From the NCBI GenBank assembly GCA_019113915.1, contig DXGM01000035.1, positions 1 to 64,000 of the forward strand: a stretch of 64,000 bases of DNA. The letters run 5' to 3'. Below the pieces are notes generated by a model. It was not told where the DNA came from. It saw only the letters and a list, made by a program, of their open reading frames with translations, and made no database searches. Position numbers and translations under genes: made by a program. The stretch is from Candidatus Gordonibacter avicola (lineage in GTDB: Bacteria > Actinomycetota > Coriobacteriia > Coriobacteriales > Eggerthellaceae). Each line of letters starts with the position of its first letter. Position 1 is the stretch's first letter. Shown piece after piece: positions 1 to 64,000 of the stretch.

Positions 1-225
1 CAGGTAAGCCGCAAAGACCCCTACTTCAAAGACTATTACCTTGCTAAGAAAGCTGAAGGAAAGCACCACTATGTTGCTCTTTCTGGTGTTGCCCGCAAGC
101 TTGCAGGAGTTATTCTCGTTCTCATGAAAGAGCAAAGAGCCTACGAACCAAGGCCTTCCATCCAGTCATCAAAAGCAGCCAAAACAAACGAGAAAAACCC
201 CGAATTACCTATTGACTCTTTATAG
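1..225 (+). CDS. IS110-family transposase, C-terminal fragment (5' end outside window)
   Basis: The open frame from base 1 to the TAG at 223-225 encodes 74 residues. The segment DPYFKDYYLAKKAEGKHHYV followed by ALSGVARKLAGVILVLMKE matches, from memory, the C-terminal end of IS110/IS116/IS902 transposases, whose last domain (Transposase_20) has a conserved helix of this kind. These enzymes are DEDD recombinases guided by a bridge RNA made from the element's non-coding ends. The N-terminal DEDD domain would lie upstream of the window, so intactness cannot be judged. Base composition is lower in GC than the neighbouring genes, as expected for an insertion sequence. Confidence 0.8.
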   Translation, partial: QVSRKDPYFKDYYLAKKAEGKHHYVALSGVARKLAGVILVLMKEQRAYEPRPSIQSSKAAKTNEKNPELPIDSL

Positions 226-282
226 CTGGACTACGGGGGTGGTGTGATCCGATGATCTGTTGGAGGTGGAAAAATACGTTGC
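1..282 (+). mobile_element. Right end of an IS110-type insertion sequence
   Basis: The transposase stop is at 225. From about base 283 the sequence becomes the right part of palindromic repeat A, also found at 7668-7991 and 25488-25811. The IS end must therefore lie between 226 and about 282. IS110 elements usually lack terminal inverted repeats, and none is visible here. Several IS110 members are known to target palindromic REP-like sequences, which would explain the junction. The exact boundary is not determined. Confidence 0.5.
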
Positions 283-470
283 CCTGCGTTTTCGCGCTTC
301 GCGCGAACGGATGCTTCCCTAAAGGGACTAGGCGCTACGCGCCGTCGCTGATACCATCCTTACGAAGGTTACCTTTCAGGTAATATTTGTTTACTGGCTT
401 CAGCCCTCCTCATAGTGATAGGGATATGGGTGTCTTCTGGCCTATTAGCTAGCGCGCGGCGCGTCAGTGT
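283..470. repeat. Repeat A, copy 1 (left part missing)
   Basis: This matches the right-hand part of repeat A. Shared blocks are the hairpin CGTTTTCGCGCTTCGCGCG, the block TACGAAGGTTACCTTT, CATAGTGATAGGGA, and the terminal arm ATTAGCTAGCGCG..GCGCGTCA. The left half is absent and is replaced by the IS110 end. No coding potential is seen in this copy. Confidence 0.75.
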
Positions 471-502
471 TTTGTGGGCGCCGACGCGCGAAATGCCTCG
501 CT

Positions 503-808
503 TTAGCGACTGGAATTGGCGAAGAGGTTGGCCATGGTTTCTCGGACGTGATCTACCATGACAGGGAGTTCGCGCCACACTTCGTCGGCGGCGCGGCGCG
601 AGTGGTGCGCCACTTCGTCGCCGAGCCCCTGGACGCGATGACCCACGTCGCCAAAGGCATTGCCTGCATGCTTCCCCACTTCTCCAAAGGCAACGGATGT
701 GTGCTTCCCCACCTCTCCGAACGCGGTTGGGGTGTGTTTCCCCACGTCGTTAGCCATGTCTTTCATGTGCCAGCTCACGTTGAGTTTGTCGGTGGGTGCG
801 TCTTTCAT
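503..808 (-). CDS. Small protein of tandem 11-residue repeats
   Basis: 101 residues. From residue 22 to 98 the protein is seven 11-residue units, each starting with Val: VGKHTPTAFGE, VGKHTSVAFGE, VGKHAGNAFGD, VGHRVQGLGDE, VAHHSRRAADE, VWRELPVMVDH, VRETMANLFAN. Such 11-mers are typical of amphipathic helices in LEA proteins, apolipoproteins and synucleins (family knowledge); a membrane-surface or stress role is inference. There is no signal peptide or transmembrane segment. A good ribosome site (GGAAAGAGG) lies just before the ATG at 808, supporting a real gene. I recognise no named family. The first three repeats are also alike at DNA level, suggesting recent tandem duplication. Confidence 0.6.
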   Translation of the reverse strand: MKDAPTDKLNVSWHMKDMANDVGKHTPTAFGEVGKHTSVAFGEVGKHAGNAFGDVGHRVQGLGDEVAHHSRRAADEVWRELPVMVDHVRETMANLFANSSR

Positions 809-985
809 AGCGGCCTCTTTCCTGCGAACGACAAATCGGCGAGCCGCCTGCGCCGCTCGCCCTCACCATGGTAAAACACCCCCACCCATGAAGGCGCAAC
901 CGCGCGGCAACGCGTTTTCGACGCATCGATGGCGCGACCCATGCGCGTAGAATGGAGTTGTAATAAAAAACCCTCCCCTACCTGT

Positions 986-1066
986 CAGGTTGACCGTAGG
1001 GCAAGGGCTCTGCCTTTGCCGTCAACTACCGTCTAACCTACAAGTTTCCCAATGTCGGGCGGCAAA
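986..1066. repeat. Repeat B, copy 1
   Basis: It starts CAGGTTGACCGTAGGGCAAG and continues through GGGCTCTGCCTTTGCCGTCAACT to GCGGCAAA. It matches copy 2 at 23675-23774 and, in reverse, the short copy at 7996-8033. The core CAAGGGCTCTGCCTTTG can form a hairpin. It lies beyond the terminator of rplQ. Confidence 0.75.
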
Positions 1067-1095
1067 TAAAAAGCGAGGACCCGAAGGTCCTCGCT
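1067..1095 (-). terminator. Rho-independent terminator of the rpsM-rplQ operon
   Basis: The perfect hairpin AGCGAGGACC-CGAA-GGTCCTCGCT is followed, on the minus strand, by TTTTTA. It lies 29 nt beyond the rplQ stop. Confidence 0.9.
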
Positions 1096-1123
1096 CTCAT
1101 TCGTTCTCGTGGGTAGAAAAAGC

Positions 1124-1735
1124 CTATTCGGCCTTCTTCTCCTCAGCCTCGGCGGCCTCCGCGTTCTCAGCGGCGGCTTCCTCGGCCTTGTCAGCGGCCT
1201 CGGTGGCCTCTTCCTTAACCTCGGCCTCAACAGCCTCGGCCTTGGCCTCCTCGGCAGCCTCAGGCGCCTTCTCCTCAGCCGCGTCAGCCTTCTCCTCGGT
1301 CTTCTCGACCTTCTTCGGAGCGGCCTTCTTCGTCGCCTTCTTGGCGGCGGGCTTCGGCTCTTCCTTCTTCTTCACCGGCTCGGTCACCAGCTCCATGATA
1401 ACCATGGGGGCGTTATCGCCCTTGCGGTTGCCCAGCTTCATGATGCGGGTGTAGCCGCCCTGGCGATCCTGGAACATGCCCTGCTCGACCTTCTCGAAGA
1501 TCTCGCGCACCAGTTCCTTGTCACCCAGCTTGGCAATAGCCAGACGACGGGAATGCAAGTCGCCCTTCTTCGCCCAGGTGATGATGCGGTCAACATCAGG
1601 GCGGATCTCCTTCGCACGGGCCTCGACCGTCTTGATGCGGTCGTTCGCCAACAGCGCGCCCACCAGGCTCTTCTTCATTGCCTTGGTGTGGCTGGTGTCG
1701 GTGCCCAGCTTGCGCCCCTTCTTGTAGTGTCTCAT
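1124..1735 (-). CDS. rplQ: 50S ribosomal protein L17 with long acidic/Ala-rich tail
   Basis: 203 residues. Residues 1-120 are a complete bL17 (start MRHYKKGRKLGTDTSHTKAM, then the KxxGDNAPM region near the end), a large-subunit protein near the exit tunnel. Bacterial L17 is usually 120-130 residues. The remaining 80 or so are a low-complexity tail, first Lys/Ala/Pro-rich (PAAKKATKKAAPKK), then strongly Ala/Glu-rich. Similar tails occur on L17 of other actinobacteria, and their role is not established. It is the last gene of the alpha operon, 13 nt after rpoA and followed by a strong terminator. AGGAG precedes the ATG. Confidence 0.97.
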   Translation of the reverse strand: MRHYKKGRKLGTDTSHTKAMKKSLVGALLANDRIKTVEARAKEIRPDVDRIITWAKKGDLHSRRLAIAKLGDKELVREIFEKVEQGMFQDRQGGYTRIMKLGNRKGDNAPMVIMELVTEPVKKKEEPKPAAKKATKKAAPKKVEKTEEKADAAEEKAPEAAEEAKAEAVEAEVKEEATEAADKAEEAAAENAEAAEAEEKKAE

Positions 1736-1748
1736 GATCTCGTATCTC

Positions 1749-2699
1749 CTAAAGCTTCAAATTGAGGTCCATGGAAATGAGCTTGTCCTTCACTTCTTCA
1801 ATGGACTTCGCACCAAAGTTCCTAATGTTCAGCAAGTCGTTTTCGGAGAACTCGACGAGCTGGCGGACGGAGTGGATGCCGGCGCGCTTCAGGCAGTTGT
1901 AGGAACGGACGGACAGGTCCAGATCCTCAATCTGCTTGTCCAGCTCGGCATTGGACTCCTGCCCCTCGGGCGCGAAGATGGACGGCACTTCGCCTTCCTC
2001 TTCGTCCACGATGTCGGACAGGCCCAAGAACGCCCCCATGTACTGGTTGATGATGTTGGCGGCGCGGCACACGGCCTCGGTGGGCGCGATGCTGCCGTCG
2101 GTCTCAACTTCCAGCACAAGCTTGTCGTAGTCGGTGCGCTGACCCACACGGGTATCGGTGACGTTCAACGTGCACCGGCGGACCGGCGAGAACAACGAGT
2201 CAACGTGGATGACGCCGATGGGGTCCTCCGTGCGCTTGTTGCGCTCGGCAGACACGTAGCCGCGTCCAACGCCGATACGAATCGTCATGTCCAGCTGACC
2301 GCCGTCCGCCACCGTTGCGATGACGTGCTCGGGGTTCACCAGCGAGAACTCCGTAGGAATTTCCAGGTCGGCACCCGTCACCGTGCAGGGGCCCTCGGCG
2401 GACACATGAGCCGTGGCCTCTTCGATGTCGTCGTTCAGCGCGGAGAACACCAGGCCCTTCACGTTCAAGACGATGTCGGTGATATCTTCGATGACGCCTT
2501 CGGCCGTCGTGAACTCATGCTGCACGCCCTCAATCTGAATGGCGGTCGCCTTAGCGCCGTCAAGCGACGAAAGCAGAACGCGACGCATGCAGTTGCCCAG
2601 CGTATAGCCGTAGCCACGCTCGAGCGGTTCGACGATGAAACGCGCGACAGTGTCGTTGACTTCTTCCGTTGTTACCGTAGGCCTCATGAACTCTGTCAT
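1749..2699 (-). CDS. rpoA: RNA polymerase alpha subunit
   Basis: 316 residues, the normal length. The N-terminal domain (about 1-230) carries the assembly signature RGYGYTLGNCMRRVLLSSL at 28-46 and PTAFS-like contacts. After an acidic linker (EEEGEVPSIFAPEGQES), the C-terminal domain (about 250-316) has the helix-hairpin-helix RNFGAKSIEEVKDKL that binds UP elements and activators. It initiates polymerase assembly by dimerising. It sits between rpsD and rplQ in the conserved actinobacterial order, and GGAGG lies upstream of the ATG. Confidence 0.98.
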   Translation of the reverse strand: MTEFMRPTVTTEEVNDTVARFIVEPLERGYGYTLGNCMRRVLLSSLDGAKATAIQIEGVQHEFTTAEGVIEDITDIVLNVKGLVFSALNDDIEEATAHVSAEGPCTVTGADLEIPTEFSLVNPEHVIATVADGGQLDMTIRIGVGRGYVSAERNKRTEDPIGVIHVDSLFSPVRRCTLNVTDTRVGQRTDYDKLVLEVETDGSIAPTEAVCRAANIINQYMGAFLGLSDIVDEEEGEVPSIFAPEGQESNAELDKQIEDLDLSVRSYNCLKRAGIHSVRQLVEFSENDLLNIRNFGAKSIEEVKDKLISMDLNLKL

Positions 2700-2728
2700 G
2701 TTGGGTAAGCCTCCTTACTATGCCGCGA

Positions 2729-3355
2729 TTACTTCGAGTAAAGTTCGACGATGAGCTGTTCGCGAATGTCCAGATCGATTTGATCGCGTTGCGGAAGCGC
2801 CAACACGCTGCCCTGCAGTTTTTCGATGTCAACCTCAAGCCAGGCCGGCACCTGCACACGCTCGTTGGAGATGAGCGCGCTCTTGATGACCAGCATGTCC
2901 TTGGCCTTCGGGGCCACAGCCACCATATCGCCCGCCTTCACGCGGAACGACGGGATGTCCACACGGCGGCCGTTCACGAAGATGTGACCATGACGCACCT
3001 GCTGACGAGCCTCGGCGCGCGACTTGGCAAAGCCCAGACGATACACCACGTTGTCCAGACGGCTTTCCAGGATGCGCAGCAAGTTCTCACCCGTAACGCC
3101 CTGCTGACGACCAGCGATTTCGTAGTAGTGATGGAACTGCTTCTCCAGCACGCCGTAGATACGCTTGGTCTTCTGCTTCTCACGCAGCTGCAGACGGTAT
3201 TCGCTTTCCTTCACACGCTTTTTGCCGGCTTCGCCCGGCGCGTAGTTGCGGCGCTCGATCGCGCACTTGTCGGTGTAGCAGCGGTCGCCCTTCAGGAAGA
3301 GCTTCGCACCTTCACGACGGCACAAACGGCAGTCCGCTCCAGTATAACGAGCCAT
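2729..3355 (-). CDS. rpsD: 30S ribosomal protein S4
   Basis: 208 residues, full length. It starts [20 protein letters not shown], and the CxxC plus later CYTDKC indicates the zinc-binding (C+) form of uS4. The S4 RNA-binding domain is at about 98-160 ([20 protein letters not shown], then [15 protein letters not shown]). It is a primary 16S rRNA binder and, in many bacteria, a translational regulator of its operon. It lies 19 nt after rpsK, with AAAGGA before the ATG. Confidence 0.98.
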
Positions 3356-3374
3356 AATACTTCGATCCTTTCAG

Positions 3375-3773
3375 TTACACGCGACGACGCTTGCGCGGAC
3401 GGCAACCGTTGTGCGGAATGGGTGTGCAATCCTGGATGCTGGAAATTTCCAGACCGGCGGCCTGCAGCGAGCGGATAGCCGTCTCGCGACCCGAACCCGG
3501 GCCCTTGACGAACACCGCCACCTTGCGCAGTCCGTGCTCCATAGCCGTTTTCGCGGCGGCCTCAGCGGCCATCTGCGCGGCGAACGGCGTGGACTTGCGG
3601 GAACCCTTGAAGCCCACGGTGCCCGCGGACTGCCAGGAGATCACATTGCCCTGGGGATCGGTGATGCTAACAATGGTGTTGTTGAACGTAGATTTAATAT
3701 GAGCGGCGCCCACAGCAATGTTCTTACGCTCAGAACGCTTGATGCGCGTGCGCACGTTTTTCTTAGCTGCCAC
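3375..3773 (-). CDS. rpsK: 30S ribosomal protein S11
   Basis: 132 residues. The sequence is typical of uS11: [39 protein letters not shown], then the C-terminal [16 protein letters not shown]. It forms the platform of the small subunit near the E site. The start is a GTG ([13 protein letters not shown] in translation) because no ATG precedes the conserved region; GAGG lies about 9 nt upstream. It lies 11 nt after rpsM. Confidence 0.97.
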
Positions 3774-3784
3774 TTCTCGCTACC

Positions 3785-4153
3785 TCACTTCTTCTTTCCG
3801 CCGATTTGCTTCCGAGGCCCTTTTCGAGTGCGCGCATTCGTGTGCGTGCGCTGTCCGCGAACGGGCAGGCCACGACGATGGCGCAGGCCACGGTAGCAAC
3901 CGATCTCCATGAGGCGCTTGACGTTCTGAGACACCTCGCGGTGCAGGTCGCCCTCCACCTTGATGTTCTCCTGAATGTAGTCACGCAGCTTGGACAGATC
4001 GTCCTCCGTGAGGTCCTTGACGCGAACGTCGGGATCGACGCCGGTGTCGGCGAGGATCTTCTTGGAGGTGGTCAGGCCAATGCCGTAGATGTAGGTCAAG
4101 CCGACTTCAATGCGCTTATCGCGAGGAAGGTCGACACCAACAAGACGTGCCAT
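3785..4153 (-). CDS. rpsM: 30S ribosomal protein S13
   Basis: 122 residues, full length. It starts [20 protein letters not shown]. The helix-turn-helix region [16 protein letters not shown] and the C-terminal [15 protein letters not shown] with its Lys-rich tail are as in uS13. It bridges the head of the 30S to the 50S and contacts P-site tRNA. GGAGATATAACCT lies directly before the ATG. It follows rpmJ by 22 nt in the usual infA-rpmJ-rpsM order. Confidence 0.98.
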
Positions 4154-4175
4154 AGGTTATATCTCCTCTTTCTTC

Positions 4176-4289
4176 CTAGCCCTGACGCTGCTTGTGGCGC
4201 GGGTTCTCGCAAATGACGAGCACCTTGCCATGGCGTCGGATGATTTTGCACTTGTCGCACATTTTCTTGACCGAAGGACGTACCTTCAT
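4176..4289 (-). CDS. rpmJ: 50S ribosomal protein L36
   Basis: 37 residues beginning [20 protein letters not shown] and ending NPRHKQRQG. The CxxC, C and H pattern (C11, C14, C27, H32) is that of the zinc-binding bL36. It lies between infA and rpsM as in most bacteria, with GGAAATG just upstream. The 211-nt gap to infA is longer than usual and contains a TATAGA box, so an internal promoter is possible but unproven. Confidence 0.96.
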
Positions 4290-4500
4290 AATCATTTCCT
4301 TTCGGTTATGCACATACGATATCTATACACACGTCCAGCCGCAGACGATAGTTTTCCTACTTACGTGCTTGCGTATCTTGCCTTGCTTGTCTTGCTGATG
4401 CCGCGTTCGCTTGCAGAACAGCACGGGGCGGCCCCACTTCCGCGCCGAAGAGCGCACAAAACCTGCACACCCTCTTCAAAGGGCGCACAGATAATTGCGC

Positions 4501-4719
4501 TTACTTGAACCGGTAGGTGATACGCCCACGGTTCAGATCGTAGACGGACAGCTCCACCGTCACTTTGTCACCCGGCAAAATCTTGATGTAGTGCATACGC
4601 ATCTTGCCGGAAATATGGGCCAATATCTTGTGGCCGTTTTCGAGCTCCACCCTAAACATTGCGTTCGGCAACGCTTCGAGCACGGTCCCCTCGAGCTCGA
4701 TAACATCTTCTTTGGTCAA
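4501..4719 (-). CDS. infA: Translation initiation factor IF-1 (TTG start)
   Basis: 72 residues, one OB-fold. [20 protein letters not shown] and later [19 protein letters not shown] are diagnostic of IF-1, which occupies the A site during initiation. An ATG-started frame reaches 4755, but the family starts at TKEDVIE and a TTG at 4717-4719 lies five bases after AAGGAG, so I take TTG as the start. The longer frame would add 12 unconserved residues. A promoter is visible at 4762-4791. Confidence 0.95.
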
Positions 4720-4761
4720 AAGTGCTCCTTCAAGCAAATCGTCAGTAAACAGCAACCATAG

Positions 4762-4791
4762 ATGATATCAAAAAAGATATCGTTTTGGCAA
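4762..4791 (-). promoter_or_regulatory. Probable promoter of infA
   Basis: On the minus strand, TTGCCA and TATCAT are separated by 18 nt. The spacer contains two GATATC palindromes separated by six A/T bases. It is placed 43 nt before the TTG start of infA. Confidence 0.55.
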
Positions 4792-5080
4792 AAGATTTGC
4801 ACACGAGCGCAAAAAACCGACAAACCGTCGGTTCGAAGCTACCTGCATGCCAGGCGTGCGGCTTTTCTGCCGCGCAGTACGTGCCCGTGCAAGGGGCGCG
4901 ACCGCCAGGTATTCGCGCGAGTGCGCAGCCGCCTTGTCGGCTTTGCGGACGCGGATGCGTCCTAGGGAGCGCCTGAAAGCGCGTCCTTCCTTCCTGCCTG
5001 CCCTGCCCGCTGCCTGCCAGGCACGGTGCCGGGCTCCAAATACCGAGCGAACCACGGCACGGGTTCGCCTGAGATTTGTT
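4792..5080. other. Gap between infA promoter and tRNA-Gln; nothing recognised
   Basis: 289 bases with only out-of-frame open stretches lacking ribosome sites. Some local inverted repeats (CCTGCC and GGCAGG types) are present. I see no gene, repeat-family copy or convincing terminator. Confidence 0.5.
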
Positions 5081-5154
5081 TGGCTGGGCCACCAGGATTC
5101 GAACCTGGATAGCTGGTACCAAAAACCAGAGTCCTGCCGTTGGACGATGGCCCA
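5081..5154 (-). tRNA. tRNA-Gln (anticodon UUG)
   Basis: A 74-nt cloverleaf with acceptor TGGGCCA/TGGCCCA, anticodon stem CTGGT/ACCAG around loop TTTTGGT (anticodon TTG), T arm GGTTCGAATCC, and an encoded CCA (TGG at 5081-5083 on the plus strand). Confidence 0.95.
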
Positions 5155-5222
5155 GTGGGGAGCAGGTGCGCGTTCGCTGTGCGCCCGACCGCGTGGGCCT
5201 GGACGCGCGGGTTGCAAGAAAA

Positions 5223-5298
5223 TGGTGGGCCGTGAGGGAATCGAACCCGCGACCTTGGGATTAAAAGTCCCCTGCTCTACCAACTGAGCTAACGGCCC
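5223..5298 (-). tRNA. tRNA-Lys (anticodon UUU)
   Basis: A 76-nt cloverleaf with acceptor GGGCCGT/ACGGCCC, D arm AGCTCAGTTGGTAGAGC, anticodon loop CTTTTAA, T arm GGGTTCGATTCCC and encoded CCA. It lies 68 nt upstream of tRNA-Gln on the same strand, probably cotranscribed. Confidence 0.97.
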
Positions 5299-5496
5299 AC
5301 GTCTGCAATGCGCAAGCACTCATTCTAACGGTGAGGCGTTGCGCGGTCAATGAGGAAATATATCTTCACCACGTTCTTTTGAAACGCGTAGGGTAGTTTG
5401 AAATGTGTCCGTAACATTGTCTGTGCAGGCGAGGGGTAGAATAGGTTTGTTTGCTCGTGCGGCGTGCGCCGCCCATTTGAAAGGCCGTGATCAACC

Positions 5497-6027
5497 ATGT
5501 GGTTCACCAAAGCGCTTGTTGCCTACGACGGATCGTCCCCCTCGGCAAAGGCCATTGACCTGGCCCGCGGCATGGCCGCGCAGGACCCAAACATGGAATT
5601 CGTGTTCGTGCATGTAATGAAGCTGATGGCGCTGGGCACGGGCGCGGAGGGCGTGCTTATTGAAGAGGCGAACCGCGTGTATGGCGTGCTGCAAGACATT
5701 GCCGCGTCGCTGCCGAACAAGGCGCATGCGCACCTGCTGAAGGGCTCGTCGCCCGCCGATCTCATTTTGAAGTGCGCCCACGACGAGGGCTGCGACCTCA
5801 TTATTATGGGCAGCCGCGGCATGGGTGGCGTGCGCGGCTACTTAGGCAGCGTGAGCCACGGCGTGGTGCAGGGCTCGCCGGTGACCGTGCTTATTGCGAA
5901 GGGCGCGCCGGAGGGGGAAGCGAGTGCGGAAGCGCCGGGCGCACCGGGCTCGAAGAGTACGCAGGTGGAAAGCGCTGATGCCACGGGTGTGGACGCCGAT
6001 ACCTGCGGCGAAAGGACGGCGCGTTAG
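5497..6027 (+). CDS. Universal stress protein (UspA family)
   Basis: 176 residues, a single Usp domain. It starts MWFTKALVAYDGSSPSAKA (strand 1 and the nucleotide-site Asp). The ATP-binding signature near residues 108-132 is GSRGMGGVRGYLGSVSHGVV, i.e. G-x2-G-x9-G-[S/T]. The last 40 residues are a Gly/Ala/Glu-rich tail. AAAGG lies upstream of the ATG. Its stop is followed after one base by the MFS gene, so the two are probably cotranscribed. The substrate or signal is unknown. Confidence 0.9.
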   Translation: MWFTKALVAYDGSSPSAKAIDLARGMAAQDPNMEFVFVHVMKLMALGTGAEGVLIEEANRVYGVLQDIAASLPNKAHAHLLKGSSPADLILKCAHDEGCDLIIMGSRGMGGVRGYLGSVSHGVVQGSPVTVLIAKGAPEGEASAEAPGAPGSKSTQVESADATGVDADTCGERTAR

Positions 6028-6028
6028 T

Positions 6029-7297
6029 ATGTCTTCAGCCGCGAAGGCGAAACTTTGGACCAAGGACTTCACGCTGGGCACCGCTGTGAACTTCCTGCTG
6101 ATGGTGAACTATTACGGCCTCATGGTAGTGGTGGCCGACTACGCGCTTAAGACGTATCACGCGCCTGCCGCCACGGCGGGCCTTGCCGCGAGCATCTTTA
6201 TTATAGGTGCATTGGCGGCGCGCCTCGTGAGCGGGCGCATTATGGACAAGGTAGGACGCAAGCGCCTGCTAGTTATGGGCGCGGTGGGCGAAGTGGTATT
6301 TTCGCTGTTGTACCTGGCGGGGCTGGGGTTTGCACCGCTGTTCGCCATTCGCCTTCTGCACGGCTTTGCGTATGGCACGTGCTCCACCACCATCGGCACC
6401 ATTGTGACGGCACTCGTACCAGACGCGCGCAAAGGCGAGGGCGTGGGCTACTACATGCTGTCCGTCACATTAGGCGCGGCCATCGGGCCGTTTCTGGGGA
6501 TGTTTCTCACGCAGAACGCGGGCTTCTTTGTGCTGTTCATTACGACGGCGGTAGTGGCGGCGCTGTGCTTACTGGCTTCCGCACAGCTGCGCGTGCCGGA
6601 AGCCAACCAGACAAGCGATGAGCGTATCGAGGAAGCCGCCGAGGACATTGCACGCGACGAGCGCACCGAAGGCGCTGGTGACTTCCGCGTGCCGCGCTTC
6701 GACGTGAAGAACTATCTGGAACCCAGCGTGCTTCCTATTAGCGCGGTATGTGCGCTCTTGTTCTTCTGCTATTCGAGCCTGCTTGCGTTTCTGACGCCGT
6801 TTGCCGCGGAGAACGGGTTGGCGGAGCCGGCGAGTTTCTTCTTTGTGGTGTACGCCATTGCCACGTTCGTGACGCGTCCGTTTACGGGGAAGCTGTTTGA
6901 CCGCAAGGGCGATCGCGTGGTGATGGTACCGGCGTTTATCGCGTTTATCTGCGGCATGGCGCTTTTGGCCACTGTGCACCGGGCGCCAGCCATGCTGATT
7001 GCTGCGGCGCTTTTGGGCTTCGGCGTGGGCACCGTGCAGGCAAGCGGCCTTGCGCTGGCCGTGCGCCTCGCCCCCGACGAGCGCCTGGGCCTGGCGAACT
7101 CCACCTTTTACATATTATTGGATGTGGGCGTGGGCATTGGCCCCCTTGCGCTGGGCGCCGTGCAGCCGCTGTGGGGCTACCGCGGCCTCTTCGACGCCAT
7201 GGCCGGCGTAGCCATAGTAGCTCTCGCCGCCTACCTCTTCGTAAGCCGCAAACGCGGCACCATGCGCCAGAAATTAAAGGCGCAGGAGCGGGAATGA
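6029..7297 (+). CDS. MFS transporter
   Basis: 422 residues with about 12 hydrophobic segments and a charged central loop (about residues 195-225) separating two halves. MDKVGRKRLLVMGAVGE in the loop between TM2 and TM3 is the MFS signature G-x3-D-x-x-G-R-x-x, and LFDRKGDRVV is the matching element in the second half. Overall it resembles the arabinose/drug-efflux group. An in-frame extension back to 5894 would overlap the Usp gene; I chose the ATG at 6029 because the sequence then begins with a typical short cytosolic N-terminus before TM1. The substrate cannot be deduced. Confidence 0.9.
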   Translation: MSSAAKAKLWTKDFTLGTAVNFLLMVNYYGLMVVVADYALKTYHAPAATAGLAASIFIIGALAARLVSGRIMDKVGRKRLLVMGAVGEVVFSLLYLAGLGFAPLFAIRLLHGFAYGTCSTTIGTIVTALVPDARKGEGVGYYMLSVTLGAAIGPFLGMFLTQNAGFFVLFITTAVVAALCLLASAQLRVPEANQTSDERIEEAAEDIARDERTEGAGDFRVPRFDVKNYLEPSVLPISAVCALLFFCYSSLLAFLTPFAAENGLAEPASFFFVVYAIATFVTRPFTGKLFDRKGDRVVMVPAFIAFICGMALLATVHRAPAMLIAAALLGFGVGTVQASGLALAVRLAPDERLGLANSTFYILLDVGVGIGPLALGAVQPLWGYRGLFDAMAGVAIVALAAYLFVSRKRGTMRQKLKAQERE

Positions 7298-7342
7298 GAT
7301 ACCATGAGCCCTACCCGACATTCTCGACGATTGGATGAAGCG

Positions 7343-7624
7343 ATGTACGCCATAGCGTTCGACCTTAAAATAGACACCCTCAAGGACGCGTACGGCGAGC
7401 CGTACAACGGCGCCTATGCCGAAATCCAGCGAGAACTTGAAGATTTGGGATTCACCTGGGCGCAAGGAAGCCTGTATCTGACCGATGAGGGGAATGAACT
7501 GGTCGCGGTATTCAACGCTATCGAACGCTTGCGCCAGATTGACTGGTTCTGCAAAAGCGTCCGCGACATCCGCGCCTTCAAGGTAGAAAGCTGGTCAGAC
7601 TTTACTCCTAAGTTCAAAGAGTAG
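7343..7624 (+). CDS. VapD-like endoribonuclease (Cas2-fold family)
   Basis: 93 residues from the ATG at 7343. [20 protein letters not shown], then [31 protein letters not shown] and a C-terminal [10 protein letters not shown] closely match VapD as I remember it from Helicobacter pylori (about 94 residues). H. pylori VapD has a Cas2-like fold and RNase activity; Asp7 would be the counterpart of the Cas2 catalytic Asp. An earlier ATG at 7304 would add 13 residues not found in the family. It follows the MFS gene closely. No VapX or other antitoxin-like small gene is visible on either side. Confidence 0.85.
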
Positions 7625-7667
7625 CAGGGAACGTCCCTGGCAACCCACAGGTTGCCGTAAGACAAAA

Positions 7668-7991
7668 TGTGACGCGCTGTCGCGCTGGCTAATAAGCCAC
7701 AAGTTTTCTCGCATCCCTTGCCTTACGACGCGGGCTGACTGACTTGAAGGCGTCGACTTACAAGAAGCATAACCTCCGTAGGGGCTTTCTCCAGAAAGCC
7801 CGTTCGCGCAAAGCGCGAAAACGCAGATCATGGTTGAGTTCTCCGCCTTCGGCGGAGAGGGCGCTTCGTGAAGCGCCCCTACGAAGGTTACCTTTTTAGT
7901 TAGATTTATCGTACATGAATGAACCCTCGTCATAGTGATAGGGAGGGCAGTCGTCTCGTGGCGTAATCAGTAGCGCGATAGCGCGTCACAC
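7668..7991. repeat. Repeat A, copy 2 (full length, inverted relative to copy 3)
   Basis: A 324-bp long palindrome. The terminal arms start TGTGACGCGCTGTCGCGCT and, at the right, the reverse complement of TAGCGCGATAGCGCGTCACA. Inner arms AACCTCCGTAGGGG and CCCCTACGAAGGTT flank four small hairpins, including GGCTTTCTCCAGAAAGCC, CTCCGCCTTCGGCGGAG and GGCGCTTCGTGAAGCGCC. It has no open frame of note. It lies between the convergent vapD and HD genes. Compared with copy 3 the whole element is reversed. Confidence 0.85.
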
Positions 7992-7995
7992 TTTT

Positions 7996-8033
7996 ACGGC
8001 AAGGGGCGAAGCCCTTGCCGTACAGTCAACCTG
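7996..8033 (-). repeat. Repeat B, copy 3 (short, reversed)
   Basis: On the minus strand it reads CAGGTTGACTGTACGGCAAG then GGCTTCGCCCCTTGCCGT, matching the first 40 bases of repeat B at 986 and 23675. It directly abuts repeat A copy 2 and may also act as terminator of the HD gene. Confidence 0.65.
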
Positions 8034-8050
8034 GCGCCTGGTGGGTTAGG

Positions 8051-8656
8051 TTACTCGGCGGCGGGTTGGAAGGTGTCGCGGTCGGGGGCGAAGGATTGCA
8101 TGGCTTCTATGGTGCGGGCGAAGAGTTCGTCCAACTCCCAGCCGAGCATCTCGGCGCCGGAGCGAATGACCTCGCGGCTCACGCCAGCGGCGAAGCGCTT
8201 GTCCTTGAACTTCTTCTTCAGCGACTTCACCTCAAAGTCCATGACGCTCTTGCTGGGACGCATGACCACCGCCGCGCCGATAAGGCCTGTAAGTTCTTCG
8301 GTGGCGAACAGGATCTTCTCCATCTGCAACTCGGGCTTGGGCAGCTCGGGGTTGAAGTCGGACGTGTGGCTTTGAATGGCGCGAATGAGTTCGGGAGAAC
8401 CACCAGCGGCCTCAATGTCCTTCGCGGCATAGATGGTATGCAGCTCAGGCTCGTCGTCGTGCTCTTCCCAGTCGAGGTCGTGCAGCAGACCCACGATGCC
8501 CCAGAATTCCTCGTTCTCCGGGTCGTACTCGCGCGCGAAGTAGCGCATGGTCTGCTCCACCGTTTCGGCATGCTCAATGTGGAACGGATCCTTGTTATGC
8601 TCCTTCAACAGCGCAAACGCATCCTCGCGAGAAATCCCCGCCTCCAACGTAGCCAT
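8051..8656 (-). CDS. HD-domain metal-dependent phosphohydrolase
   Basis: 201 residues from the ATG at 8656, chosen because AAAAGGAGGG lies 6 nt upstream; a longer frame to 8698 has no such site. HIEHAETVEQTM (about residue 25) supplies a first His and GLLHDLDWEEHDD (about 55-67) the HD pair, followed by a later His (QSHTSD), the H...HD...H pattern of small HD hydrolases. The family acts on nucleotides or phosphoesters; this subfamily has no assigned substrate that I know. It converges with vapD across repeat A. Confidence 0.8.
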   Translation of the reverse strand: MATLEAGISREDAFALLKEHNKDPFHIEHAETVEQTMRYFAREYDPENEEFWGIVGLLHDLDWEEHDDEPELHTIYAAKDIEAAGGSPELIRAIQSHTSDFNPELPKPELQMEKILFATEELTGLIGAAVVMRPSKSVMDFEVKSLKKKFKDKRFAAGVSREVIRSGAEMLGWELDELFARTIEAMQSFAPDRDTFQPAAE

Positions 8657-8713
8657 AACGCCCTCCTTTTGATTCCAACAGCACATAACTTTTGTCACGA
8701 CGTACTATAAACC

Positions 8714-10066
8714 TTACCGACCTTGGAGAAACCACTTCCATGCAGGCACTACGGAAATGCGCCCTTCTGGTACCTCAATTTCCCGCTCTTCCGTTTTCGT
8801 AATTACCGTACCTTGGCTCAACTTTGTCAGCTGCATGGCTGTCCGAAGGTTCTCGATCTCTCGTTTGTAGCGCTTCGAGGGTAGTGAGTCCAATGAGCCG
8901 AGGTCAGCATCTACTGACACCTGAATTAACTGATGCTGCTCGCAAAGAGCCACATCGCCCACAACAAAATCCACCTCAGGACATCCAGCAGCGCTATAAC
9001 TTGCAATGGCGTTCATTCGGTTCTGGCCAAAGCGCCTCTTCAATTCAATAAATACTGCCGTCTCCAAACGCTGGCCCTCGTCAAGATGACTGGCTGGAGC
9101 CACCGCGAGAGATAACCCGGGATCGACCGAATATACCTTGTAGGAAGATTTCGGATTGTCCTTAATGGATAAGGTGTAGTCACTCACTTTGAACAGGAGG
9201 TGAGCATCCTCTAAATCATCCAAAAGTGCATATAACCGCTCGTCAGAAACAGCGATGCCCGCGCTGCGTAAATCTTTCACTTGCTTATTTACCGAAAACT
9301 TGAGCCCTGTCGACCTGAGAGCAGTGCGCGCAAACCGATCTGCCACGCGAAACGACGCCGTTCCAAAACGCTCAAGCACGTCCTTCGTGACAATCTCAGA
9401 CGCATAACCTTGCAGAAGTCTGACGCGTTCGAGAACTGGTTGTTCCTGAACAGCAGGAAAACCCCCCACTTCAAGATACCTGTCAAATGCCACCTCAAAA
9501 GTCCCACGCTCTTCGGCGGTATAAACCCCATCGCGTTTTTTTGTGCCAATGCCTTTGAATTGACAAAACTCGCGAAAACTCAGCGGCCACATCTCCCACG
9601 AGAGAGAACGACCCCTAAAGTTAGTGGGAATATCAGAAGAAAGCATTTTTGACGACGACCCCGTAAGCACTATGGTGACGTTGTGCTGCTCAGAAATCCT
9701 CCGTACAAAATTTGTCCAGTAAGGAACATCCTGTATTTCGTCAAAAAAGAGATAGCAACCCTCACGTGCCTGCGGCACAAGTTTGTAATACGCATCAAGC
9801 AAATCGGAAAGCACTTGGTCTGAAAAGGGCATGATGCGCTCGTCGTCGAATGAGAAGTGGAACATCCGCTCTTGGCTTACACCTTTACGCTTGAGTTCGT
9901 CCATAAGCTGATACATGAAGAATGTTTTTCCGCAGCGGCGTACACCAATGATGGAGTGGATGATGTTGTGACGCCCCGGTTCAGGGAGCGATAAATCAAA
10001 CCCCTCCCGTGGTGAATAGGGAGGCAACGTGAATTCAAGGTATTCCGCTACAAGCGACTCATACAT
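8714..10066 (-). CDS. AAA ATPase with DUF4143 (archaeal-type ATPase-like)
   Basis: 450 residues. Walker A is IGVRRCGKTFFMYQL (about 40-54) and Walker B CYLFFDEIQDVPYW (about 103-116), followed by sensor VLTGSSSKMLS and the core LSWEMWPLSFREFCQFKG typical of AAA_14/DUF4143 proteins. The C-terminal half (about 225-410) is DUF4143, a PD-(D/E)XK-like region (ELKRRFG...EVDFVVGD). These proteins are widespread and lack a defined role; a link to mobile elements or defence is speculative. It starts just beyond a set of three hairpins that may also hold its -10 box (TATAAT near 10099). Confidence 0.85.
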   Translation of the reverse strand: MYESLVAEYLEFTLPPYSPREGFDLSLPEPGRHNIIHSIIGVRRCGKTFFMYQLMDELKRKGVSQERMFHFSFDDERIMPFSDQVLSDLLDAYYKLVPQAREGCYLFFDEIQDVPYWTNFVRRISEQHNVTIVLTGSSSKMLSSDIPTNFRGRSLSWEMWPLSFREFCQFKGIGTKKRDGVYTAEERGTFEVAFDRYLEVGGFPAVQEQPVLERVRLLQGYASEIVTKDVLERFGTASFRVADRFARTALRSTGLKFSVNKQVKDLRSAGIAVSDERLYALLDDLEDAHLLFKVSDYTLSIKDNPKSSYKVYSVDPGLSLAVAPASHLDEGQRLETAVFIELKRRFGQNRMNAIASYSAAGCPEVDFVVGDVALCEQHQLIQVSVDADLGSLDSLPSKRYKREIENLRTAMQLTKLSQGTVITKTEEREIEVPEGRISVVPAWKWFLQGR

Positions 10067-10074
10067 ATTTGTCC

Positions 10075-10165
10075 AATCTTCTTCGGAAAGCGAAGAAGAT
10101 TATAGCTTATCTTCTTCGGAAAGCGAAGAAGATATGGGTGGTTCTTCTTCGCTTTCCGAAGAAGA
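10075..10165. repeat. Three near-identical hairpins, one inverted
   Basis: Hairpins at 10075-10101, 10109-10133 and 10143-10165 all have the stem CTTCTTCG/CGAAGAAG. The first two have loop GAAAG and the third its complement CTTTC, i.e. inverted orientation. They fill the gap between the permease stop (10171) and the ATPase start (10066). A TATAAT on the minus strand lies between hairpins 1 and 2. They probably terminate the permease transcript. Confidence 0.8.
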
Positions 10166-10170
10166 TGGGG

Positions 10171-11052
10171 TTAAAACACGATGCCGAGAGCGTTGGCGAG
10201 GAGGCCCCAGATGACGCCGGTGGCGTAGAGGCCGGCTACAATGGCGAGGTTTTCTTTGACGTGGCGGTTCGTGCGGAAGAGCACGAGCAGGCCCACGCCC
10301 GCCGACACGAGCAGGCCCGCAAGCATCGCACCCGAACTGAGCACGCCTTCCACGTACAGCTGCGCCACCACGATGCTGGCCGCACAGTTGGGTACGAGGC
10401 CCACCAGCGCCGCGCCGAACACCGCAAGTACTGGGTTCGCGCCGAGGAATTCGCCGATGACGTCCTCCCCCACCACTTCCAGCACGCCGTTCAGCACCAG
10501 CGTGATGATGAACACGAAGATGGTCACTTGAAGCGTGTGCTTGACCGCGCTTTTGAAGATGCCGCCCTCGCCGTCGTGGCAGTGGCAGTGCTCCTGCTCG
10601 CAGAGGTCGTGGATATGTAGCGGCATGTCGATGCGGCGCGCAATGCGCAGGCCCGCATCCACGAGAAAGCCCATCACCATGCCAATGATAATTTTCACGC
10701 CGAGAATTTTCAGAATGACCACGAGCGGCACTTGCTCGGCCAAGAAAATGGGCAGCATCTCGTCTGACGTGGACAAAAACACTGCGAACAGCGTCCCCAG
10801 CGTAATGACGCGCCCCGCCCAAAGTGTTGCCGCCGCAGCGGAGAACCCGCACTGGGGCACCACGCCCACCACCGCACCAATAAACGGCCCCGCCGCGCCC
10901 GCGCGCTGAATAGCCGCCTCGGTTTTGCCGCCAGTCTTGTGCTCAAGCCACTCCATTGCGAGGTAGGTAATAAGTAGAAACGGGATAAGGTACAGCGTGT
11001 CGGCAATCGAGTGCTCAAGCACGTGGCCGATGATATGTAAGGCTTCTTCCAT
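10171..11052 (-). CDS. ArsP_2-type 10-TM putative heavy-metal (manganese) transporter
   Basis: 293 residues with about 8-10 membrane segments in two related halves. The first half has GVVPQCGFSAAAATLWAGRV (about 60) and the second GLVPNCAASIVVAQLYVEGV (about 218), so the protein is an internal duplication with a G-x-V-P-x-C motif in each half. A central cytoplasmic loop carries DLCEQEHCHCHDGEGG, a Cys/His cluster likely to bind metal. This matches my memory of the family annotated as putative manganese transporter or 10TM heavy-metal exporter. The metal is not known. It is followed by three hairpins. Confidence 0.75.
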   Translation of the reverse strand: MEEALHIIGHVLEHSIADTLYLIPFLLITYLAMEWLEHKTGGKTEAAIQRAGAAGPFIGAVVGVVPQCGFSAAAATLWAGRVITLGTLFAVFLSTSDEMLPIFLAEQVPLVVILKILGVKIIIGMVMGFLVDAGLRIARRIDMPLHIHDLCEQEHCHCHDGEGGIFKSAVKHTLQVTIFVFIITLVLNGVLEVVGEDVIGEFLGANPVLAVFGAALVGLVPNCAASIVVAQLYVEGVLSSGAMLAGLLVSAGVGLLVLFRTNRHVKENLAIVAGLYATGVIWGLLANALGIVF

Positions 11053-11133
11053 AGCGATTCATTGTATCCCAACGCGCGCCCAACGCCCGGCGCGTCGCCG
11101 AACGGTCATCAAACCCAAACGCACGCGGGGCGG

Positions 11134-11172
11134 ACAAAGCGACCCCGGATGTTCATCGACACCCAGGGTCGC
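11134..11172 (-). terminator. Terminator of the SLH surface-protein gene
   Basis: On the minus strand GCGACCCTGG ... CCGGGGTCGC forms a stem, followed by TTTGT. It lies 63 nt after the stop at 11235. Confidence 0.65.
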
Positions 11173-11234
11173 TCGATTATTCCGCGAGGGTCTGCCTCAA
11201 GGCCGTCCATCGCAGGACTTTGTCTTACCTCAGC

Positions 11235-14200
11235 TTAGGCAATTTCGTATGCGTCGCTGAAGCGATGCAGGATGGCAGCTGCCTGCTCGCGCAGCGTAGA
11301 GCCCTGAGGCACAAGGTTGCCGTCATCTGTGCCACGGATAAGCTGTTCAGCGTTAGCCCAAGCCATCACGTTCGCTGCCCAGTCGCTTACGCTTTCAGCA
11401 TCGCCGAACTGAGACAGATTGGCGCTGCCTGTTACATCATAGCCCTTAAACGACGAATAGTTGTACAGGATAGCCGCCATCTGCTCGCGGGTAACCGGGT
11501 CGTTCGGGCCAAACGTGTTCGTGTCATCATAACCGTTTACCACACCATTTTCGGCAGCCCAAGCAATTGCGTTGGAGTACCACATGCCAGCCTCCACATC
11601 GCTAAAGGTTGAAGCAGCCTCAGGTGCAACTTCGCCTTCGAGGCGATGCAGAATGGTTACCAGCATGCCACGAGTAAGCGTTTCCTTAGGCGCAAAGGTG
11701 GTGTCGGAGGTGCCCACAATCATGCCCTTGCTAAACACAAATGCGATGTCGTCAAAGAAGATGTTGTCCTTCTCCACGTCGACGAACGGAAGAACGGTTT
11801 CCGTCCACTTCGCATACACCGTGGTGTCAGCCGTCAGCTTGACAGAAGTTACCTTGGTGGAAAGCGCCTCATCAGAATACCAACCCTCAAACGTATAGCC
11901 TTCACGCGTAGGCACAAATTCTGCGAGGTCAACGGTGGTACCAGACGTTTTACTGACAGCATCAATGCTGCTGCCACCATTGGTGTTGAAGGAGAGCTTG
12001 TAGGTGGCAGTCACGCCGCCCGTGCCGGGAACAGAGGTCTTTTTTTCTGCCGCAACGAACGTCGAGAGATGTGTAGTAGAACCCGTAATGATGCCAGTAA
12101 TACGGTCATACTTAATAGTTTCGACGCCCGCATCGCTCAAGGCGTCATTACCCTCAACATAGAACATCTTGGGGTTACGCGCGCCCGTGCCGATATTGAA
12201 GGAGAACTGGATGGGTTTTTCGGTAAGGCCTTCGATAGGAACCGGTGTTGGGTCGGCGGCGTCACCTGTTACAATGGTGACTTCGATAGCACCAAACTTT
12301 GCGCCTGCACTAGGGGCAGATGCGTCGATGCTAGCCTTATCAACCTTGCTCACGTTTACGATTGCAGAAGAACCTGATTTAACCTCTTTTGCGATCTCCT
12401 CAAGAGCCTTGCCTGAAAGCGATACGTTAGCAGCATTGGTCTTGAGTACGACAGCTTCAACCTTTGAAGTACCAGCATCGACAAGCGCGTTTATCGTGGC
12501 CTCGGGAAGCGTAATCACTGCCTTAGTGACATTCTCTACAGGATTACCAGTGTTTTCATCTTCGGCTACGGCATCAATCTTAATCGTAGGTTTGTTTTCT
12601 CCCCCATTTGTTTGAGGAATAGAACTTGAATCAATTGTTACTTCTGCCGTCGTCCCATCGTTCACGGTGACTTCGTTGTCAGTAGCCTTCTTGACAAAAC
12701 TGACCTCGTTTTTGTATGTAGCAGTACCCGTATGCTTTTTAAAAGTATCAGCGTCAAGGGTACTCGAAGTAGTGCCATCGGCTACCTCGACAATGCTAAT
12801 CGTGATATCACCAGACTGGCTTGAAACCAGGAAGTCGAGGCCCTCCTTAAGAAGGGTTTCACCCTTATACACTCCCATCTTGGTATTATCAGAAAATGCA
12901 TTCGCACCATAAGCATAGTTCAGCGCTGGATTTTTTTGCATGATTGCATAGGATTTAGCGCCGTCAAGGTTAGTGAAGTCCAAGTGAGCGAAAGCAAGTT
13001 CCTTGTCACCCGCCACCTTGTATTGGGTCGTACCTTCAATCTGGCTAAACAGGGTGCCGAAGTCACGTACTATATTGAATTCAGTAGAACCCTCTTCGCT
13101 GTTATCCATTACATAGGTAGCAGGATCCACGGTTCCTGATAGTGGAGTATCGATCGTAGCACCCTGAACTGAACCAACCATACTCGGTTTGGTTTCCCCG
13201 AAGTACACCTCATTGGCATTCGCTACGACTGATTTGCCGTCGCTCTGATAGGCTGCGCAGTTTTCGGCAATATAGTCACTCGGGTCAGACGTGAACGTGC
13301 CACCGGTGATTGAAATTTTGCCAGCTTTTTTTGCATCGACCGTATTGTCTTCGGCAATAGCGACCAATCCAGTATAGGTGCCACCTTCGATTGTCACGCT
13401 CGTATTGCCCTTGTAGGCGCTATTATCAACAACCGCGATTGCGTAACCTTGTGTGGAGGTACCATTGGAGTTGGCCTTATGCGTAGGTTCACCCTTATGA
13501 TTACTGGTGAATGTTGGGTCGCCTGTAATAGCGATTGTACCCGACTTCGCCTCGAGGGCCGTCGTACCTTCAATCCTGCCGCCAGAAATATTCAGGGCAC
13601 CCTTCTGAGGATGATAAATACTTACATCCTTCTTAGATTCGACGACTGCGCCGTTATAGATGTTGATTTCCGTTTCCTTATACTTAGCAAGACCGTTGCC
13701 ACTAATTGCGGTTGCTTCGCCCGCCACTGAAATAGTACCGGACAACTCAAGCACCTGTTTGTTATTCTCACCGATGAGTGTAACGCCGTAGCAATGCTCC
13801 GAAGATATCGTGACATCGCTCCCAACGACAAGCTTGGCTACGCTATCGTCGCCGGAAACGAGAATGACTGAACTGCCCGACGCAAATTTGCTGTCTTCCC
13901 CTCCCTTATTGGCAGACACCGTGCCCTGGCCGGTAAGGGTTAAGGTACCGCCATTAACGCGGATGGCGCGACAATCTGTACTCGCAATAGCATACTTGTT
14001 TAGATCGATAGTAAGATTTTTGGTGGTCGTGATGGTTTCGCTCAAAGCTATATCAGCTTGCAAGCTAATGGTAGCGCCGTTTTCCGCTTTATCGATAGCT
14101 TCCCCGAGGCTCGCATAGCCAGTACCACCAATCATGGCAACAGGTTGCCCTGTAACTCCGTCCTCAGTCGCACTATCAAGCGTTTCTAGTGCACTAGTGC

Positions 14201-14310
14201 TTTGAAGGCCCCCCCCCCCCGGCGTTCGCAGCGTAGGCAGCCATGGGCGTTAGGCTCATGAGCATGGTCACGCTGAGAAGAGCGGGAAGTGCTCTACTTC
14301 TAAACTTCAT
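11235..14310 (-). CDS. SLH-domain surface protein, signal peptide out of frame by one base at a poly-G tract
   Basis: The ATG at 14310 (AGGAG upstream) encodes a signal peptide, MKFRSRALPALLSVTMLMSL then TPMAAYAANA, running into four Gly codons made by a 12-G tract. In the sequence given, this frame stops four codons later. With 11 or 14 Gs it would continue into GLQSTSALETLDSATED and the long frame ending at 11235, about 1,020 residues in all. That body has a beta-helix-like N-terminal region (about 40-320), Ig-like stretches, an InlB B-repeat (FNTNGGSSIDAVSKTSG...EGYTFEGWY, near 775-850), and three SLH domains at the C-terminus for binding cell-wall polymer. In the OFF state only an unexported fragment from an internal start could be made. 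Confidence 0.85.
14209..14220 (-). repeat. 12-G homopolymer tract, probable phase-variation switch
   Basis: Twelve C on the plus strand (G on the coding strand) sit at the presumed signal-peptidase site. The present length puts the signal peptide and the mature protein one base out of frame. Confidence 0.8.
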
Positions 14311-14411
14311 GTTTCTCCTTCCATTGATTCTGCTCCAGTTTCTCCCCTACATGACATACCCCAGACACATCACCTCCTTTGAAAAGGGTGTAACAGGCAT
14401 GAACTCATTTA

Positions 14412-14439
14412 AGTATACTCCATGCCTGACGCTTAGCAA
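14412..14439 (-). promoter_or_regulatory. Promoter of the SLH surface-protein gene
   Basis: On the minus strand, TTGCTA and TATACT are separated by 16 nt. The predicted leader is about 95 nt to the ATG at 14310 and contains AAAGGAGGTGATG in addition to the start-proximal AAGGAG. Confidence 0.65.
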
Positions 14440-14486
14440 TAAGTGGTGGTGGGTTTCGGCATTGAGAAACAGGTGAACATACGCAC

Positions 14487-14510
14487 GCGGGGCGGCCGAA
14501 GCCGCCCCGC
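14487..14510 (-). terminator. Strong hairpin between groEL and the SLH gene
   Basis: GCGGGGCGGC-CGAA-GCCGCCCCGC is a perfect 10-bp stem with a tetraloop, with no clear T-run after it. It lies upstream of the SLH promoter and may isolate it from groEL transcription. The rest of 14511-14591 shows nothing else recognisable. Confidence 0.55.
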
Positions 14511-14591
14511 ATTCCGAGTTAGTGTTGTGCGCCCAAGCGCAAGACGCCTGCTGACCACCCCCAGGTTGTTTGATAATTCTCCCAGGTCGTT

Positions 14592-14747
14592 CGTAGTGTC
14601 AGCGAGGAGCGTTCTGGCGCCGAAGATTCGTGGGATCGCGAGGGCGCCGCGTACTTTGGTACGCAAGCCCTCGGGATCGCGCGAAGATTCGGTGCCAGAA
14701 CGCTCCGCAGCGTCGAGTCGTTCCGCCGGCCGGAAGGCCGGCGGAAC
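14592..14747. repeat. Repeat C, copy 1 (structured element downstream of groEL)
   Basis: It aligns with 29713-29870. Conserved blocks are CGTAGT..GTCAGCGAG, TTCGTGGGATCGCG, CGGGATCGCGCGAAG and CGCAGCGTCGAGT. Between them are stems whose bases differ between copies yet still pair. Here stem I is GAGCGTTCTGGC/GCCAGAACGCTC, stem II GCGTAC/GTACGC with AGGGC/GCCCT, and stem III CCGCCGGCC/GGCCGGCGG. It begins 4 nt after the groEL stop codon. Confidence 0.8.
14720..14747 (-). terminator. Terminal hairpin of repeat C acting as groEL terminator
   Basis: The stem GTTCCGCCGGCC/GGCCGGCGGAAC with a TTCC loop follows the groEL TAA by 4 nt on the minus strand. It lacks a T-run, so termination strength is uncertain. 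Confidence 0.5.
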
Positions 14748-14751
14748 AAAA

Positions 14752-16401
<1,650 letters not shown>

Positions 16402-16491
16402 TCAACTGCGTTGTTGTTACCTGAGGGAATGTTCGGCTGTGTGCCGAAAACGGGCGGCGCGATGGTCGCCTTTACGCTTCAACCTGCGGAT

Positions 16492-16779
16492 TTATTCGAA
16501 GACCGCGTACAGATCGTCGGCGCGCAGGATCATGACATCCTCGCCGTCGATGTGCACTTCGGTTCCACCGTACTTGCCGTACAGCACCTTGTCGCCCACC
16601 TTCACGGGCACAGGCACCAGCTTGCCGTCCTTGTCCATCTTGCCTTCGCCCACCGCGAGCACTTTGCCCGTCTGGGGCTTTTCCTTCGCCTCGGTCGCGA
16701 GATACAGACCGGATGCCGTCGTCTCCTCAGCCTCGTCCTGCTTGATGATGACGCGATCACCCAATGGTTTCAAATTCAT
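16492..16779 (-). CDS. groES: Co-chaperonin GroES (Hsp10)
   Basis: 95 residues. It starts MNLKPLGDRVIIKQDEAEET and contains the mobile-loop region ASGLYLATEAKEKPQTGKV and the barrel motif VKVGDKVLYGKYGGTEV. It forms the heptameric lid of the GroEL chamber. It is the first gene of the operon, preceded by GGAAGGAAG and by a promoter with a CIRCE operator. Confidence 0.98.
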   Translation of the reverse strand: MNLKPLGDRVIIKQDEAEETTASGLYLATEAKEKPQTGKVLAVGEGKMDKDGKLVPVPVKVGDKVLYGKYGGTEVHIDGEDVMILRADDLYAVFE

Positions 16780-16861
16780 AACGCTTCCTTCCTTCCGTCC
16801 GTCTCATGTCCGAAACTGGTTGAACACGTTTGCTCATTTAACCACTCGATTGTCTTGACTG

Positions 16862-16888
16862 CTAGCACTCAGAGGTAACGAGTGCTAA
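16862..16888. promoter_or_regulatory. CIRCE operator (HrcA binding site)
   Basis: CTAGCACTC-N9-GAGTGCTAA has one mismatch to the consensus TTAGCACTC-N9-GAGTGCTAA. It lies directly downstream of the -10 box, so HrcA binding would block initiation; heat relieves this in known systems. hrcA itself is not in the window. Confidence 0.95.
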
Positions 16889-16898
16889 ACAGTGCGTT

Positions 16899-16926
16899 AT
16901 CATAGCAGCCCTGTCACTGAATGCAA
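16899..16926 (-). promoter_or_regulatory. groESL promoter
   Basis: On the minus strand, TTGCAT and TATGAT are 16 nt apart, with CIRCE starting 10 nt after the -10 box. Confidence 0.8.
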
Positions 16927-17012
16927 GCGAATTTGAGAAAATGTGAGCGTCCTTGACTAAGGTTGTACCGAATCGCCAAACTTTCGCCACATTTCGTTCG
17001 AGCGGGCGAAGG

Positions 17013-17849
17013 CTAGCGGGGTTCCTTTGCGTACGCGAGAAGCGCGCCCGAACCTGAGCGCAGATTGGCTACTACCTTCCCCAGCTCCTCCGCAGCGGTG
17101 AGCGCCATCTCAGCGCCCTGGGGGGTGAGCCCAACTTTCTGTACGTAGTCTTCGCTGACGTATCCCGCGCTGAATCCGGCGAAGAGTTTGTTGCGCAAGC
17201 GCGTCACCAGTTTGGACACTTCCGCAGGCTCAACGCGCAGGGCGTCGGCCATAAACTCGAAGGAAGCGGTAACGCGGTGGAGCCTCAGCAGTACGAGGCA
17301 TTGGGCTTCCGTGAACGCGAGGCCAGTGACGGGCAGACCCACCTCGTCCCAGCGCTGTATCAAACCCATGAGCGCGATGAGACACGCGGGGGTGAGCATC
17401 GTATGACAGCAGGGGTCGAATTCCAGATCACTCACACCCAAGCGGCCCGCCGCCAGACTGAGCGCCTTGGCCATGCCTTCCACCCCTTCGAGCAAGCGGG
17501 CGCGCTCGGCGGCCTCTTCCAGGCACTGATACGCCACCTCAAACCCGGTGGTAAGTGTTGCGCTGGCCCGGTCTGTCTCACGCAGTTGCAGATTTCGACG
17601 ACCGGCGTGGGCGTAGGACTTTTCCACCAAGCCGTTGTGCGCAAGTTCGCTGGCCGCAAGGCTGGCGGCGCGGCCCGAGACGAAGACATGGGGCGGAAAC
17701 GCCGCCAAGGGAAGCGTTCCTTCATGCGAATGCACGGACGCCAAGAGGCAAAACGCTTTCAGCGAAATGCCGCACGCCTGATCGAGCCCACGCTGAAGCG
17801 ACCGGCGTGCGTCGTCCACCGCCGTAGCCGCGTGCAGCGTCACTTCCAT
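17013..17849 (-). CDS. Tandem winged-helix (MarR-like) regulator, unassigned
   Basis: 278 residues with no signal or membrane segment. Two regions look like MarR winged helices. The first (about 25-110) has ISLKAFCLLASVHSHEG...SLAASELAHNGLVEKSYAH...NLQLRETDR. The second (about 180-270) has FTEAQCLVLLRLHRVTASFE...EVSKLVTRLRNKLFAGF...KVGLTPQGAEMA. A Cys pair (CC at about 150) lies between them. One chain would thus carry both wings that MarR proteins usually provide as a dimer. Ligand and target are unknown. The start lacks a strong ribosome site, so the N-terminus is uncertain. Confidence 0.6.
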   Translation of the reverse strand: MEVTLHAATAVDDARRSLQRGLDQACGISLKAFCLLASVHSHEGTLPLAAFPPHVFVSGRAASLAASELAHNGLVEKSYAHAGRRNLQLRETDRASATLTTGFEVAYQCLEEAAERARLLEGVEGMAKALSLAAGRLGVSDLEFDPCCHTMLTPACLIALMGLIQRWDEVGLPVTGLAFTEAQCLVLLRLHRVTASFEFMADALRVEPAEVSKLVTRLRNKLFAGFSAGYVSEDYVQKVGLTPQGAEMALTAAEELGKVVANLRSGSGALLAYAKEPR

Positions 17850-18024
17850 AGACGCTTCGGCTTGCTGCGTTTCTTCGTCGCGTTTGACGGCCGTCTCCTC
17901 TCCTTCGGTGCCGCTTTAGCTGTGCCTTATGAAACTCGGACTATATCACACACGCATATAATTATAGCTGAGGTTAGCAAAAGATGAGTGATAAACGATG
18001 GTATACCGCCGAAGGCCGGTGCCT

Positions 18025-18765
18025 TTACCGTATAGAGGGGCGAACCAAACCGCCTTCGTAAGCCCTCACCACGAGCTGTGCGCGGTCGTGAGCCTCCAGC
18101 TTCGCCATGACGCGAGCCAGGTGGGTTTTCACCGTGGCGGGAGAGATGAACAGATCCTGCCCTATTTCGTCGTTCGTGAGGCCGCGCGCCACCAGCGTGA
18201 GGATTTCACGTTCGCGCTCGGTGAGCGCAGACAGGCTTCCGGCAGCGGTAGCGGGCGACACCGCGGGGCGCGAGCGCACGAAGGTTTCCACGAGGCGGCG
18301 CATGACCGAGGGCTGAATGAGCGCGTCACCTGCGGCTACTACGCGCACGGCCGAAGCGATGTCATCGGGTTCGGCGTCTTTCAGCAGAAAGCCGCCTGCG
18401 CCCGCGGCCAGAGCGTCGTACACGTATTCGTCGATGTCAAACGTCGTGAGAATGAGCACGCGCACGTCGGCAAGCGCGGGGTCGCTCGTGATAGCGCGCG
18501 TGGCCTCGATGCCATTTTTGTGCGGCATGCGAATGTCCATGAGCACCACGTCGGGGTGCAGACGCCGCGCCAACTCCACCGCTTCCTCACCGTCGCGCGC
18601 CTCGCCCACAATGGTGAACCCGTCGTAGGACGACAGGATGAGACGAAACCCACTGCGCACGAGGTCTTGATCGTCGGCCACCACCAAACGCAGGGGCTGC
18701 TCATCCGCGGCGCGGGGCCACGTATCCTTCGTCTGCGCGTGCGCTTCGCTCATACGACGTTCCAT
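18025..18765 (-). CDS. NarL/LuxR-type response regulator
   Basis: 246 residues. The receiver domain (about 25-140) has LRLVVADDQDLVRSGFRLIL, phospho-acceptor Asp in HPDVVLMDIRMPHKNG, and the conserved Lys in FLLKDAEPDD. The C-terminal LuxR helix-turn-helix (about 180-240) is LTEREREILTLVARGLTNDE followed by ISPATVKTHLARVMAKLEAH. Its start codon overlaps the kinase stop (TGATG), so the pair is translationally coupled. Targets are not evident. Confidence 0.93.
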   Translation of the reverse strand: MERRMSEAHAQTKDTWPRAADEQPLRLVVADDQDLVRSGFRLILSSYDGFTIVGEARDGEEAVELARRLHPDVVLMDIRMPHKNGIEATRAITSDPALADVRVLILTTFDIDEYVYDALAAGAGGFLLKDAEPDDIASAVRVVAAGDALIQPSVMRRLVETFVRSRPAVSPATAAGSLSALTEREREILTLVARGLTNDEIGQDLFISPATVKTHLARVMAKLEAHDRAQLVVRAYEGGLVRPSIR

Positions 18766-20027
18766 CAGGAGGTTCCTTTCTCCGCTGCCAGCGGCAGGCG
18801 CGCCTCAACACGAAACCCGCCAGGTGTGCGCGGCCCGGCCGAGAACGTGCCGCCCAACAAACTGACGCGCTCGGCCATGCCGGCGATGCCGTGGCCGCCG
18901 GTGCGGCGGGCGGCCTCGGGCGCGGGGCCGGGGCCGTGCTCAGGTGCCGCCGCCGCGCCAGCTCCGTCATCTTCCACAACAAGGTGTGCCGCCGTGGGCT
19001 CAACCGTGAGGCGAATGGTGGCCGTGTGCGCGTTCGCGTGACGCACTATATTTGTAACTGCCTCGCGCGCGATGCCGAAAAGCGCCACGTCCACGAACGC
19101 GGGAACGAGCGCGCGGTCGTAGCCTTGCGTGTCAAGCGTGGCCTGCACGCCGGCGCGTTCCAGGTAGGCCGCGAGATCAGCCAGGCGCTCGGTGCCCGCG
19201 GTGGGTTCTGTTTCGGCCGCGTCGTCGCCGTGGCGCAGCACGCCAATCATGCCGCGAATTTCCTCCAACGCGTCTTTTGCCGTGGTGCGCGCCGTGGCAA
19301 TGGCCTGCTTCGCGGCCACAGGGTCGCGATCAATGAGGCGCTCGGCTGCGGCAGCCTGAATGCTGACTGCGGACAGCGAGTGGGCCGTGATGTCGTGCAC
19401 CTCGCGCGCAATGCGCACGCGCTCCTGCTCAACGCGTCGCGCGGCCTCTTCCTCACGCGTTCGCTCGGCCTCAAGCGCGCGCTGCTCGGTGGCCGCCACG
19501 TAGGCCCGGTGCGTGCGGTACGCGTAGCCGCCAAGCGCCGCCGCCACTACAAGCGTTATGTTCTGGAAGCGCGTGAAGAAGGCGAGACTGGCCGTGCGCG
19601 AGGGCGCGTCCGCGAACAGCAGCCCCACCACGGCAAGCACGACCGCCACCACCGCCTCGGTGCGGCCGCGCTCGCACGCAATGGTGTAGAGCGCCACCAC
19701 GGGCCCCACAATGGTGAGCGAGAACCCGCGAAACGCATCTTGCAGCCCCAGGAAGGTGACCAGCACAAACAGAAACACCGGCCACGGGAACCGCCGCCGT
19801 ACCGCCAGTGGGAGCGTGGTCAGCGCCAGCGCCACAAACACCGACAGCGTGGGCACCACGTTCACCATGCCCAGATACTGGCGCAGCGCCATGTCGGGAA
19901 TGACAATGGACGACGCCGTGAGCATGAGTTGCCCGCAGCCAAACAAAAACGCCGCCACGGCCACGGCAGCGTCGATGGCCCAGTCCTTAGGCGCGAGGGG
20001 GCGGTTGTGTACGAGGAAGTTCTCCAT
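18765..20027 (-). CDS. Sensor histidine kinase (HisKA_3 / NarX-DesK type)
   Basis: 420 residues from the ATG at 20027 (MENFLVHNRPLAPKDWAIDA). An in-frame ATG at 20063 would add 12 residues, and neither start has a clear ribosome site. Five or six transmembrane segments lie in about 15-165, then a coiled linker, the H-box ARIAREVHDITAHSLSAVS (about residue 220) and an ATPase domain with NIVRHANAHTATIRLTVEPT and the G box GGHGIAGMAERVSLLGG. The sensor is almost entirely membrane-embedded, suggesting a lipid or envelope signal (inference). Confidence 0.9.
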   Translation of the reverse strand: MENFLVHNRPLAPKDWAIDAAVAVAAFLFGCGQLMLTASSIVIPDMALRQYLGMVNVVPTLSVFVALALTTLPLAVRRRFPWPVFLFVLVTFLGLQDAFRGFSLTIVGPVVALYTIACERGRTEAVVAVVLAVVGLLFADAPSRTASLAFFTRFQNITLVVAAALGGYAYRTHRAYVAATEQRALEAERTREEEAARRVEQERVRIAREVHDITAHSLSAVSIQAAAAERLIDRDPVAAKQAIATARTTAKDALEEIRGMIGVLRHGDDAAETEPTAGTERLADLAAYLERAGVQATLDTQGYDRALVPAFVDVALFGIAREAVTNIVRHANAHTATIRLTVEPTAAHLVVEDDGAGAAAAPEHGPGPAPEAARRTGGHGIAGMAERVSLLGGTFSAGPRTPGGFRVEARLPLAAEKGTS

Positions 20028-20111
20028 GGGCCCATGGTACGCGACCCACGGGGCGCGCGCCATACCCTCGGCGGTGTATTCTCGCGCTTCGTTGGTTCAC
20101 GCGGGCACGCC

Positions 20112-21836
20112 TCAGTGGGTGCGTTCGGCCTCCACCAGGTCGATGAGCTGCTGGCGCGTGTGTACGTCCAGCTTCGCGTAGAGGTTGCGCACGTGGCTGC
20201 GCACGGTGTTTTCGCTCACGAACAGCGTGGTGGCAATGTAGGCATTCGTGCGGCCGCGCGCCAAGTAGCCAAGGATTTCGGCCTCGCGCTCGGTGAGCCC
20301 ACCGCGCTCCGCCAGCCGCGCACACCGCGCGTCGAAGGCGGCGTCATCGGTGGGTGCTGCAGGGGAGCTTCCTTCCGCAGCGATTGCCGGCGCTTCGCCG
20401 GTTGCCCCGCCGGCGGCAAGCCCACCGGCGGCACCTTCCCCACCCTCCGGAAGGTTACCCCGGGCGGCTCCCCGCGCCTCTCCGCCCGCTCCCTCGGCGC
20501 CGCGGCGACGGCGACGGTCACGCGACACCAGCACGGCTGCCAGCGACAGTGCATAGATCACGGCCATGATAACCACCAGGTAGCGCATGGTGTCCTCGGC
20601 CTCACCGAACAGCCCGCCCGGCGGCAGTGACCCAAACGTGTAGCCCGTCACCAGCGCCACCGCCAAACACACCCGCGCAAGCGCCGCCGCGGCTCCCATC
20701 AGCACATAGGGCGACACGCGCCGCTCGTGCGCCGTTTCCGCCACCACGTAGGTCACCAACAGCGCAATAAAGTAGTAGCTGCCCAGAAGCACCAGGCTGA
20801 AGAACAGGTTGTACTGCTCGCCCAGAAATGGCAGGAACACCAGAAGCGACGCAATCACGGGCATGACCAGGCGGAAGGCCGTCGACACGCGCGGTATGCG
20901 CTGCACGACAAACACCACAATGCAGAAGGCCGCCACGCCCGTAAGCATGCCCGCCACCGACACCGTGTCCGACCCCGCAAATTCAATGGAACCCGCCAGC
21001 ATGAAGCTGTTGAGCAACCCGATGACGGCCTCCATCACGCAGAACGCCACAATGGAGTTGCCCAGCTCCAAGAACGCATCGCGATACGACCCGCGCCCCG
21101 CCGGGCGCGCCGGGCGCACGGGGTGCACCTTCGCCCGCTCGCCCCCGCCAGCAAGGCCGCCCACTTCCCCGCCGCGCTCGCCTTCCGCCTGCGCCCGCAG
21201 CACGCGGCGCACGTAGTACGCGCACCACGCCATCACCGCCAGCACCACGCAGCTTGCCACCATGCGCGCGCCGCTGGAAAGCGTCGACAGTGACGAGGAC
21301 GTCACCACGTTCACCAGCATGCTGAGCGCAATCTGCGTCACGATGGCGCGCGGGTCTTGGCACGCAAGCACCTCCACCCACACAAGCGACAGCATGACCG
21401 ATGCCACGCCGAACAGCACCCCCGGCAACAGCAAGGCAAAGTCCGACGGCATCCACGAGAACACGCCGAAGAGTGAGCACACGTTCGCCACCAGCAGCAA
21501 CACGGTGGGCACCACGTAGGGCATGGACAGCGGCGCCAGGCGGCCGCGCAGCGTGAGCGCAATGAGAATGAGGGCGCACACCACTACCGCACACGCCACC
21601 ACCACGTTGAAGAAGAGGTCGGACACGAACAAAAACGGCGCTTCCACCGACGCGAACGCCGACAGATAGGAGTTCGCGTTCACACCACGAAACAGCCCAT
21701 ACCCCAACACCACCGCAACGGGAAACCCCCACGGCAGGGCCGGGCGCGGCTGCGCCTCTCGCGAGCGCTCGTCCGCGCGCCCCTGCACCCCGGTTGCGCA
21801 TCCTGCGGTGCGCTGTTCCTTCCCCTGTTTGTTCAT
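20112..21836 (-). CDS. Membrane-bound LuxR-family regulator (multi-TM sensor fused to HTH)
   Basis: 574 residues from the ATG at 21836 (MNKQGKEQRTAGC). About 12 hydrophobic segments (about 35-430) are followed by a Gly/Ala/Pro-rich linker and a LuxR helix-turn-helix at the C-terminus: LTEREAEILGYLARGRTNAY, then SENTVRSHVRNLYAKLDVHT. This architecture is greatly expanded in Eggerthella and relatives, usually next to reductase genes (from memory). It is divergent from the flavoprotein at 22075 and may sense that reductase's substrate. The longer frame upstream is unconvincing; a TATTAT box 7 nt before the ATG suggests a leaderless mRNA. Confidence 0.88.
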   Translation of the reverse strand: MNKQGKEQRTAGCATGVQGRADERSREAQPRPALPWGFPVAVVLGYGLFRGVNANSYLSAFASVEAPFLFVSDLFFNVVVACAVVVCALILIALTLRGRLAPLSMPYVVPTVLLLVANVCSLFGVFSWMPSDFALLLPGVLFGVASVMLSLVWVEVLACQDPRAIVTQIALSMLVNVVTSSSLSTLSSGARMVASCVVLAVMAWCAYYVRRVLRAQAEGERGGEVGGLAGGGERAKVHPVRPARPAGRGSYRDAFLELGNSIVAFCVMEAVIGLLNSFMLAGSIEFAGSDTVSVAGMLTGVAAFCIVVFVVQRIPRVSTAFRLVMPVIASLLVFLPFLGEQYNLFFSLVLLGSYYFIALLVTYVVAETAHERRVSPYVLMGAAAALARVCLAVALVTGYTFGSLPPGGLFGEAEDTMRYLVVIMAVIYALSLAAVLVSRDRRRRRGAEGAGGEARGAARGNLPEGGEGAAGGLAAGGATGEAPAIAAEGSSPAAPTDDAAFDARCARLAERGGLTEREAEILGYLARGRTNAYIATTLFVSENTVRSHVRNLYAKLDVHTRQQLIDLVEAERTH

Positions 21837-21843
21837 GGGGGAC

Positions 21844-21849
21844 ATAATA
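21844..21849 (-). promoter_or_regulatory. Probable -10 box for a leaderless luxR transcript
   Basis: TATTAT on the minus strand ends 7 nt before the ATG at 21836, so transcription would begin at or very near the start codon. No Shine-Dalgarno sequence is present there. Confidence 0.45.
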
Positions 21850-22074
21850 GCGGATTCGCGCCCCCACGTGGGAAAAACCGTGCGTCCCATCCGGCAGAAC
21901 ATCAATATAGTCCGAAACGGACGGTGACGAAATGCGGCGCCGGACGTATGGTGGGGCCACACCGCGCGGAGGGCGCGGAGAGCAATAGGGAAACCGCGAA
22001 CGGGGCGCACGCAGCCGGCACGCAAAAGGCGGCGCGCGAACGTGGGCGCGGGCCCAGCGAGAGGGAGGATCACT

Positions 22075-23586
22075 ATGAAATCCAATGGACTGAATCGCCG
22101 CGACTTCTTGAAGGCGGCCGTCGCCTCGGGCGCTGTACTGGTGGCGGGCGGAGCGCTCGCCGGCTGCGCGCCAAGCGGCGGCGGTAACGCCGGCGGCTCG
22201 GGTGACGCAACGGGCGCTGAGAACCTCGTGGGCGTGACGCCCGTGTCGTTCGAAGACGAAACCGACGTGCTCATTTTGGGCACGGGCATTGCGGGTTTGT
22301 CGGCCGCCATGGACCCGGTGGAAGCCGGGCACAAGGTGATGCTGGTGGACAAGCTGGACCGCGTCGGCGGCGAGAGCTTCATCGCCTGCGGCGTTATGAA
22401 CGTGTCGGGCTCCAAGATACAAAAGGCCGCCGGCATTGAAGGCGACCCCGAGGAAAAGTGGCAGAAGTACTTGCCCGTTCTCGAGAAAAAGGGCGAAACC
22501 GACGACATGGACTACAAGCACAACGTCTATGTCTACCAGACCGAATGGGCCGACCGCGTGGCCGATGATTACGGCGCCAAATTCCAGCCGCTTGAGGCCT
22601 ACAAGGATACGGGCGCTCCCACGTCTATGCTGCTGCCCGAGCACGGCATTGGCGACATGACCACGGTGCTGAGCCCCTTGCAGAAGGGCCTGGAGCAGAA
22701 GGGCGCCACCTTCAAGCTGAACCTGCGCGCCACAAACTTCATCGTTGACGCTGCGGGCGACCCGGTGGGCGTGCGCTTCAACGACGAAAAGAACGGCCGC
22801 AGCAAGGACATCAAGGCCAAGAAGATTATCGTGGCTACGGGCGGCTTCTCCTGCAACCAAGAAATGGTGTCGATGTACGTGCCCAGCCAGCAGCGCCTCG
22901 GGCCGCTGACCGTGAACTCCATGGGCGAAGGCCATCAGATGTGCAAGGCACTCGGCGGCTCGTATATGCACATGGATATGGAAGCGAACCTGATGAGCGA
23001 CCTCGCACAGGTCACCGTGTGGGGCTACTTCGGCCCGAACGTGCAGGTGACGCCCCAGGGCAAGCGCTTCATCAAGGAAGACCAGAGCCACGACTCACCC
23101 ACGGCATGCTACGAAGGCGGCTTCGGCTACTGGTGGACCATCTTCGACAACCAGCTGATGACCGGCAGCCAGGCGTGGAACGTTGAGATGAACATGAAGA
23201 ACAACGCCGACCGCCTCGTGGGTCCGTGCGAGACGCTGGACGACCTGGCCGCAGCCATGGCCGTGCCCGCCGACGCGCTGAAGGAGACATTCGCGAAGCA
23301 CGACGCCGCGGTGGACGCCGGCGAGGACACCGAGTTCGGCAAGAAGCTGTTCCTGACGAAGCTTTCCGCGCCGTTCTACGCGATGAAGCACTTCCCCTAC
23401 CGCTACAAGACCCATGGCGGCATGAAGATTACCACGGATAGCCAGCTCACCGACAAGGACGGCAACCCCATCGCCAACGTGTACTGCTGCGGATCCACCG
23501 TAGCCGACAGCGGAAGCGACCTTAGCCCCAACGCCGCCAGCGGACTGATCAGCGGCAAGGCCGTCGTCGAAGCCCTCAAGGCGTAA
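22075..23586 (+). CDS. Tat-exported FAD-dependent reductase lipoprotein (fumarate-reductase-like)
   Basis: 503 residues. The ATG at 22075 follows GGGAGGATC and gives a Tat signal, NRRDFLKAAVASG, with the lipobox LAGC at 27-30, so the mature protein is probably a lipid-anchored, folded flavoprotein outside the membrane. The Rossmann motif VLILGTGIAGLSAAMDPVEA (about 63) and the C-terminal YCCGSTVADSGSDLSPNAAS bind FAD. The fold is that of the fumarate reductase/succinate dehydrogenase flavoprotein family, without a heme or FMN domain of its own. The substrate is unknown; related enzymes reduce fumarate, urocanate and plant or drug molecules. The nearest regulator is the divergent LuxR gene. 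Confidence 0.88.
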   Translation: MKSNGLNRRDFLKAAVASGAVLVAGGALAGCAPSGGGNAGGSGDATGAENLVGVTPVSFEDETDVLILGTGIAGLSAAMDPVEAGHKVMLVDKLDRVGGESFIACGVMNVSGSKIQKAAGIEGDPEEKWQKYLPVLEKKGETDDMDYKHNVYVYQTEWADRVADDYGAKFQPLEAYKDTGAPTSMLLPEHGIGDMTTVLSPLQKGLEQKGATFKLNLRATNFIVDAAGDPVGVRFNDEKNGRSKDIKAKKIIVATGGFSCNQEMVSMYVPSQQRLGPLTVNSMGEGHQMCKALGGSYMHMDMEANLMSDLAQVTVWGYFGPNVQVTPQGKRFIKEDQSHDSPTACYEGGFGYWWTIFDNQLMTGSQAWNVEMNMKNNADRLVGPCETLDDLAAAMAVPADALKETFAKHDAAVDAGEDTEFGKKLFLTKLSAPFYAMKHFPYRYKTHGGMKITTDSQLTDKDGNPIANVYCCGSTVADSGSDLSPNAASGLISGKAVVEALKA

Positions 23587-23616
23587 ACCCTCCCCCGACG
23601 ACTCGGCTCCTCCTCT

Positions 23617-23652
23617 CGAACGCTCCCGGACCTGCAAGTTCGGGGGCGTTCG
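23617..23652 (+). terminator. Hairpin after the flavoprotein gene
   Basis: CGAACGC(T)CCCG ... CGGGGGCGTTCG forms an imperfect stem 31 nt after the stop. There is no T-run. Confidence 0.45.
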
Positions 23653-23674
23653 CCTGTGTGGGGAGGGGTGTGGG

Positions 23675-23774
23675 CAGGTTGACCGTAGGGCAAGGGCTCT
23701 GCCCTTGCCGGCAACTGCGTTGACCTGCACGTTTCCTCATGCTGAGCGGCAAAGGTAGAATCTTTGCCCTACGG
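23675..23774. repeat. Repeat B, copy 2 (longest)
   Basis: It starts CAGGTTGACCGTAGGGCAAG, as copy 1 does, and is bounded by CCGTAGGGCAA (23683) and its inverse TTTGCCCTACGG (ending 23774). Inside is the hairpin CAAGGGCTCTGCCCTTG. It lies between the convergent ends of two flavoprotein genes. Confidence 0.75.
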
Positions 23775-23797
23775 AATAGTAATACGGAGCACGTTGG

Positions 23798-25315
23798 CTA
23801 GGACGCTGCGGTGTCGGCCTCGTCGAGCGCTTTTGCCACGGCGCGGCCCACGATGAGGCCGAAAGCCCCGTTCGTGGCCAGGCCCGCCACGCTGCCCGCC
23901 GCCACCGAACCGCAGCAGTACACGTTCGGAATCACCGAGCCGGACGCTTTCAGTAAGCGCCCGTCGCCGTCGGTGCGCGCGCCGCCGCGCGTCTTGTAGC
24001 GCACGGGAAATTGCTTCAACGCATAATAGGGCGGCTCGATCTTCTGGAGGTACGCCACGCGGCCGAAATCAGGATCCTTGCCTTCGCTCACCAGGTGCTC
24101 GTACTGGGAAAACGCGTCCTTCAGCGTGTCGGCGGGCACGCCGAGACCGCCTGCCAGGGCCTCCACATCGTCGAAGGGCCCCACCAGACGCTTCGCGTTT
24201 TTGGCCGTGACCTGGGCGACGCTGTGCGCCTGCGCTCCGGTGGAGAGCCCCTGACCAAACACCGTCCACCAGTATCCGCGCTCGTCGGCCGCGCACGCGT
24301 TGGCGGCGGCATTCACGTCGTCCTCGCGCGCGAAGCGATGCCCCAGCGCATCCACAATGAGCACGGGGCCGAAGAGCCCCCAGGCTGCCACCTGCGGCAA
24401 GTCGCTGGTGAGCGGCGCGGCCTTGTCCATGTCGTTTAGCTGGCCGCCCAGATACGCGCAGAGTTTCTGCCCTTCACCCATCGACGCGGTGGTGTAGCAG
24501 CCGATGCGCTCCTGCGACGGCACATTGGCATGCACGAGCGGCTGACTGCTGGCAAACCCACCCGTGGCCACCACCACCAGGCGGGCGCGCACATCCACCG
24601 GGGCGTTTGTCTTCACATCGCGAAAGCGCATGCCACAGACGTTGTCAGCCTCATCCAGGATGAATGCCGTGCCGCGCACGCCGGTGGAGAACGTCGCGCC
24701 TTTGGCGGTGAGGCCGTCGCGCAGCGGGGTCATGACGCTTTCCATGTCGCCGATGCCACGTTTGGGAAGCAGAATGCCCGACGGGCCACCATTCTGCACG
24801 TAGTCGCGCGGGTCTTCGAACTGCGCGCCGTAGGTGTCCACCACATGGTCAACCCAGTCGGGTGCCGCCAAAAACAGACGCTTGGCGAAATCGAAGTCGG
24901 TCACGCCCGCGTCGGCGAACTCCTGCTTGCGGGCATCCCATGCCTGATCAGCTGTTACGCTGATGCCCGCTTCTTTCTGCACGGCACTACCCGACACGTG
25001 CATCACGCCCGTTGAGGCATAGCTTTCGCCCCCGAGTAAGTCCAGCTTCTCCGCAATCAGAACCGAGCGACCCGCCTCAAGCGGAGCCATGGCCGCCGAC
25101 AACCCGGCAATGCCGCTGCCCACCACGAGCACGTCCACATCGGAGGTGAAGGAAACCGCCGGGTCGTCGGCCACCTGCGATGTGGCGTTTTCTTCCTCGG
25201 ACGAGGGAGGCGCAAGTGGCGCGGGCACATCGGTACCGGAGCAGGCGGCAAGGCCCCCGGCAGCAGCCAGGACGGCAGAGGTGCCTGCAAGCTTGAAGAA
25301 GGCCCGGCGTTCCAT
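23798..25315 (-). CDS. Second Tat-exported FAD-dependent reductase lipoprotein
   Basis: 505 residues from the ATG at 25315 (MERRAFFKLAGTSAV), with the Tat motif ERRAFFK and lipobox LAAC at 22-25. The FAD motif VLVVGSGIAGLSAAMAPLEA and the C-terminal YCCGSVAAGSVAGLATNGAF match the flavoprotein at 22075 almost block for block (GESY/F..GVMHVSGSAVQKEAGI, LLPKRGIGDMESVMTPLRDG), so the two are paralogues arranged tail to tail. The preceding GGAG is 11 nt from the ATG. The -10 box at 25363 is preceded by no good -35, so activator control is likely. The substrate is not known. Confidence 0.87.
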   Translation of the reverse strand: MERRAFFKLAGTSAVLAAAGGLAACSGTDVPAPLAPPSSEEENATSQVADDPAVSFTSDVDVLVVGSGIAGLSAAMAPLEAGRSVLIAEKLDLLGGESYASTGVMHVSGSAVQKEAGISVTADQAWDARKQEFADAGVTDFDFAKRLFLAAPDWVDHVVDTYGAQFEDPRDYVQNGGPSGILLPKRGIGDMESVMTPLRDGLTAKGATFSTGVRGTAFILDEADNVCGMRFRDVKTNAPVDVRARLVVVATGGFASSQPLVHANVPSQERIGCYTTASMGEGQKLCAYLGGQLNDMDKAAPLTSDLPQVAAWGLFGPVLIVDALGHRFAREDDVNAAANACAADERGYWWTVFGQGLSTGAQAHSVAQVTAKNAKRLVGPFDDVEALAGGLGVPADTLKDAFSQYEHLVSEGKDPDFGRVAYLQKIEPPYYALKQFPVRYKTRGGARTDGDGRLLKASGSVIPNVYCCGSVAAGSVAGLATNGAFGLIVGRAVAKALDEADTAAS

Positions 25316-25362
25316 GAGGTAAGCGCTCCTTTGCGAAGAGGGATTTTGCGGTGTCAGCGCCG

Positions 25363-25368
25363 AGTATA
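25363..25368 (-). promoter_or_regulatory. -10 box of the second flavoprotein gene
   Basis: TATACT on the minus strand with a poor -35 region. TTGCGAAGA (25331-25339) and its inverse TCTTCGCAA (25416-25424) flank it and could be regulator half-sites. Confidence 0.45.
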
Positions 25369-25487
25369 GTGACGCGCGCCTCCCCCTACCGCGACACACC
25401 GCCCTTGTCACGCAATCTTCGCAACACGGCAAGCGATTGTTGCAGAACCTCTCGCCCGCCAGGTTGGCGCGCTCCCGCTGAACAAGA

Positions 25488-25811
25488 GTGTGACGCGCTA
25501 TCGCGCTAGCTAGTACGCCAGGAGGTTATGCGTTTCCCTTTTATCATGACGAGGGCATGTACTTCTCTGATTAACGTACTTGTTTGGCTATCCCCGTAGG
25601 GATGCACTCTAGTGCATCCGCTCCGCCGCAGGCGGAGAACACGACTCTGACCTGCGTTTTCGCGCTTCGCGCGAACGGGTGCTCTGGAGAGCACCCCTAC
25701 GGAGGTTATGCCTATTGCTAGACCTTGCCTACCAGTCAGTCAGTCCTCGTCATAGTGGTAGGGAGGGCGGTTATCTCGTGACGTAATAGCTAGCGCGTAA
25801 GCGCGTCACAC
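25488..25811. repeat. Repeat A, copy 3 (full length)
   Basis: 324 bp. The terminal arms GTGTGACGCGCTATCGCGCT and (reverse complement of the right end) GTGTGACGCGCTTACGCGCT match at 29 of the first 33 bases. Inner arms near 25611 (CCGTAGGGATG) and 25697 (CACCCCTACGGAGG) flank the hairpins GATGCACTCTAGTGCATC, CTCCGCCGCAGGCGGAG, CGTTTTCGCGCTTCGCGCG and GGTGCTCTGGAGAGCACC. There is no coding capacity. It fills most of the 515-base gap between nadE and the flavoprotein gene; the rest holds that gene's promoter. Confidence 0.85.
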
Positions 25812-25830
25812 TTTTATGAAGCGAGGATGG

Positions 25831-26649
25831 CTAGCCATAAAAGGGCGCTTGTGGGCAAGGGGGCTCTAGGGCGCGTTTGAAGGCGGTGGCGCGTATGAGG
25901 GAAAGCACGTGGTCAACCAGTGCGGCGTCGAATCCCTCCGCTTTGAGCGCGGCGGCGTCGAGGCCTCGTTCCACGTGGGCCATCAGCAGCGCATCGAGCG
26001 TGGCGTAGTCCACCCCGAGGCTCTTCTCGTCTTCCTGGCCAGGAGAAAGTTCGGCACTCGGGGGCTTGATGAACACAGACTCCGGAATGGGTGCCGCCAC
26101 GCCGCGCGCCACTGCTTGCTCGTTGCGCCAGCGGGCGAGCGCGTACACGTCGGTCTTATACACGCCGCCGAGCGGGGCAAACGCGCCCGCCATATCCCCG
26201 TAAAGCGTGGAGTACCCTGTGTAGGCTTCACTCTTGTTGCCGGTGTTCACCATCAACCAGCCGTGCGCGTTCGAAAGCGCCATCAGGCACACCATGCGGC
26301 AGCGCGCTTGCGTGTTTTCAGCCGCGAGCCCCGCAAGCTCCCCGCCGCACGCCTCCGCCAGCACGTGCGCAAACGCCTCATACGGCTCGCGAATGGACAC
26401 CAGCTGCGCCTCAATGCCCAGGTTGTCGGCCAGCACGCGCGCATCTTCCACCGAGTGCTTGGTCGAATACGGCCCCGGCAGCAGCACGCCGTGCACGTGC
26501 GACGCGCCAAACGCGTCTACGCACATGACCGCCACCAAGCTGGAGTCCATGCCACCCGACAGCCCCAGCACCACGTCAGAGAAGCCCGCGCCCTCCACGA
26601 ACTCCTTCAACGCCGCCACACACAACAGGTATTTCTCACCCGTTTCCAT
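25831..26649 (-). CDS. nadE: Ammonia-dependent NAD+ synthetase
   Basis: 272 residues, the size of the NH3-dependent form without a glutaminase domain. The pyrophosphate loop is VVLGLSGGMDSSLVAVMCVD (about 26-45); NTGNKSEAYTGYSTLYGDM (about 135) and the C-terminal IPESVFIKPPSAELSPGQED are conserved active-site segments. It converts deamido-NAD+, ATP and ammonia to NAD+. It follows hypB by 9 nt, apparently in one operon with hypA, although the functions are not obviously linked. The ribosome site is weak. Confidence 0.93.
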   Translation of the reverse strand: METGEKYLLCVAALKEFVEGAGFSDVVLGLSGGMDSSLVAVMCVDAFGASHVHGVLLPGPYSTKHSVEDARVLADNLGIEAQLVSIREPYEAFAHVLAEACGGELAGLAAENTQARCRMVCLMALSNAHGWLMVNTGNKSEAYTGYSTLYGDMAGAFAPLGGVYKTDVYALARWRNEQAVARGVAAPIPESVFIKPPSAELSPGQEDEKSLGVDYATLDALLMAHVERGLDAAALKAEGFDAALVDHVLSLIRATAFKRALEPPCPQAPFYG

Positions 26650-26658
26650 GCCCAGCCT

Positions 26659-27312
26659 TTACTGAATCTCGCGGATTCGCGCAGCCAGCCACTCAGCCCA
26701 CTCTTCCACGCCTTCGCCCTTGGTGGCGGCAATCGGGAAGATGGGGGCCGTGGGGTTGAGCTGCTTCACGGCCGACTCGAAGGCCTCGCGGTCGAAATTG
26801 AACACGGGCATGGTGTCCACCTTGTTCAGCACCACGGCCTCGGCCACCTGGAACACGCCGGGGTACTTGAGCGGCTTGTCGTCGCCCTCGGGTACGGACA
26901 GAATCATCACCTTGGCGTTTTCACCCAGGTCAAAGTCTGTGGGACACACGAGGTTGCCCACGTTTTCCACGATGATGAGGTCAAGGCGCTCCAGGTCAAG
27001 CACGTCCACGGCACGCTTCAGCATGGCGCTTTCCAAATGGCACGCGCCACCCGTGTTAATTTGCACGGCGGGAATGCCCTGGGCCTTGATCTTTTCGGCA
27101 TCCACGTTGCTGGCGATGTCGCCCTCAATAACAGCAATGTTGAACTCGTCGCGCAGCGCGTCAATGGTAGCCAGGATGGTGGATGTCTTGCCCGACCCGG
27201 GGCTGGCCAGAAGGTCCAGCACAAACACGTGGTTCTCGGCAAACCGCTTCCGCAGGTCAGCGGCCAGCTGGTCGTTCTTGTCGAGAATGGGCTGCTTCAT
27301 ATCAATCTGCAT
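26659..27312 (-). CDS. hypB: Hydrogenase nickel-insertion GTPase HypB
   Basis: 217 residues. P-loop LLASPGSGKTSTIL (about 34-47), EGDIASNVDAEKI (switch), INTGGACHLES (metal-binding Cys/His), IVENVGNLVCP and NKVD give a complete SIMIBI GTPase. The N-terminal CxxCGC site and His-rich stretch found in some HypB are absent. It delivers nickel to [NiFe]-hydrogenase with HypA. Neither the hydrogenase nor hypCDEF is in the window. TAAGGAG precedes the ATG. Confidence 0.95.
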   Translation of the reverse strand: MQIDMKQPILDKNDQLAADLRKRFAENHVFVLDLLASPGSGKTSTILATIDALRDEFNIAVIEGDIASNVDAEKIKAQGIPAVQINTGGACHLESAMLKRAVDVLDLERLDLIIVENVGNLVCPTDFDLGENAKVMILSVPEGDDKPLKYPGVFQVAEAVVLNKVDTMPVFNFDREAFESAVKQLNPTAPIFPIAATKGEGVEEWAEWLAARIREIQ

Positions 27313-27321
27313 ACGGGCTCC

Positions 27322-27687
27322 TTATTCGTCGTCCGGAATATCAACCTCGATGGAATCTATTTGCAACTCGCGCCCCGCAATAAGCTCGGTGGCGAAACCG
27401 CCGCACTCAGGACATAGCATGTGGAAGCGGTCGTGCTCGTATTCCGCGCCGCACTCGTGGCAGCGGCTTTTGGGGCGCACCATGGTGATGATTAGCTCAG
27501 CATCGGCACAAAGCGCGTATTCCTGCTGTTCAGACAGCGCTTCGAACGCGAAGCGCAGCGCGTCTTCAATAGCCTCGGTCATCTCGCCCACCGACAGACT
27601 CACCTTCAGCACCTTGTCGGCACCCGCGTCCTTCGCCGAAGTAATCACCGCGTCCATGACGCCAGTCATAATTCCCAACTCGTGCAT
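27322..27687 (-). CDS. hypA: Hydrogenase maturation nickel metallochaperone HypA
   Basis: 121 residues. MHELGIMTGV carries the nickel-binding N-terminal MHE motif. The zinc site is CHECGAEYEHDRFHMLCPECGG (two CxxC pairs at about 77 and 92). It works with the next gene, hypB, nine bases downstream, to load nickel into hydrogenase. AAAGGAG precedes the ATG. The C-terminus is acidic (DIPDDE). Confidence 0.95.
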   Translation of the reverse strand: MHELGIMTGVMDAVITSAKDAGADKVLKVSLSVGEMTEAIEDALRFAFEALSEQQEYALCADAELIITMVRPKSRCHECGAEYEHDRFHMLCPECGGFATELIAGRELQIDSIEVDIPDDE

Positions 27688-27800
27688 AGGGCTCCTTTGT
27701 CATAACCCGTGCTCGTCTTTGCTCGCGTCCATGGTAGCCCAAAGCGGCGTCGGCTGCGTGCACCGATGCGCTAACGGCAAAGAACAACCGCCCGGAATAC

Positions 27801-27831
27801 AGAAACGGCCCGCCGCAGTGCGACGGGCCGT
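27801..27831 (-). terminator. Terminator of the tatAB-tatC operon
   Basis: ACGGCCCG(TCGCACTGCGG)CGGGCCGT followed by TTTCTG on the minus strand, about 55 nt after the tatC stop. Confidence 0.75.
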
Positions 27832-27886
27832 AAAACAGCGGTTGAAGCGAGGGGCCTCATTGCGCGAGCCTCGCGCGGACTACCTG

Positions 27887-28711
27887 CTACTTCGCCTTGG
27901 ACTTCTGGTAGGCCAGTTCCTCGGCGGCCTCGGCGGCCTCTTCGGCATCCAGTTCTTCATTCTGCTTCTTGATGCGCTTCGCCAGCACAATGCGCGAGAT
28001 GAGCAAGCTTCCCTCATACAGCGCCACCATGGCGGCGAACATCAGCAACATGGTGATGGGCGAGGCGTCGGGCGTGGCCATGGCCGAGATAACCATGAGC
28101 GTGACATACACCATACGCCAGCTGCCGCGCAGCTTCTTGTACGGTACCACGTCGAAAATGACCAGGTAAAACACGATCAGCGGCAACTCAAACGCAATAC
28201 CGAAGCCCAGTTCGAACTTGATAATGGTGTCAATGTAGGAGGACATTCGCGGCGCCACCGTACCAAAGCCGGCGGCCTGGTCGGTGAGCCACTGGAAAGC
28301 CGGGTTCAAAATAATCAGGTAGCAAAACACCGCGCCGAACACGAACAGCGCCACGGCGGCGGCAAACGTCGGGATGAACCACTTGCGCTCGTTCGGCTTG
28401 AGCGCCGGCAGGAAGAACGCAAGAATCTGCCACAGAATAACGGGCGAGCACACCACCAGCGATGCCCACAGCGACACCTTGAAGCGTGTGGCGAAGCCTT
28501 CGAACGGGTCAAGCGCCAGCGTGGCAGCCATGCCGTTCGCATCTTTCGGAAGAAACTCAGCGATAGGTTGCAACAGGAAGTAGCCGAGCGTCTCCGATGC
28601 CAGGTAAAGAATGACGACCGCGACGGCGAGGCACGCCACAATGCGGACGAGGCGCATACGTAGCTCGCCCAAATGGTCGAACAGGGGCATTCGTGCCGGT
28701 CCGATAGGCAT
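27887..28711 (-). CDS. tatC: Sec-independent protein translocase TatC
   Basis: 274 residues with six membrane segments. The N-terminal MPLFDHLGELRMRLVRI is the conserved cytosolic helix that binds the twin-arginine signal, and the F-E pair in SSYIDTIIKFELGFGIAFEL is also conserved. The C-terminal 40 residues are charged (AKRIKKQNEELDAEEAAEA). TatC forms the receptor core for folded Tat substrates, of which three are encoded in this window. It lies 3 nt after tatA/B, with GGGGGAG before the ATG. Confidence 0.96.
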   Translation of the reverse strand: MPIGPARMPLFDHLGELRMRLVRIVACLAVAVVILYLASETLGYFLLQPIAEFLPKDANGMAATLALDPFEGFATRFKVSLWASLVVCSPVILWQILAFFLPALKPNERKWFIPTFAAAVALFVFGAVFCYLIILNPAFQWLTDQAAGFGTVAPRMSSYIDTIIKFELGFGIAFELPLIVFYLVIFDVVPYKKLRGSWRMVYVTLMVISAMATPDASPITMLLMFAAMVALYEGSLLISRIVLAKRIKKQNEELDAEEAAEAAEELAYQKSKAK

Positions 28712-28714
28712 GAG

Positions 28715-29566
28715 CTACTCCCCCTTCCCGGTCGTCGCAGCAGCGGCGGCATCAGCGGCCTCCGCAGCCTTTTTCTTGGCGGCGCGCGTGGCAGCCGCCT
28801 TCTTCGCCGCAGCTGAGCGCGCGGCGGCCTTTTCGGCCTCGGTCTTGGCGGCAGGCTTTGCGGCAGACTTGGTAGCGGTCTTCGTGGCCGTCGCCTTGGT
28901 GGCCGTTGTGGACTTCGTGGCAGTCGCAGACTTGGCGGCCGTCGTGGACTTTGTCGCCGTCGACGCCGGCTTCTTGGCCGCGGGCTTTTTCGCCACGGGC
29001 TTCGTGCCGTAGAGTTCGTCGGCCGAGGGCTTCGCCTTCGCAGGCGCGGCCTCCGTCGTTGCCGATGCGTCAGCCTTCGCGGCTGGCTCCGCCTTGGCGG
29101 GCTCGGCTGCCGCTGGCTTGGCCTCTTCGGGCTGGACAAACGACCCGTCAGGGCGCGCGATAGGCTTGGGCTTCGCCGCCTCAGCCGCCGCGGCCGGAAT
29201 CGCTGCCGCGGCCGCAGCGCCCGCAGCAGCCGTGGCTTCCTTGGCCTCGGCAGCCTTCTTCGCAGCGCGCTCCTTGTCGTAGCGCGCCTTGCGCTCCGAG
29301 AAGCTTTCCTGCTTCACCTCGTTTGCCGCGTCCTTGGCGGTATCACCCACCTTGGCCAGCGCCTCAAGCGGATTCTTGAACGGCTCGTCGGAATTCGGAT
29401 CGTACACTTCGGTCTTGATGACCTTATTCATCTCTTCCTGCGCGCTGCGGAACTTCGCGATGGCCTTACCAACGGTTTTGGCCATAGCCGGCAGCTTGTC
29501 GGGTCCCACAATGAGGAACCCGAACAACAGAATGAGGAAAAACTCAAATGGACCTATACCAAACAA
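28715..29566 (-). CDS. tatB: TatA/TatB-type translocase subunit with long Ala/Lys/Thr tail
   Basis: 283 residues from a TTG start (29564-29566) that follows AAGGGG. Residues 1-70 are a TatA/TatB domain: one membrane helix, FFLILLFGFLIVGPDKLPAM (G-P hinge), then an amphipathic helix. From about 95 the rest is low complexity: an Ala/Glu/Pro linker and then about 100 residues of repeated T-K-S/A-T-A units resembling a histone H1 tail. TatA is usually under 100 residues and TatB about 150. Whether it acts as A, B or both cannot be told; no second copy is in the window. Confidence 0.85.
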   Translation of the reverse strand: MFGIGPFEFFLILLFGFLIVGPDKLPAMAKTVGKAIAKFRSAQEEMNKVIKTEVYDPNSDEPFKNPLEALAKVGDTAKDAANEVKQESFSERKARYDKERAAKKAAEAKEATAAAGAAAAAAIPAAAAEAAKPKPIARPDGSFVQPEEAKPAAAEPAKAEPAAKADASATTEAAPAKAKPSADELYGTKPVAKKPAAKKPASTATKSTTAAKSATATKSTTATKATATKTATKSAAKPAAKTEAEKAAARSAAAKKAAATRAAKKKAAEAADAAAAATTGKGE

Positions 29567-29712
29567 AGCTAACCCCTTTGCACGGCGTCTCTCTCAACTG
29601 TCCCGCGCCCCATGCGCGGTAACGGTTTATGGTAGCACAAACCCACCGCCCGAGACTACGCGACATGCCTCTACAGAAAAAGCATGACAGGAAGGTAACA
29701 CGTACTGGTTGG

Positions 29713-29870
29713 CGTAGTAAGTCAGCGAGAAGGGCTGAGGTACGTCGAATTCGTGGGATCGCGGAAGTGAAGCGTACTTCGCTACGCGAATTTCCGGGAT
29801 CGCGCGAAGGCGGCGTGCCTCAGCCCTTCGCAGCGTCGAGTAGTTCCGACGGCTGACAAGCCGTCGGAAC
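29713..29870. repeat. Repeat C, copy 2 (structured element)
   Basis: It aligns with 14592-14747. Stem I here is AAGGGCTGAGG/CCTCAGCCCTT, stem II GCGTA/TACGC with GGAA/TTCC, and stem III GTTCCGACGGCT/AGCCGTCGGAAC. The stems pair fully although their sequences differ from copy 1, while unpaired blocks such as TTCGTGGGATCGCG are identical. It begins one base after the TAA of the 66-residue gene. Confidence 0.8.
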
Positions 29871-29871
29871 G

Positions 29872-30072
29872 TTACGCTCCGCCGCCCAAAAACGCCAGCG
29901 CCACGGTGGGAATGCCCAACGCCAGCACCAGAATCACGCAGATTACCACGGTGAAAATGCGCTTGGTTTTCTCGGCGCGCTCGCGTTGTTCTTGGGCGCG
30001 ACGTTCGCGCTCCTGAGCTGCTTTGATGCGCTCACTCTTCTGCTTCGCCGTGAGTTTTTGCTGCTTGGCCAT
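29872..30072 (-). CDS. Small single-pass membrane protein with charged coiled-coil N-terminus
   Basis: 66 residues. Residues 1-37 are highly charged and helical (KQKSERIKAAQERERRAQEQ), and 38-61 form one membrane helix (RIFTVVICVILVLALGIPTV). It starts 3 nt after the amidohydrolase stop and is probably cotranscribed. No family recognised; similar short proteins are common in actinobacteria. The topology would put the coiled coil inside (positive-inside rule, inference). Confidence 0.7.
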   Translation of the reverse strand: MAKQQKLTAKQKSERIKAAQERERRAQEQRERAEKTKRIFTVVICVILVLALGIPTVALAFLGGGA

Positions 30073-30075
30073 GCC

Positions 30076-31431
30076 CTACACCCTCAGCTTTCCGCGAATC
30101 TCAATGACGCGGGCGATGTTCTTCGCCACTTCCACGTCAACATGCCATTTGTTCTTCTCGTACAGCGTTTTGCCGTCCACCATGGTCATGAGGACGTCGG
30201 CGCCGCTGCACGTGTTCACCACGGCCGAAACGGGGTCGGTCGTGGGCGTTTGATGCGAACCGGACAGGTCGATGGCCACAATGTCGGCGCGCTTGCCAAT
30301 GTCGAGCGAGCCAATCTTGTCGTCCAGCTTGAGCGCGCGAGCCCCGCCGATGGTGGCCATTTCCAGCATGGTGGCCGAGTCGAGGAACTGCCCCACGTTC
30401 ACAGCACGCTGCACCAGCATGCCAATGCGCATTTCGGTGAGCATGTCGGTGGAGTCCGTGGCAGCCGGCGAATCGGTGCCCAAGCCCATGCGCAGCCCCG
30501 CGCGCAAGAACTCGGTCAGCGGCGCCACACCCATGCCCAACTGCGCGTTGCAGCGCGGGCACACCGCCACGGCCACGTCGTATTCCTTGAGCTTCTTCAC
30601 GTCCTCTTCGTCCACGTGCACGCAGTGAATGGCCAACACGTTGTCGGATTCGAAGGCGCCCCAGTTCAGCGCATAGTTTACCGGCGTCACGCCCGTGGGC
30701 AGCCACGGCGGAATTTCCACGTAGCCGCGCTTTTGGTCCATCGTGTGCACCGAGAACGGTGAGGAACCATACTTAATAAAGTTGGTTTCTTCGCGGTTGC
30801 CCGCCAGGTGCATGGCAACCGGAATGCCCTCGCGACGCGCGAATTCCGACACCTTGCCGTACACCGAGGGGTGGCACACATACATGGCGGCCGGCGCAAC
30901 GCCAATGGTGATGCGAGAGGGGTCAACCTCTTCGCGCCAGTGCATGATGTCGTTTTCGGCCACGCGCATGGCGTAGTCGACGCGACGCTTGTCCATGGCG
31001 CCCACCTCGCGGTAGATGACGCTGCGCATGCCCAGCTTCTGCGTGGCAGTGCAGGCCGCACCCGTGGTGGTGATGTCCGCCACCGTGGTGATGCCGCTAG
31101 ACAGCGCCTCCAGGCCACCGAGGATGGCGGAGTCGTACCAGTCGCCCACGTCCAGCTTCGAGCTTTTCTCCAGCATGGAGGTGACCCACGTGGTGTAGGG
31201 CACGTCGTGCACAATGCCGCGCATGACGGAGTTCTCCAGGTGAGTGTGCATGTCCACCAACCCCGGAAGGAGCGCCGCCTTACCGTAGTCGATGATTTCC
31301 TCATCCGGATAGCGCAGTTTCAGCATGTCAATGGTGCCGATGTCGCGAATCACTCCATCGCGCACAAGCACGGCGCCTTTTTGGAACGGCTCGGAGGTAA
31401 TGGGAAGAATATATTGTGCGCACAACAGCAT
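30076..31431 (-). CDS. Amidohydrolase (MtaD/SsnA-like deaminase)
   Basis: 451 residues from the ATG at 31431 (MLLCAQYILPITSEPFQKGA). Metal ligands are visible as HTH in LLPGLVDMHTHLENSVMRG (about 65), H in VAMHLAGNREETNF, H in LAIHCVHVDEED and D in GLGTDSPAATDSTDML, the layout of the subtype of TIM-barrel hydrolases acting on adenosine-like substrates. Candidates are S-adenosylhomocysteine/methylthioadenosine deaminase or aminofutalosine deaminase of the menaquinone pathway; the nearby menG makes the latter attractive but unproven. The upstream in-frame extension lacks homology. Divergent from the radical SAM gene. Confidence 0.85.
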   Translation of the reverse strand: MLLCAQYILPITSEPFQKGAVLVRDGVIRDIGTIDMLKLRYPDEEIIDYGKAALLPGLVDMHTHLENSVMRGIVHDVPYTTWVTSMLEKSSKLDVGDWYDSAILGGLEALSSGITTVADITTTGAACTATQKLGMRSVIYREVGAMDKRRVDYAMRVAENDIMHWREEVDPSRITIGVAPAAMYVCHPSVYGKVSEFARREGIPVAMHLAGNREETNFIKYGSSPFSVHTMDQKRGYVEIPPWLPTGVTPVNYALNWGAFESDNVLAIHCVHVDEEDVKKLKEYDVAVAVCPRCNAQLGMGVAPLTEFLRAGLRMGLGTDSPAATDSTDMLTEMRIGMLVQRAVNVGQFLDSATMLEMATIGGARALKLDDKIGSLDIGKRADIVAIDLSGSHQTPTTDPVSAVVNTCSGADVLMTMVDGKTLYEKNKWHVDVEVAKNIARVIEIRGKLRV

Positions 31432-31471
31432 GATGGGGCCCGCCTGTCTCCCGAATAATCGTGTGGTGCGT

Positions 31472-31477
31472 ATGATA
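31472..31477 (-). promoter_or_regulatory. Extended -10 box for the amidohydrolase gene
   Basis: TGCTATCAT on the minus strand, an extended -10, about 40 nt before the ATG at 31431. Confidence 0.5.
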
Positions 31478-31566
31478 GCATTCCGCGCCCGCTCTCCTTC
31501 AAAGACACAGAGCCCAATCGGCCGAGGGAAGAGGTGCGGCGCGAGCCGACCGAGCAAGGCGACTCG

Positions 31567-31575
31567 TGCTATACT
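31567..31575 (+). promoter_or_regulatory. Extended -10 box directly before the radical SAM gene
   Basis: TGCTATACT ends 10 nt before the ATG at 31586. There is no Shine-Dalgarno sequence between, so a leaderless or nearly leaderless mRNA is predicted. Confidence 0.55.
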
Positions 31576-31585
31576 CGCTGGCATT

Positions 31586-33874
31586 ATGCAAACATTGGAT
31601 ATGACCTACATTCACGCGCCCGCCACGTACGATTTCCGCGAGCGTTCCATCATGTACGGGCCCGTGTCTGACATGGTGCCTTCCACGCCCATCTTCGAGA
31701 TGTACCCGCTGGGGCTTACCACGCTGTGCGAGTATCTGGAACGCCACGGGCTGCGTTCGCGCATCTACAACCTGGCGTCGATGATGCTGCACAAGAAGAA
31801 CTTCGACGTGGAGAAGAATTTGGCGCGACTCGATTCGCACATGTTCGGCATCGACTTGCACTGGATGCCGCACTGCCACGGCTCCATCGAGGTGGCGAAA
31901 ATTCTCAAGCGGCTGCATCCGGGTGTGCCGGTGTCGTTTGGCGGGCTGTCGTCGTCCATTTTCCACGAAGATTTGATCAAGTACGACTGCATTGACTTCG
32001 TGTTTCGCGGGGATTCAACTGAAGAGCCCATGCGCATGCTTATTGAGCGCGTGGCGCGGGCGGCGCGCACGCACACGCCGCTGGGCGACTTGTCTGACAT
32101 TCCGAACCTCACGTGGAAGGACGCCACGGGCGCCATCCACATTAACCCCCTGAGCTGGGTGCCCGACGACATGAACGCCATCTCCATGGACTACGATTAC
32201 CCCATGAAAGGCGTGCTGCGCCACCACGATATGACCAGCTACCTGCCCATGAAGGGGTGGCTTTCCTACCCCGTGACGGCCAGCCTCACCTGCCGCGGCT
32301 GCGCGCGCAACTGCGCCACCTGCGGCGGCAGCGCGTACGCGTTCAAAAACCACTTCGGCCGCCGGCGCGTGGCCTGGCGCGACCCGCAGCTGCTCATTCG
32401 CGACATCGAGCACGTGCAAAACCACGTGTGGGGGCCCATCTTCGTGCTGAACGACTTTCTGCAGGCCGGCGAGGCGTACACGCACGAATTCATCACAGGG
32501 CTCAAAGGCAAGGTGCACAACCCTATTGGCTTTGAGTTCTTCGGCCCGCCGCCGGGAGGTGACGAGTTTTACCAGCTGCTCGACAAGAATCTGGGCAACT
32601 GGTCGGTAGAAATTTCGGCCGAAAGCCACGACGACGACGTGCGCAAGGCGTTCGGCAAGGGCCACTACACCATGACCGAGCTGGAAGACACCATTGTCGA
32701 CGCGCTGTCGCACCCCAACTGCGAGCGGTTCGACCTGTACTTCATGACGGGCATCCCCAAGCAGACCGCGGCTAGCGTGCGCGAGACTGGCGCGTACGTG
32801 CAGCATTTGTATGAGCGCGTTGGGTACGACCCGCGGCTGGTGGTGTTGACCTCGCCCATGGCGCCGTTTTTGGACGTGGGGTCCATCGCGTTCGACAACC
32901 CGGAGAAATACGGCTACAAACTGCGCGCCCGCACGTTTGAGGAACATCGCGAGCGCATGATTCTGCCCTCGTGGAAGCACATCATGAACTATGAGAGCGA
33001 GTACATGAGCGTGGACGAGATGGTGGACGCCACCTACGACGCGGCGCTTGACCTGAACCGCATCAAGGGCGAACACGGCATTTTGGACGCGGGCATGGCG
33101 GCGGCCACCGACAAGCGCATCCGCGAGGCACGCGAGCAGATGAACCGCCTGGACGACGTGCTGTATAACGGCACAGGCCGCATCGACGCGCGACTGGGTG
33201 CACTGAAGGCCGAGTTCGAGCGCCTGTCTGAGAACACGGTGGCCGAGAAGTCAGAGTTGAACTGGGCGTTCGACGTGAAGCCGACACATGCGAAGCACTT
33301 GGCGAAGCTGTGGCTGACAAACGAGCCCGCCAACTTTGCGGCTAAGCTCACCGGGAAGTGGCGCTCGGCGGAAAGCGGCTTTGCGTACCCTGACCAGGAG
33401 AATGGCACGCTGTCTCCCGCGTGGAACCCGGATGGCACGCCCAACTGCACGTTCAAGGGCATGGCCGTGGACGGCATCGCCGACGGCCGGGCGCTTGCCG
33501 ACGAGACGGGTGCCCAGGTGGCAGCCTTCGGTAGCGTAGTGGCCCCAGGCTTTTCGCCGGAGAACACGAACGAGGCCTTCGACGCCGCGAACGCCCAGCT
33601 AGAAGCCGGCCGCGCCGGCACAGGCATCGAGGCTGGCGTACACGCCGCCATCCGCGAGGAAGCCCTGCGCACCGTAGAACGCGACCCGTTGCTTGAGCAG
33701 ATGATGGCTGAAGAACGCGAACGAGAAGCGGCGCTTGCCCGCGGCGAAGTGGCCCGCACCGTCCCCCGCGACGCCGGTGGCCTCCAAGGAGCCGGCGGCC
33801 TAAAAGGCGCCCGCGAAGCCCGCAAACTGGAAAAGTTGCGTGACCGCAAGGTGAACGATGATTCTCAGAACTAG
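31586..33874 (+). CDS. B12-binding domain / radical SAM protein (Ta0216-like family)
   Basis: 762 residues. An N-terminal cobalamin-binding-like Rossmann region (about 1-190) has GLTTLCEYLERHGLRSRIYN and PVSFGGLSSSIFHEDLI. The radical SAM core (about 215-470) has CRGCARNCATCGG at 236-248, giving the CX3CX2C ligands of the [4Fe-4S] cluster. The C-terminal 200 residues, partly Ala/Glu-rich, are of unknown role. This resembles an uncharacterised radical SAM family I recall as the Ta0216 type. The reaction is unknown. It has its own promoter, divergent from the amidohydrolase. Confidence 0.8.
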   Translation: MQTLDMTYIHAPATYDFRERSIMYGPVSDMVPSTPIFEMYPLGLTTLCEYLERHGLRSRIYNLASMMLHKKNFDVEKNLARLDSHMFGIDLHWMPHCHGSIEVAKILKRLHPGVPVSFGGLSSSIFHEDLIKYDCIDFVFRGDSTEEPMRMLIERVARAARTHTPLGDLSDIPNLTWKDATGAIHINPLSWVPDDMNAISMDYDYPMKGVLRHHDMTSYLPMKGWLSYPVTASLTCRGCARNCATCGGSAYAFKNHFGRRRVAWRDPQLLIRDIEHVQNHVWGPIFVLNDFLQAGEAYTHEFITGLKGKVHNPIGFEFFGPPPGGDEFYQLLDKNLGNWSVEISAESHDDDVRKAFGKGHYTMTELEDTIVDALSHPNCERFDLYFMTGIPKQTAASVRETGAYVQHLYERVGYDPRLVVLTSPMAPFLDVGSIAFDNPEKYGYKLRARTFEEHRERMILPSWKHIMNYESEYMSVDEMVDATYDAALDLNRIKGEHGILDAGMAAATDKRIREAREQMNRLDDVLYNGTGRIDARLGALKAEFERLSENTVAEKSELNWAFDVKPTHAKHLAKLWLTNEPANFAAKLTGKWRSAESGFAYPDQENGTLSPAWNPDGTPNCTFKGMAVDGIADGRALADETGAQVAAFGSVVAPGFSPENTNEAFDAANAQLEAGRAGTGIEAGVHAAIREEALRTVERDPLLEQMMAEEREREAALARGEVARTVPRDAGGLQGAGGLKGAREARKLEKLRDRKVNDDSQN

Positions 33875-33922
33875 TACAGGGTGCAGGGACGTCTTCCGCA
33901 CGAGTCAACAAGAAAATCCACG

Positions 33923-34073
33923 CAAAATGGCAGAAAATGCCGTTTATGTACGGATTTTCGCGCCCAAAACCTTGGTGGGTCGTTTAGCTCATAAAGAAAC
34001 CCCTGATCGCGCGTTTCGCACGCGGATTTTAGAACATCCAATCCGTACACAAACGGCATTTTCTGCCATTTTG
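33923..34073. repeat. Inverted repeat with 34-bp arms before menG
   Basis: The arm 33923-33956 (CAAAATGGCAGAAAATGCCG...) and arm 34040-34073 are reverse complements with a single mismatch (TTATGTAC versus TTGTGTAC). The 83-bp middle contains GATCGCGCGTTTCGC. The 312-base gap 33875-34186 otherwise holds only the menG ribosome site. No relation to repeats A-C is visible. Confidence 0.8.
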
Positions 34074-34186
34074 AGCCCAATCGCATGTCGCATGTCGCGA
34101 CCACTTTCAGCACCTCTCAGCAACGCGACATATGCACACGCAAAGGGCCTTTCCTTCATGACCAAACACGACTTCAGGAGAAACCC

Positions 34187-34933
34187 GTGAGTATCGATAC
34201 TGCTACTGGCCAAGAGGCGCCTGCGGAGATTTCTGCGGAGCGGGTGAAGGAGATTTTTTCTGCCATTGCGGCGAAGTATGAGCGGTTCAACGCCGTGTCG
34301 AGTTTCGGCGCGTACAAGGCGTGGCTTGCTGGCATGATGCGGCAGGCTCCCATCAGCGCCGATGCTGACATGCTTGACATTGCGGGCGGCACGGGCGACG
34401 TCACTTTCACCGTGGCGCGCGCGAAACACCCGCGGCACATTCAGTGTACCGACCTCGTGAACGAGATGCTGGATGTTGCGCGCATGCACTACGACGAGGG
34501 CAAAGCCGATGGCGTGCCGGTGGACTTCGAAGTGGTGGACGCGCAGGACATTCCCTATGCCGACGCATCGTACGATGTCATCACTATGGCGTACGGCATC
34601 CGCAACATGCCCGAGCGCGACCGGGCGCTCGCCGAGATGTTCCGCGTGCTGAAGCCGGGCGGCGCGCTGGTGTGCCTGGAATTCTCCACGCCGCCGAACC
34701 GCATGTGGCGGGCGCTCTACACCTTCTACCTCAAGCACCTCATCCCCTTCTGGGGCGGCCTCATCACGGGCGACCGTGAGGGCTTCGTGTATCTGTCGCG
34801 TTCCATCCAAGCCTTCCCCAACCAACAAGGCCTCGCCGCCATGATGGAACAAGCCGGTTTCGTGGACGTGACCTGGAAAAACTACACCGGCGGCATAGCC
34901 GCCGTCCACGTAGCAAAGAAGCCGGAAGCGTAG
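34187..34933 (+). CDS. menG: Demethylmenaquinone methyltransferase
   Basis: 248 residues from a GTG (VSIDTATGQE) that lies six bases after AGGAG. SAM motif I is DMLDIAGGTGDVTFTVAR (about 61-78); EVVDAQDIPYADASYDVITM (about 115) and GIRNMPERDRALAEMFRVLK with PGGALVCLEFSTP are hallmark UbiE/MenG segments, as is the final GGIAAVHVAKK. It performs the last methylation of menaquinone, the quinone expected for anaerobic respiration here. In-frame ATGs upstream add unconserved sequence. A perfect AT-rich palindrome follows the stop. Confidence 0.94.
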   Translation: MSIDTATGQEAPAEISAERVKEIFSAIAAKYERFNAVSSFGAYKAWLAGMMRQAPISADADMLDIAGGTGDVTFTVARAKHPRHIQCTDLVNEMLDVARMHYDEGKADGVPVDFEVVDAQDIPYADASYDVITMAYGIRNMPERDRALAEMFRVLKPGGALVCLEFSTPPNRMWRALYTFYLKHLIPFWGGLITGDREGFVYLSRSIQAFPNQQGLAAMMEQAGFVDVTWKNYTGGIAAVHVAKKPEA

Positions 34934-34963
34934 GCGGCTCTTCGCTTTAGCGCACCCAACTCA

Positions 34964-35004
34964 GAAATGATAATTACGATTATCATAATCGTAATTATCA
35001 TTTC
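34964..35004. terminator. Perfect 19-bp AT-rich palindrome between convergent genes
   Basis: GAAATGATAATTACGATTA-TCA-TAATCGTAATTATCATTTC lies between the menG stop and the kdpE stop. A bidirectional terminator is the simplest reading. It also resembles Fur-type operators (GATAAT...ATTATC), but no promoter is oriented out of this site. Confidence 0.6.
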
Positions 35005-35019
35005 TCCCTTTCTACCTTG

Positions 35020-35727
35020 TTACTCTACGCGGAGCATGCGGTAGCCTATGCCTACGTGGGTTTGGAGGTAGACGGGGTTCGTGGGATCGGGTTCTATCTT
35101 TTTGCGGAGGGTGGCCATGAAGACGCGGAGAGACGCGCGGTCGGAGGCCAGCGCGCTGCCCCACACCTCTTTCAGCAGGTAGTTATGCGTGAGCACCTTG
35201 CCGGTGTTGCGGGCGAGCAGGCAGAGCAGCTTGTACTCCGACGGTGTGAGGTGCACCTCTTCTCCGTCGCGCGTCACACAGGCCGAGGCGTAGTCGATAC
35301 GCAGCGCGCCGTTTTCATACACCGCTTCCTCGGGGCCGCCCTTGAGCGCGCGTTCGCGGTCGAGGCGACGCAGTGCCACGCGCAGGCGCGCGAGCAGTTC
35401 TTCCACGGAAAAGGGTTTCACCAGGTAGTCGTCGGCGCCGGCGTCGAGCGCGACCACCTTGTCGGCATCCTCAACGCGCGCCGACAGCACAATGACCGGC
35501 AACGCCGACCATTCGCGCAGCGTGCGGATAACATCCACGCCGTCGCCATCGGGCAGTCCCAGGTCAAGAATAACCAGGTCGGGCGGCTGCGACGACAACT
35601 CCAACAGCGCCTGAGCCACCGTCTTAGCCTCGCGCACCGCATACCCGTGCACATCAAGCGTCGTGGTCACCAGGCGGCGCACCGCCGCGTCGTCCTCCAC
35701 CACGAGTATCCGGTATTCCTCAGCCAC
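35020..35727 (-). CDS. kdpE: Response regulator KdpE (OmpR family)
   Basis: 235 residues from a GTG preceded by GGGAGG. The receiver domain has YRILVVEDDAAVRRLVTTTL, phospho-Asp in PPDLVILDLGLPDGDG and Lys in YLVKPFSVEELLARLRVALR. The winged helix (about 135-230) includes VHLTPSEYKLLCLLARNTGK and the final QTHVGIGYRML. It overlaps the kdpD stop by 8 bases. In known systems it activates kdpFABC under potassium limitation; candidate sites lie at 43238-43297. Confidence 0.95.
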   Translation of the reverse strand: MAEEYRILVVEDDAAVRRLVTTTLDVHGYAVREAKTVAQALLELSSQPPDLVILDLGLPDGDGVDVIRTLREWSALPVIVLSARVEDADKVVALDAGADDYLVKPFSVEELLARLRVALRRLDRERALKGGPEEAVYENGALRIDYASACVTRDGEEVHLTPSEYKLLCLLARNTGKVLTHNYLLKEVWGSALASDRASLRVFMATLRKKIEPDPTNPVYLQTHVGIGYRMLRVE

Positions 35728-38524
35728 GCCGTTCCTCCCGCCGCTTCTCGCCCACCACATCATCTGCATTCACCGCCGGCAGCGAGAACGAAAACTCGCA
35801 CCCGCGCGGCTGCACGTTGCGCACCTCAAGCGTGCCGCCGTGCACCTCCACGATGGAGCGGCACAGCGGAAGCCCCAGGCCCATGCCGCGTTTGAAGTCG
35901 CCACTCTTGCCACTCGGCTTGCCGGTAGACCCATTGTAGAACAGGTCGAACAGGTGCTCGCGATCCTCCTCGGAAATGCCGGGACCCTCATCGGTCACCG
36001 TGATGCGCACGCGTGGCTTCCCCTGCTCACGCACGGCGGCCGCCTTCACTACCACGCTCCCCTCAACCGGCGAATAGGCAAGCGCATTGTTCACCAAGTT
36101 CACAATCACCTGAATGATGAGGCGCGCGTCCATGTCGGCCATGAGCAGATCGTCGGCCACTTCAGCGTGCACACGGCCTTCGCCGGCGCGCCGGTCGATG
36201 TGCTCTAGCGCCTCGTGCACCACCTCGCCCACCATCTCGGGTTGACGGTCAATCTCCATGGTGCCGTTGTCGATGCGCGTGATGGACAGCAGGTTTTCCA
36301 CCAGCGCAATGAGCCAGTGAGCATCATCGTGAATGTCGCGGTAGAGGCGTTCACGTTGGGCACGCTCCATGGTGTCGCCATCGAGCAACAACATATCCGC
36401 ATCGCCGGAGATGCTGGTGAGCGGCGTGCGCAGGTCGTGCGAAATGGTGCGCAGCAAATTCGAGCGCAACGTTTCTTTCTCCACCTTTACTTCCATGGCG
36501 CGGCGCTCTTCGGCCGAGGCAATCTGCTCGGCGGCTTGTCCGCACTCGTGCACAATCATGAGCAAGAGGTTCTTCTCGAACGCGCCAAAATCGGCGTCGT
36601 CGCTGGTGTCGCTAGTGTCGTCCATCACTACGCCCACCACGCCGTACACCACGTTTTTGGCGCTGACCGGCAGATAGAGGCAACGCGCGTCGGCAAGCGT
36701 ACCCGTGGTGGCGCCGGCTCGCTCGTTGTTCGCGGCAACCCATGCGGCCACGGCAGCCTCAGTCGACGACACGAGATCGGCCGCTGACGCATCCGCGCCC
36801 TTGGTGCCAGGAACGTCGTGCACCTCCCCCTCACCCACATGTTCGTCGGCGTACAACCGGTACGTAACCACCGGGCGGTTGAGCAGTTTCACCACCTGGC
36901 CAGCGGTGGAGCGGAAGCACTCGTCCAGCGTAACGGCCGACTGAATGGTGCGGCTCGATTCCAGCAACACCTCCATGCGATACGCCCGGCGGGCGCTGCT
37001 TTCAGTCTGGCTCTTCATGCGCACGGCAAGCGAGGTGGCCAACAGCGTGCCCAGCAGCAGGAAGATAAACACAAACGACGAGTTCAACCCATAGGCGTGC
37101 AGCGTGAAGCGCGGAATGGTGAAGAAGAAGTTGTACGCGAGCATACTGCCAAGCGAAACCAGCACTGCGAAGAAAAACCCGTCGGCACGCGTGGCGAACA
37201 AAAGCGCCACCAGCAGATACAACATGAGCACCATCGAACTTGCCATGCCCATGCCGTAAATGAGCAACCCGATGGCCGAAGCGATGGCCACCGACGCCGC
37301 CGCCTTCCACGCATCACCCAGCGTGAAGCGGAAGCCCCGCTCTTCGCGCAGGCGCCCGTACTGTGCTGGGAGATCCTTCACTGGCACCACATCCACCACG
37401 GCGCCGTGCGCGAGCCGGGTAAGGCGGCTCACCAAACCCTCGCGAGCGAGCAGGCCCCCGCGCAGCCCGGTGGCGTTGCCCACCACAATATGCGTGACGC
37501 CCGCCGCCTGGGCATACTGGGCAATCTGGCGCGCGATGTCGTCGCCGTGCAGCGTGACCACACGTGCGCCCAGCTCTTCGGCCACGTCGATGTTCGCCCG
37601 CAGCGTGCGGCGGCGCGCTGCATCAAGCTTGCTGCTACGCGACGTTTCCATCACCAGTGCCGTGAACGTGCCGCGATATGCCTCGGCCATGTTCGCTGCC
37701 GCGCGAATGGCCTTCACGTTGCCGGCGTCTTCGGTGACATACACAAGCACGTCTTCGCCGGCTTCCACGCGCGGCCCCGCCTGGGCGCGTTCGGCCTTGC
37801 GGGAAAGCCGCTCGGCCATGCGGCGCAACGCAATTTCGCGCAGCGCCGCGAGGTTTTTCTGCGAGAAAAAGTTGCCAAGCGCCGTGCGAGCGCGGTCGGG
37901 CAGGTACACTTTGCCAGCCTCAAGACGCTCGATGAGATCGTCCGGCTCGATGTCCACCAGTTCCACCGATGCCGCCTCGTCGAACACGCGATCGGGGATG
38001 CGCTCGGCCACCACCACCTGCGTGATGGCGGCTATCTTGTCGTTCAAGCTTTCGAGGTGCTGCACGTTGACCGTGGTGAACACGTTAATGCCGGCGCGCA
38101 GCAACTCTTCGACATCCTGATAGCGCTTACGGTGGCGGCACCCGGGCGCGTTTGTGTGGGCAAGTTCGTCCACCAGTACAATTTGCGGGCGACGCGCGAG
38201 CACAGCGTCGAGGTCGAACTCCTTCAGCGTGATGCCGCGATGAGCTACCTCGCACGGCGAAATACACTCAAGGCCCTCCACCAGCGCCATGGTATCGGCA
38301 CGTGTGTGTGGCTCCACATAGCCAACTACCAGGTCAAACCCTTTCTCCAGCACCGCGTGTGCCTCTTCGAGCATGGCATACGTCTTGCCTACGCCAGCTG
38401 CGTAGCCGAAGAATATCTTAAGCTTGCCGCGCGTGTCGCCTTCCGCCGCCTCTGCCTCGGCAATCTGCCGGAGAATAGCGTCAGGGTCGCGGCGCAGCGC
38501 GTAGTGATACGTTGAATCCGCCAT
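35720..38524 (-). CDS. kdpD: Sensor histidine kinase KdpD
   Basis: 934 residues, the usual length. The N-terminal KdpD domain has Walker A LKIFFGYAAGVGKTYAMLEE (about 35) and VLVDELAHTNAPGCRHRKRY. Next come a Usp-like domain (about 250-375), four membrane helices (about 405-500), a GAF region, the H-box LLRTISHDLRTPLTSISGDA (about 700) and an ATPase domain ending GMGLGLPLCRSIVEVHGG. It senses low potassium and controls KdpE phosphorylation. Its start is 21 nt after kdpC. Confidence 0.97.
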   Translation of the reverse strand: MADSTYHYALRRDPDAILRQIAEAEAAEGDTRGKLKIFFGYAAGVGKTYAMLEEAHAVLEKGFDLVVGYVEPHTRADTMALVEGLECISPCEVAHRGITLKEFDLDAVLARRPQIVLVDELAHTNAPGCRHRKRYQDVEELLRAGINVFTTVNVQHLESLNDKIAAITQVVVAERIPDRVFDEAASVELVDIEPDDLIERLEAGKVYLPDRARTALGNFFSQKNLAALREIALRRMAERLSRKAERAQAGPRVEAGEDVLVYVTEDAGNVKAIRAAANMAEAYRGTFTALVMETSRSSKLDAARRRTLRANIDVAEELGARVVTLHGDDIARQIAQYAQAAGVTHIVVGNATGLRGGLLAREGLVSRLTRLAHGAVVDVVPVKDLPAQYGRLREERGFRFTLGDAWKAAASVAIASAIGLLIYGMGMASSMVLMLYLLVALLFATRADGFFFAVLVSLGSMLAYNFFFTIPRFTLHAYGLNSSFVFIFLLLGTLLATSLAVRMKSQTESSARRAYRMEVLLESSRTIQSAVTLDECFRSTAGQVVKLLNRPVVTYRLYADEHVGEGEVHDVPGTKGADASAADLVSSTEAAVAAWVAANNERAGATTGTLADARCLYLPVSAKNVVYGVVGVVMDDTSDTSDDADFGAFEKNLLLMIVHECGQAAEQIASAEERRAMEVKVEKETLRSNLLRTISHDLRTPLTSISGDADMLLLDGDTMERAQRERLYRDIHDDAHWLIALVENLLSITRIDNGTMEIDRQPEMVGEVVHEALEHIDRRAGEGRVHAEVADDLLMADMDARLIIQVIVNLVNNALAYSPVEGSVVVKAAAVREQGKPRVRITVTDEGPGISEEDREHLFDLFYNGSTGKPSGKSGDFKRGMGLGLPLCRSIVEVHGGTLEVRNVQPRGCEFSFSLPAVNADDVVGEKRREERRG

Positions 38525-38544
38525 GGCCGCCCTTTCCTTTCCGC

Positions 38545-39144
38545 TTACAGAATACCATCGAGCATAAGGTTCACCTTGAGCACGTTCACGCGTGCCTCGC
38601 CAAGGATGCCGAACTGCGGCTGTTCGGTGCAGGCGTCAATGATGGCGCGAATTTCGGACGCACTCTTGCCCGTAGTACGCACGAGGCGCTCCACCTGATA
38701 CTCGGCTGCAGCTGGGGAGATATGCGGGTCGAAACCGCTGCCGGAGTTCGTCACGAGGTCGCTCGGGATGGGCTGGTTACCCTGCTCGGGATGGGCAGCG
38801 CGAATGCGGTCGACGCGCTCCTGCACGATAGAGGCGAACTCATCGCTTGCGGGACTTATGTTGGAAGGCGCGTACCACAGTACAGGGTTACCCGCGTCGT
38901 CGGTGAACGAAGTGGTATTTAGGCTGGTGGCGCGGCCCCACAGGTGCTTTTCATCCGTGAACTGCTGGCCGATAAGTTCACTGCCATATACGGTACCATC
39001 CACTTCAATGAGCGAGCCATTTGCCTGATGCGGGAAGAACAGTTGCGCAACACCCGTGACAGCTGCGGTATACAGCACACCGCACAGCACGGTGGCAACA
39101 AGGAAGAAGAGTACCCCGGTAATCCAGGTTTTTGCTTTGGTCAT
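38545..39144 (-). CDS. kdpC: K+-transporting ATPase subunit KdpC
   Basis: 199 residues from the ATG at 39144 (MTKAKTWITGVLFFLVATVL), preceded by GGAAAGGAA. One membrane helix near the N-terminus, then the conserved periplasmic domain with ANGSLIEVDGTVYGSELIGQ, WGRATSLNT, SGSGFDPHISPAAAEYQVER and the final RVNVLKVNLMLDGI. It is a partner of KdpA that aids potassium binding. A nine-residue longer start is possible but less likely. Confidence 0.95.
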   Translation of the reverse strand: MTKAKTWITGVLFFLVATVLCGVLYTAAVTGVAQLFFPHQANGSLIEVDGTVYGSELIGQQFTDEKHLWGRATSLNTTSFTDDAGNPVLWYAPSNISPASDEFASIVQERVDRIRAAHPEQGNQPIPSDLVTNSGSGFDPHISPAAAEYQVERLVRTTGKSASEIRAIIDACTEQPQFGILGEARVNVLKVNLMLDGIL

Positions 39145-39174
39145 GAGAGTTCCTTTCCTTTCCAAGCGCACGCG

Positions 39175-41283
39175 TTATGCCACGCCAAGCGCGGTCAGCC
39201 CCATGTCAAGCAGCTTGATGGCTACGAACGGCAGCACCATGCCGCCCAGGCCATACACCAACAAGTTGCGCGTGAGCAGACTCTGCGATGAGGCTTCGCG
39301 ATACTTCACGCCCTTCAGCGCCAGCGGAATGAGCGCCACAATAATGAGCGCGTTGTAAATGACAGCCGCGAGGATGGCCGTGGTGGGGCTGGTGAGGTGC
39401 ATGATGTTGAGCGCCTCAAGCGCCGGGTACAGCGGCACGAACAGCGCGGGCACAATGGCGAAGTATTTAGCCAGGTCATTCGCTATAGAGAACGTGGTCA
39501 GGCTGCCGCGCGTCATGAGCAACTGTTTACCGATGCGCACGATGTCGATAAGCTTCGTCGGCGACGAGTCGAGGTCCACCATGTTGCCGGCTTCCTTCGC
39601 CGCCTGGGTGCCGCTGTTCATAGCCACAGCCACGTCGGCTTGCGCGAGGGCAGGTGCGTCGTTCGTACCGTCACCCGTCATGGCCACCATATGGCCCTCG
39701 GCCTGGTACTGACGAATGGCGGCTAGCTTCGACTCGGGCGTGGCTTCAGCAATGAAGTCGTCCACGCCGGCCTCGGCCGCTATCGCGGCGGCTGTCAAGG
39801 GATTATCCCCGGTAATCATGACGGTTTTGATGCCCATGGTGCGCAGGTCGGCAAAGTTTTCCTTAATGCCCTGCTTCACGATATCCTTCAAATGGATGAC
39901 GCCGAGCACGCGATGGTCGCGCGCCACCAGCAGCGGCGTGCCGCCCGCGCGCGATACGCTTTCGACAGCACGGCCACATTCGTCACTGTAGGTGCCGCCG
40001 GCCGCTTCCACGTAGGCGCGCACCGCATCGGCCGCACCCTTGCGAATCTCGTGGCCCTCGAAGTCCACGCCGCTCATGCGCGTCTGCGCCGTAAAGGGGA
40101 TAGACACCATACCCGAACCCTCAAGCGAGCGGGCGCGAATGTCGAAGCGCTCTTTCGCCAACACCACGATGCTGCGACCTTCGGGCGTCTCGTCGGTGAG
40201 GCTGGCCAGCTGCGCGGCATCGGCCACTTCTCGCTCGGTGGCGCCGTCCACCGGGATGAACTCGGCCGCCTGACGATTGCCGAGCGTGATGGTGCCGGTC
40301 TTGTCGAGCAAAAGCACATCCACATCTCCCGCCGCCTCCACGGCGCGACCACTCATGGCCAGCACGTTTGCCCGGTTCAGACGGCTCATACCGGCAATAC
40401 CAATGGCCGACAGCAGCGCTCCAATGGTGGTGGGTGCCAGACACACGAACAGCGCCACAAGCGAGGTGAGCGTGGTTGGATTCGCAATGCCTTCAAGGTT
40501 CGCGCCGAAGCCGCTGAACGCAAAGAGCGACACCGACACCACGAGAAACACAATGGTCAAGGCCACCAGCAGAATTTCAAGCGCCACTTCGTTCGGCGTT
40601 TTTTTGCGCGCGGCCGACTCCACCATGGCAATCATCTGGTCTAGGAAGCTGTGGCCAGCATCGGCCGTCACGCGCACCACCAGCCAGTCGGACAGCACCG
40701 TAGTACCGCCCGTCACGGCCGAGCGATCGCCACCCGCCTCGCGGATGACCGGAGCAGACTCGCCCGTGATGGCGCTTTCGTCCACCGAAGCCGCACCCAT
40801 CACAATTTCGCCGTCAGCGGGAATCTGCTCGCCCGCCGCCACGTAGAACAGGTCTTTCTTCTTGAGAAGGGCCGAGTTCACCTCATCAGCACGCAGGCGG
40901 AAGAATTCGGCTGGGTCGTCGACGTGCGTACCCTTCGCCACAAGGCCCTCGTTCAGTTTATGAGCCGCCACGTCGCGCTTCGCCGCACGCAGGGCGTCAG
41001 CTTGCGCCTTGCCACGACCTTCGGCCAGCGCCTCCGCGAAGTTCGCGAACAACACCGTGAGCCAAAGAATTATCGACACCGCCAACGTGAACGCCGGATA
41101 CGTGTCGGCAATGCCGAATAGCGACAGGATGAACAGTACAAACGTGAGCACCGCCGAAAGATACACCATGAGCATGACCGGGTTTTTCGCCTGCTCACGG
41201 GGCGAAAGCTTCGCAAACGCGTCCCTTACGGCGCGCCTCGCGAGCGCGCCGGCGGCCCCCTGCCGCAGTGTGGTAGTTGTCAT
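39175..41283 (-). CDS. kdpB: K+-transporting P-type ATPase subunit KdpB
   Basis: 702 residues. Actuator motif TGES ([11 protein letters not shown]), phosphorylation motif DKTGT ([16 protein letters not shown]), [13 protein letters not shown] in the nucleotide domain and hinge [20 protein letters not shown] are all intact, with about seven membrane helices. It hydrolyses ATP to drive potassium uptake with KdpA and KdpC. It is 12 nt after kdpA. No defect is visible. Confidence 0.98.
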
Positions 41284-41295
41284 TTCTTCACCTTT

Positions 41296-43068
41296 CTACA
41301 GCACCATCATCAGGTGCTCGGCCACCGGACCCAGCGCCAGCGCCGGGAACATCGTAAGCGCGCCCACGAGCAGCACCATGAGGATGAGCAGAAACACGAA
41401 CAGAGCATTGCTGGTTGACAGCGTGCCAGCACCCACTGCCACTTTCGGACGTGCACACAGGCTACCGGCGAGCACGCACACTGCCGCAAGGGGTATGAAC
41501 CGGTTCGCGAGCATTTCAAGTGCCAGCACCACGTTGATGTAGGGGGTGTTCGCATTGAAGCCCGCGAAGGCCGAGCCGTTGTTGCCGCCGGTTGACACAG
41601 CCGCGTAGAGCACCTCCGAGAACCCGTGCGGGCCTGCGTTGTTCACGCTGGCAGCGGTGGCCGGGTCGAGGCAGAGGGCGGTGCCGCCTATCAGGATGAG
41701 CAGCGGCGTGGTCACGCATAGCACGGCGGCCATGCGCATTTCCTTCGGCCCCAGCTTTTTGCCCAGATACTCGGGCGTGCGACCCACCATGAGACCCGCA
41801 ATGAATACCGTGAGCAGGACAAACCCAATCATGCCGTACAGGCCGCAGCCCACGCCGCCAAACACCACCTCGCCAAGTGCCATGAGAATCATAGGCACCA
41901 TGCCGCCAAGCGGTGTGAAGCTGTCGTGCATAGCATTCACCGCGCCGTTCGATGCTGCCGTGGTAAATGCCGCCCAAAGCGACGAGTCGGTCACACCGAA
42001 GCGTGTCTCCTTGCCTTCCATGTTGCCACCAGACTGACCGTCGAGACCCATGTACACCTGCCCGTCGGCCGCCAGTTGCGGCGTGCCAAGCTGCTCAGCC
42101 ACGGCGATGGCTACAAGCCCCGCCACCAGTAGAATAAACATAGCCGCAAAAAGGGCACGTCCTTGGCGACGGCCCGCAACGAAGCGTCCGAAGCTAAACA
42201 CGCAGGTCACTGGTAAAAGCAGCAGCGAAAGACACTGGATGAGGTTCGTAAGCGGCGTCGGGTTTTCCAGTGCACTGGCCGAGTTCACACCGTTATAGCC
42301 GCCTCCGTTGGTGCCGAGCTGTTTGATGGCCACCTGGCTTGCTTGCGGCCCAAGGGGCACCACCGCCTGGTCAATAGTATCAACGGCAGCCGGATCGTCG
42401 GCAGCCACCACATCGCCTTCAGCCGTTACGCCCACCGGCTCAAGCAGTTGTACTTCTTCATAGGGCGCAAGGTTTTGCGGTGAACCCTGCCATACATCGG
42501 CAAGCGCCACCACCAGTGAAAGCGGCAGCAGCACGAACAGCAGGGCGCGCGTCACGTCCACAAAAAAGTTGCCGAGACCGCGCTCACCTTCGCTTACCAG
42601 GCCGCGGAACAGCGCAAACAGCACTGCCAGACCCACCGCCGGCGTCACGAAGTTCTGTACCGTCAGCCCGAGCGCCTGCGAAAGGTAGCTGAGCGCCGCC
42701 TCGCCGCTGTACGCCTGCCAGTTCGTATTCGTAACGAAGCTGACCGCCGTGTTAAACGCGAGGTCCCAGCTGAGGCCCGGCAGACCTTCCGGATTGCCCG
42801 GCAACACACCTTACAGCATGAGTAGGGCGAACAACCCCACCAGCGACACGGCCGAAAACGCAAGCGCGTTTATGAGGTAGGTTTTCCACCCCATGCTTTC
42901 GCGCTTGTCCACGTGGATGCCCCGGTAGATGAGGTTCTCCACCGGCACCAACACGCGCGAAAGCACCGTGCGCTCGCCAGCCATTGCTCGATTGAGGTAC
43001 GCCGACAGCGGGAGGGCCAGCGCTACCAACAGCGCCAGGTAAACGCCGTATTCCAACAGTTCGTCCAT
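41296..43068 (-). pseudogene. kdpA: K+ channel-like subunit KdpA, interrupted by an in-frame TAA at codon 86
   Basis: The frame starts at the ATG at 43068 (MDELLEYGVYLALLVALALP), which overlaps the kdpF stop, and runs 85 codons to ALLML, then TAA (42811-42813). The same frame continues without shift as GVLPGNPEGLPGLSWDLAFN to 41296. In other KdpA proteins the interrupted position is often Gln (CAA/CAG), so one C-to-T change explains it. All four selectivity regions lie downstream and are intact (NTNWQAYSGE, TNGGGYNGVNS, TAASNGAVNAM, STGGNNGSAF). Full length would be about 590 residues. It is a nonsense allele, a readthrough site or a sequencing error; restart at a downstream codon would lose helices 1-2. 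Confidence 0.9.
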
Positions 43069-43160
43069 CACCGCTCATCGCCACCTTTCAGCAGCACGGC
43101 GAACAGGTAAAGCGCAACACATACGCTCAACCCGCCCACAACCGCGGTCACGATTTCCAT
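43068..43160 (-). CDS. kdpF: KdpF small membrane peptide
   Basis: 30 residues, MEIVTAVVGGLSVCVALYLF followed by AVLLKGGDER, a single membrane helix with a short charged end. It is the usual first gene of kdp operons and stabilises the KdpABC complex. Its TGA overlaps the kdpA ATG (TGATG). GGAAGG precedes its ATG. Confidence 0.9.
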   Translation of the reverse strand: MEIVTAVVGGLSVCVALYLFAVLLKGGDER

Positions 43161-43228
43161 TGTCCTTCCTTTCCTTGAACGTGCTTACTTGAGTGGCGCC
43201 CGCAGCCTGCGTTCGCCACCACGCAAAC

Positions 43229-43297
43229 CAGCATAGGAAGATGCGTGTGAACACGGCATAAAGATGCGCGCGGGAGTATTAAGATGGTGCAAAGATG
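43229..43297 (-). promoter_or_regulatory. kdp promoter with four CATCTT half-sites (candidate KdpE operators)
   Basis: On the minus strand CATCTT occurs at 43297-43292, 43286-43281, 43266-43261 and 43243-43238, spaced 11, 20 and 23 bp, i.e. near whole helical turns. The last overlaps the -35 area of a TATGCT -10 box (43229-43234). OmpR-type regulators such as KdpE bind direct repeats 10-11 bp apart. The rest of the gap 43298-43440 shows only a weak plus-strand TATGAT near 43402 for the next gene. Confidence 0.55.
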
Positions 43298-43440
43298 GGC
43301 ATGGGCGCGCGAGGCGAGTGGCGACGCGAGAGACGGGAAGGCGCGGGGCGGCACCTTTCATAAACGTGGCAACAACTTTCGGGCGAAAATAGAACAGGGA
43401 GTATGATTGCGCGCAGGGGTAAAAGGCGTAGGATGAGGAT

Positions 43441-44817
43441 ATGAATCAGGAGCTAACAGAAAACGACGAGCGGGTAGACGACGCAAAGGTGCGCGAGCGC
43501 AGTGGTGCGCGTGGCGGCGAGCGTTTGTGGACGCCGCTGTTCGCACTCATTGTGGCGATGACGCTGTGCACCTTTATGGTGGGACAGGGGCTGAACTCGG
43601 GCACGTCGGTGTATCTGGCACACGCGGGCGAGGGCGCCGCGTTCGCAGGCGTGCTGGCCGCTGTGTTTTCCATTGCCGCGGCGGTCACGCGTATTGTGTG
43701 CGGGCCCCTCATTGATAAGCGAGGGCGCTACCAGGCCATGTGCGTGGGCATGATGCTTTTGGCCGTGGGCACGGTGGCACCCGCGCTGGTGAATAACCCC
43801 GTCATGTTCGTGGCGTGTCGCGTGGTGCAGGGCATTGGGTTTTCGGCGGCCACCACCGCCTCGGCTACGGCAGCCGCCGACGTGCTGCCACTTTCCCGCT
43901 TGGGCGAAGGCATTGGCTACTACGGGTTGGGACAGGCGCTCGCCATGTCCATCGGGCCAGCGCTCGCGCTGTTTTTGGTGTCCACCGACCCAGCCGAGAA
44001 CTTGTACTTTGGCCTAACCGCTATCTGCGTGACTGGCCTCGTGTTCACACTGTTCTGCCGCTACGAGCACAACCCGGCGCGTTTGCCCGCCACCTCGGCG
44101 TATCGCCGCAAGTGGGAGGCGCGCCGCGCAGCAGAAGTGGCGGGAATGACAGGAGAATTGGAGGCAGCGCAGACGGCAGACAACCCGGCCCCTGGTCAAA
44201 AGCCAGCCGCACGCAGCGCCGGCGACGAACCATCTCTAAGCGGTTGGCGCAGCGTTTTGGAGCCGCGCGCACTCCCGGGCGCACTCCCCATGCTGGTACT
44301 GAGCCCGGCCTTCGGTTTCGGCATCTTCTTCGTGGGGCTGTACGGCACGTCACTCGGCATAAGCAACCCCGGGCTGTTCTATACGCTGTCGGCCGTCAGC
44401 ATGATTGTGGTGCGCCTGAATTCGAAATCGTTCATGGACCGCGTCGCGCCGATCAAGGTGTTCGCCGCCTCCACCGTGTGCGGCGTTGGCGCCTTCGCGC
44501 TTTTGCTGTTCGCAGGCGCAGGCGGCTCAGGTTCCGGCGACATGCCGTTCTACCTGGGCGGCATCCTGTACGGCGTGTGCCTGGGCATCAGTTCGCCGCT
44601 CAACCAGTCCGTCGCCGTGAAGAACACCCCGCCCGCCCGCTGGGGCGCTACCAACGCCCTGTTTCTGCTGGCCACCGACCTGGGCATTGGCATGAGCTCG
44701 CTCGTCTGGGGCCTCGTGAACGACTCCTTCGGCTTCGGCGCCACCATCCTCTGCGTCATCACCTGCATCCTCGCCGCCTTCCTAGTATCCTGCATCACCT
44801 ACCCCCGCGAACGGTAA
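43441..44817 (+). CDS. MFS transporter
   Basis: 458 residues with 12 predicted membrane segments. LWTPLFALIVAMTLCTFMVG is TM1; IVCGPLIDKRGRYQAMCVGM carries the G-x3-D-x-x-G-R signature; VVQGIGFSAATTASATAAAD is the antiporter-like TM5 region, which suggests a drug-efflux or metabolite exporter group. A long polar loop (about 200-250) separates the halves. GAGGAT precedes the ATG. It stands alone between kdp and tsa genes on the opposite strand. The substrate is unknown. Confidence 0.88.
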   Translation: MNQELTENDERVDDAKVRERSGARGGERLWTPLFALIVAMTLCTFMVGQGLNSGTSVYLAHAGEGAAFAGVLAAVFSIAAAVTRIVCGPLIDKRGRYQAMCVGMMLLAVGTVAPALVNNPVMFVACRVVQGIGFSAATTASATAAADVLPLSRLGEGIGYYGLGQALAMSIGPALALFLVSTDPAENLYFGLTAICVTGLVFTLFCRYEHNPARLPATSAYRRKWEARRAAEVAGMTGELEAAQTADNPAPGQKPAARSAGDEPSLSGWRSVLEPRALPGALPMLVLSPAFGFGIFFVGLYGTSLGISNPGLFYTLSAVSMIVVRLNSKSFMDRVAPIKVFAASTVCGVGAFALLLFAGAGGSGSGDMPFYLGGILYGVCLGISSPLNQSVAVKNTPPARWGATNALFLLATDLGIGMSSLVWGLVNDSFGFGATILCVITCILAAFLVSCITYPRER

Positions 44818-44856
44818 AACTCCGGTGCAACAGATGTCGATCTGGCGAACGATACC

Positions 44857-47475
44857 TTAGTACGGTTTGTCGAGGTCGGCGTGGGCTTGGGCGTCGGAGT
44901 TTAAGGGGTGGAATGCGCCCTGGCGGTAGCGGTCGAGGGCTACGAGGGCTATCATGCCGGCGTTGTCACCGCAGGCGGAAAGCGGGGGCATGACCAGGCG
45001 CACGTTCATGCGCTCGCACAGGTCCTCATACGCTGCGCGCAGAACGGGGTTGGCGGCCACGCCGCCTCCCAGGCAAAACGTGCGGGCACCCGTCTGCTCC
45101 AGCGCGCGCTTCGCCTTCGCCACCTGCACGTCAACCACGGCTTGCTGGAAGCTGGCGCACACATCGGGTACATTCGGCTCACGACCGGCCGCGCGCTCGT
45201 TGTTGATGTAGGTGACCACCGCCGTCTTCAGGCCCGACAGCGAGAAGCGCAAGTCACCCGAATGCAGCAGAGCGCGCGGGAACGCGATGGCATCCGCCTT
45301 ACCCTTGGCCGCCTCGCGCGAGATGACGGGACCGCCGGGATATCCCAGGCCAAGCGCCTTCGCTACCTTGTCGAACGCCTCGCCCACCGCGTCGTCGATA
45401 GTGGCACCCAGCGTTTCGTAATCGCCCCAACCACGCATGTGTACGAGCAGCGTATTGCCGCCCGACACGAGCGACACCACCGCAGGCGGCTCGAAGTCGG
45501 GCGCGCCAATTTTGTTCGCGTAGAGATGCCCCTCCAAGTGGTGCACGGCGATGTAGGGCTTGTCCGCCGCCCACGCCGCACCCTTGGCGAAGGCCACGCC
45601 CACCACGAGCGCGCCTAGCAGCCCCGGCGCATACGTAGCGGCCACGGCGTCCAAATCGGCCCAGGTCAACTTTTCAATACCCAGGTGGGCGGCCGCCGTG
45701 TCAAAGCATTCGTCACACACGCCGCAGATGGCCTCAATGTGCTTGCGGCTGGCAATTTCTGGCACCACGCCGCCGAAGCGCGCGTGAAAATCAATTTGCG
45801 AAGCCACCACGTCGGACACCAGGTTGCCCTCGCCGTCCACGATGGCGGCAGCCGTCTCGTCGCAGGACGATTCTAGCGCCAAAATAAGTGGGCGTGTGGG
45901 CGCCTTTCGCGCAGCTGCACCTTGCGCGCACGCCGCCGATGCCGCCCGCGCGGCGTCAATCTGCAGCTCCATGCCCGCCACATCGCGCTCGGTTACGGGC
46001 AGAGGCCCTTCCATGATGACGGCATCTTCGCCGTCGGAGTAGTAGCGTGGACGGGTACCGAGCGAGCGGAACCCCAGCGACTCGTAAAGGGCCTGCGCCC
46101 CGCCGTTTCCTGCGCGCACTTCCAGCGAGCACGTCTGCGCACCCAAGTCGCGCGCATCGGTTGCCACACGGGCGAGAAGTTCACGCGCGATACCGCGCCT
46201 TCGCTGCGCCGGATCCACGCCCACCTTGAGAATTTGCACCTGGCCATCCACGATCCACCCGCCGGCATAACCCACCAGCGCGTCGTCCTCGTAGGCGGCC
46301 CACCAGGTTCTATCGCCCCGCGGCAACTCATCGACCACAAGGTATTCGTTCCAGGCATCGCTTCCCATAACGCGCGCTTCCAGCGCGGCCACATCAGCCG
46401 CATGCGCCGCATCAAGCGGCTTGTACGTGATGCCGTCAGCAGCAGGACGCGCGTTCAGGATGGCGGTATCGTTCATGCTCGCCCGCTGGTCGCGGCGCGG
46501 AGCCACATCCTGCACGCCCGTGTTCAGATTCTTGGGATCGTTCTTCGCCAGGCGAATGCGCTCGTTTTCCTCGGCGTCAGACAAGCGCGTGTACACGGGC
46601 AGCGCAAACGCCGGATCATGCCGACGCGCGTCGAACGGGTTAGCCTCCCCCGCCTGCCACGCGGCTTGCAACGCCAACAGAAGTCCACGACCCGTCGGCG
46701 TCCACAGGGCTTCGTCTAGCACCTCGCCACACGACGCAAACAATTCCCCATATTTCTTCAACGCATCGCCCGCAAGGCGCAATTGAGGAAGTGAACGTTG
46801 AGAACAACCTGTCCGGGGCGCCAGGGCAGAGCCCAGTCGCTCAGACAGTCCTCGCTTCGCTGCGGAACTCGCTTGGTGGGCCCCGCCCCGCCCCCCCTGC
46901 ACAAAAAGGGTGTCGTCGACCAGCTCCTCAGCAGCAACTTCAGCCTTCACCACGCGGTCAGCCTCAAGGCGCTCCACGCCGGCATTAGACAGTACGTAGC
47001 GCACGGGATACACTTCCTTGCGCATGGCGTCGGCCACCACCGCTAGCTGCCCACGCACGCCCGCGACCTGGGCATTCCACGCCACCGCGTCGAGCGACGA
47101 CACACCAACCAGTGCCACCTCAAGCGCCGAGGCAATGCCCTTCGCCGTAGCCATGGCAATGCGCACACCCGTGAACGACCCCGGACCGCGGCCCACCACC
47201 ACGCACGCCACCTCATCGCGAGACACGCCCGCCTCGGCCAGGAGCGCGTCAACGCGCGGAAGCAGCTGGGTATTTGAGGCCCGATGCGCGGCAGCTTCCG
47301 CCGACGCAACCACCTCTACCGTGCGCTCTTCGGCATGCAGCGCGCCCAGTCCAATGGCAATGATTTCGTTTGCGGTATCGAATGCCAGCGCAAAACGCCG
47401 CCGCGCGGCCGCAGCGGCCGAGGCCACGGTCGGTTCGCCCTGCGCGTGCTCCGACCGCGGATGCTGTTCGCTCAC
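44857..47475 (-). CDS. tsaD: TsaB-RimI-TsaD triple fusion (tRNA t6A synthesis plus N-acetyltransferase)
   Basis: 872 residues from a GTG that overlaps the tsaE stop (GTGA) and follows GGGAGG by 6 nt. Residues about 27-300 are TsaB (ALAFDTANEIIAIGLGAL, VVGRGPGSFTGVRIAMATAK). About 350-500 is a RimI-type GNAT (VDPAQRRRGIARELLARVAT). About 529-872 is complete TsaD with LALESSCDETAAAIVDGEGN, metal motif HHLEGHLYANK, SGGNTLLVHM and CGDNAGMIAL. TsaB and TsaD with TsaE form the complex that adds threonylcarbamoyl to A37 of ANN-decoding tRNAs; RimI acetylates ribosomal S18 in other bacteria. The TsaB part holds an unusual 40-residue insert (46785-46902). Confidence 0.95.
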   Translation of the reverse strand: MSEQHPRSEHAQGEPTVASAAAAARRRFALAFDTANEIIAIGLGALHAEERTVEVVASAEAAAHRASNTQLLPRVDALLAEAGVSRDEVACVVVGRGPGSFTGVRIAMATAKGIASALEVALVGVSSLDAVAWNAQVAGVRGQLAVVADAMRKEVYPVRYVLSNAGVERLEADRVVKAEVAAEELVDDTLFVQGGRGGAHQASSAAKRGLSERLGSALAPRTGCSQRSLPQLRLAGDALKKYGELFASCGEVLDEALWTPTGRGLLLALQAAWQAGEANPFDARRHDPAFALPVYTRLSDAEENERIRLAKNDPKNLNTGVQDVAPRRDQRASMNDTAILNARPAADGITYKPLDAAHAADVAALEARVMGSDAWNEYLVVDELPRGDRTWWAAYEDDALVGYAGGWIVDGQVQILKVGVDPAQRRRGIARELLARVATDARDLGAQTCSLEVRAGNGGAQALYESLGFRSLGTRPRYYSDGEDAVIMEGPLPVTERDVAGMELQIDAARAASAACAQGAAARKAPTRPLILALESSCDETAAAIVDGEGNLVSDVVASQIDFHARFGGVVPEIASRKHIEAICGVCDECFDTAAAHLGIEKLTWADLDAVAATYAPGLLGALVVGVAFAKGAAWAADKPYIAVHHLEGHLYANKIGAPDFEPPAVVSLVSGGNTLLVHMRGWGDYETLGATIDDAVGEAFDKVAKALGLGYPGGPVISREAAKGKADAIAFPRALLHSGDLRFSLSGLKTAVVTYINNERAAGREPNVPDVCASFQQAVVDVQVAKAKRALEQTGARTFCLGGGVAANPVLRAAYEDLCERMNVRLVMPPLSACGDNAGMIALVALDRYRQGAFHPLNSDAQAHADLDKPY
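46785..46902 (-). repeat. Probable in-frame palindromic insertion within the TsaB domain
   Basis: Between DDTLF and LRLAGDALKKYGEL, which are normally close in TsaB, lie about 40 residues rich in Gly, Ser, Arg and Ala (GGRGGAHQASSAAKRGLSER and so on). The DNA has a G/C-run start (CAGGGGGGGCGGGGCGGGGC), an imperfect palindrome AGTTCCGCAGCGAAGCGAGGACT and a GGGCGCC end. This looks like an intergenic palindromic repeat carried inside a coding region. Confidence 0.5.
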
Positions 47476-47984
47476 GCGCCGCCTCCCGCTGCCTTCATCA
47501 GACGTGACTTCGAATCGTTCGCCCACACAAACAGAAGTTGCCGCGCCCTATCGCCACACGATTGCGCGCGAACGTGGCGGTTTCCGTCCGTGTCCAGCAT
47601 GATAGATATTTCCAGATAGCTAAACGGCAGCGCCGAGGGGAACTTTTCGCCCCACTCGACAAACGACACGCCGTCGCCCTCAATAGTTTCGAAATAGCCG
47701 ATGTCTTCCAGCTCAGCTTCGTCCTCAAGTCGGTAAAGGTCGAAGTGACGCAGCGGCAGCCGTCCCTCGGGATATTCAAGAAGAATATTGAACGTGGGGC
47801 TGGTCACCTGGTCGCGCACGCCCAACCCGGCGGCCACGCCCTGCACAAACTGCGTCTTACCGGCACCCAGGTCGCCCGAGAGTACCACAACGTCGCCCTC
47901 GTGAAGGTAGGGCGCCAGCGTGGACGCCAGCTGCTTCGTCGCCTCGGGCGAGGTGGTCATACGTGTGTAAGCAAGTCCGTTCAT
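47472..47984 (-). CDS. tsaE: tRNA threonylcarbamoyladenosine ATPase TsaE
   Basis: 170 residues from the ATG at 47984 ([20 protein letters not shown]). Walker A is [20 protein letters not shown] (about 33-52), then [33 protein letters not shown] and VSFVEWGEK, all typical of TsaE. It energises the TsaBD complex encoded by the next gene, whose start overlaps its stop. The C-terminal 30 residues are unconserved. A TATCAT box 9 nt before the ATG and no Shine-Dalgarno suggest a leaderless mRNA. Confidence 0.94.
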
Positions 47985-47993
47985 AATGGCGCT

Positions 47994-47999
47994 ATGATA
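47994..47999 (-). promoter_or_regulatory. -10 box for tsaE, probably leaderless
   Basis: TATCAT on the minus strand ends 9 nt before the ATG at 47984. Confidence 0.5.
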
Positions 48000-48130
48000 C
48001 GACATCGCGCCCACATGGGCCAGGGGAGGCAACCGGAAACGGGAATCCTTCATCTGCGTGCGGTCGTTTTGCTCTATTATCGCTACAAACGTGATTTTGT
48101 TTGCATCCGCCGCCGTTCAAGGAGAAGCCT

Positions 48131-49210
48131 ATGTCTGCCACCGCCACGCGTATCGAAACTGTCATGCAGAACCTCGCCGAGCGCAACCTTTCGCAGATGC
48201 TGGTCTGCGACCCGCGCTCTATTCAGTACCTCACAGGGGCGTATGTGGAACCCGGCGAGCGTTTTCTGGGATTGATTTTAGCGAAAGGTGCGGAACCGAT
48301 GCTGGTGCTGAACGAGTTGTTCACAGCACCGGATGATTGCACCTGCACCGTGCGACCGTACTCGGACACGGACGACCCACTGGCTTTGGTGGCTGAGCTG
48401 TGCGATGCCGACGAGGCGCTGGGCTGCGACAAGAACCTGGCTGCGCGCTTTTTGATTCCCCTGATGGAACGCGGTGCCGCAGCGCGCTTCGTGCTGGCCT
48501 CCGATGCCGTTGACGACGCCCGCGCACTGAAGGACGAAGCGGAACGTGCCGCCATGCGCGCTGCCTCGCACACAAACGATGCCGCCATGGCTCGCTTCCG
48601 CGAACTGGTGCACGAGGGTGTCACTGAGTCGGAAGTGGCTGGTCAGCTGGAAGGTATCTACCGCGATCTGGGCGCGCAGGGCCACTCGTTCACGCCCATT
48701 GTCAGCTTCGGCGCGAACGCCGCCGACCCGCACCACGAGCCCGACAACACGCGCCTTGCCCCCGGCGACGTGGTGCTGTTCGATGTAGGCTGCCGCCAGG
48801 ACGAATACTGCGCCGACATGACGCGCACCTTCTTCTTCGGCGAACCCACTAACCAGCAGCGCGAAGTGTACGAAACGGTGCGCCGCGCCAACGAGGCCGC
48901 GCGCGCCTTGGTGAAGCCCGGCGTACGCTTCTGCGACCTGGACCGCGCCGCCCGCGCGGTCATTGAGGAAGCCGGCTACGGCCCCTACTTCACGCACCGC
49001 CTGGGCCACCAAATCGGCCTTGACGTCCACGAACCTGGCGACGTCTCCGCCACCCACAACGCCCCGGTGGAGCCCGGCATGTGCTTCTCCATCGAGCCCG
49101 GCATCTACCTCCCCGGCAATTTCGGCGTCCGCATAGAAGACCTGGTCCTCGTAACCGAAGAAGGCTGCGAAGTCCTCAACAGCTATCCCCGCGAACTGAC
49201 CGTGCTCTAG
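48131..49210 (+). CDS. M24-family Xaa-Pro aminopeptidase
   Basis: 359 residues from the ATG at 48131 after AAGGAG. The N-terminal creatinase-like domain (about 1-130) begins ATRIETVMQNLAERNLSQML. The pita-bread catalytic domain has metal ligands in LFDVGCRQDEYCADMTRTFF (two Asp), HRLGHQIGLDVHE (His), FSIEPGIYLPG (Glu) and VRIEDLVLVTEEG (Glu). It removes N-terminal residues before proline. It is divergent from tsaE; a TATTAT at 48075 may be its -10 box. Confidence 0.93.
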   Translation: MSATATRIETVMQNLAERNLSQMLVCDPRSIQYLTGAYVEPGERFLGLILAKGAEPMLVLNELFTAPDDCTCTVRPYSDTDDPLALVAELCDADEALGCDKNLAARFLIPLMERGAAARFVLASDAVDDARALKDEAERAAMRAASHTNDAAMARFRELVHEGVTESEVAGQLEGIYRDLGAQGHSFTPIVSFGANAADPHHEPDNTRLAPGDVVLFDVGCRQDEYCADMTRTFFFGEPTNQQREVYETVRRANEAARALVKPGVRFCDLDRAARAVIEEAGYGPYFTHRLGHQIGLDVHEPGDVSATHNAPVEPGMCFSIEPGIYLPGNFGVRIEDLVLVTEEGCEVLNSYPRELTVL

Positions 49211-49230
49211 CCCCTTCCCCAACGCAAAGC

Positions 49231-49258
49231 GCGACCCCCGAACAAGTCCGGGGGTCGC
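49231..49258. terminator. Hairpin between convergent genes
   Basis: GCGACCCCCG ... CGGGGGTCGC with an 8-nt loop, 20 nt after the peptidase stop and 61 nt from the flavoprotein stop. It could serve both strands. Confidence 0.65.
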
Positions 49259-49318
49259 TGGGAGGGAGGGAAGAAGGCAGATGTTATTCTGCCGCACAAG
49301 CCTGAAGAGCCAAAACCG

Positions 49319-50944
49319 TTAATCCCACGGCTCCTCAGCAGCGGCGTTCGTGCCAGCAGTGCGGGCGCCTAACGCCTCCGGCACGTTGCCAGCTCCTTGA
49401 TAGAGCCAGCAGTACAACGAACCGAATTCACCACCCGCATACAGACGCGGTATGGGATTCCCCTCAGTATCGAGCACGTGATGTGCGCCATCGCGGACAG
49501 GGCCACCCTGGGTGTTAATGATGCCCAGGCCAAGTTCGCAGCCATAATAAGGAGGCTCGCTCACCGGCGAGAGCGCATCGGTTCTGCCAAATGCCGCATC
49601 GGCACCCGCCGCACACGCTTCGTTGTAAGCCTGAACAGTAGCAGCAAGCCCCGCCGGATCAACGCCAAGCTTACCTGCCAACTCTTCAATCGTGTCCGCT
49701 TTCACGAGCCAGCCCTTGTCGATTTCTGCCTGATTGTCATCACTCCACGTGTACCACTCATGGATGTTTGCCCAGTGGTTGCCCGCAGCCGATGAGCAGT
49801 TGTTAAACACCGGCCCCGCCTTCACTTTCGCGTTATCGCAGATGAAGAACATGGGCAGGTCCGCGTAGCTCAGCGTATCCATGCTGAAAGCGAGCTCGGG
49901 AATTTGAGACTTATCGTGCAGCGGACGCAGAATCTTGCGGTCGGACACCGTGCGTCCCGACTCGTTCACGAAGCGCTGGCCGCGTGCGTTAACCATAATG
50001 CTGTTGCTCCAGCACTCAAAATCGGTCCAGGTGAACCCACAAGAAACACCCACTTCTTCCGACGCCGGCTTGCAGCAGTGGCAGCCCCATTCAACCGAAG
50101 AGAAACCGCGAAGTTGTGCACCAATTTCGGTAATCATCTCAATGCCATCACCGGTGTTATACGGCGTGCCACAGGGATAAATAGGTACCTCGGGAGGATA
50201 GAAAGCGGTTTTCATCTGGTGGTTGTTCTCGAAACCGCCACAACACAGAATGACTGCCTTTTTCGCTTTGATAGCAAGTTGCGAGCCATCGGCGGCGGTG
50301 GCTAAGACGCCATACACTTCCCTCGTCTCAGGATCAAACACCAGTTTCGAAGCCGGCGTTTCGTAGCGCACAGACACTCCGGCGGAAGATTCCACCACGC
50401 CTTTCAGGAACGTGAACAGGCTGAATCCGTTTCCGCCCACCTTCGCGGAAGTGGGAAACGCAACAGCGGATTCAAGAGCACCATACATCGAGCCCTTCGT
50501 GGCGTTGGTTTCGACGTTCGCCCCATGATCGACCAGCCATTGCTGAAGCGTGGACGATTCTTCCAAGTAGCCCTCAATTTCTTCGTCGGTGGTTGTGTCG
50601 GGCATCTGATAGCGAATGAATTCAAATGCCGTATCAAGATTGTTGGGATCGGCCAAACACATAGTGCCACCCGACACGGACGTGTTGCCGCCGGCATCCT
50701 TCTCGGATGCCTTTTCAAGGATGATAACGCTCGCGCCAGCCTCCGACGCGTTGATGGCCGCAGCTGCCCCAGCGCCTCCGAAGCCAACGACAACAACGTC
50801 AGCTTCTTCACTCCACTCAACCGAAGACACCGCAGCGCCCCCGTTGCCTGAAGCAGCCGAACAGCCGGCCAGCGACAACGCCCCCAGCGAAAGGGCGGAT
50901 GCCCCTCCCAGTACGAAACTGCGCCTTGATAATGATGCACTCAT
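49319..50944 (-). CDS. Tat-exported FAD-dependent reductase lipoprotein with Cys-rich motif
   Basis: 541 residues from the ATG at 50944 after GGAAGAGGG. Tat signal LSRRSFVLGGASALSLG and lipobox LAGC at 25-28. FAD motif VVVVGFGGAGAAAAINASEA (about 50) and C-terminal RLYAGGEFGSLYCWLYQGAG. A central WGCHCCKPASEEVGVSCG then TWTDFEC motif contains five Cys (C-x-C-C-x10-C-x8-C), unlike the other two flavoproteins here, and could bind an iron-sulfur cluster as proposed for E. lenta Cgr2 (inference). It is 44 nt after a multiheme cytochrome gene that is its likely electron donor. Confidence 0.85.
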   Translation of the reverse strand: MSASLSRRSFVLGGASALSLGALSLAGCSAASGNGGAAVSSVEWSEEADVVVVGFGGAGAAAAINASEAGASVIILEKASEKDAGGNTSVSGGTMCLADPNNLDTAFEFIRYQMPDTTTDEEIEGYLEESSTLQQWLVDHGANVETNATKGSMYGALESAVAFPTSAKVGGNGFSLFTFLKGVVESSAGVSVRYETPASKLVFDPETREVYGVLATAADGSQLAIKAKKAVILCCGGFENNHQMKTAFYPPEVPIYPCGTPYNTGDGIEMITEIGAQLRGFSSVEWGCHCCKPASEEVGVSCGFTWTDFECWSNSIMVNARGQRFVNESGRTVSDRKILRPLHDKSQIPELAFSMDTLSYADLPMFFICDNAKVKAGPVFNNCSSAAGNHWANIHEWYTWSDDNQAEIDKGWLVKADTIEELAGKLGVDPAGLAATVQAYNEACAAGADAAFGRTDALSPVSEPPYYGCELGLGIINTQGGPVRDGAHHVLDTEGNPIPRLYAGGEFGSLYCWLYQGAGNVPEALGARTAGTNAAAEEPWD

Positions 50945-50988
50945 ATCCCTCTTCCTTTCTCCTTGTTTCTTACCCACTCTGCACACGA

Positions 50989-51648
50989 CTATCGGTGGTC
51001 GTGGCAGCTGTAGCACGATTCGAATGTTTTTGTGTGATGGCAGGAGTCGTAGCAGTAATCAATGCCTGCCGAAGCGCGATGCATGGTGTGGCACGTTGCG
51101 CAAGGAAGAGGCTCGCCCGTCACCTCGTGGGGGCTTTCGTCTTTCCCATAGTTTGTCGAGAACGTCATTTCATGCGGATTGACCGCCGTGTCCTTGCCTG
51201 CCGTATACGACGATGTTGCTTGCACGATGTCCTCACGCGTGTGACATCCGTCTCGCAGACAGAACTCATCGTCCGTATCCATTTTCGCCAGCGGCACGCG
51301 ATAGTCGCCACTCAACTGAACTTGTAGTTCGGCAAGCTGGGTTTGCGGATCTGCCTCATGACAATCGAGACACACAACACCTTCCCCGGCATGCTGTGCA
51401 ACCAAAAACTGATCGCCCTCATAGGTGTTCAGATACGAACCCATCGTGTCGTGGCACATGGTTCCGCAAAAGCTTGGCTGCTCATGCCACACCCAGAAAC
51501 CTGCTCCGGCCCCTATGATCACCACCGCAATGACGGAAAGTACCGTGACCACGCGCCGCCGCTTCAATCGCTTGCGTGAATCGTTTTGATTCAGCGGCTC
51601 CGTTTGAGGTTCTTCGCAGCCCTGGCTCTGTTTTTCGGTCATATTCAT
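50989..51648 (-). CDS. NapC/NirT-like membrane-anchored multiheme cytochrome c
   Basis: 219 residues. One membrane helix (about 33-53) is followed by an external domain with six possible heme sites. Three are canonical CxxCH (C93, C183, C212) and three are expanded: CGTMCH at 61 and CYDSCH at 199 (CX3CH), and CLRDGCH at 130 (CX4CH). The canonical and expanded motifs alternate. NapC/NrfH proteins take electrons from menaquinol and pass them to a reductase; here the partner would be the next gene. This is the same layout as cgr1-cgr2 of Eggerthella lenta. GGAAGGAGG precedes the ATG. Confidence 0.85.
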   Translation of the reverse strand: MNMTEKQSQGCEEPQTEPLNQNDSRKRLKRRRVVTVLSVIAVVIIGAGAGFWVWHEQPSFCGTMCHDTMGSYLNTYEGDQFLVAQHAGEGVVCLDCHEADPQTQLAELQVQLSGDYRVPLAKMDTDDEFCLRDGCHTREDIVQATSSYTAGKDTAVNPHEMTFSTNYGKDESPHEVTGEPLPCATCHTMHRASAGIDYCYDSCHHTKTFESCYSCHDHR

Positions 51649-51746
51649 CCTCCTTCCCTTCCTTCCCGGTGGCCCGTGCCCGCAGTATCGGCCCGTGGCG
51701 AACCAGTGGCTAGAGACATGAAAAAGGAAACGCGGCTCACCAGGGG

Positions 51747-51761
51747 GACATCTTTGATGTC
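51747..51761. promoter_or_regulatory. Palindrome between the reductase operon and its luxR-type regulator
   Basis: GACATC-TTT-GATGTC in the 221-base gap between divergent genes. It is a candidate operator for the LuxR regulator next to it. No clear -35/-10 pair could be fixed. Confidence 0.35.
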
Positions 51762-51869
51762 TCTTGCCGAGTAGCGCAATCCATAGGTACGCTAGGGGGA
51801 ATCTGTGGTAGCGTGCGACGGCAGGGAGCGTGCTTGGCTCGTTGGGGAAAGATCCGGGGGGATGTTGGC

Positions 51870-53312
51870 ATGGCTGAAAGACGGGAACTGAAAGGGGCTA
51901 CCAGCCGGCTCTCGCAGTTGGCCTCATCGTTTAACGTGTCGCTCCTTGGTATTGCCGGCGTGCGCATTTGGCTTGGCTGCATACCGTACGACCAACGAGT
52001 GCTGGGAGATGGCGGCTGGGGGCTGCTGCTGAGCACCTTGTTCCGCGGGCTGTTTCCTTTGCTGGTAGTACTCATACTTCGCGGGCGGATGCCAAGCGCC
52101 TCCGTGCTGAGAGCACTCAACGGAGGATGTACGATCGTTCTCATTGTGCTGGGAGAACTGCTGTGGATGGGAGTGTGTGGGGACGCTTCGCTGGTGGTCT
52201 TGATTGTAGCAAGCATGGCAGCCGGGTGGCTGTATGTCGAATGGGGCGAAGTCTACGTCAGACTCACGCTACAAAAGGCTACGCTGTACACGTGTCTTTC
52301 ACTGGCCGCTGCGGCCATTGTTGTTATAGCGCTTTCTTTTGCGCCCCCATTTGTGACTGGCCTTGCCTTGCTGGCCTTTCCGCTCTGGGGATGTTTCGCG
52401 TTCACGCAGTCGCTCGCGAGGGCACGACGGCTGCCCGACGAGCGAAACGCACGTACGCCGCTCTTTTCACTGAGAGGAGATGCCAAGTGGATCGTCTCGC
52501 TGGCCATTTATTCAATCGTGTGGGGGATTATGCAGGCACTGCCTTTCGGAGGCGTGGCCGAGCCGACTTCTGTGTACCATGTGGTGTACCGCGTGGCTGG
52601 GGCGGCTATCGTTTTCGTGCCCATCGCGCAACTCTACCTGCTGAAAAGCGATTTCAATCTTCTTTCCATTTGGTACATCATCACAGCAGCCACCACGGTG
52701 AGCTTCCTGATGGTACTGATGAGCAATGGAGAGCTGAACAGTGTCGCCCTCACGCTGTTCGCCGTGGCAAATTATCTTATCCTCGCCTATTGGTGGATTC
52801 GTATTATCGACTTCACTCAGCGATCCGACCGGCCAGCATACGTCATGTTTGCGTTCGGCTGGGCAGTTATGCTGGTGTTTTTGGCACTTGGTGAGTTCAT
52901 TGCGAAGTGGATCAGCCATTTGGATAATGCGCTGGTCATGCTGGTGTCGCTGGGCGTATTTATGGTGGTAGTGCACCTGACTACGTTGCTCCGAACTGGG
53001 AAGACAACGTCGCGCAGCGCAGACGAGCCCCAAGTTATTACCGGACTCGACGAGCCAAGTGCTGATCTTCAGCAGGTTATCGAACGCAGCATTGAGCTTG
53101 CTTCGATCGATTACCACTTCACTAAGCGCGAGAAGGAAATTATCGTACTGCTCAGCCAGGGAAGAACGCTCCAGTTTACGGCCGATCAGCTGGGCATTTC
53201 GCTGAACACGGTACGCGGGCACATGAAGCGCCTCTACGCGAAGGTGGATGTTCACTCCAAGGAAGAGTTACTTGACCTCCTTGAAGCGTATCGCGAAACA
53301 ACCCAGGCCTAG
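51870..53312 (+). CDS. Membrane-bound LuxR-family regulator
   Basis: 480 residues from the ATG at 51870 (MAERRELKGATSRLSQLASS), with GGGGGGATG upstream. About 12 membrane segments (30-395) are followed by a linker and a LuxR helix-turn-helix (about 418-475): FTKREKEIIVLLSQGRTLQF and SLNTVRGHMKRLYAKVDVHS. It has the same design as the regulator at 20112 but little sequence similarity outside the HTH. It is divergent from the cytochrome-flavoprotein pair and probably controls it in response to an external substrate (inference). Confidence 0.88.
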   Translation: MAERRELKGATSRLSQLASSFNVSLLGIAGVRIWLGCIPYDQRVLGDGGWGLLLSTLFRGLFPLLVVLILRGRMPSASVLRALNGGCTIVLIVLGELLWMGVCGDASLVVLIVASMAAGWLYVEWGEVYVRLTLQKATLYTCLSLAAAAIVVIALSFAPPFVTGLALLAFPLWGCFAFTQSLARARRLPDERNARTPLFSLRGDAKWIVSLAIYSIVWGIMQALPFGGVAEPTSVYHVVYRVAGAAIVFVPIAQLYLLKSDFNLLSIWYIITAATTVSFLMVLMSNGELNSVALTLFAVANYLILAYWWIRIIDFTQRSDRPAYVMFAFGWAVMLVFLALGEFIAKWISHLDNALVMLVSLGVFMVVVHLTTLLRTGKTTSRSADEPQVITGLDEPSADLQQVIERSIELASIDYHFTKREKEIIVLLSQGRTLQFTADQLGISLNTVRGHMKRLYAKVDVHSKEELLDLLEAYRETTQA

Positions 53313-53320
53313 CCCTTGCG

Positions 53321-53827
53321 CTAGCGGTGGTGTTTCATGCCGGCGCGGCGGGCGGCGGCTTTGGCGTCTTGGAGGCGTTTGCAGTCGGGGCAGGTGGACA
53401 TGAGGGCGCGAGCGCGGGCAGCGTCGGCGTGATCTTCCTGCTCGAGCAAGGTGTTTGCGAACTCAAGTTCCTTGTTCGTGGCGTAGTAGCGGCCACACGT
53501 TGCGCACTCGGCCAGGGTGAACAGGCAGCGTTTCGGCAGTTCGGGCTCGTCGGCAAAGGCGGCGTCCTCGATGAGGGTCATGGCACCCGTGGGGCACACG
53601 GGCACGCAGCGGCCGCACTGGGTGCAGTCGAACAGGTCGAGTGTCCACACGAGCAGGCCTTCGTCCTCGTCGATGAAGATGCGGATGGCGCCTGCGTCGC
53701 ACGCCACCGCACAGGCGGCACACGCAATGCAGGCGGAGAAGTTGTGGTGCGGCTTACCCTCCGCCACGCGCCTGGTGCGGTCGCGGCTGGAAATGGGGTT
53801 CGGAACGCGAGGTTTCACGGTTGCCAT
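53321..53827 (-). CDS. HycF/HyfH-like ferredoxin subunit of a formate dehydrogenase or hydrogenlyase module
   Basis: 168 residues. Two [4Fe-4S] motifs, CIACAACAVACDAGAIRI (about 33; last Cys followed by Asp rather than Pro) and CTQCGRCVPVCPTGAM (about 68), then CATCGRYYATNKELEFANTL (about 108) and CPDCKR (about 145). This C-terminal zinc-type pair is what distinguishes E. coli HycF from simple ferredoxins. It would pass electrons from formate dehydrogenase to a membrane acceptor or hydrogenase. Its start overlaps the previous stop (TGATG). Confidence 0.85.
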   Translation of the reverse strand: MATVKPRVPNPISSRDRTRRVAEGKPHHNFSACIACAACAVACDAGAIRIFIDEDEGLLVWTLDLFDCTQCGRCVPVCPTGAMTLIEDAAFADEPELPKRCLFTLAECATCGRYYATNKELEFANTLLEQEDHADAARARALMSTCPDCKRLQDAKAAARRAGMKHHR

Positions 53828-54432
53828 CAGCGGTTGACCTCCCCAAAGTCGTCGGCGTCGAGCAGTGCGCCGCGCATGGCTACCTCGGTCATCTCAATGG
53901 CCTCAAGGCGGCGGTTCTTCCCAAGCGCTTCCAGCATACCCTCATCAACCAGGTGCAATGCCTTGGTGGGGCACGCGTCCACGCACCGCGGACCATCTGC
54001 GGACTTCGCGCAGAGGTCGCACACCACCACGCTCGTGTAGGCGCCCGTCTCCTTTTGGCGCAACAGACCTGATGAGCGAGCCGACGACGCGCGGCTATAC
54101 GGTGCAGCCTTCACGTGGGCCGTCGAAGGCGCGGACGGATAGATGGCACCGAACGGGCACGCGAGCGCGCACAAAAGGCAGCCGGTGCAGCGGCCTTCGT
54201 CCACCTGCACACGGTCGCGCTCCTGGTAGATAGCGCCCTCGGGACACACCGACAGACAGGGGGAACCTTCGCACTGGTGGCACGTCACCGCCGCCGACAC
54301 CTCGCGCGTCTTCACGAGCGAGATGCGCGAAGCCGGACGCAGCGCGCGGCGGCGATGACTCTCGCTACAGGTGACGCGGCACGCGCCGCAGCCAATGCAG
54401 CGTGCAGGATCGGAAACGACGAAGCGGTTCAT
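53827..54432 (-). CDS. HycB-like four-cluster ferredoxin subunit
   Basis: 201 residues. Four [4Fe-4S] motifs: CIGCGACRVTCSESH (about 12), CHQCEGSPCLSVCPEGAI (about 51), CTGCLLCALACPFGAI (about 83) and CDLCAKSADGPRCVDACPTK (about 137). MNRFVVSDPARCIGC and the final CPTKALHLVD closely resemble HycB, the small subunit that receives electrons from formate dehydrogenase H. Its ATG overlaps the fdhF stop (ATGA), supporting a complex with it. Confidence 0.87.
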   Translation of the reverse strand: MNRFVVSDPARCIGCGACRVTCSESHRRRALRPASRISLVKTREVSAAVTCHQCEGSPCLSVCPEGAIYQERDRVQVDEGRCTGCLLCALACPFGAIYPSAPSTAHVKAAPYSRASSARSSGLLRQKETGAYTSVVVCDLCAKSADGPRCVDACPTKALHLVDEGMLEALGKNRRLEAIEMTEVAMRGALLDADDFGEVNR

Positions 54433-56759
54433 ACGAGCGTCTCTTCCTCGCCGTCGGCGTAAAGGGCGCGGCCGGCCACTTCGGCCTCGTGCGGGGCGAA
54501 GGCGAGGGGGATGGGTGCGGAAGCGGCGTCCTCGGTGGACACGTCCTCAGGCGCTGGCGCGTCCACCGGTTCCGGCTCCGGCGCGGGCGGGTTCTGCCGG
54601 TCGGCCTCGGCCGCCAGCTGCGCCTTCAGTTCGGTATAGCGCTCCACCAGGTAATCTTCAGCCCAGCGCTGATCGGGGATGAGTTCCACCTCGCACGCGC
54701 TGTACTTGTCCTCGGGCGTACCGGACTCGCCGTCCACCACGTGCAGCGTGAGTTCGTTGCACTTGCCGATCCACCACTGGTAGGTCATGTACACGGCGCC
54801 GTCGTTCACGCGCTCGTCCACGGCGGCGCGCGCGAGCACCTTGCCGCGGCGCGACGTCACCCACACCAGCTGCTCTTCCTCGATGCCGCGCGCGTCGGCG
54901 TCGGCGAGGCTCATGCTCACGTAGCCGGGCTCGTCGGCGAGCGCGGCCAGCGCCTTGCAGTTGCCGGTCATCGAACGGCACGAGTAGTGCCCCACCTCGC
55001 GCACCGTGCACAGCACCAGGGGATACGCGTTGTCTGGGCGCTCCGTGGGCGGCTGCCAGTGCGCCGCCATCAAATGGCCCTTCCCATCAGGCGTGGTGAA
55101 CGCGCCGCCCGCGTACAGCTCAGGCGTGCCGTTGTTCGCGGGATCATCCGCCGCGTCGGCAAAGATGGGCCACTGTGCGTAGCCCGTGCCTGCCATCTTC
55201 TCGTACGTTGCGCCGGCGAACTGCGGGCAGAGCGAGCGCACCTCGTCCCAGATCTCGCGCGTGTTTTGGTACTTCATGGGGTAGCCCATGCGCGTAGACA
55301 GGTCGGCGAAGATCTCCCAGTCGTGGCGACACTCCCCCTTTGGCGGCAGTGCGGCCGTGGTCAGCTGGAACGAACGGTCGGACGCGGTGTACACAGCATC
55401 ATGCTCGGCCCACGAGGTGGCGGGCAGCACCACGTCGGCGAGCGCGGTGGTCTGCGTCATGAAGATGTCCTGGCTGATAAGCAGGTCGAGGCCTTCAAGC
55501 GCCGCACGCACCTGCGCGGTGTCGGGCTCGGTTTGCAGTGGGTCCTCGCCAAAGTTGTAGAACGCGCGAATTTTCCCCTCAGCCACGCCGTGCGGCAGGT
55601 CGGTGAGCTTCCAGCCGGGCGCAAGCGACAGACGCTCCTGGGGCACGCCCCACGCGGCGGCGAACTTCGCGCGTGCCGCCGGATCGTCCACGCGCTGGTA
55701 GCCGGGATAGAGGCTTGGCCACATACCCATGTCGCACGAACCCTGCACGTTATTTTGGCCGCGCACGGGCGCAAGACCGCTGTTCGGACGCCCAATGTGG
55801 CCCGTGATGAGCGCAAGCGCCGCGATGGCGCGCACGGTTTGCACGCCCTGCGCCTGCTGCGTCACCCCCATGCCCCAGCCAATGATGGCCGTCTCGGCCG
55901 TGGCGTAGCAACGCGCCGCCTGCCGAATGACCTCGGACGACAGACCCGTAACCTCTTCCACATCCTCGGGCGCGTAATCCTGCACGACTTCCCACCACTC
56001 GTCGAAACCGGTCGTGTGGTCGTCGATGAAGTCGAAGTCGGCCAGTTCTTCGTCGATGATGGTGTAGGCGAACGCGTTCAGAAGCGCCAGGTTGGAGCCG
56101 TTTTTGAGCGGCAGGTAGAGGTCGGCGATGCGGGCCGACTCGATGATGCGCGGGTCGCACACGATAAGTTCCGCGCCGCGCTCCTTCGCCTTCACGATAC
56201 GGCGCGCCACGATGGGGTGGCTCGCCGCGGGGTTGTAGCCGAACAGCAAAATGCAGTCCGTTTCCTCAAGCGTGGGAATGCTCACGCTCATCGCGCCCGA
56301 GCCGACGCACTCCATGAGCCCAATGACGCTGGCCGCGTGGCAGGTGCGCGCGCAGTTGTCGATGTTGTTCGTGCCGAGGCACGCGCGCGTGAACTTCTGC
56401 ATGACGAAGTTGGCCTCGTTGCCAGCACCGCGCGAGGAACCCGTGAGCATGACGGCTTCGGGGCCGCTTTCCTCGATGATGGCGCGCAGCCGTTCAGCCG
56501 TAAAGTCAAGTGCTTCGTCCCAGGTCACACGCTCAAGCGGCGCGCCTTTCGTGCGGCGAATCATCGGGTGGTAGATGCGCGGCGTGAGGATTTTCGTATC
56601 GTTCACGAAGTCGTAGCCGTAGAGGCCTTTCAGGCACAGCTCGCCCTCATTCGTGATGCCGGGCAGGCCCTCCGCGTCGATGACCTTGCCGTTCTCCACC
56701 ACGAGGTTCATCTTGCAGCCGGCGCCGCAGTACGGGCACACCGCCATATGCTTTTCCAT
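54429..56759 (-). CDS. fdhF: Formate dehydrogenase H-type catalytic subunit (Cys form)
   Basis: 776 residues. The N-terminal VCPYCGAGCKMNLVVENGKV with later CLKG binds a [4Fe-4S] cluster. The bis-MGD domain follows E. coli FdhF closely, including TGSSRGAGNEANFVMQKFTR, ARTCHAASVIGLMECVGSGA and TVREVGHYSCRSMTGNCKAL. The catalytic selenocysteine of FdhF is Cys here (CARTCH), so no SECIS is needed, and the following His and the Arg of the active site are kept. The last 60 or so residues are a Pro/Glu/Ala tail absent from E. coli (715 residues). It oxidises formate or reduces CO2. There is no Tat signal, so it is cytoplasmic. Confidence 0.95.
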   Translation of the reverse strand: MEKHMAVCPYCGAGCKMNLVVENGKVIDAEGLPGITNEGELCLKGLYGYDFVNDTKILTPRIYHPMIRRTKGAPLERVTWDEALDFTAERLRAIIEESGPEAVMLTGSSRGAGNEANFVMQKFTRACLGTNNIDNCARTCHAASVIGLMECVGSGAMSVSIPTLEETDCILLFGYNPAASHPIVARRIVKAKERGAELIVCDPRIIESARIADLYLPLKNGSNLALLNAFAYTIIDEELADFDFIDDHTTGFDEWWEVVQDYAPEDVEEVTGLSSEVIRQAARCYATAETAIIGWGMGVTQQAQGVQTVRAIAALALITGHIGRPNSGLAPVRGQNNVQGSCDMGMWPSLYPGYQRVDDPAARAKFAAAWGVPQERLSLAPGWKLTDLPHGVAEGKIRAFYNFGEDPLQTEPDTAQVRAALEGLDLLISQDIFMTQTTALADVVLPATSWAEHDAVYTASDRSFQLTTAALPPKGECRHDWEIFADLSTRMGYPMKYQNTREIWDEVRSLCPQFAGATYEKMAGTGYAQWPIFADAADDPANNGTPELYAGGAFTTPDGKGHLMAAHWQPPTERPDNAYPLVLCTVREVGHYSCRSMTGNCKALAALADEPGYVSMSLADADARGIEEEQLVWVTSRRGKVLARAAVDERVNDGAVYMTYQWWIGKCNELTLHVVDGESGTPEDKYSACEVELIPDQRWAEDYLVERYTELKAQLAAEADRQNPPAPEPEPVDAPAPEDVSTEDAASAPIPLAFAPHEAEVAGRALYADGEEETLV

Positions 56760-56763
56760 GAGG

Positions 56764-57417
56764 CTACTCCCCCTCGTTCAGTTCAGCGTTCAGCTTCATG
56801 CTGGCGTACGACGCCGTTGCGCGAGCCGCGGCCTTGCGCTTGCTCTGCCGCGCACGCTCCATGAACTCCGCGTCTATCAGGCGCAAAGCGTTGGTCGGAC
56901 AGGCGGCCGCGCACGCCGGGCCGCGCGCACAGTCCAGACACAGGTCGCACTTCACCACCGTTGACTTCGTGCGCTTGCGCTTCTTTGCGCGCGCTCGGGC
57001 CCGCGCGCCCTTGGCGGACTTGTCATCCTTGGCGGCGGCTTCGGCCGCGGCCGCTTCCTCGGGCGTGGGCTCAGGTTCGGGCGGCAGCTTCTCGGTGACG
57101 ATTTCCACCGCGCCATAGGGGCAGGCCAGCACGCAGTTTCGGCAGCCGATGCACTTGTCAGGATGCACGCCCACGTGCTCGTCATCGCTGTAGAGGCAGC
57201 CCGTCGGACACGCGTCCACGCACGGCGCCTCGGCGCAGTGATGGCAGCCCACGGGTGCGGAAATGGTGCGCGTGGTGACTAACGTGAGACGCGGAACAGC
57301 CACATCCTCTAGCTGGTCGTGGCGCATGAGGCACGCGGCCATGCACGTTTTGCAGCCGATGCACACCGACGGGTCGGCGATGATGAACTTCCGGCCGACG
57401 GGTATCGCAGCGCGCAC
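56764..57417 (-). CDS. HydN-like four-cluster ferredoxin with basic insert
   Basis: 217 residues from a GTG (VRAAIPVGRKFIIADPSVCI) that follows GGGAGG by 8 nt; the frame continues upstream but into folD. Motifs are CIGCKTCMAACLMRHDQ, CHHCAEAPCVDACPTGCL, CIGCRNCVLACPYGAVEIVT and CDLCLDCARGPACAAACPTN. Between clusters 3 and 4 lies an insert with an acidic Ala-rich part and a very basic part (ARARARAKKRKRTKS). It probably belongs to the formate dehydrogenase complex of the next gene. It starts one base after the folD stop. Confidence 0.85.
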   Translation of the reverse strand: MRAAIPVGRKFIIADPSVCIGCKTCMAACLMRHDQLEDVAVPRLTLVTTRTISAPVGCHHCAEAPCVDACPTGCLYSDDEHVGVHPDKCIGCRNCVLACPYGAVEIVTEKLPPEPEPTPEEAAAAEAAAKDDKSAKGARARARAKKRKRTKSTVVKCDLCLDCARGPACAAACPTNALRLIDAEFMERARQSKRKAAARATASYASMKLNAELNEGE

Positions 57418-57418
57418 G

Positions 57419-58288
57419 CTACCGGCCTCCCTCGCGCGCAGCAAGCGCCGCCTCGGCCGCAGCCACCGTGTGCGCCATGGTGACACTGGTCGTGACCGTA
57501 CCCAACCCGCCCGGCACCGGCGTGATGGCTCCCACCACCGGTTCCACCGCTTCGAAGTCCACGTCTCCACAGATGTTTCCCTGTTCGTCGAAGTTGATAC
57601 CCACGTCGAGCACCGTCTGACCAGGGCTGAAGAACTCCGCACCGAACGCGCGAGCGCGCCCCGTAGCACAAATGACGATGTCAGCCGAACGGCAGAGGCT
57701 CGCCAAATCCTCCGTGCGACTGTGGCACATCGTGACGCTGGCGTTGCGACGCAGCAGCATCATGGACACCGGCTTGCCCACCACCAGGCTGCGCCCCACC
57801 ACCACAACGTGCTTGCCCTCAAGCGGCACGTCGTAGTGCTCCAGTAATTCAATGCACGCCGCAGCCGTGGCCGGCGGAAAACCTCGGTCACCATCGGTGA
57901 ACACTGCCGCAAGCGAAGCAATCGTAATGCCGTCGATGTCCTTTTCCGGTGCCAGTTGTTCGCACGCCTGCACCTCGTCAATATGCGCAGGTAGCGGGCG
58001 GAACAGCAGGCAGCCGTGAATGCTGGGGTCCTGGTTGACCTCGTAAAGCGCGGCTTCCAGCGCCTCTTTCGGCGCGCTCTCATCCAGCACGAAGAGCCGC
58101 ACGGCAACGCCGAGCGATTCGGCGCGCTTGCGAGCGGTGCGCTCATAGGACAGGTCGTCAGGGCGCTCACCCATGCGCACGATGGCGAGCGTCGGTGTGA
58201 CACCGGCCTGCTCAAGTGCGTTAACGCGCGGCGCGAGGTCGGCCGCTAGGCGCTCAACGACGGGTTTTCCGGTAAGAAGGGTTGCCAT
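57419..58288 (-). CDS. folD: Methylenetetrahydrofolate dehydrogenase FolD, cyclohydrolase Lys missing
   Basis: 289 residues. The segments GCLLFRPLPAHIDEVQACEQ, KDIDGITIASLA, PPATAAACIELLEHYDVPLE, VVVGRSLVVGKPVSMMLLRR and TPVPGGLGTVTTSVTMAHTV are those of FolD. The usual Y-x3-K of the active site (Y-V-A-S-K in E. coli) reads Y-E-R-T-A, so the catalytic Lys is Ala. Mutating that Lys in the human enzyme removes cyclohydrolase but not dehydrogenase activity. The neighbour fchA, 17 nt upstream, probably supplies the missing step. It oxidises methylene-THF with NAD(P)+. Confidence 0.93.
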   Translation of the reverse strand: MATLLTGKPVVERLAADLAPRVNALEQAGVTPTLAIVRMGERPDDLSYERTARKRAESLGVAVRLFVLDESAPKEALEAALYEVNQDPSIHGCLLFRPLPAHIDEVQACEQLAPEKDIDGITIASLAAVFTDGDRGFPPATAAACIELLEHYDVPLEGKHVVVVGRSLVVGKPVSMMLLRRNASVTMCHSRTEDLASLCRSADIVICATGRARAFGAEFFSPGQTVLDVGINFDEQGNICGDVDFEAVEPVVGAITPVPGGLGTVTTSVTMAHTVAAAEAALAAREGGR

Positions 58289-58305
58289 GAAACGGTACGC
58301 TCCTT

Positions 58306-58917
58306 TTAAGAGACGGAAGTTTTCACGAAATCGAACAGCTCGTCGCAGCGTTCGCGCGTACGCGCAGCCAGTGACTCAGTTTCGCCCCGGTAGTGCGCGG
58401 CCAGCGCCGGGTCGTCCATTGAGGCGGCGTTGATGAAGATGTTGAGGCTGGCACCGTCCGAGGCCGCACGGGCGAAGGCCGCGGCAACGCCCGCGTCCGA
58501 GCGCGCCATCACGCTGCCGTGATGAGCCAGGTAGTCGGCTTCATCCACCACTTCAGCCACCGCGCGCATGATGGCAAGCGGCACGTCGCACGCGCCAACA
58601 AGCGCCTGTTGAAGTGCGGCGTTTTTGGCCGCCTGCTCTTCGGGCGTAGCCTTAGGCAGGCGGTAGGCGGCCGCCAAAGGCTCAAACGCGCGGGCATCTT
58701 CGTCCGCCAACGCAACGAGACGCGCCCTCAACGTGGCAAGGCACGCGAGCGAGGCCTGCACGTCATCCTCCACATCGGCGTAGCGCTTCTTCCCCACCGT
58801 GAGGTTGCCCACCATGGATGCGAGGGCCGCAGCAAGCGCGCCCACGTACGCCGACGCTCCGCCGCCGCCCGGCGTGGGAGCGGCGCTGGCCAGCTCATCA
58901 ATAAACGTGGTGTCCAT
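58306..58917 (-). CDS. fchA: Methenyltetrahydrofolate cyclohydrolase / cyclodeaminase (FTCD_C)
   Basis: 203 residues. The start FIDELASAAPTPGGGGASAY then VGALAAALASMVGNLTVGKK is diagnostic of the formiminotransferase-cyclodeaminase C-terminal family, as are the conserved Asp-rich LADEDARAFEPLAAAYRLPK and VARSDAG-type segment (MARSDAGVAAAFARAASDGA). In acetogens FchA converts methenyl-THF to 10-formyl-THF. It is the first gene of the run fchA-folD-ferredoxin-fdhF-hycB-hycF and thus links formate to folate. Confidence 0.92.
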   Translation of the reverse strand: MDTTFIDELASAAPTPGGGGASAYVGALAAALASMVGNLTVGKKRYADVEDDVQASLACLATLRARLVALADEDARAFEPLAAAYRLPKATPEEQAAKNAALQQALVGACDVPLAIMRAVAEVVDEADYLAHHGSVMARSDAGVAAAFARAASDGASLNIFINAASMDDPALAAHYRGETESLAARTRERCDELFDFVKTSVS

Positions 58918-58945
58918 AGGCTGCTCCTTAGCTTCTTGTCATCAC

Positions 58946-60304
58946 TTAAGCGAGACGCGCGAGCACATCCTTCAACGCCGCGGCTCCGCCTTCGACAGCG
59001 CAGGCGGCCAGCTGCGTTTTGAGGGCCGCGAGGTCCGCCATCTGCTCGTCGTGCGCCTGCATGTCGCGCACCTTCACCTGACCGGCGGCCAGCTCGTCGG
59101 GGCCCAGCACCACCACGGCGTGTGCGCCCAGCTTGTCGGCAAGCTTGAACTGGCTCTTCAGGCTGCGGCGCTGATGATCCATCTCACCCACCAGGCCGCC
59201 GTCGCGCAGCGCCTGCACGAGCGAGAACGCCTCGGCGCGCACCGAATCATCCACGCAGGCCACAAACACGTCGCAGCGCTGCGCCGCGGGCAACGTGTGG
59301 CCCGCGGCTTCAAGCGCCAGCACGCAGCGCTCGTAGCCAAGCGCCCAGCCGAATCCCGGCGTGGGGCGACCTCCCACTTCTTCGGCCAACTTGTCGTAGC
59401 GCCCGCCGCCTCCGATGGCGTTTTGGCTGCCCATACCTTCCGTGACCTGTACCTCAAACACCGTGCGCGTGTAGTAATCCAGGCCGCGCACCAGCGTGGG
59501 ATCTTCCACAAACACCAGGCCCGCGCCCGTGAGGTACGTCTTCACCGCCTCGTAGTGCTCTCGGCAGTCGTCGCACAGGTGATCGGTGATCTTCGGCGCG
59601 CCCTCCATGACGGCAGCGCACCCGGGGTTTTTACAGTCGAACGCGCGCAAGGGGTTGGTTTCGGCGCGGCGCTTACATTCGTCGCACAACTCGTCCGTGT
59701 GCGTGTCCATGAACGCCTTCACCGCGTCGCGATACGCCGGACGGCACACGTCGCAGCCCATGGAGTTCACCAGCAGGCGCGTTGCCTCCACGGGAATGCC
59801 AATGGCCGCATAGAAGCGCATGAGCATGATAATGCCCTCGGCATCCACGCTGGGTTCCTCGGCGCCCAAGCACTCGATGCCTACCTGGTTAAACTGGCGC
59901 TGGCGACCCTTCTGCGGACGCTCAGCGCGAAACATCGGGCCCGCGTACAGCAATTTCGCGGGCGCGGCCCCTTGCGGCACCAGGTCGTGTTGAACCACCG
60001 CGCGCACCACACCGGCCGTGCCTTCGGGGCGCAAGCTCAGGCGGCTCTTCGCCTTCACCGTGCCGCCATCCAGGAGTTTCTTCAGGTTCTCGCCCGAGAT
60101 GGCTGTGAACATTTCCTTCGACACCACGTCGGTAGCCTCGCCGATGCCGCGCACGAACAGTTCCGTCTGCTCAAACACGGGCGTTTCGATGGGCAGGTAG
60201 CCGTAGCGCCCAAATATCTCGGTCGCAATCGCCTTAAACCGCGTCCAATACACGGCCTCATCAGGAAGCAAGTCTTTCGTACCTTCAGGTGCTTGGAGTG
60301 CCAT
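58946..60304 (-). CDS. hisS: Histidyl-tRNA synthetase
   Basis: 452 residues. Class II motif 1 region YGYLPIETPVFEQTELFVRG, motif 2 SRLSLRPEGTAGVVRAVVQH then FRAERPQKGRQRQFNQVGIE, the histidine loop GLDYYTRTVFEVQVTEG and motif 3 PGFGWALGYERCVLALEAAG are present. A C-terminal anticodon-binding domain follows (about 350-445). A Cys-rich segment (CDVCRPAYRDAVK, CDECKRR, CDDCREH) in the insertion domain suggests a zinc site. AAGGA precedes the ATG. It is 28 nt upstream of fchA and may be cotranscribed. Confidence 0.97.
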   Translation of the reverse strand: MALQAPEGTKDLLPDEAVYWTRFKAIATEIFGRYGYLPIETPVFEQTELFVRGIGEATDVVSKEMFTAISGENLKKLLDGGTVKAKSRLSLRPEGTAGVVRAVVQHDLVPQGAAPAKLLYAGPMFRAERPQKGRQRQFNQVGIECLGAEEPSVDAEGIIMLMRFYAAIGIPVEATRLLVNSMGCDVCRPAYRDAVKAFMDTHTDELCDECKRRAETNPLRAFDCKNPGCAAVMEGAPKITDHLCDDCREHYEAVKTYLTGAGLVFVEDPTLVRGLDYYTRTVFEVQVTEGMGSQNAIGGGGRYDKLAEEVGGRPTPGFGWALGYERCVLALEAAGHTLPAAQRCDVFVACVDDSVRAEAFSLVQALRDGGLVGEMDHQRRSLKSQFKLADKLGAHAVVVLGPDELAAGQVKVRDMQAHDEQMADLAALKTQLAACAVEGGAAALKDVLARLA

Positions 60305-60367
60305 AGGTGCGTCCTTCGTGTCTCGGGATGTGGAATTACGCTATTGTAGCGCATACCGCGCACGCCC

Positions 60368-63241
60368 TCAGGCAGATGAAACCTCCAGGGAGCGAAGGAC
60401 GTTGACGAGGGCGTCATCGGAGCGGTGGTTGAGGCGCTGCGCTAAGAGGTTGCGAGCCACGGAGAACAGGCCGGCGTCGGTGGCGGCTGCTGCGGCGGCG
60501 TCCAGCGTGTCGAGCACCTCGTCGGTGGGGGAAAGCGGGATGTTCGCCTCGCGCAGGATGCCGTCCACCTCTTCACGTTCGAGCGCTTCGATGCTTGTTT
60601 CGGCCACCAGTTCCTTGAGTTCGGCCATGGCTTGCAGCGCCACAACGGGCGCGGTCATGACGGACTTGAGGTAGCACGCGGCACCCGTGCGCGGCTCGCC
60701 GGCCTTCCAGAGGGCGTAGGCCAGCTGATAGTAGGCCACGGACACGTCGTTGACCTGGGTTGCTACGCGCAGGCACTCTTTTAGCACGGCCGAGGCGTTG
60801 TCCATGTCGCCCACCAGCATATAGGCGCGGCCAAGCTGGCGGTAGCCGGCCGCCGTGGCGGGGGCCAACTCTATGGCGCGCTGTCCGTAACGCAGCGCAT
60901 CGTCCACCCGTTCGAATGAACGCTCCAGCAGGCTGACTATCTCCAGGTGGCAGAGGTAGAACGAATCGGGCACCAGCTGGACGCGACGACCCGCGTCGGC
61001 CTGCGCGCGCTCGGCGAGTGTGGGCACGGCAGAGGCAGAAGTGTCGGCCGGACGCGTGGATGCCTGCGTTTGCGCCTGCGCCGCTTCCCCGCCGTCGGCT
61101 GCCCGAAGCGCCTGGTTGTACAGCACACGCGACGCGTAGCTATCGAACGAGCGGAACACCGTGGTCGCGCCATCCACATAGCCATCGAGCGCCGCGGCTT
61201 CCGCCACCGCATCCATGAGCACGGCCACTGCCTCCTGCGGGTCGCGCTGCGCGAGCGTGCGGGCGCGGCCGAGTGCAGTTAGGCAACGGTCCTCGCCCAA
61301 GAAGCACACCACCACAGCGTTTTGGTCCTCGGTATCAAGCGAGCCTTCCGCAAGCGCGGCCATCAGGCGCGTGCATGCCGACGCCGTGAGGTCGTCGCCT
61401 CGCTTTTCGGCCGCATCCTGCTCTTCGCGCACCACGCGAATAGCCTCGGTCGCGCTAGCCGCACACGCAATGCGGTCGGCCAGGCCCTCGCCGATGCGCC
61501 GACGATACGCGTCAGCCACAATGCGCACGTCAGCCGCTCGCGTCGCGCCAAGCGCCTCCTGTGCTTCAGGTGGAAGGGGCGCATCCTGAGCCTCGGGCAA
61601 CTCGCGGCGCAAGGCGGTGGCAGGCAGGGCGTTTATCAGCGCAAACGGGTCGGCCGCCGGCAGATCCCATACGGCGCCGCACTGCGCAAGCAGCGCGAGG
61701 GGGTCAGCCTGCGGCGCAGCGCGGAACTGCCCCGACGCTTCATAAGCCGCGCGAGTCAACGTCACCAGAAAGAACGCCGGCTCGTGCGCATCCTCGGGGA
61801 ATTCCCCACCGCGCTTTACGTCAATCTTGCGGTCACCTGCCGCCCCGCTGCCCGCGTGCGCCGCGGCCGCACCGAGCGGTCGGGCCGCCACATCAACGCG
61901 CTGGATCTGCGGCGACGCCTCAAACGCCACCGACGCCAGCAGCAGCCCCACGCGCGCAGCGTAGCGACGCGCCTGCGCGTCACGTTCGGCCTCCCCCATC
62001 GGCACCCAGCCCTGCTGCGGCGCATCCACCCAGCGCCACGCGGGCATGAGCGCCGCGTCGGGCACCGTCATGTCGAAGGCCACCACGCCTTCCGCCACGT
62101 TCGCCCGCATCTGCGCCTCAACGCGCACGGGCAGGCGCAGGCGCTCCAAGACGGCACCCAGACGACAGCGCACCTCCCATTCGCCGCCTTCCGCGCCCGC
62201 AGGCGCTCCAAGAATGCTCGCGTCGGGAAGTGGCTGAGTTCCGGCCGATTCAAGCAGATAGGCTTCCCAGCGCGCGCAGTCGATATCGGTGGCCAGCGAC
62301 GCGCGGTCGCCAAACGCCTCCTCCATCAGCAAAAACCGGTTGAGCGCACTCTCAAGCGCCCACACGGTGCGCCGCGACACGTTCGCCCCTTCGCTCTCGC
62401 GCGCCACGTAATACGTGTTGGCATAGCGAACGGTGCGCACCAGGCGGAGCGCGTCGTCAGGCACAGCGGGTGCCTTCAGCTCATCCAGCCCCGCGTCGGA
62501 CAGCCAGCGCGCCAGGCTGCGCGCAAGTGCGGGCGCGTGCACCACCGGGTCGTTTTCCGCGTAGCGCACGTCGTCAATGATGGAGCGCAACCCCGGCAAG
62601 AGCCAGTCCGCCGACAGGCGCTCGTGCACAAATTCCAGACCGCGTGTGGGAATTTCCGCGCCACCGGCCATTTTCGGCCGATAGACGAACGCCAAAAAGG
62701 CGCGCGCCATGGCATCGTCGTACGAAAGATCGACGCCATACGGCCCGAAATCGTACCAGGAATCCTCCAAGGTGTAGCGGCCGTGCGCGCACGTGTACCG
62801 CGTCACCTCCCGCGTATCACCCTCCGGGGTGCGCACCTGCACACACCCGCGCTCAACACCGGGAGTGTCCTGATCAGCGAAGAAGGCGAAGGAAAGATCG
62901 GGCTCGCGCGCAGGTGGCGACACCGACGCAAAATTCTGTGCGAACACGCGCCCGAAGCGGTCGACATAGGCAAGGATGATGAACTCACGCTTCCCGAGGA
63001 ACTTCACAATATAGTGGTCGCCCTTGTTGGGTGCGGCGCACGCACCGGTGATCCAGCCGAAGACGGGCGCGGATTCAGGCGTAGGCGCGGGCACAGCCCC
63101 GGGCGATCCCGCAACCGCAGGCGTCAGCTCAACAGGAGCAAGCGGCGGCACCGCATCGGGAAGTTCACGGCGCGCCGCACCAAGAAGCGACGCCGTCGCC
63201 GTCAACGTATACACGCCATCCTTTTCTCCCGCCTGCCGCAC
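60368..63241 (-). CDS. Large TPR-containing protein of unknown function
   Basis: 957 residues from a GTG at 63241, chosen because AAAGGAG lies 5 nt upstream; a GTG 12 codons earlier is possible. No signal peptide or membrane helix. Residues about 1-100 are linker-like, 100-450 hold an unassigned globular region, and about 740-880 contain tetratricopeptide-type helix pairs (VDDALRYGQRAIELAPATAA, YRQLGRAYMLVGDMDNASAV, VAYYQLAYALWKAGEP). No catalytic motif recognised. It is probably a protein-interaction scaffold. It is followed closely by hisS in the same direction. Confidence 0.75.
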   Translation of the reverse strand: MRQAGEKDGVYTLTATASLLGAARRELPDAVPPLAPVELTPAVAGSPGAVPAPTPESAPVFGWITGACAAPNKGDHYIVKFLGKREFIILAYVDRFGRVFAQNFASVSPPAREPDLSFAFFADQDTPGVERGCVQVRTPEGDTREVTRYTCAHGRYTLEDSWYDFGPYGVDLSYDDAMARAFLAFVYRPKMAGGAEIPTRGLEFVHERLSADWLLPGLRSIIDDVRYAENDPVVHAPALARSLARWLSDAGLDELKAPAVPDDALRLVRTVRYANTYYVARESEGANVSRRTVWALESALNRFLLMEEAFGDRASLATDIDCARWEAYLLESAGTQPLPDASILGAPAGAEGGEWEVRCRLGAVLERLRLPVRVEAQMRANVAEGVVAFDMTVPDAALMPAWRWVDAPQQGWVPMGEAERDAQARRYAARVGLLLASVAFEASPQIQRVDVAARPLGAAAAHAGSGAAGDRKIDVKRGGEFPEDAHEPAFFLVTLTRAAYEASGQFRAAPQADPLALLAQCGAVWDLPAADPFALINALPATALRRELPEAQDAPLPPEAQEALGATRAADVRIVADAYRRRIGEGLADRIACAASATEAIRVVREEQDAAEKRGDDLTASACTRLMAALAEGSLDTEDQNAVVVCFLGEDRCLTALGRARTLAQRDPQEAVAVLMDAVAEAAALDGYVDGATTVFRSFDSYASRVLYNQALRAADGGEAAQAQTQASTRPADTSASAVPTLAERAQADAGRRVQLVPDSFYLCHLEIVSLLERSFERVDDALRYGQRAIELAPATAAGYRQLGRAYMLVGDMDNASAVLKECLRVATQVNDVSVAYYQLAYALWKAGEPRTGAACYLKSVMTAPVVALQAMAELKELVAETSIEALEREEVDGILREANIPLSPTDEVLDTLDAAAAAATDAGLFSVARNLLAQRLNHRSDDALVNVLRSLEVSSA

Positions 63242-63303
63242 ACGTGCTCCTTTCTCTTTAAGCAAGCAGCATAACACGACCCCCGCATGTTGTCAGAACG
63301 AAG

Positions 63304-63345
63304 AAGCGCCCCGCCGCTCGACCGAAGTCGCGCTGCGGGGCGCCT
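63304..63345 (-). terminator. Terminator of the NifX-like gene
   Basis: GCGCCCCGC ... GCGGGGCGC with a 20-nt loop, followed on the minus strand by TTCTTCGTTCTG. It lies 22 nt after the stop at 63368. Confidence 0.75.
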
Positions 63346-63367
63346 CATTGCTGCGTGTGGAAGCGAA

Positions 63368-63748
63368 TCAGTGATGGTGATTGCAGGCCTCGGCGGCGCT
63401 CATGATGGGCACCTCACCAGCGGCAACAAGCTTCGCCACCTCGCCCACCTGCGGCGTGCGGTTCTCGAAGTACACGGTGATGCCCGCCTGATTGAAGCCC
63501 ATCAGCGGGCGCATGCCCATGCCAGCCGCCACGATGGCGTTCACACCGGCGTCGGCCAGAAGACCCACGGGGCGCAGGCAACCGCCCTCTTCATGCGGCG
63601 GGTTTGCCACCTCGGACGTGCCCTTGATCTCGCCGTCTGCAATCTCCACAATAGTGAAGCAATCGCAGTGGCCGAAATGGCCCGCGCGCTCGGACTCTAG
63701 CCCGGCGGCGCCCATCGTTGGCACCGCAAGTTTTATCGTTTCTGCCAT
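63368..63748 (-). CDS. Dinitrogenase Fe-Mo cofactor-biosynthesis (NifX/NifB-type) domain protein
   Basis: 126 residues, one NifX-like domain: IKLAVPTMGAAGLESERAGH, FGHCDCFTIVEIADGE, GVNAIVAAGMGMRPLMGFNQ and AGITVYFENRTPQVGEVAKL. The final ACNHHH adds a Cys/His cluster that could bind metal. Stand-alone members are common in anaerobes without nitrogenase; the role is often linked to Fe-S or other metal clusters but not settled. GAAAGAAGG lies before the ATG. Confidence 0.88.
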   Translation of the reverse strand: MAETIKLAVPTMGAAGLESERAGHFGHCDCFTIVEIADGEIKGTSEVANPPHEEGGCLRPVGLLADAGVNAIVAAGMGMRPLMGFNQAGITVYFENRTPQVGEVAKLVAAGEVPIMSAAEACNHHH

Positions 63749-63849
63749 GGTGACCCTTCTTTCCCGAGGCGCGTAACGCCCCGCATTCTGTCCTCCGGGG
63801 ATAAACCCCGACGCTTGCCTCTCGTTGTTGCCGCCGGCCCGCTCACCCG

Positions 63850-64000
63850 CTAGCTCGCGTGCGAACCCGCGTCTTCCTCAGACGTGCGTCCCACCTGGGC
63901 GAGGCCGCCTTCCAGTAAACCCACCAGCAACTCGTCCAACCGCTGGCGCGCCCGCAGCGCATCCAACCACTGTTCGGCCAATTCCATGCCCTGCTCGGTA
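63850..64000 (-). CDS. C-terminal end of a probable MarR-type regulator (gene continues beyond window)
   Basis: 49 codons are visible, frame ending with TAG at 63850-63852: TEQGMELAEQWLDALRARQR and LDELLVGLLEGGLAQVGRTS. The T-x-x-G start followed by a long helix resembles the end of the wing and the dimerisation helix of MarR proteins. The identification rests on this short piece. It ends 101 nt before the NifX-like gene. Confidence 0.45.
   Translation of the reverse strand, partial: TEQGMELAEQWLDALRARQRLDELLVGLLEGGLAQVGRTSEEDAGSHAS

Follow-up and report, generated by a model that had tools for sequence, protein, structure and literature searches.

Simple repeats in the leader-peptide part of surface genes switch translation ON and OFF in Neisseria opa and in Helicobacter pylori oipA and sabA, where the repeat units are CTCTT or CT, unlike the G units of the locus considered here, and where the products are Gram-negative outer-membrane proteins. 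The dermatan-sulfate adhesins DsA1 and DsA2 of the actinobacterium Propionibacterium (Cutibacterium) acnes resemble the present gene in having homopolymeric tracts near the signal peptide, with phase variation proposed, but their tract lies upstream of the signal peptide and the proteins are different (PMC3772855); the same report names SabA as phase variable. In Campylobacter, hypermutable G/C homopolymer tracts, both intragenic and intergenic, likewise underlie phase variation, although the bacterium and the contingency genes described there are unrelated to those of this study (PMC8355987). In Bifidobacterium breve UCC2003, a G-tract interrupts the first gene of each of two pilus operons just after the Sec signal, separating it from the remainder of the protein; one culture contains tracts of different lengths, those in frame become enriched in mice, and strains engineered to be in frame form pilus-like structures (PMC9187656).

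Here, a G-tract at the signal-peptide junction of a large surface-protein gene is described from a 64-kb stretch of DNA, hereafter the window, together with the tract-bearing genes found elsewhere in the same 3.08-Mb genome (G000) and in its relatives. A protein scan of named genomes assigned the window to Gordonibacter, a genus of gut bacteria (Eggerthellaceae, Coriobacteriia). Poly-G slipped-strand translational phase variation, with the gene OFF in the assembly, is very probably the correct reading of this locus.

Anatomy of the candidate switch

The locus lies on the minus strand of the window. Its upstream neighbor on the same strand, outside the switch, is a putative groEL (14752–16386), taken from the list of open reading frames and recognized by its GroEL-type sequence and by a short gene of GroES type beside it (16492–16779). 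Downstream of groEL, between it and the surface gene, is a GC-rich hairpin (14485–14512, minus strand; fold z = −3.3), after which a sequence scan found no T-run. A consensus scan placed a promoter-like sigma-70 site, TTGCTA-16-TATACT, at 14412–14439 (9 of 12 matches, which alone are no proof of function), and a ribosome-binding site, AAGGAG, occupies 14315–14320, 4 nt upstream of an ATG at 14310. From this ATG, the segment MKFRSRALPALLSVTMLMSLTPMAAYAANA (14221–14310, minus strand) is read, a predicted signal peptide of 30 residues with a basic n-region, a hydrophobic core, and an AYA-A/ANA cleavage region. It runs directly into twelve Cs on the plus strand at 14209–14220, that is, G12 on the minus strand, the candidate switch and the only G/C run of at least 8 within the window.

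At twelve Gs, translation gives MKFRSRALPALLSVTMLMSLTPMAAYAANA-GGGG-PSKH-stop, a frame of 38 codons whose out-of-frame tail, PSKH followed by a TAG stop, occupies 14194–14208. The body of the protein lies in a frame shifted by one relative to the signal peptide; it extends for 990 codons from 14207 to a stop at 11235 on the minus strand and contains no internal stop. When all three frames were read, tracts of 11 or 14 Gs connected the signal peptide to the body, and those of 10, 12, or 13 led to a stop. The original prediction of a promoter, a ribosome site, and a signal peptide reading into 12 Gs and then a stop was borne out at the level of the sequence, as was its proposal that one G fewer or two more would join the frames and that the gene is OFF at the given sequence, the last holding for the consensus.

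That the downstream frame encodes an SLH surface protein, as had also been proposed, was confirmed by a profile search, which detected SLH domains (PF00395, E 1e-27) in two stretches at about residues 867–980. A Flg_new repeat (PF09479) occupies residues 736–800. Structure prediction for the N-terminal 336 residues, made from the sequence without an alignment, gave a beta-rich model of low confidence (pLDDT 53), and a Foldseek search with this model returned mostly beta-helix proteins, with no match below E 0.001; the weakness of these matches and the low pLDDT make "beta-helix adhesin" a tentative label. The protein would be anchored through its SLH domains and may have a beta-rich N-terminal region.

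Searches of 60 relatives and three more genomes with the window gene gave partial, domain-level matches and no full-length orthologue, so that comparison of tracts across species was restricted to other genes. A plasmid search with the window protein likewise yielded SLH-level and weak matches only, and the neighboring gene at 17013–17849 is not conserved in the genus and hence provides no synteny information. Within the same genome, a paralogue at C49:33934 has a similar SLH end, is 35% identical to the window gene over the C-terminal halves, and carries a G12 tract that is in frame.

Length distribution and placement of G-tracts

G/C runs were counted in 390 kb of G000, leaving out the window's own G12. 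These sequences were chosen around long runs, so that they include almost every long run of the 3.08-Mb genome; the background is given by the fall from length 5 to 7 (351, 51, and 4 runs). For lengths 8 to 14, the counts were 3, 6, 5, 16, 13, 5, and 3. Run lengths in G000 are thus two-peaked, with a minimum at 7–8 and a second maximum at 11–12, and there are about 50 G-runs of at least 8; A/T runs in the DNA of this genome reach a length of 8 at most. Across 14 window genes, GGG accounts for 16% of glycine codons, GGC being preferred, and codon preference is therefore no explanation for runs of 11–14 Gs.

The long runs are also unevenly placed. An automatic filter that required a signal peptide ahead of the run and 250 or more codons of open frame after it, and that was stricter than reading by hand, retained 10 of 51 runs of at least 8 versus 4 of 402 runs of 5–6 in G000 (Fisher p = 1e-7). 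Gordonibacter sp. An230 (G163), which with a Gordonibacter metagenome-assembled genome is the nearest named relative (92–93% identity for the protein used), gave 338, 39, 2, 2, 6, and 5 G/C runs for lengths 5 to 10 in 333 contiguous kb, again a two-peaked distribution, with the second peak at 9–10, and its junctions were enriched as well (3 of 13 runs of at least 8 versus 10 of 377 runs of 5–6; p = 0.007). The G-tracts are longer and commoner than chance and are non-randomly placed.

A repertoire of tract-bearing surface genes

Every tract of at least 9 in G000 was read by hand, each in its own direction. At least 16 tracts away from contig ends are located at signal-peptide/mature junctions of large surface-protein genes, with lengths that span 9 to 13 and fall in all three frames. 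In-frame tracts number 5 and out-of-frame tracts 11, with 5.3 in frame predicted from random lengths; as read from the assembly, this proportion points to lengths that drift from frame to frame without constraint, and genes kept ON would not be expected to show it.

Most of the junction genes encode leucine-rich repeat (LRR) proteins of the BspA type (PF13306), in which the signal peptide ends in ...(S/T)ENL, the G-run follows, and the mature part begins with (L/H)SEPL. The window gene and the gene at C49:33934, both SLH-ended, are of another kind. Ten LRR genes, on contigs C2, C3, C5, C10, C16, C18, C27, C45, and C47, have a second tract inside the first repeat, in the arrangement K(N/T)L-G-run-AFTDSSVESLSLPETI; where one contig carries both tracts, the second lies about 300–400 bp past the first. 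Second tracts away from contig ends were in frame in five of eight cases, and the four genes in which neither tract lies at a contig end comprise one with both tracts ON and three with both OFF. Judged from its reading frames, a double-tract gene would be expressed in full only with both tracts in frame.

Related ...CPCFCL domains terminate eight of the ten double-tract LRR genes. Contigs C3, C10, C13, C17, C24, C27, C28, and C45 end at G-tracts or within a few bases of them, and the cause of these breaks is probably reads failing there.

A G-tract in the target gene of a diversity-generating retroelement

On contig C28, an LRR/DUF6273 surface gene at about 56733–59858 carries G10 at its signal-peptide junction, out of frame, and a second copy of its 142-bp 3′ end lies on the same contig, ahead of a reverse transcriptase gene. 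In coordinates of the segment C28:56000–68000 of G000, the variable repeat, at the 3′ end of the LRR target, occupies 3713–3854; the template repeat 6523–6664; and the reverse transcriptase 6920–8107. An Avd-like gene (phrog_3206, E 4e-5) lies between target and template at 5804–6478. Template and variable repeats are identical at 131 of 142 positions, and all 11 differences fall at template adenines. This arrangement is that of a diversity-generating retroelement, and its target, a gene separate from the window gene, is itself gated by a G-tract.

The C-terminal domains of the LRR paralogues were also considered as current retroelement targets and were rejected, because they depart from the template at other bases besides adenines; with adenine-confined differences in the C28 gene alone, only this gene qualifies as a target. 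Among the papers listed by a search of the open-access literature, one review mentioned both subjects and none described a tract-gated retroelement target, which is weak evidence of novelty. We consider it reasonably likely, with appreciable room for doubt, that this Gordonibacter species has its own surface repertoire of numerous large LRR and SLH proteins gated by poly-G, frequently through two tracts in series, and that one or more of the gated genes are retroelement targets too, so that random switching and targeted hypermutation would act on the same protein.

Tracts in other Gordonibacter genomes

The closest LRR homologues found outside the species, in a closed Gordonibacter genome (G002) and in G031, have a similar signal peptide, linker, and first repeats, lack the tract, and form one open frame, so that the tracts were either gained in the lineage of the window or lost in both of the others. 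The ENL-type junction pattern was absent from all other genomes among 138 of the family, and a scan of named genomes gave no match to the exact G11 junction. In one 333-kb contig of An230, three different surface genes with frames of 1569–1864 codons combine a signal peptide with G9–G10; one of them is ON and two are OFF. These junction sequences are specific to the species of the window, and the architecture recurs elsewhere, as in An230. The An230 genome as a whole, of which one contig was surveyed in detail, has 158 G-runs of at least 9, about threefold the number in most other Gordonibacter genomes searched.

Two sister Gordonibacter genomes (G001 and G002) contain many G-tracts, none at signal-peptide junctions of such genes, which indicates that junction use of tracts is not genus-wide. 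In G001 to G003, tracts are found in glycosyltransferases, close to a sugar transferase, and in a membrane regulator of the LuxR type, and the tracts in glycosyltransferases of the sister species suggest phase-variable glycans. Glycosyltransferase-like genes with internal tracts were seen in G002 and G003, and homologous LuxR-type membrane regulator genes with an internal G-tract are present in G002 (out of frame) and at the end of contig C24 of G000. An orthologous GGDEF-type gene has a tract near its start, in the same place in both genomes, of 10 Gs in G000 (C49:90068) and 12 in G004; both copies are out of frame, and both require the same length modulo 3. Two very long runs, one of 28 Gs and one of 22, occur in the closed genome G002, outside obvious surface genes.

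Mechanism and alternative explanations

In the proposed mechanism, the polymerase would slip on the G-run in replication, adding or removing Gs, and the slips would stay unrepaired because the lineage appears to be without mismatch repair of the MutS/MutL type. MutL (PF01119) was undetectable in 21 Coriobacteriia (G000 and 20 relatives), with 11 of 14 control genomes positive, and NucS, the substitute for mismatch repair in Actinobacteria, leaves indels uncorrected (PMC8228993). Frequent slippage is to be expected at long G-runs where indels escape repair, and each change of length would move the gene to another of three frames, of which one is open and two are closed. A tract of 11 or 14 Gs would let translation continue from the signal peptide into the body, and the protein would be exported and held by its SLH domains at the cell wall (ON); with 10, 12, or 13, translation would stop within a few codons and nothing would reach the surface (OFF). 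Many surface genes switched alike would yield a population with many surface combinations. We infer frequent change of tract length, and expression in the joined frame only, from these features.

Differing lengths and frames were found among the paralogues (9–13 Gs) and between the GGDEF orthologues, the window gene itself having no full-length orthologue. The contingency locus of the original prediction is supported by the number of such loci, by their lengths scattered over all three frames, by the tract-free relatives, and by a host that appears permissive for indels, with no detectable MutL; none of these would be expected from a fixed sequencing error or from gene decay.

Tract lengths that are assembly errors would be the commonest way for phase variation to fail as an explanation. 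If the true tract were 11 Gs and had been miscounted in sequencing or assembly, the gene would be constantly ON, with no switching; Illumina sequencing is poor at G-tracts (PMC9187656), and several contigs of this assembly break at them. Such errors, however, create neither a second peak at 11–12 nor junction placement in two species, 11 of the 16 junction tracts would need to be wrong, and, with GGC as the preferred glycine codon, nothing would favor the retention of an uninterrupted G-run in a gene that is always ON. Miscounting as the whole explanation is thus judged very unlikely, although the length at 14209–14220 alone may be wrong with the interpretation as a switch unaffected. Slightly less probable still is transcriptional or ribosomal slippage on G12, by which some full protein would be made in every cell. 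Long homopolymers can provoke slippage, and the B. breve study discusses and cites the transcriptional kind (PMC9187656), but slippage would favor a fixed effective length and frame, and the junction lengths run from 9 to 13 through all frames. A decaying pseudogene broken by chance at a homopolymer would likewise show an interrupted frame and lack a full-length orthologue, as the window gene does among the genomes searched; yet the 990-codon frame is otherwise stop-free, the promoter-like and ribosome sites are kept, and many paralogues are broken only at the same kind of tract, leaving decay as the least credible of the three and a highly improbable account.

Significance and comparison with known systems

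If at least 16 surface genes are gated as proposed for slipped-strand phase variation, isolates of one species would differ in adhesins, phage receptors, and immune targets, and the repertoire would mislead annotation, broken genes being called pseudogenes. A gene that combines a G-tract with the variable repeat of a retroelement would offer a way to ask how two diversity generators combine. In the literature searched, surface phase variation in Coriobacteriia is represented only by capsule-cluster inversions in Eggerthella lenta (PMC13174815), and no poly-G system was found for this class.

The closest known case is the G-tract switch of B. breve, whose sequence features the window locus shares. 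As in the sortase-dependent pilus genes bbr_0113 and bbr_1889, an actinobacterial gut commensal has a G-tract of about 9–12 that parts an ORF for a Sec signal from the ORF for the body of the protein (PMC9187656). Tract lengths that join the frames allow expression in B. breve; here, the reading frames predict the equivalent relation. Unlike the window protein, the B. breve product is an LPXTG pilin encoded in an operon of pilus genes, and one or two such clusters per genome are described (PMC9187656), whereas the genome analyzed here has an SLH protein at the window locus and, in all, over 15 surface genes with tracts, many of them double. The slippage mechanism is already known, and it is the double tracts, the SLH and LRR proteins, and the number of loci that set this system apart from the B. 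breve case.
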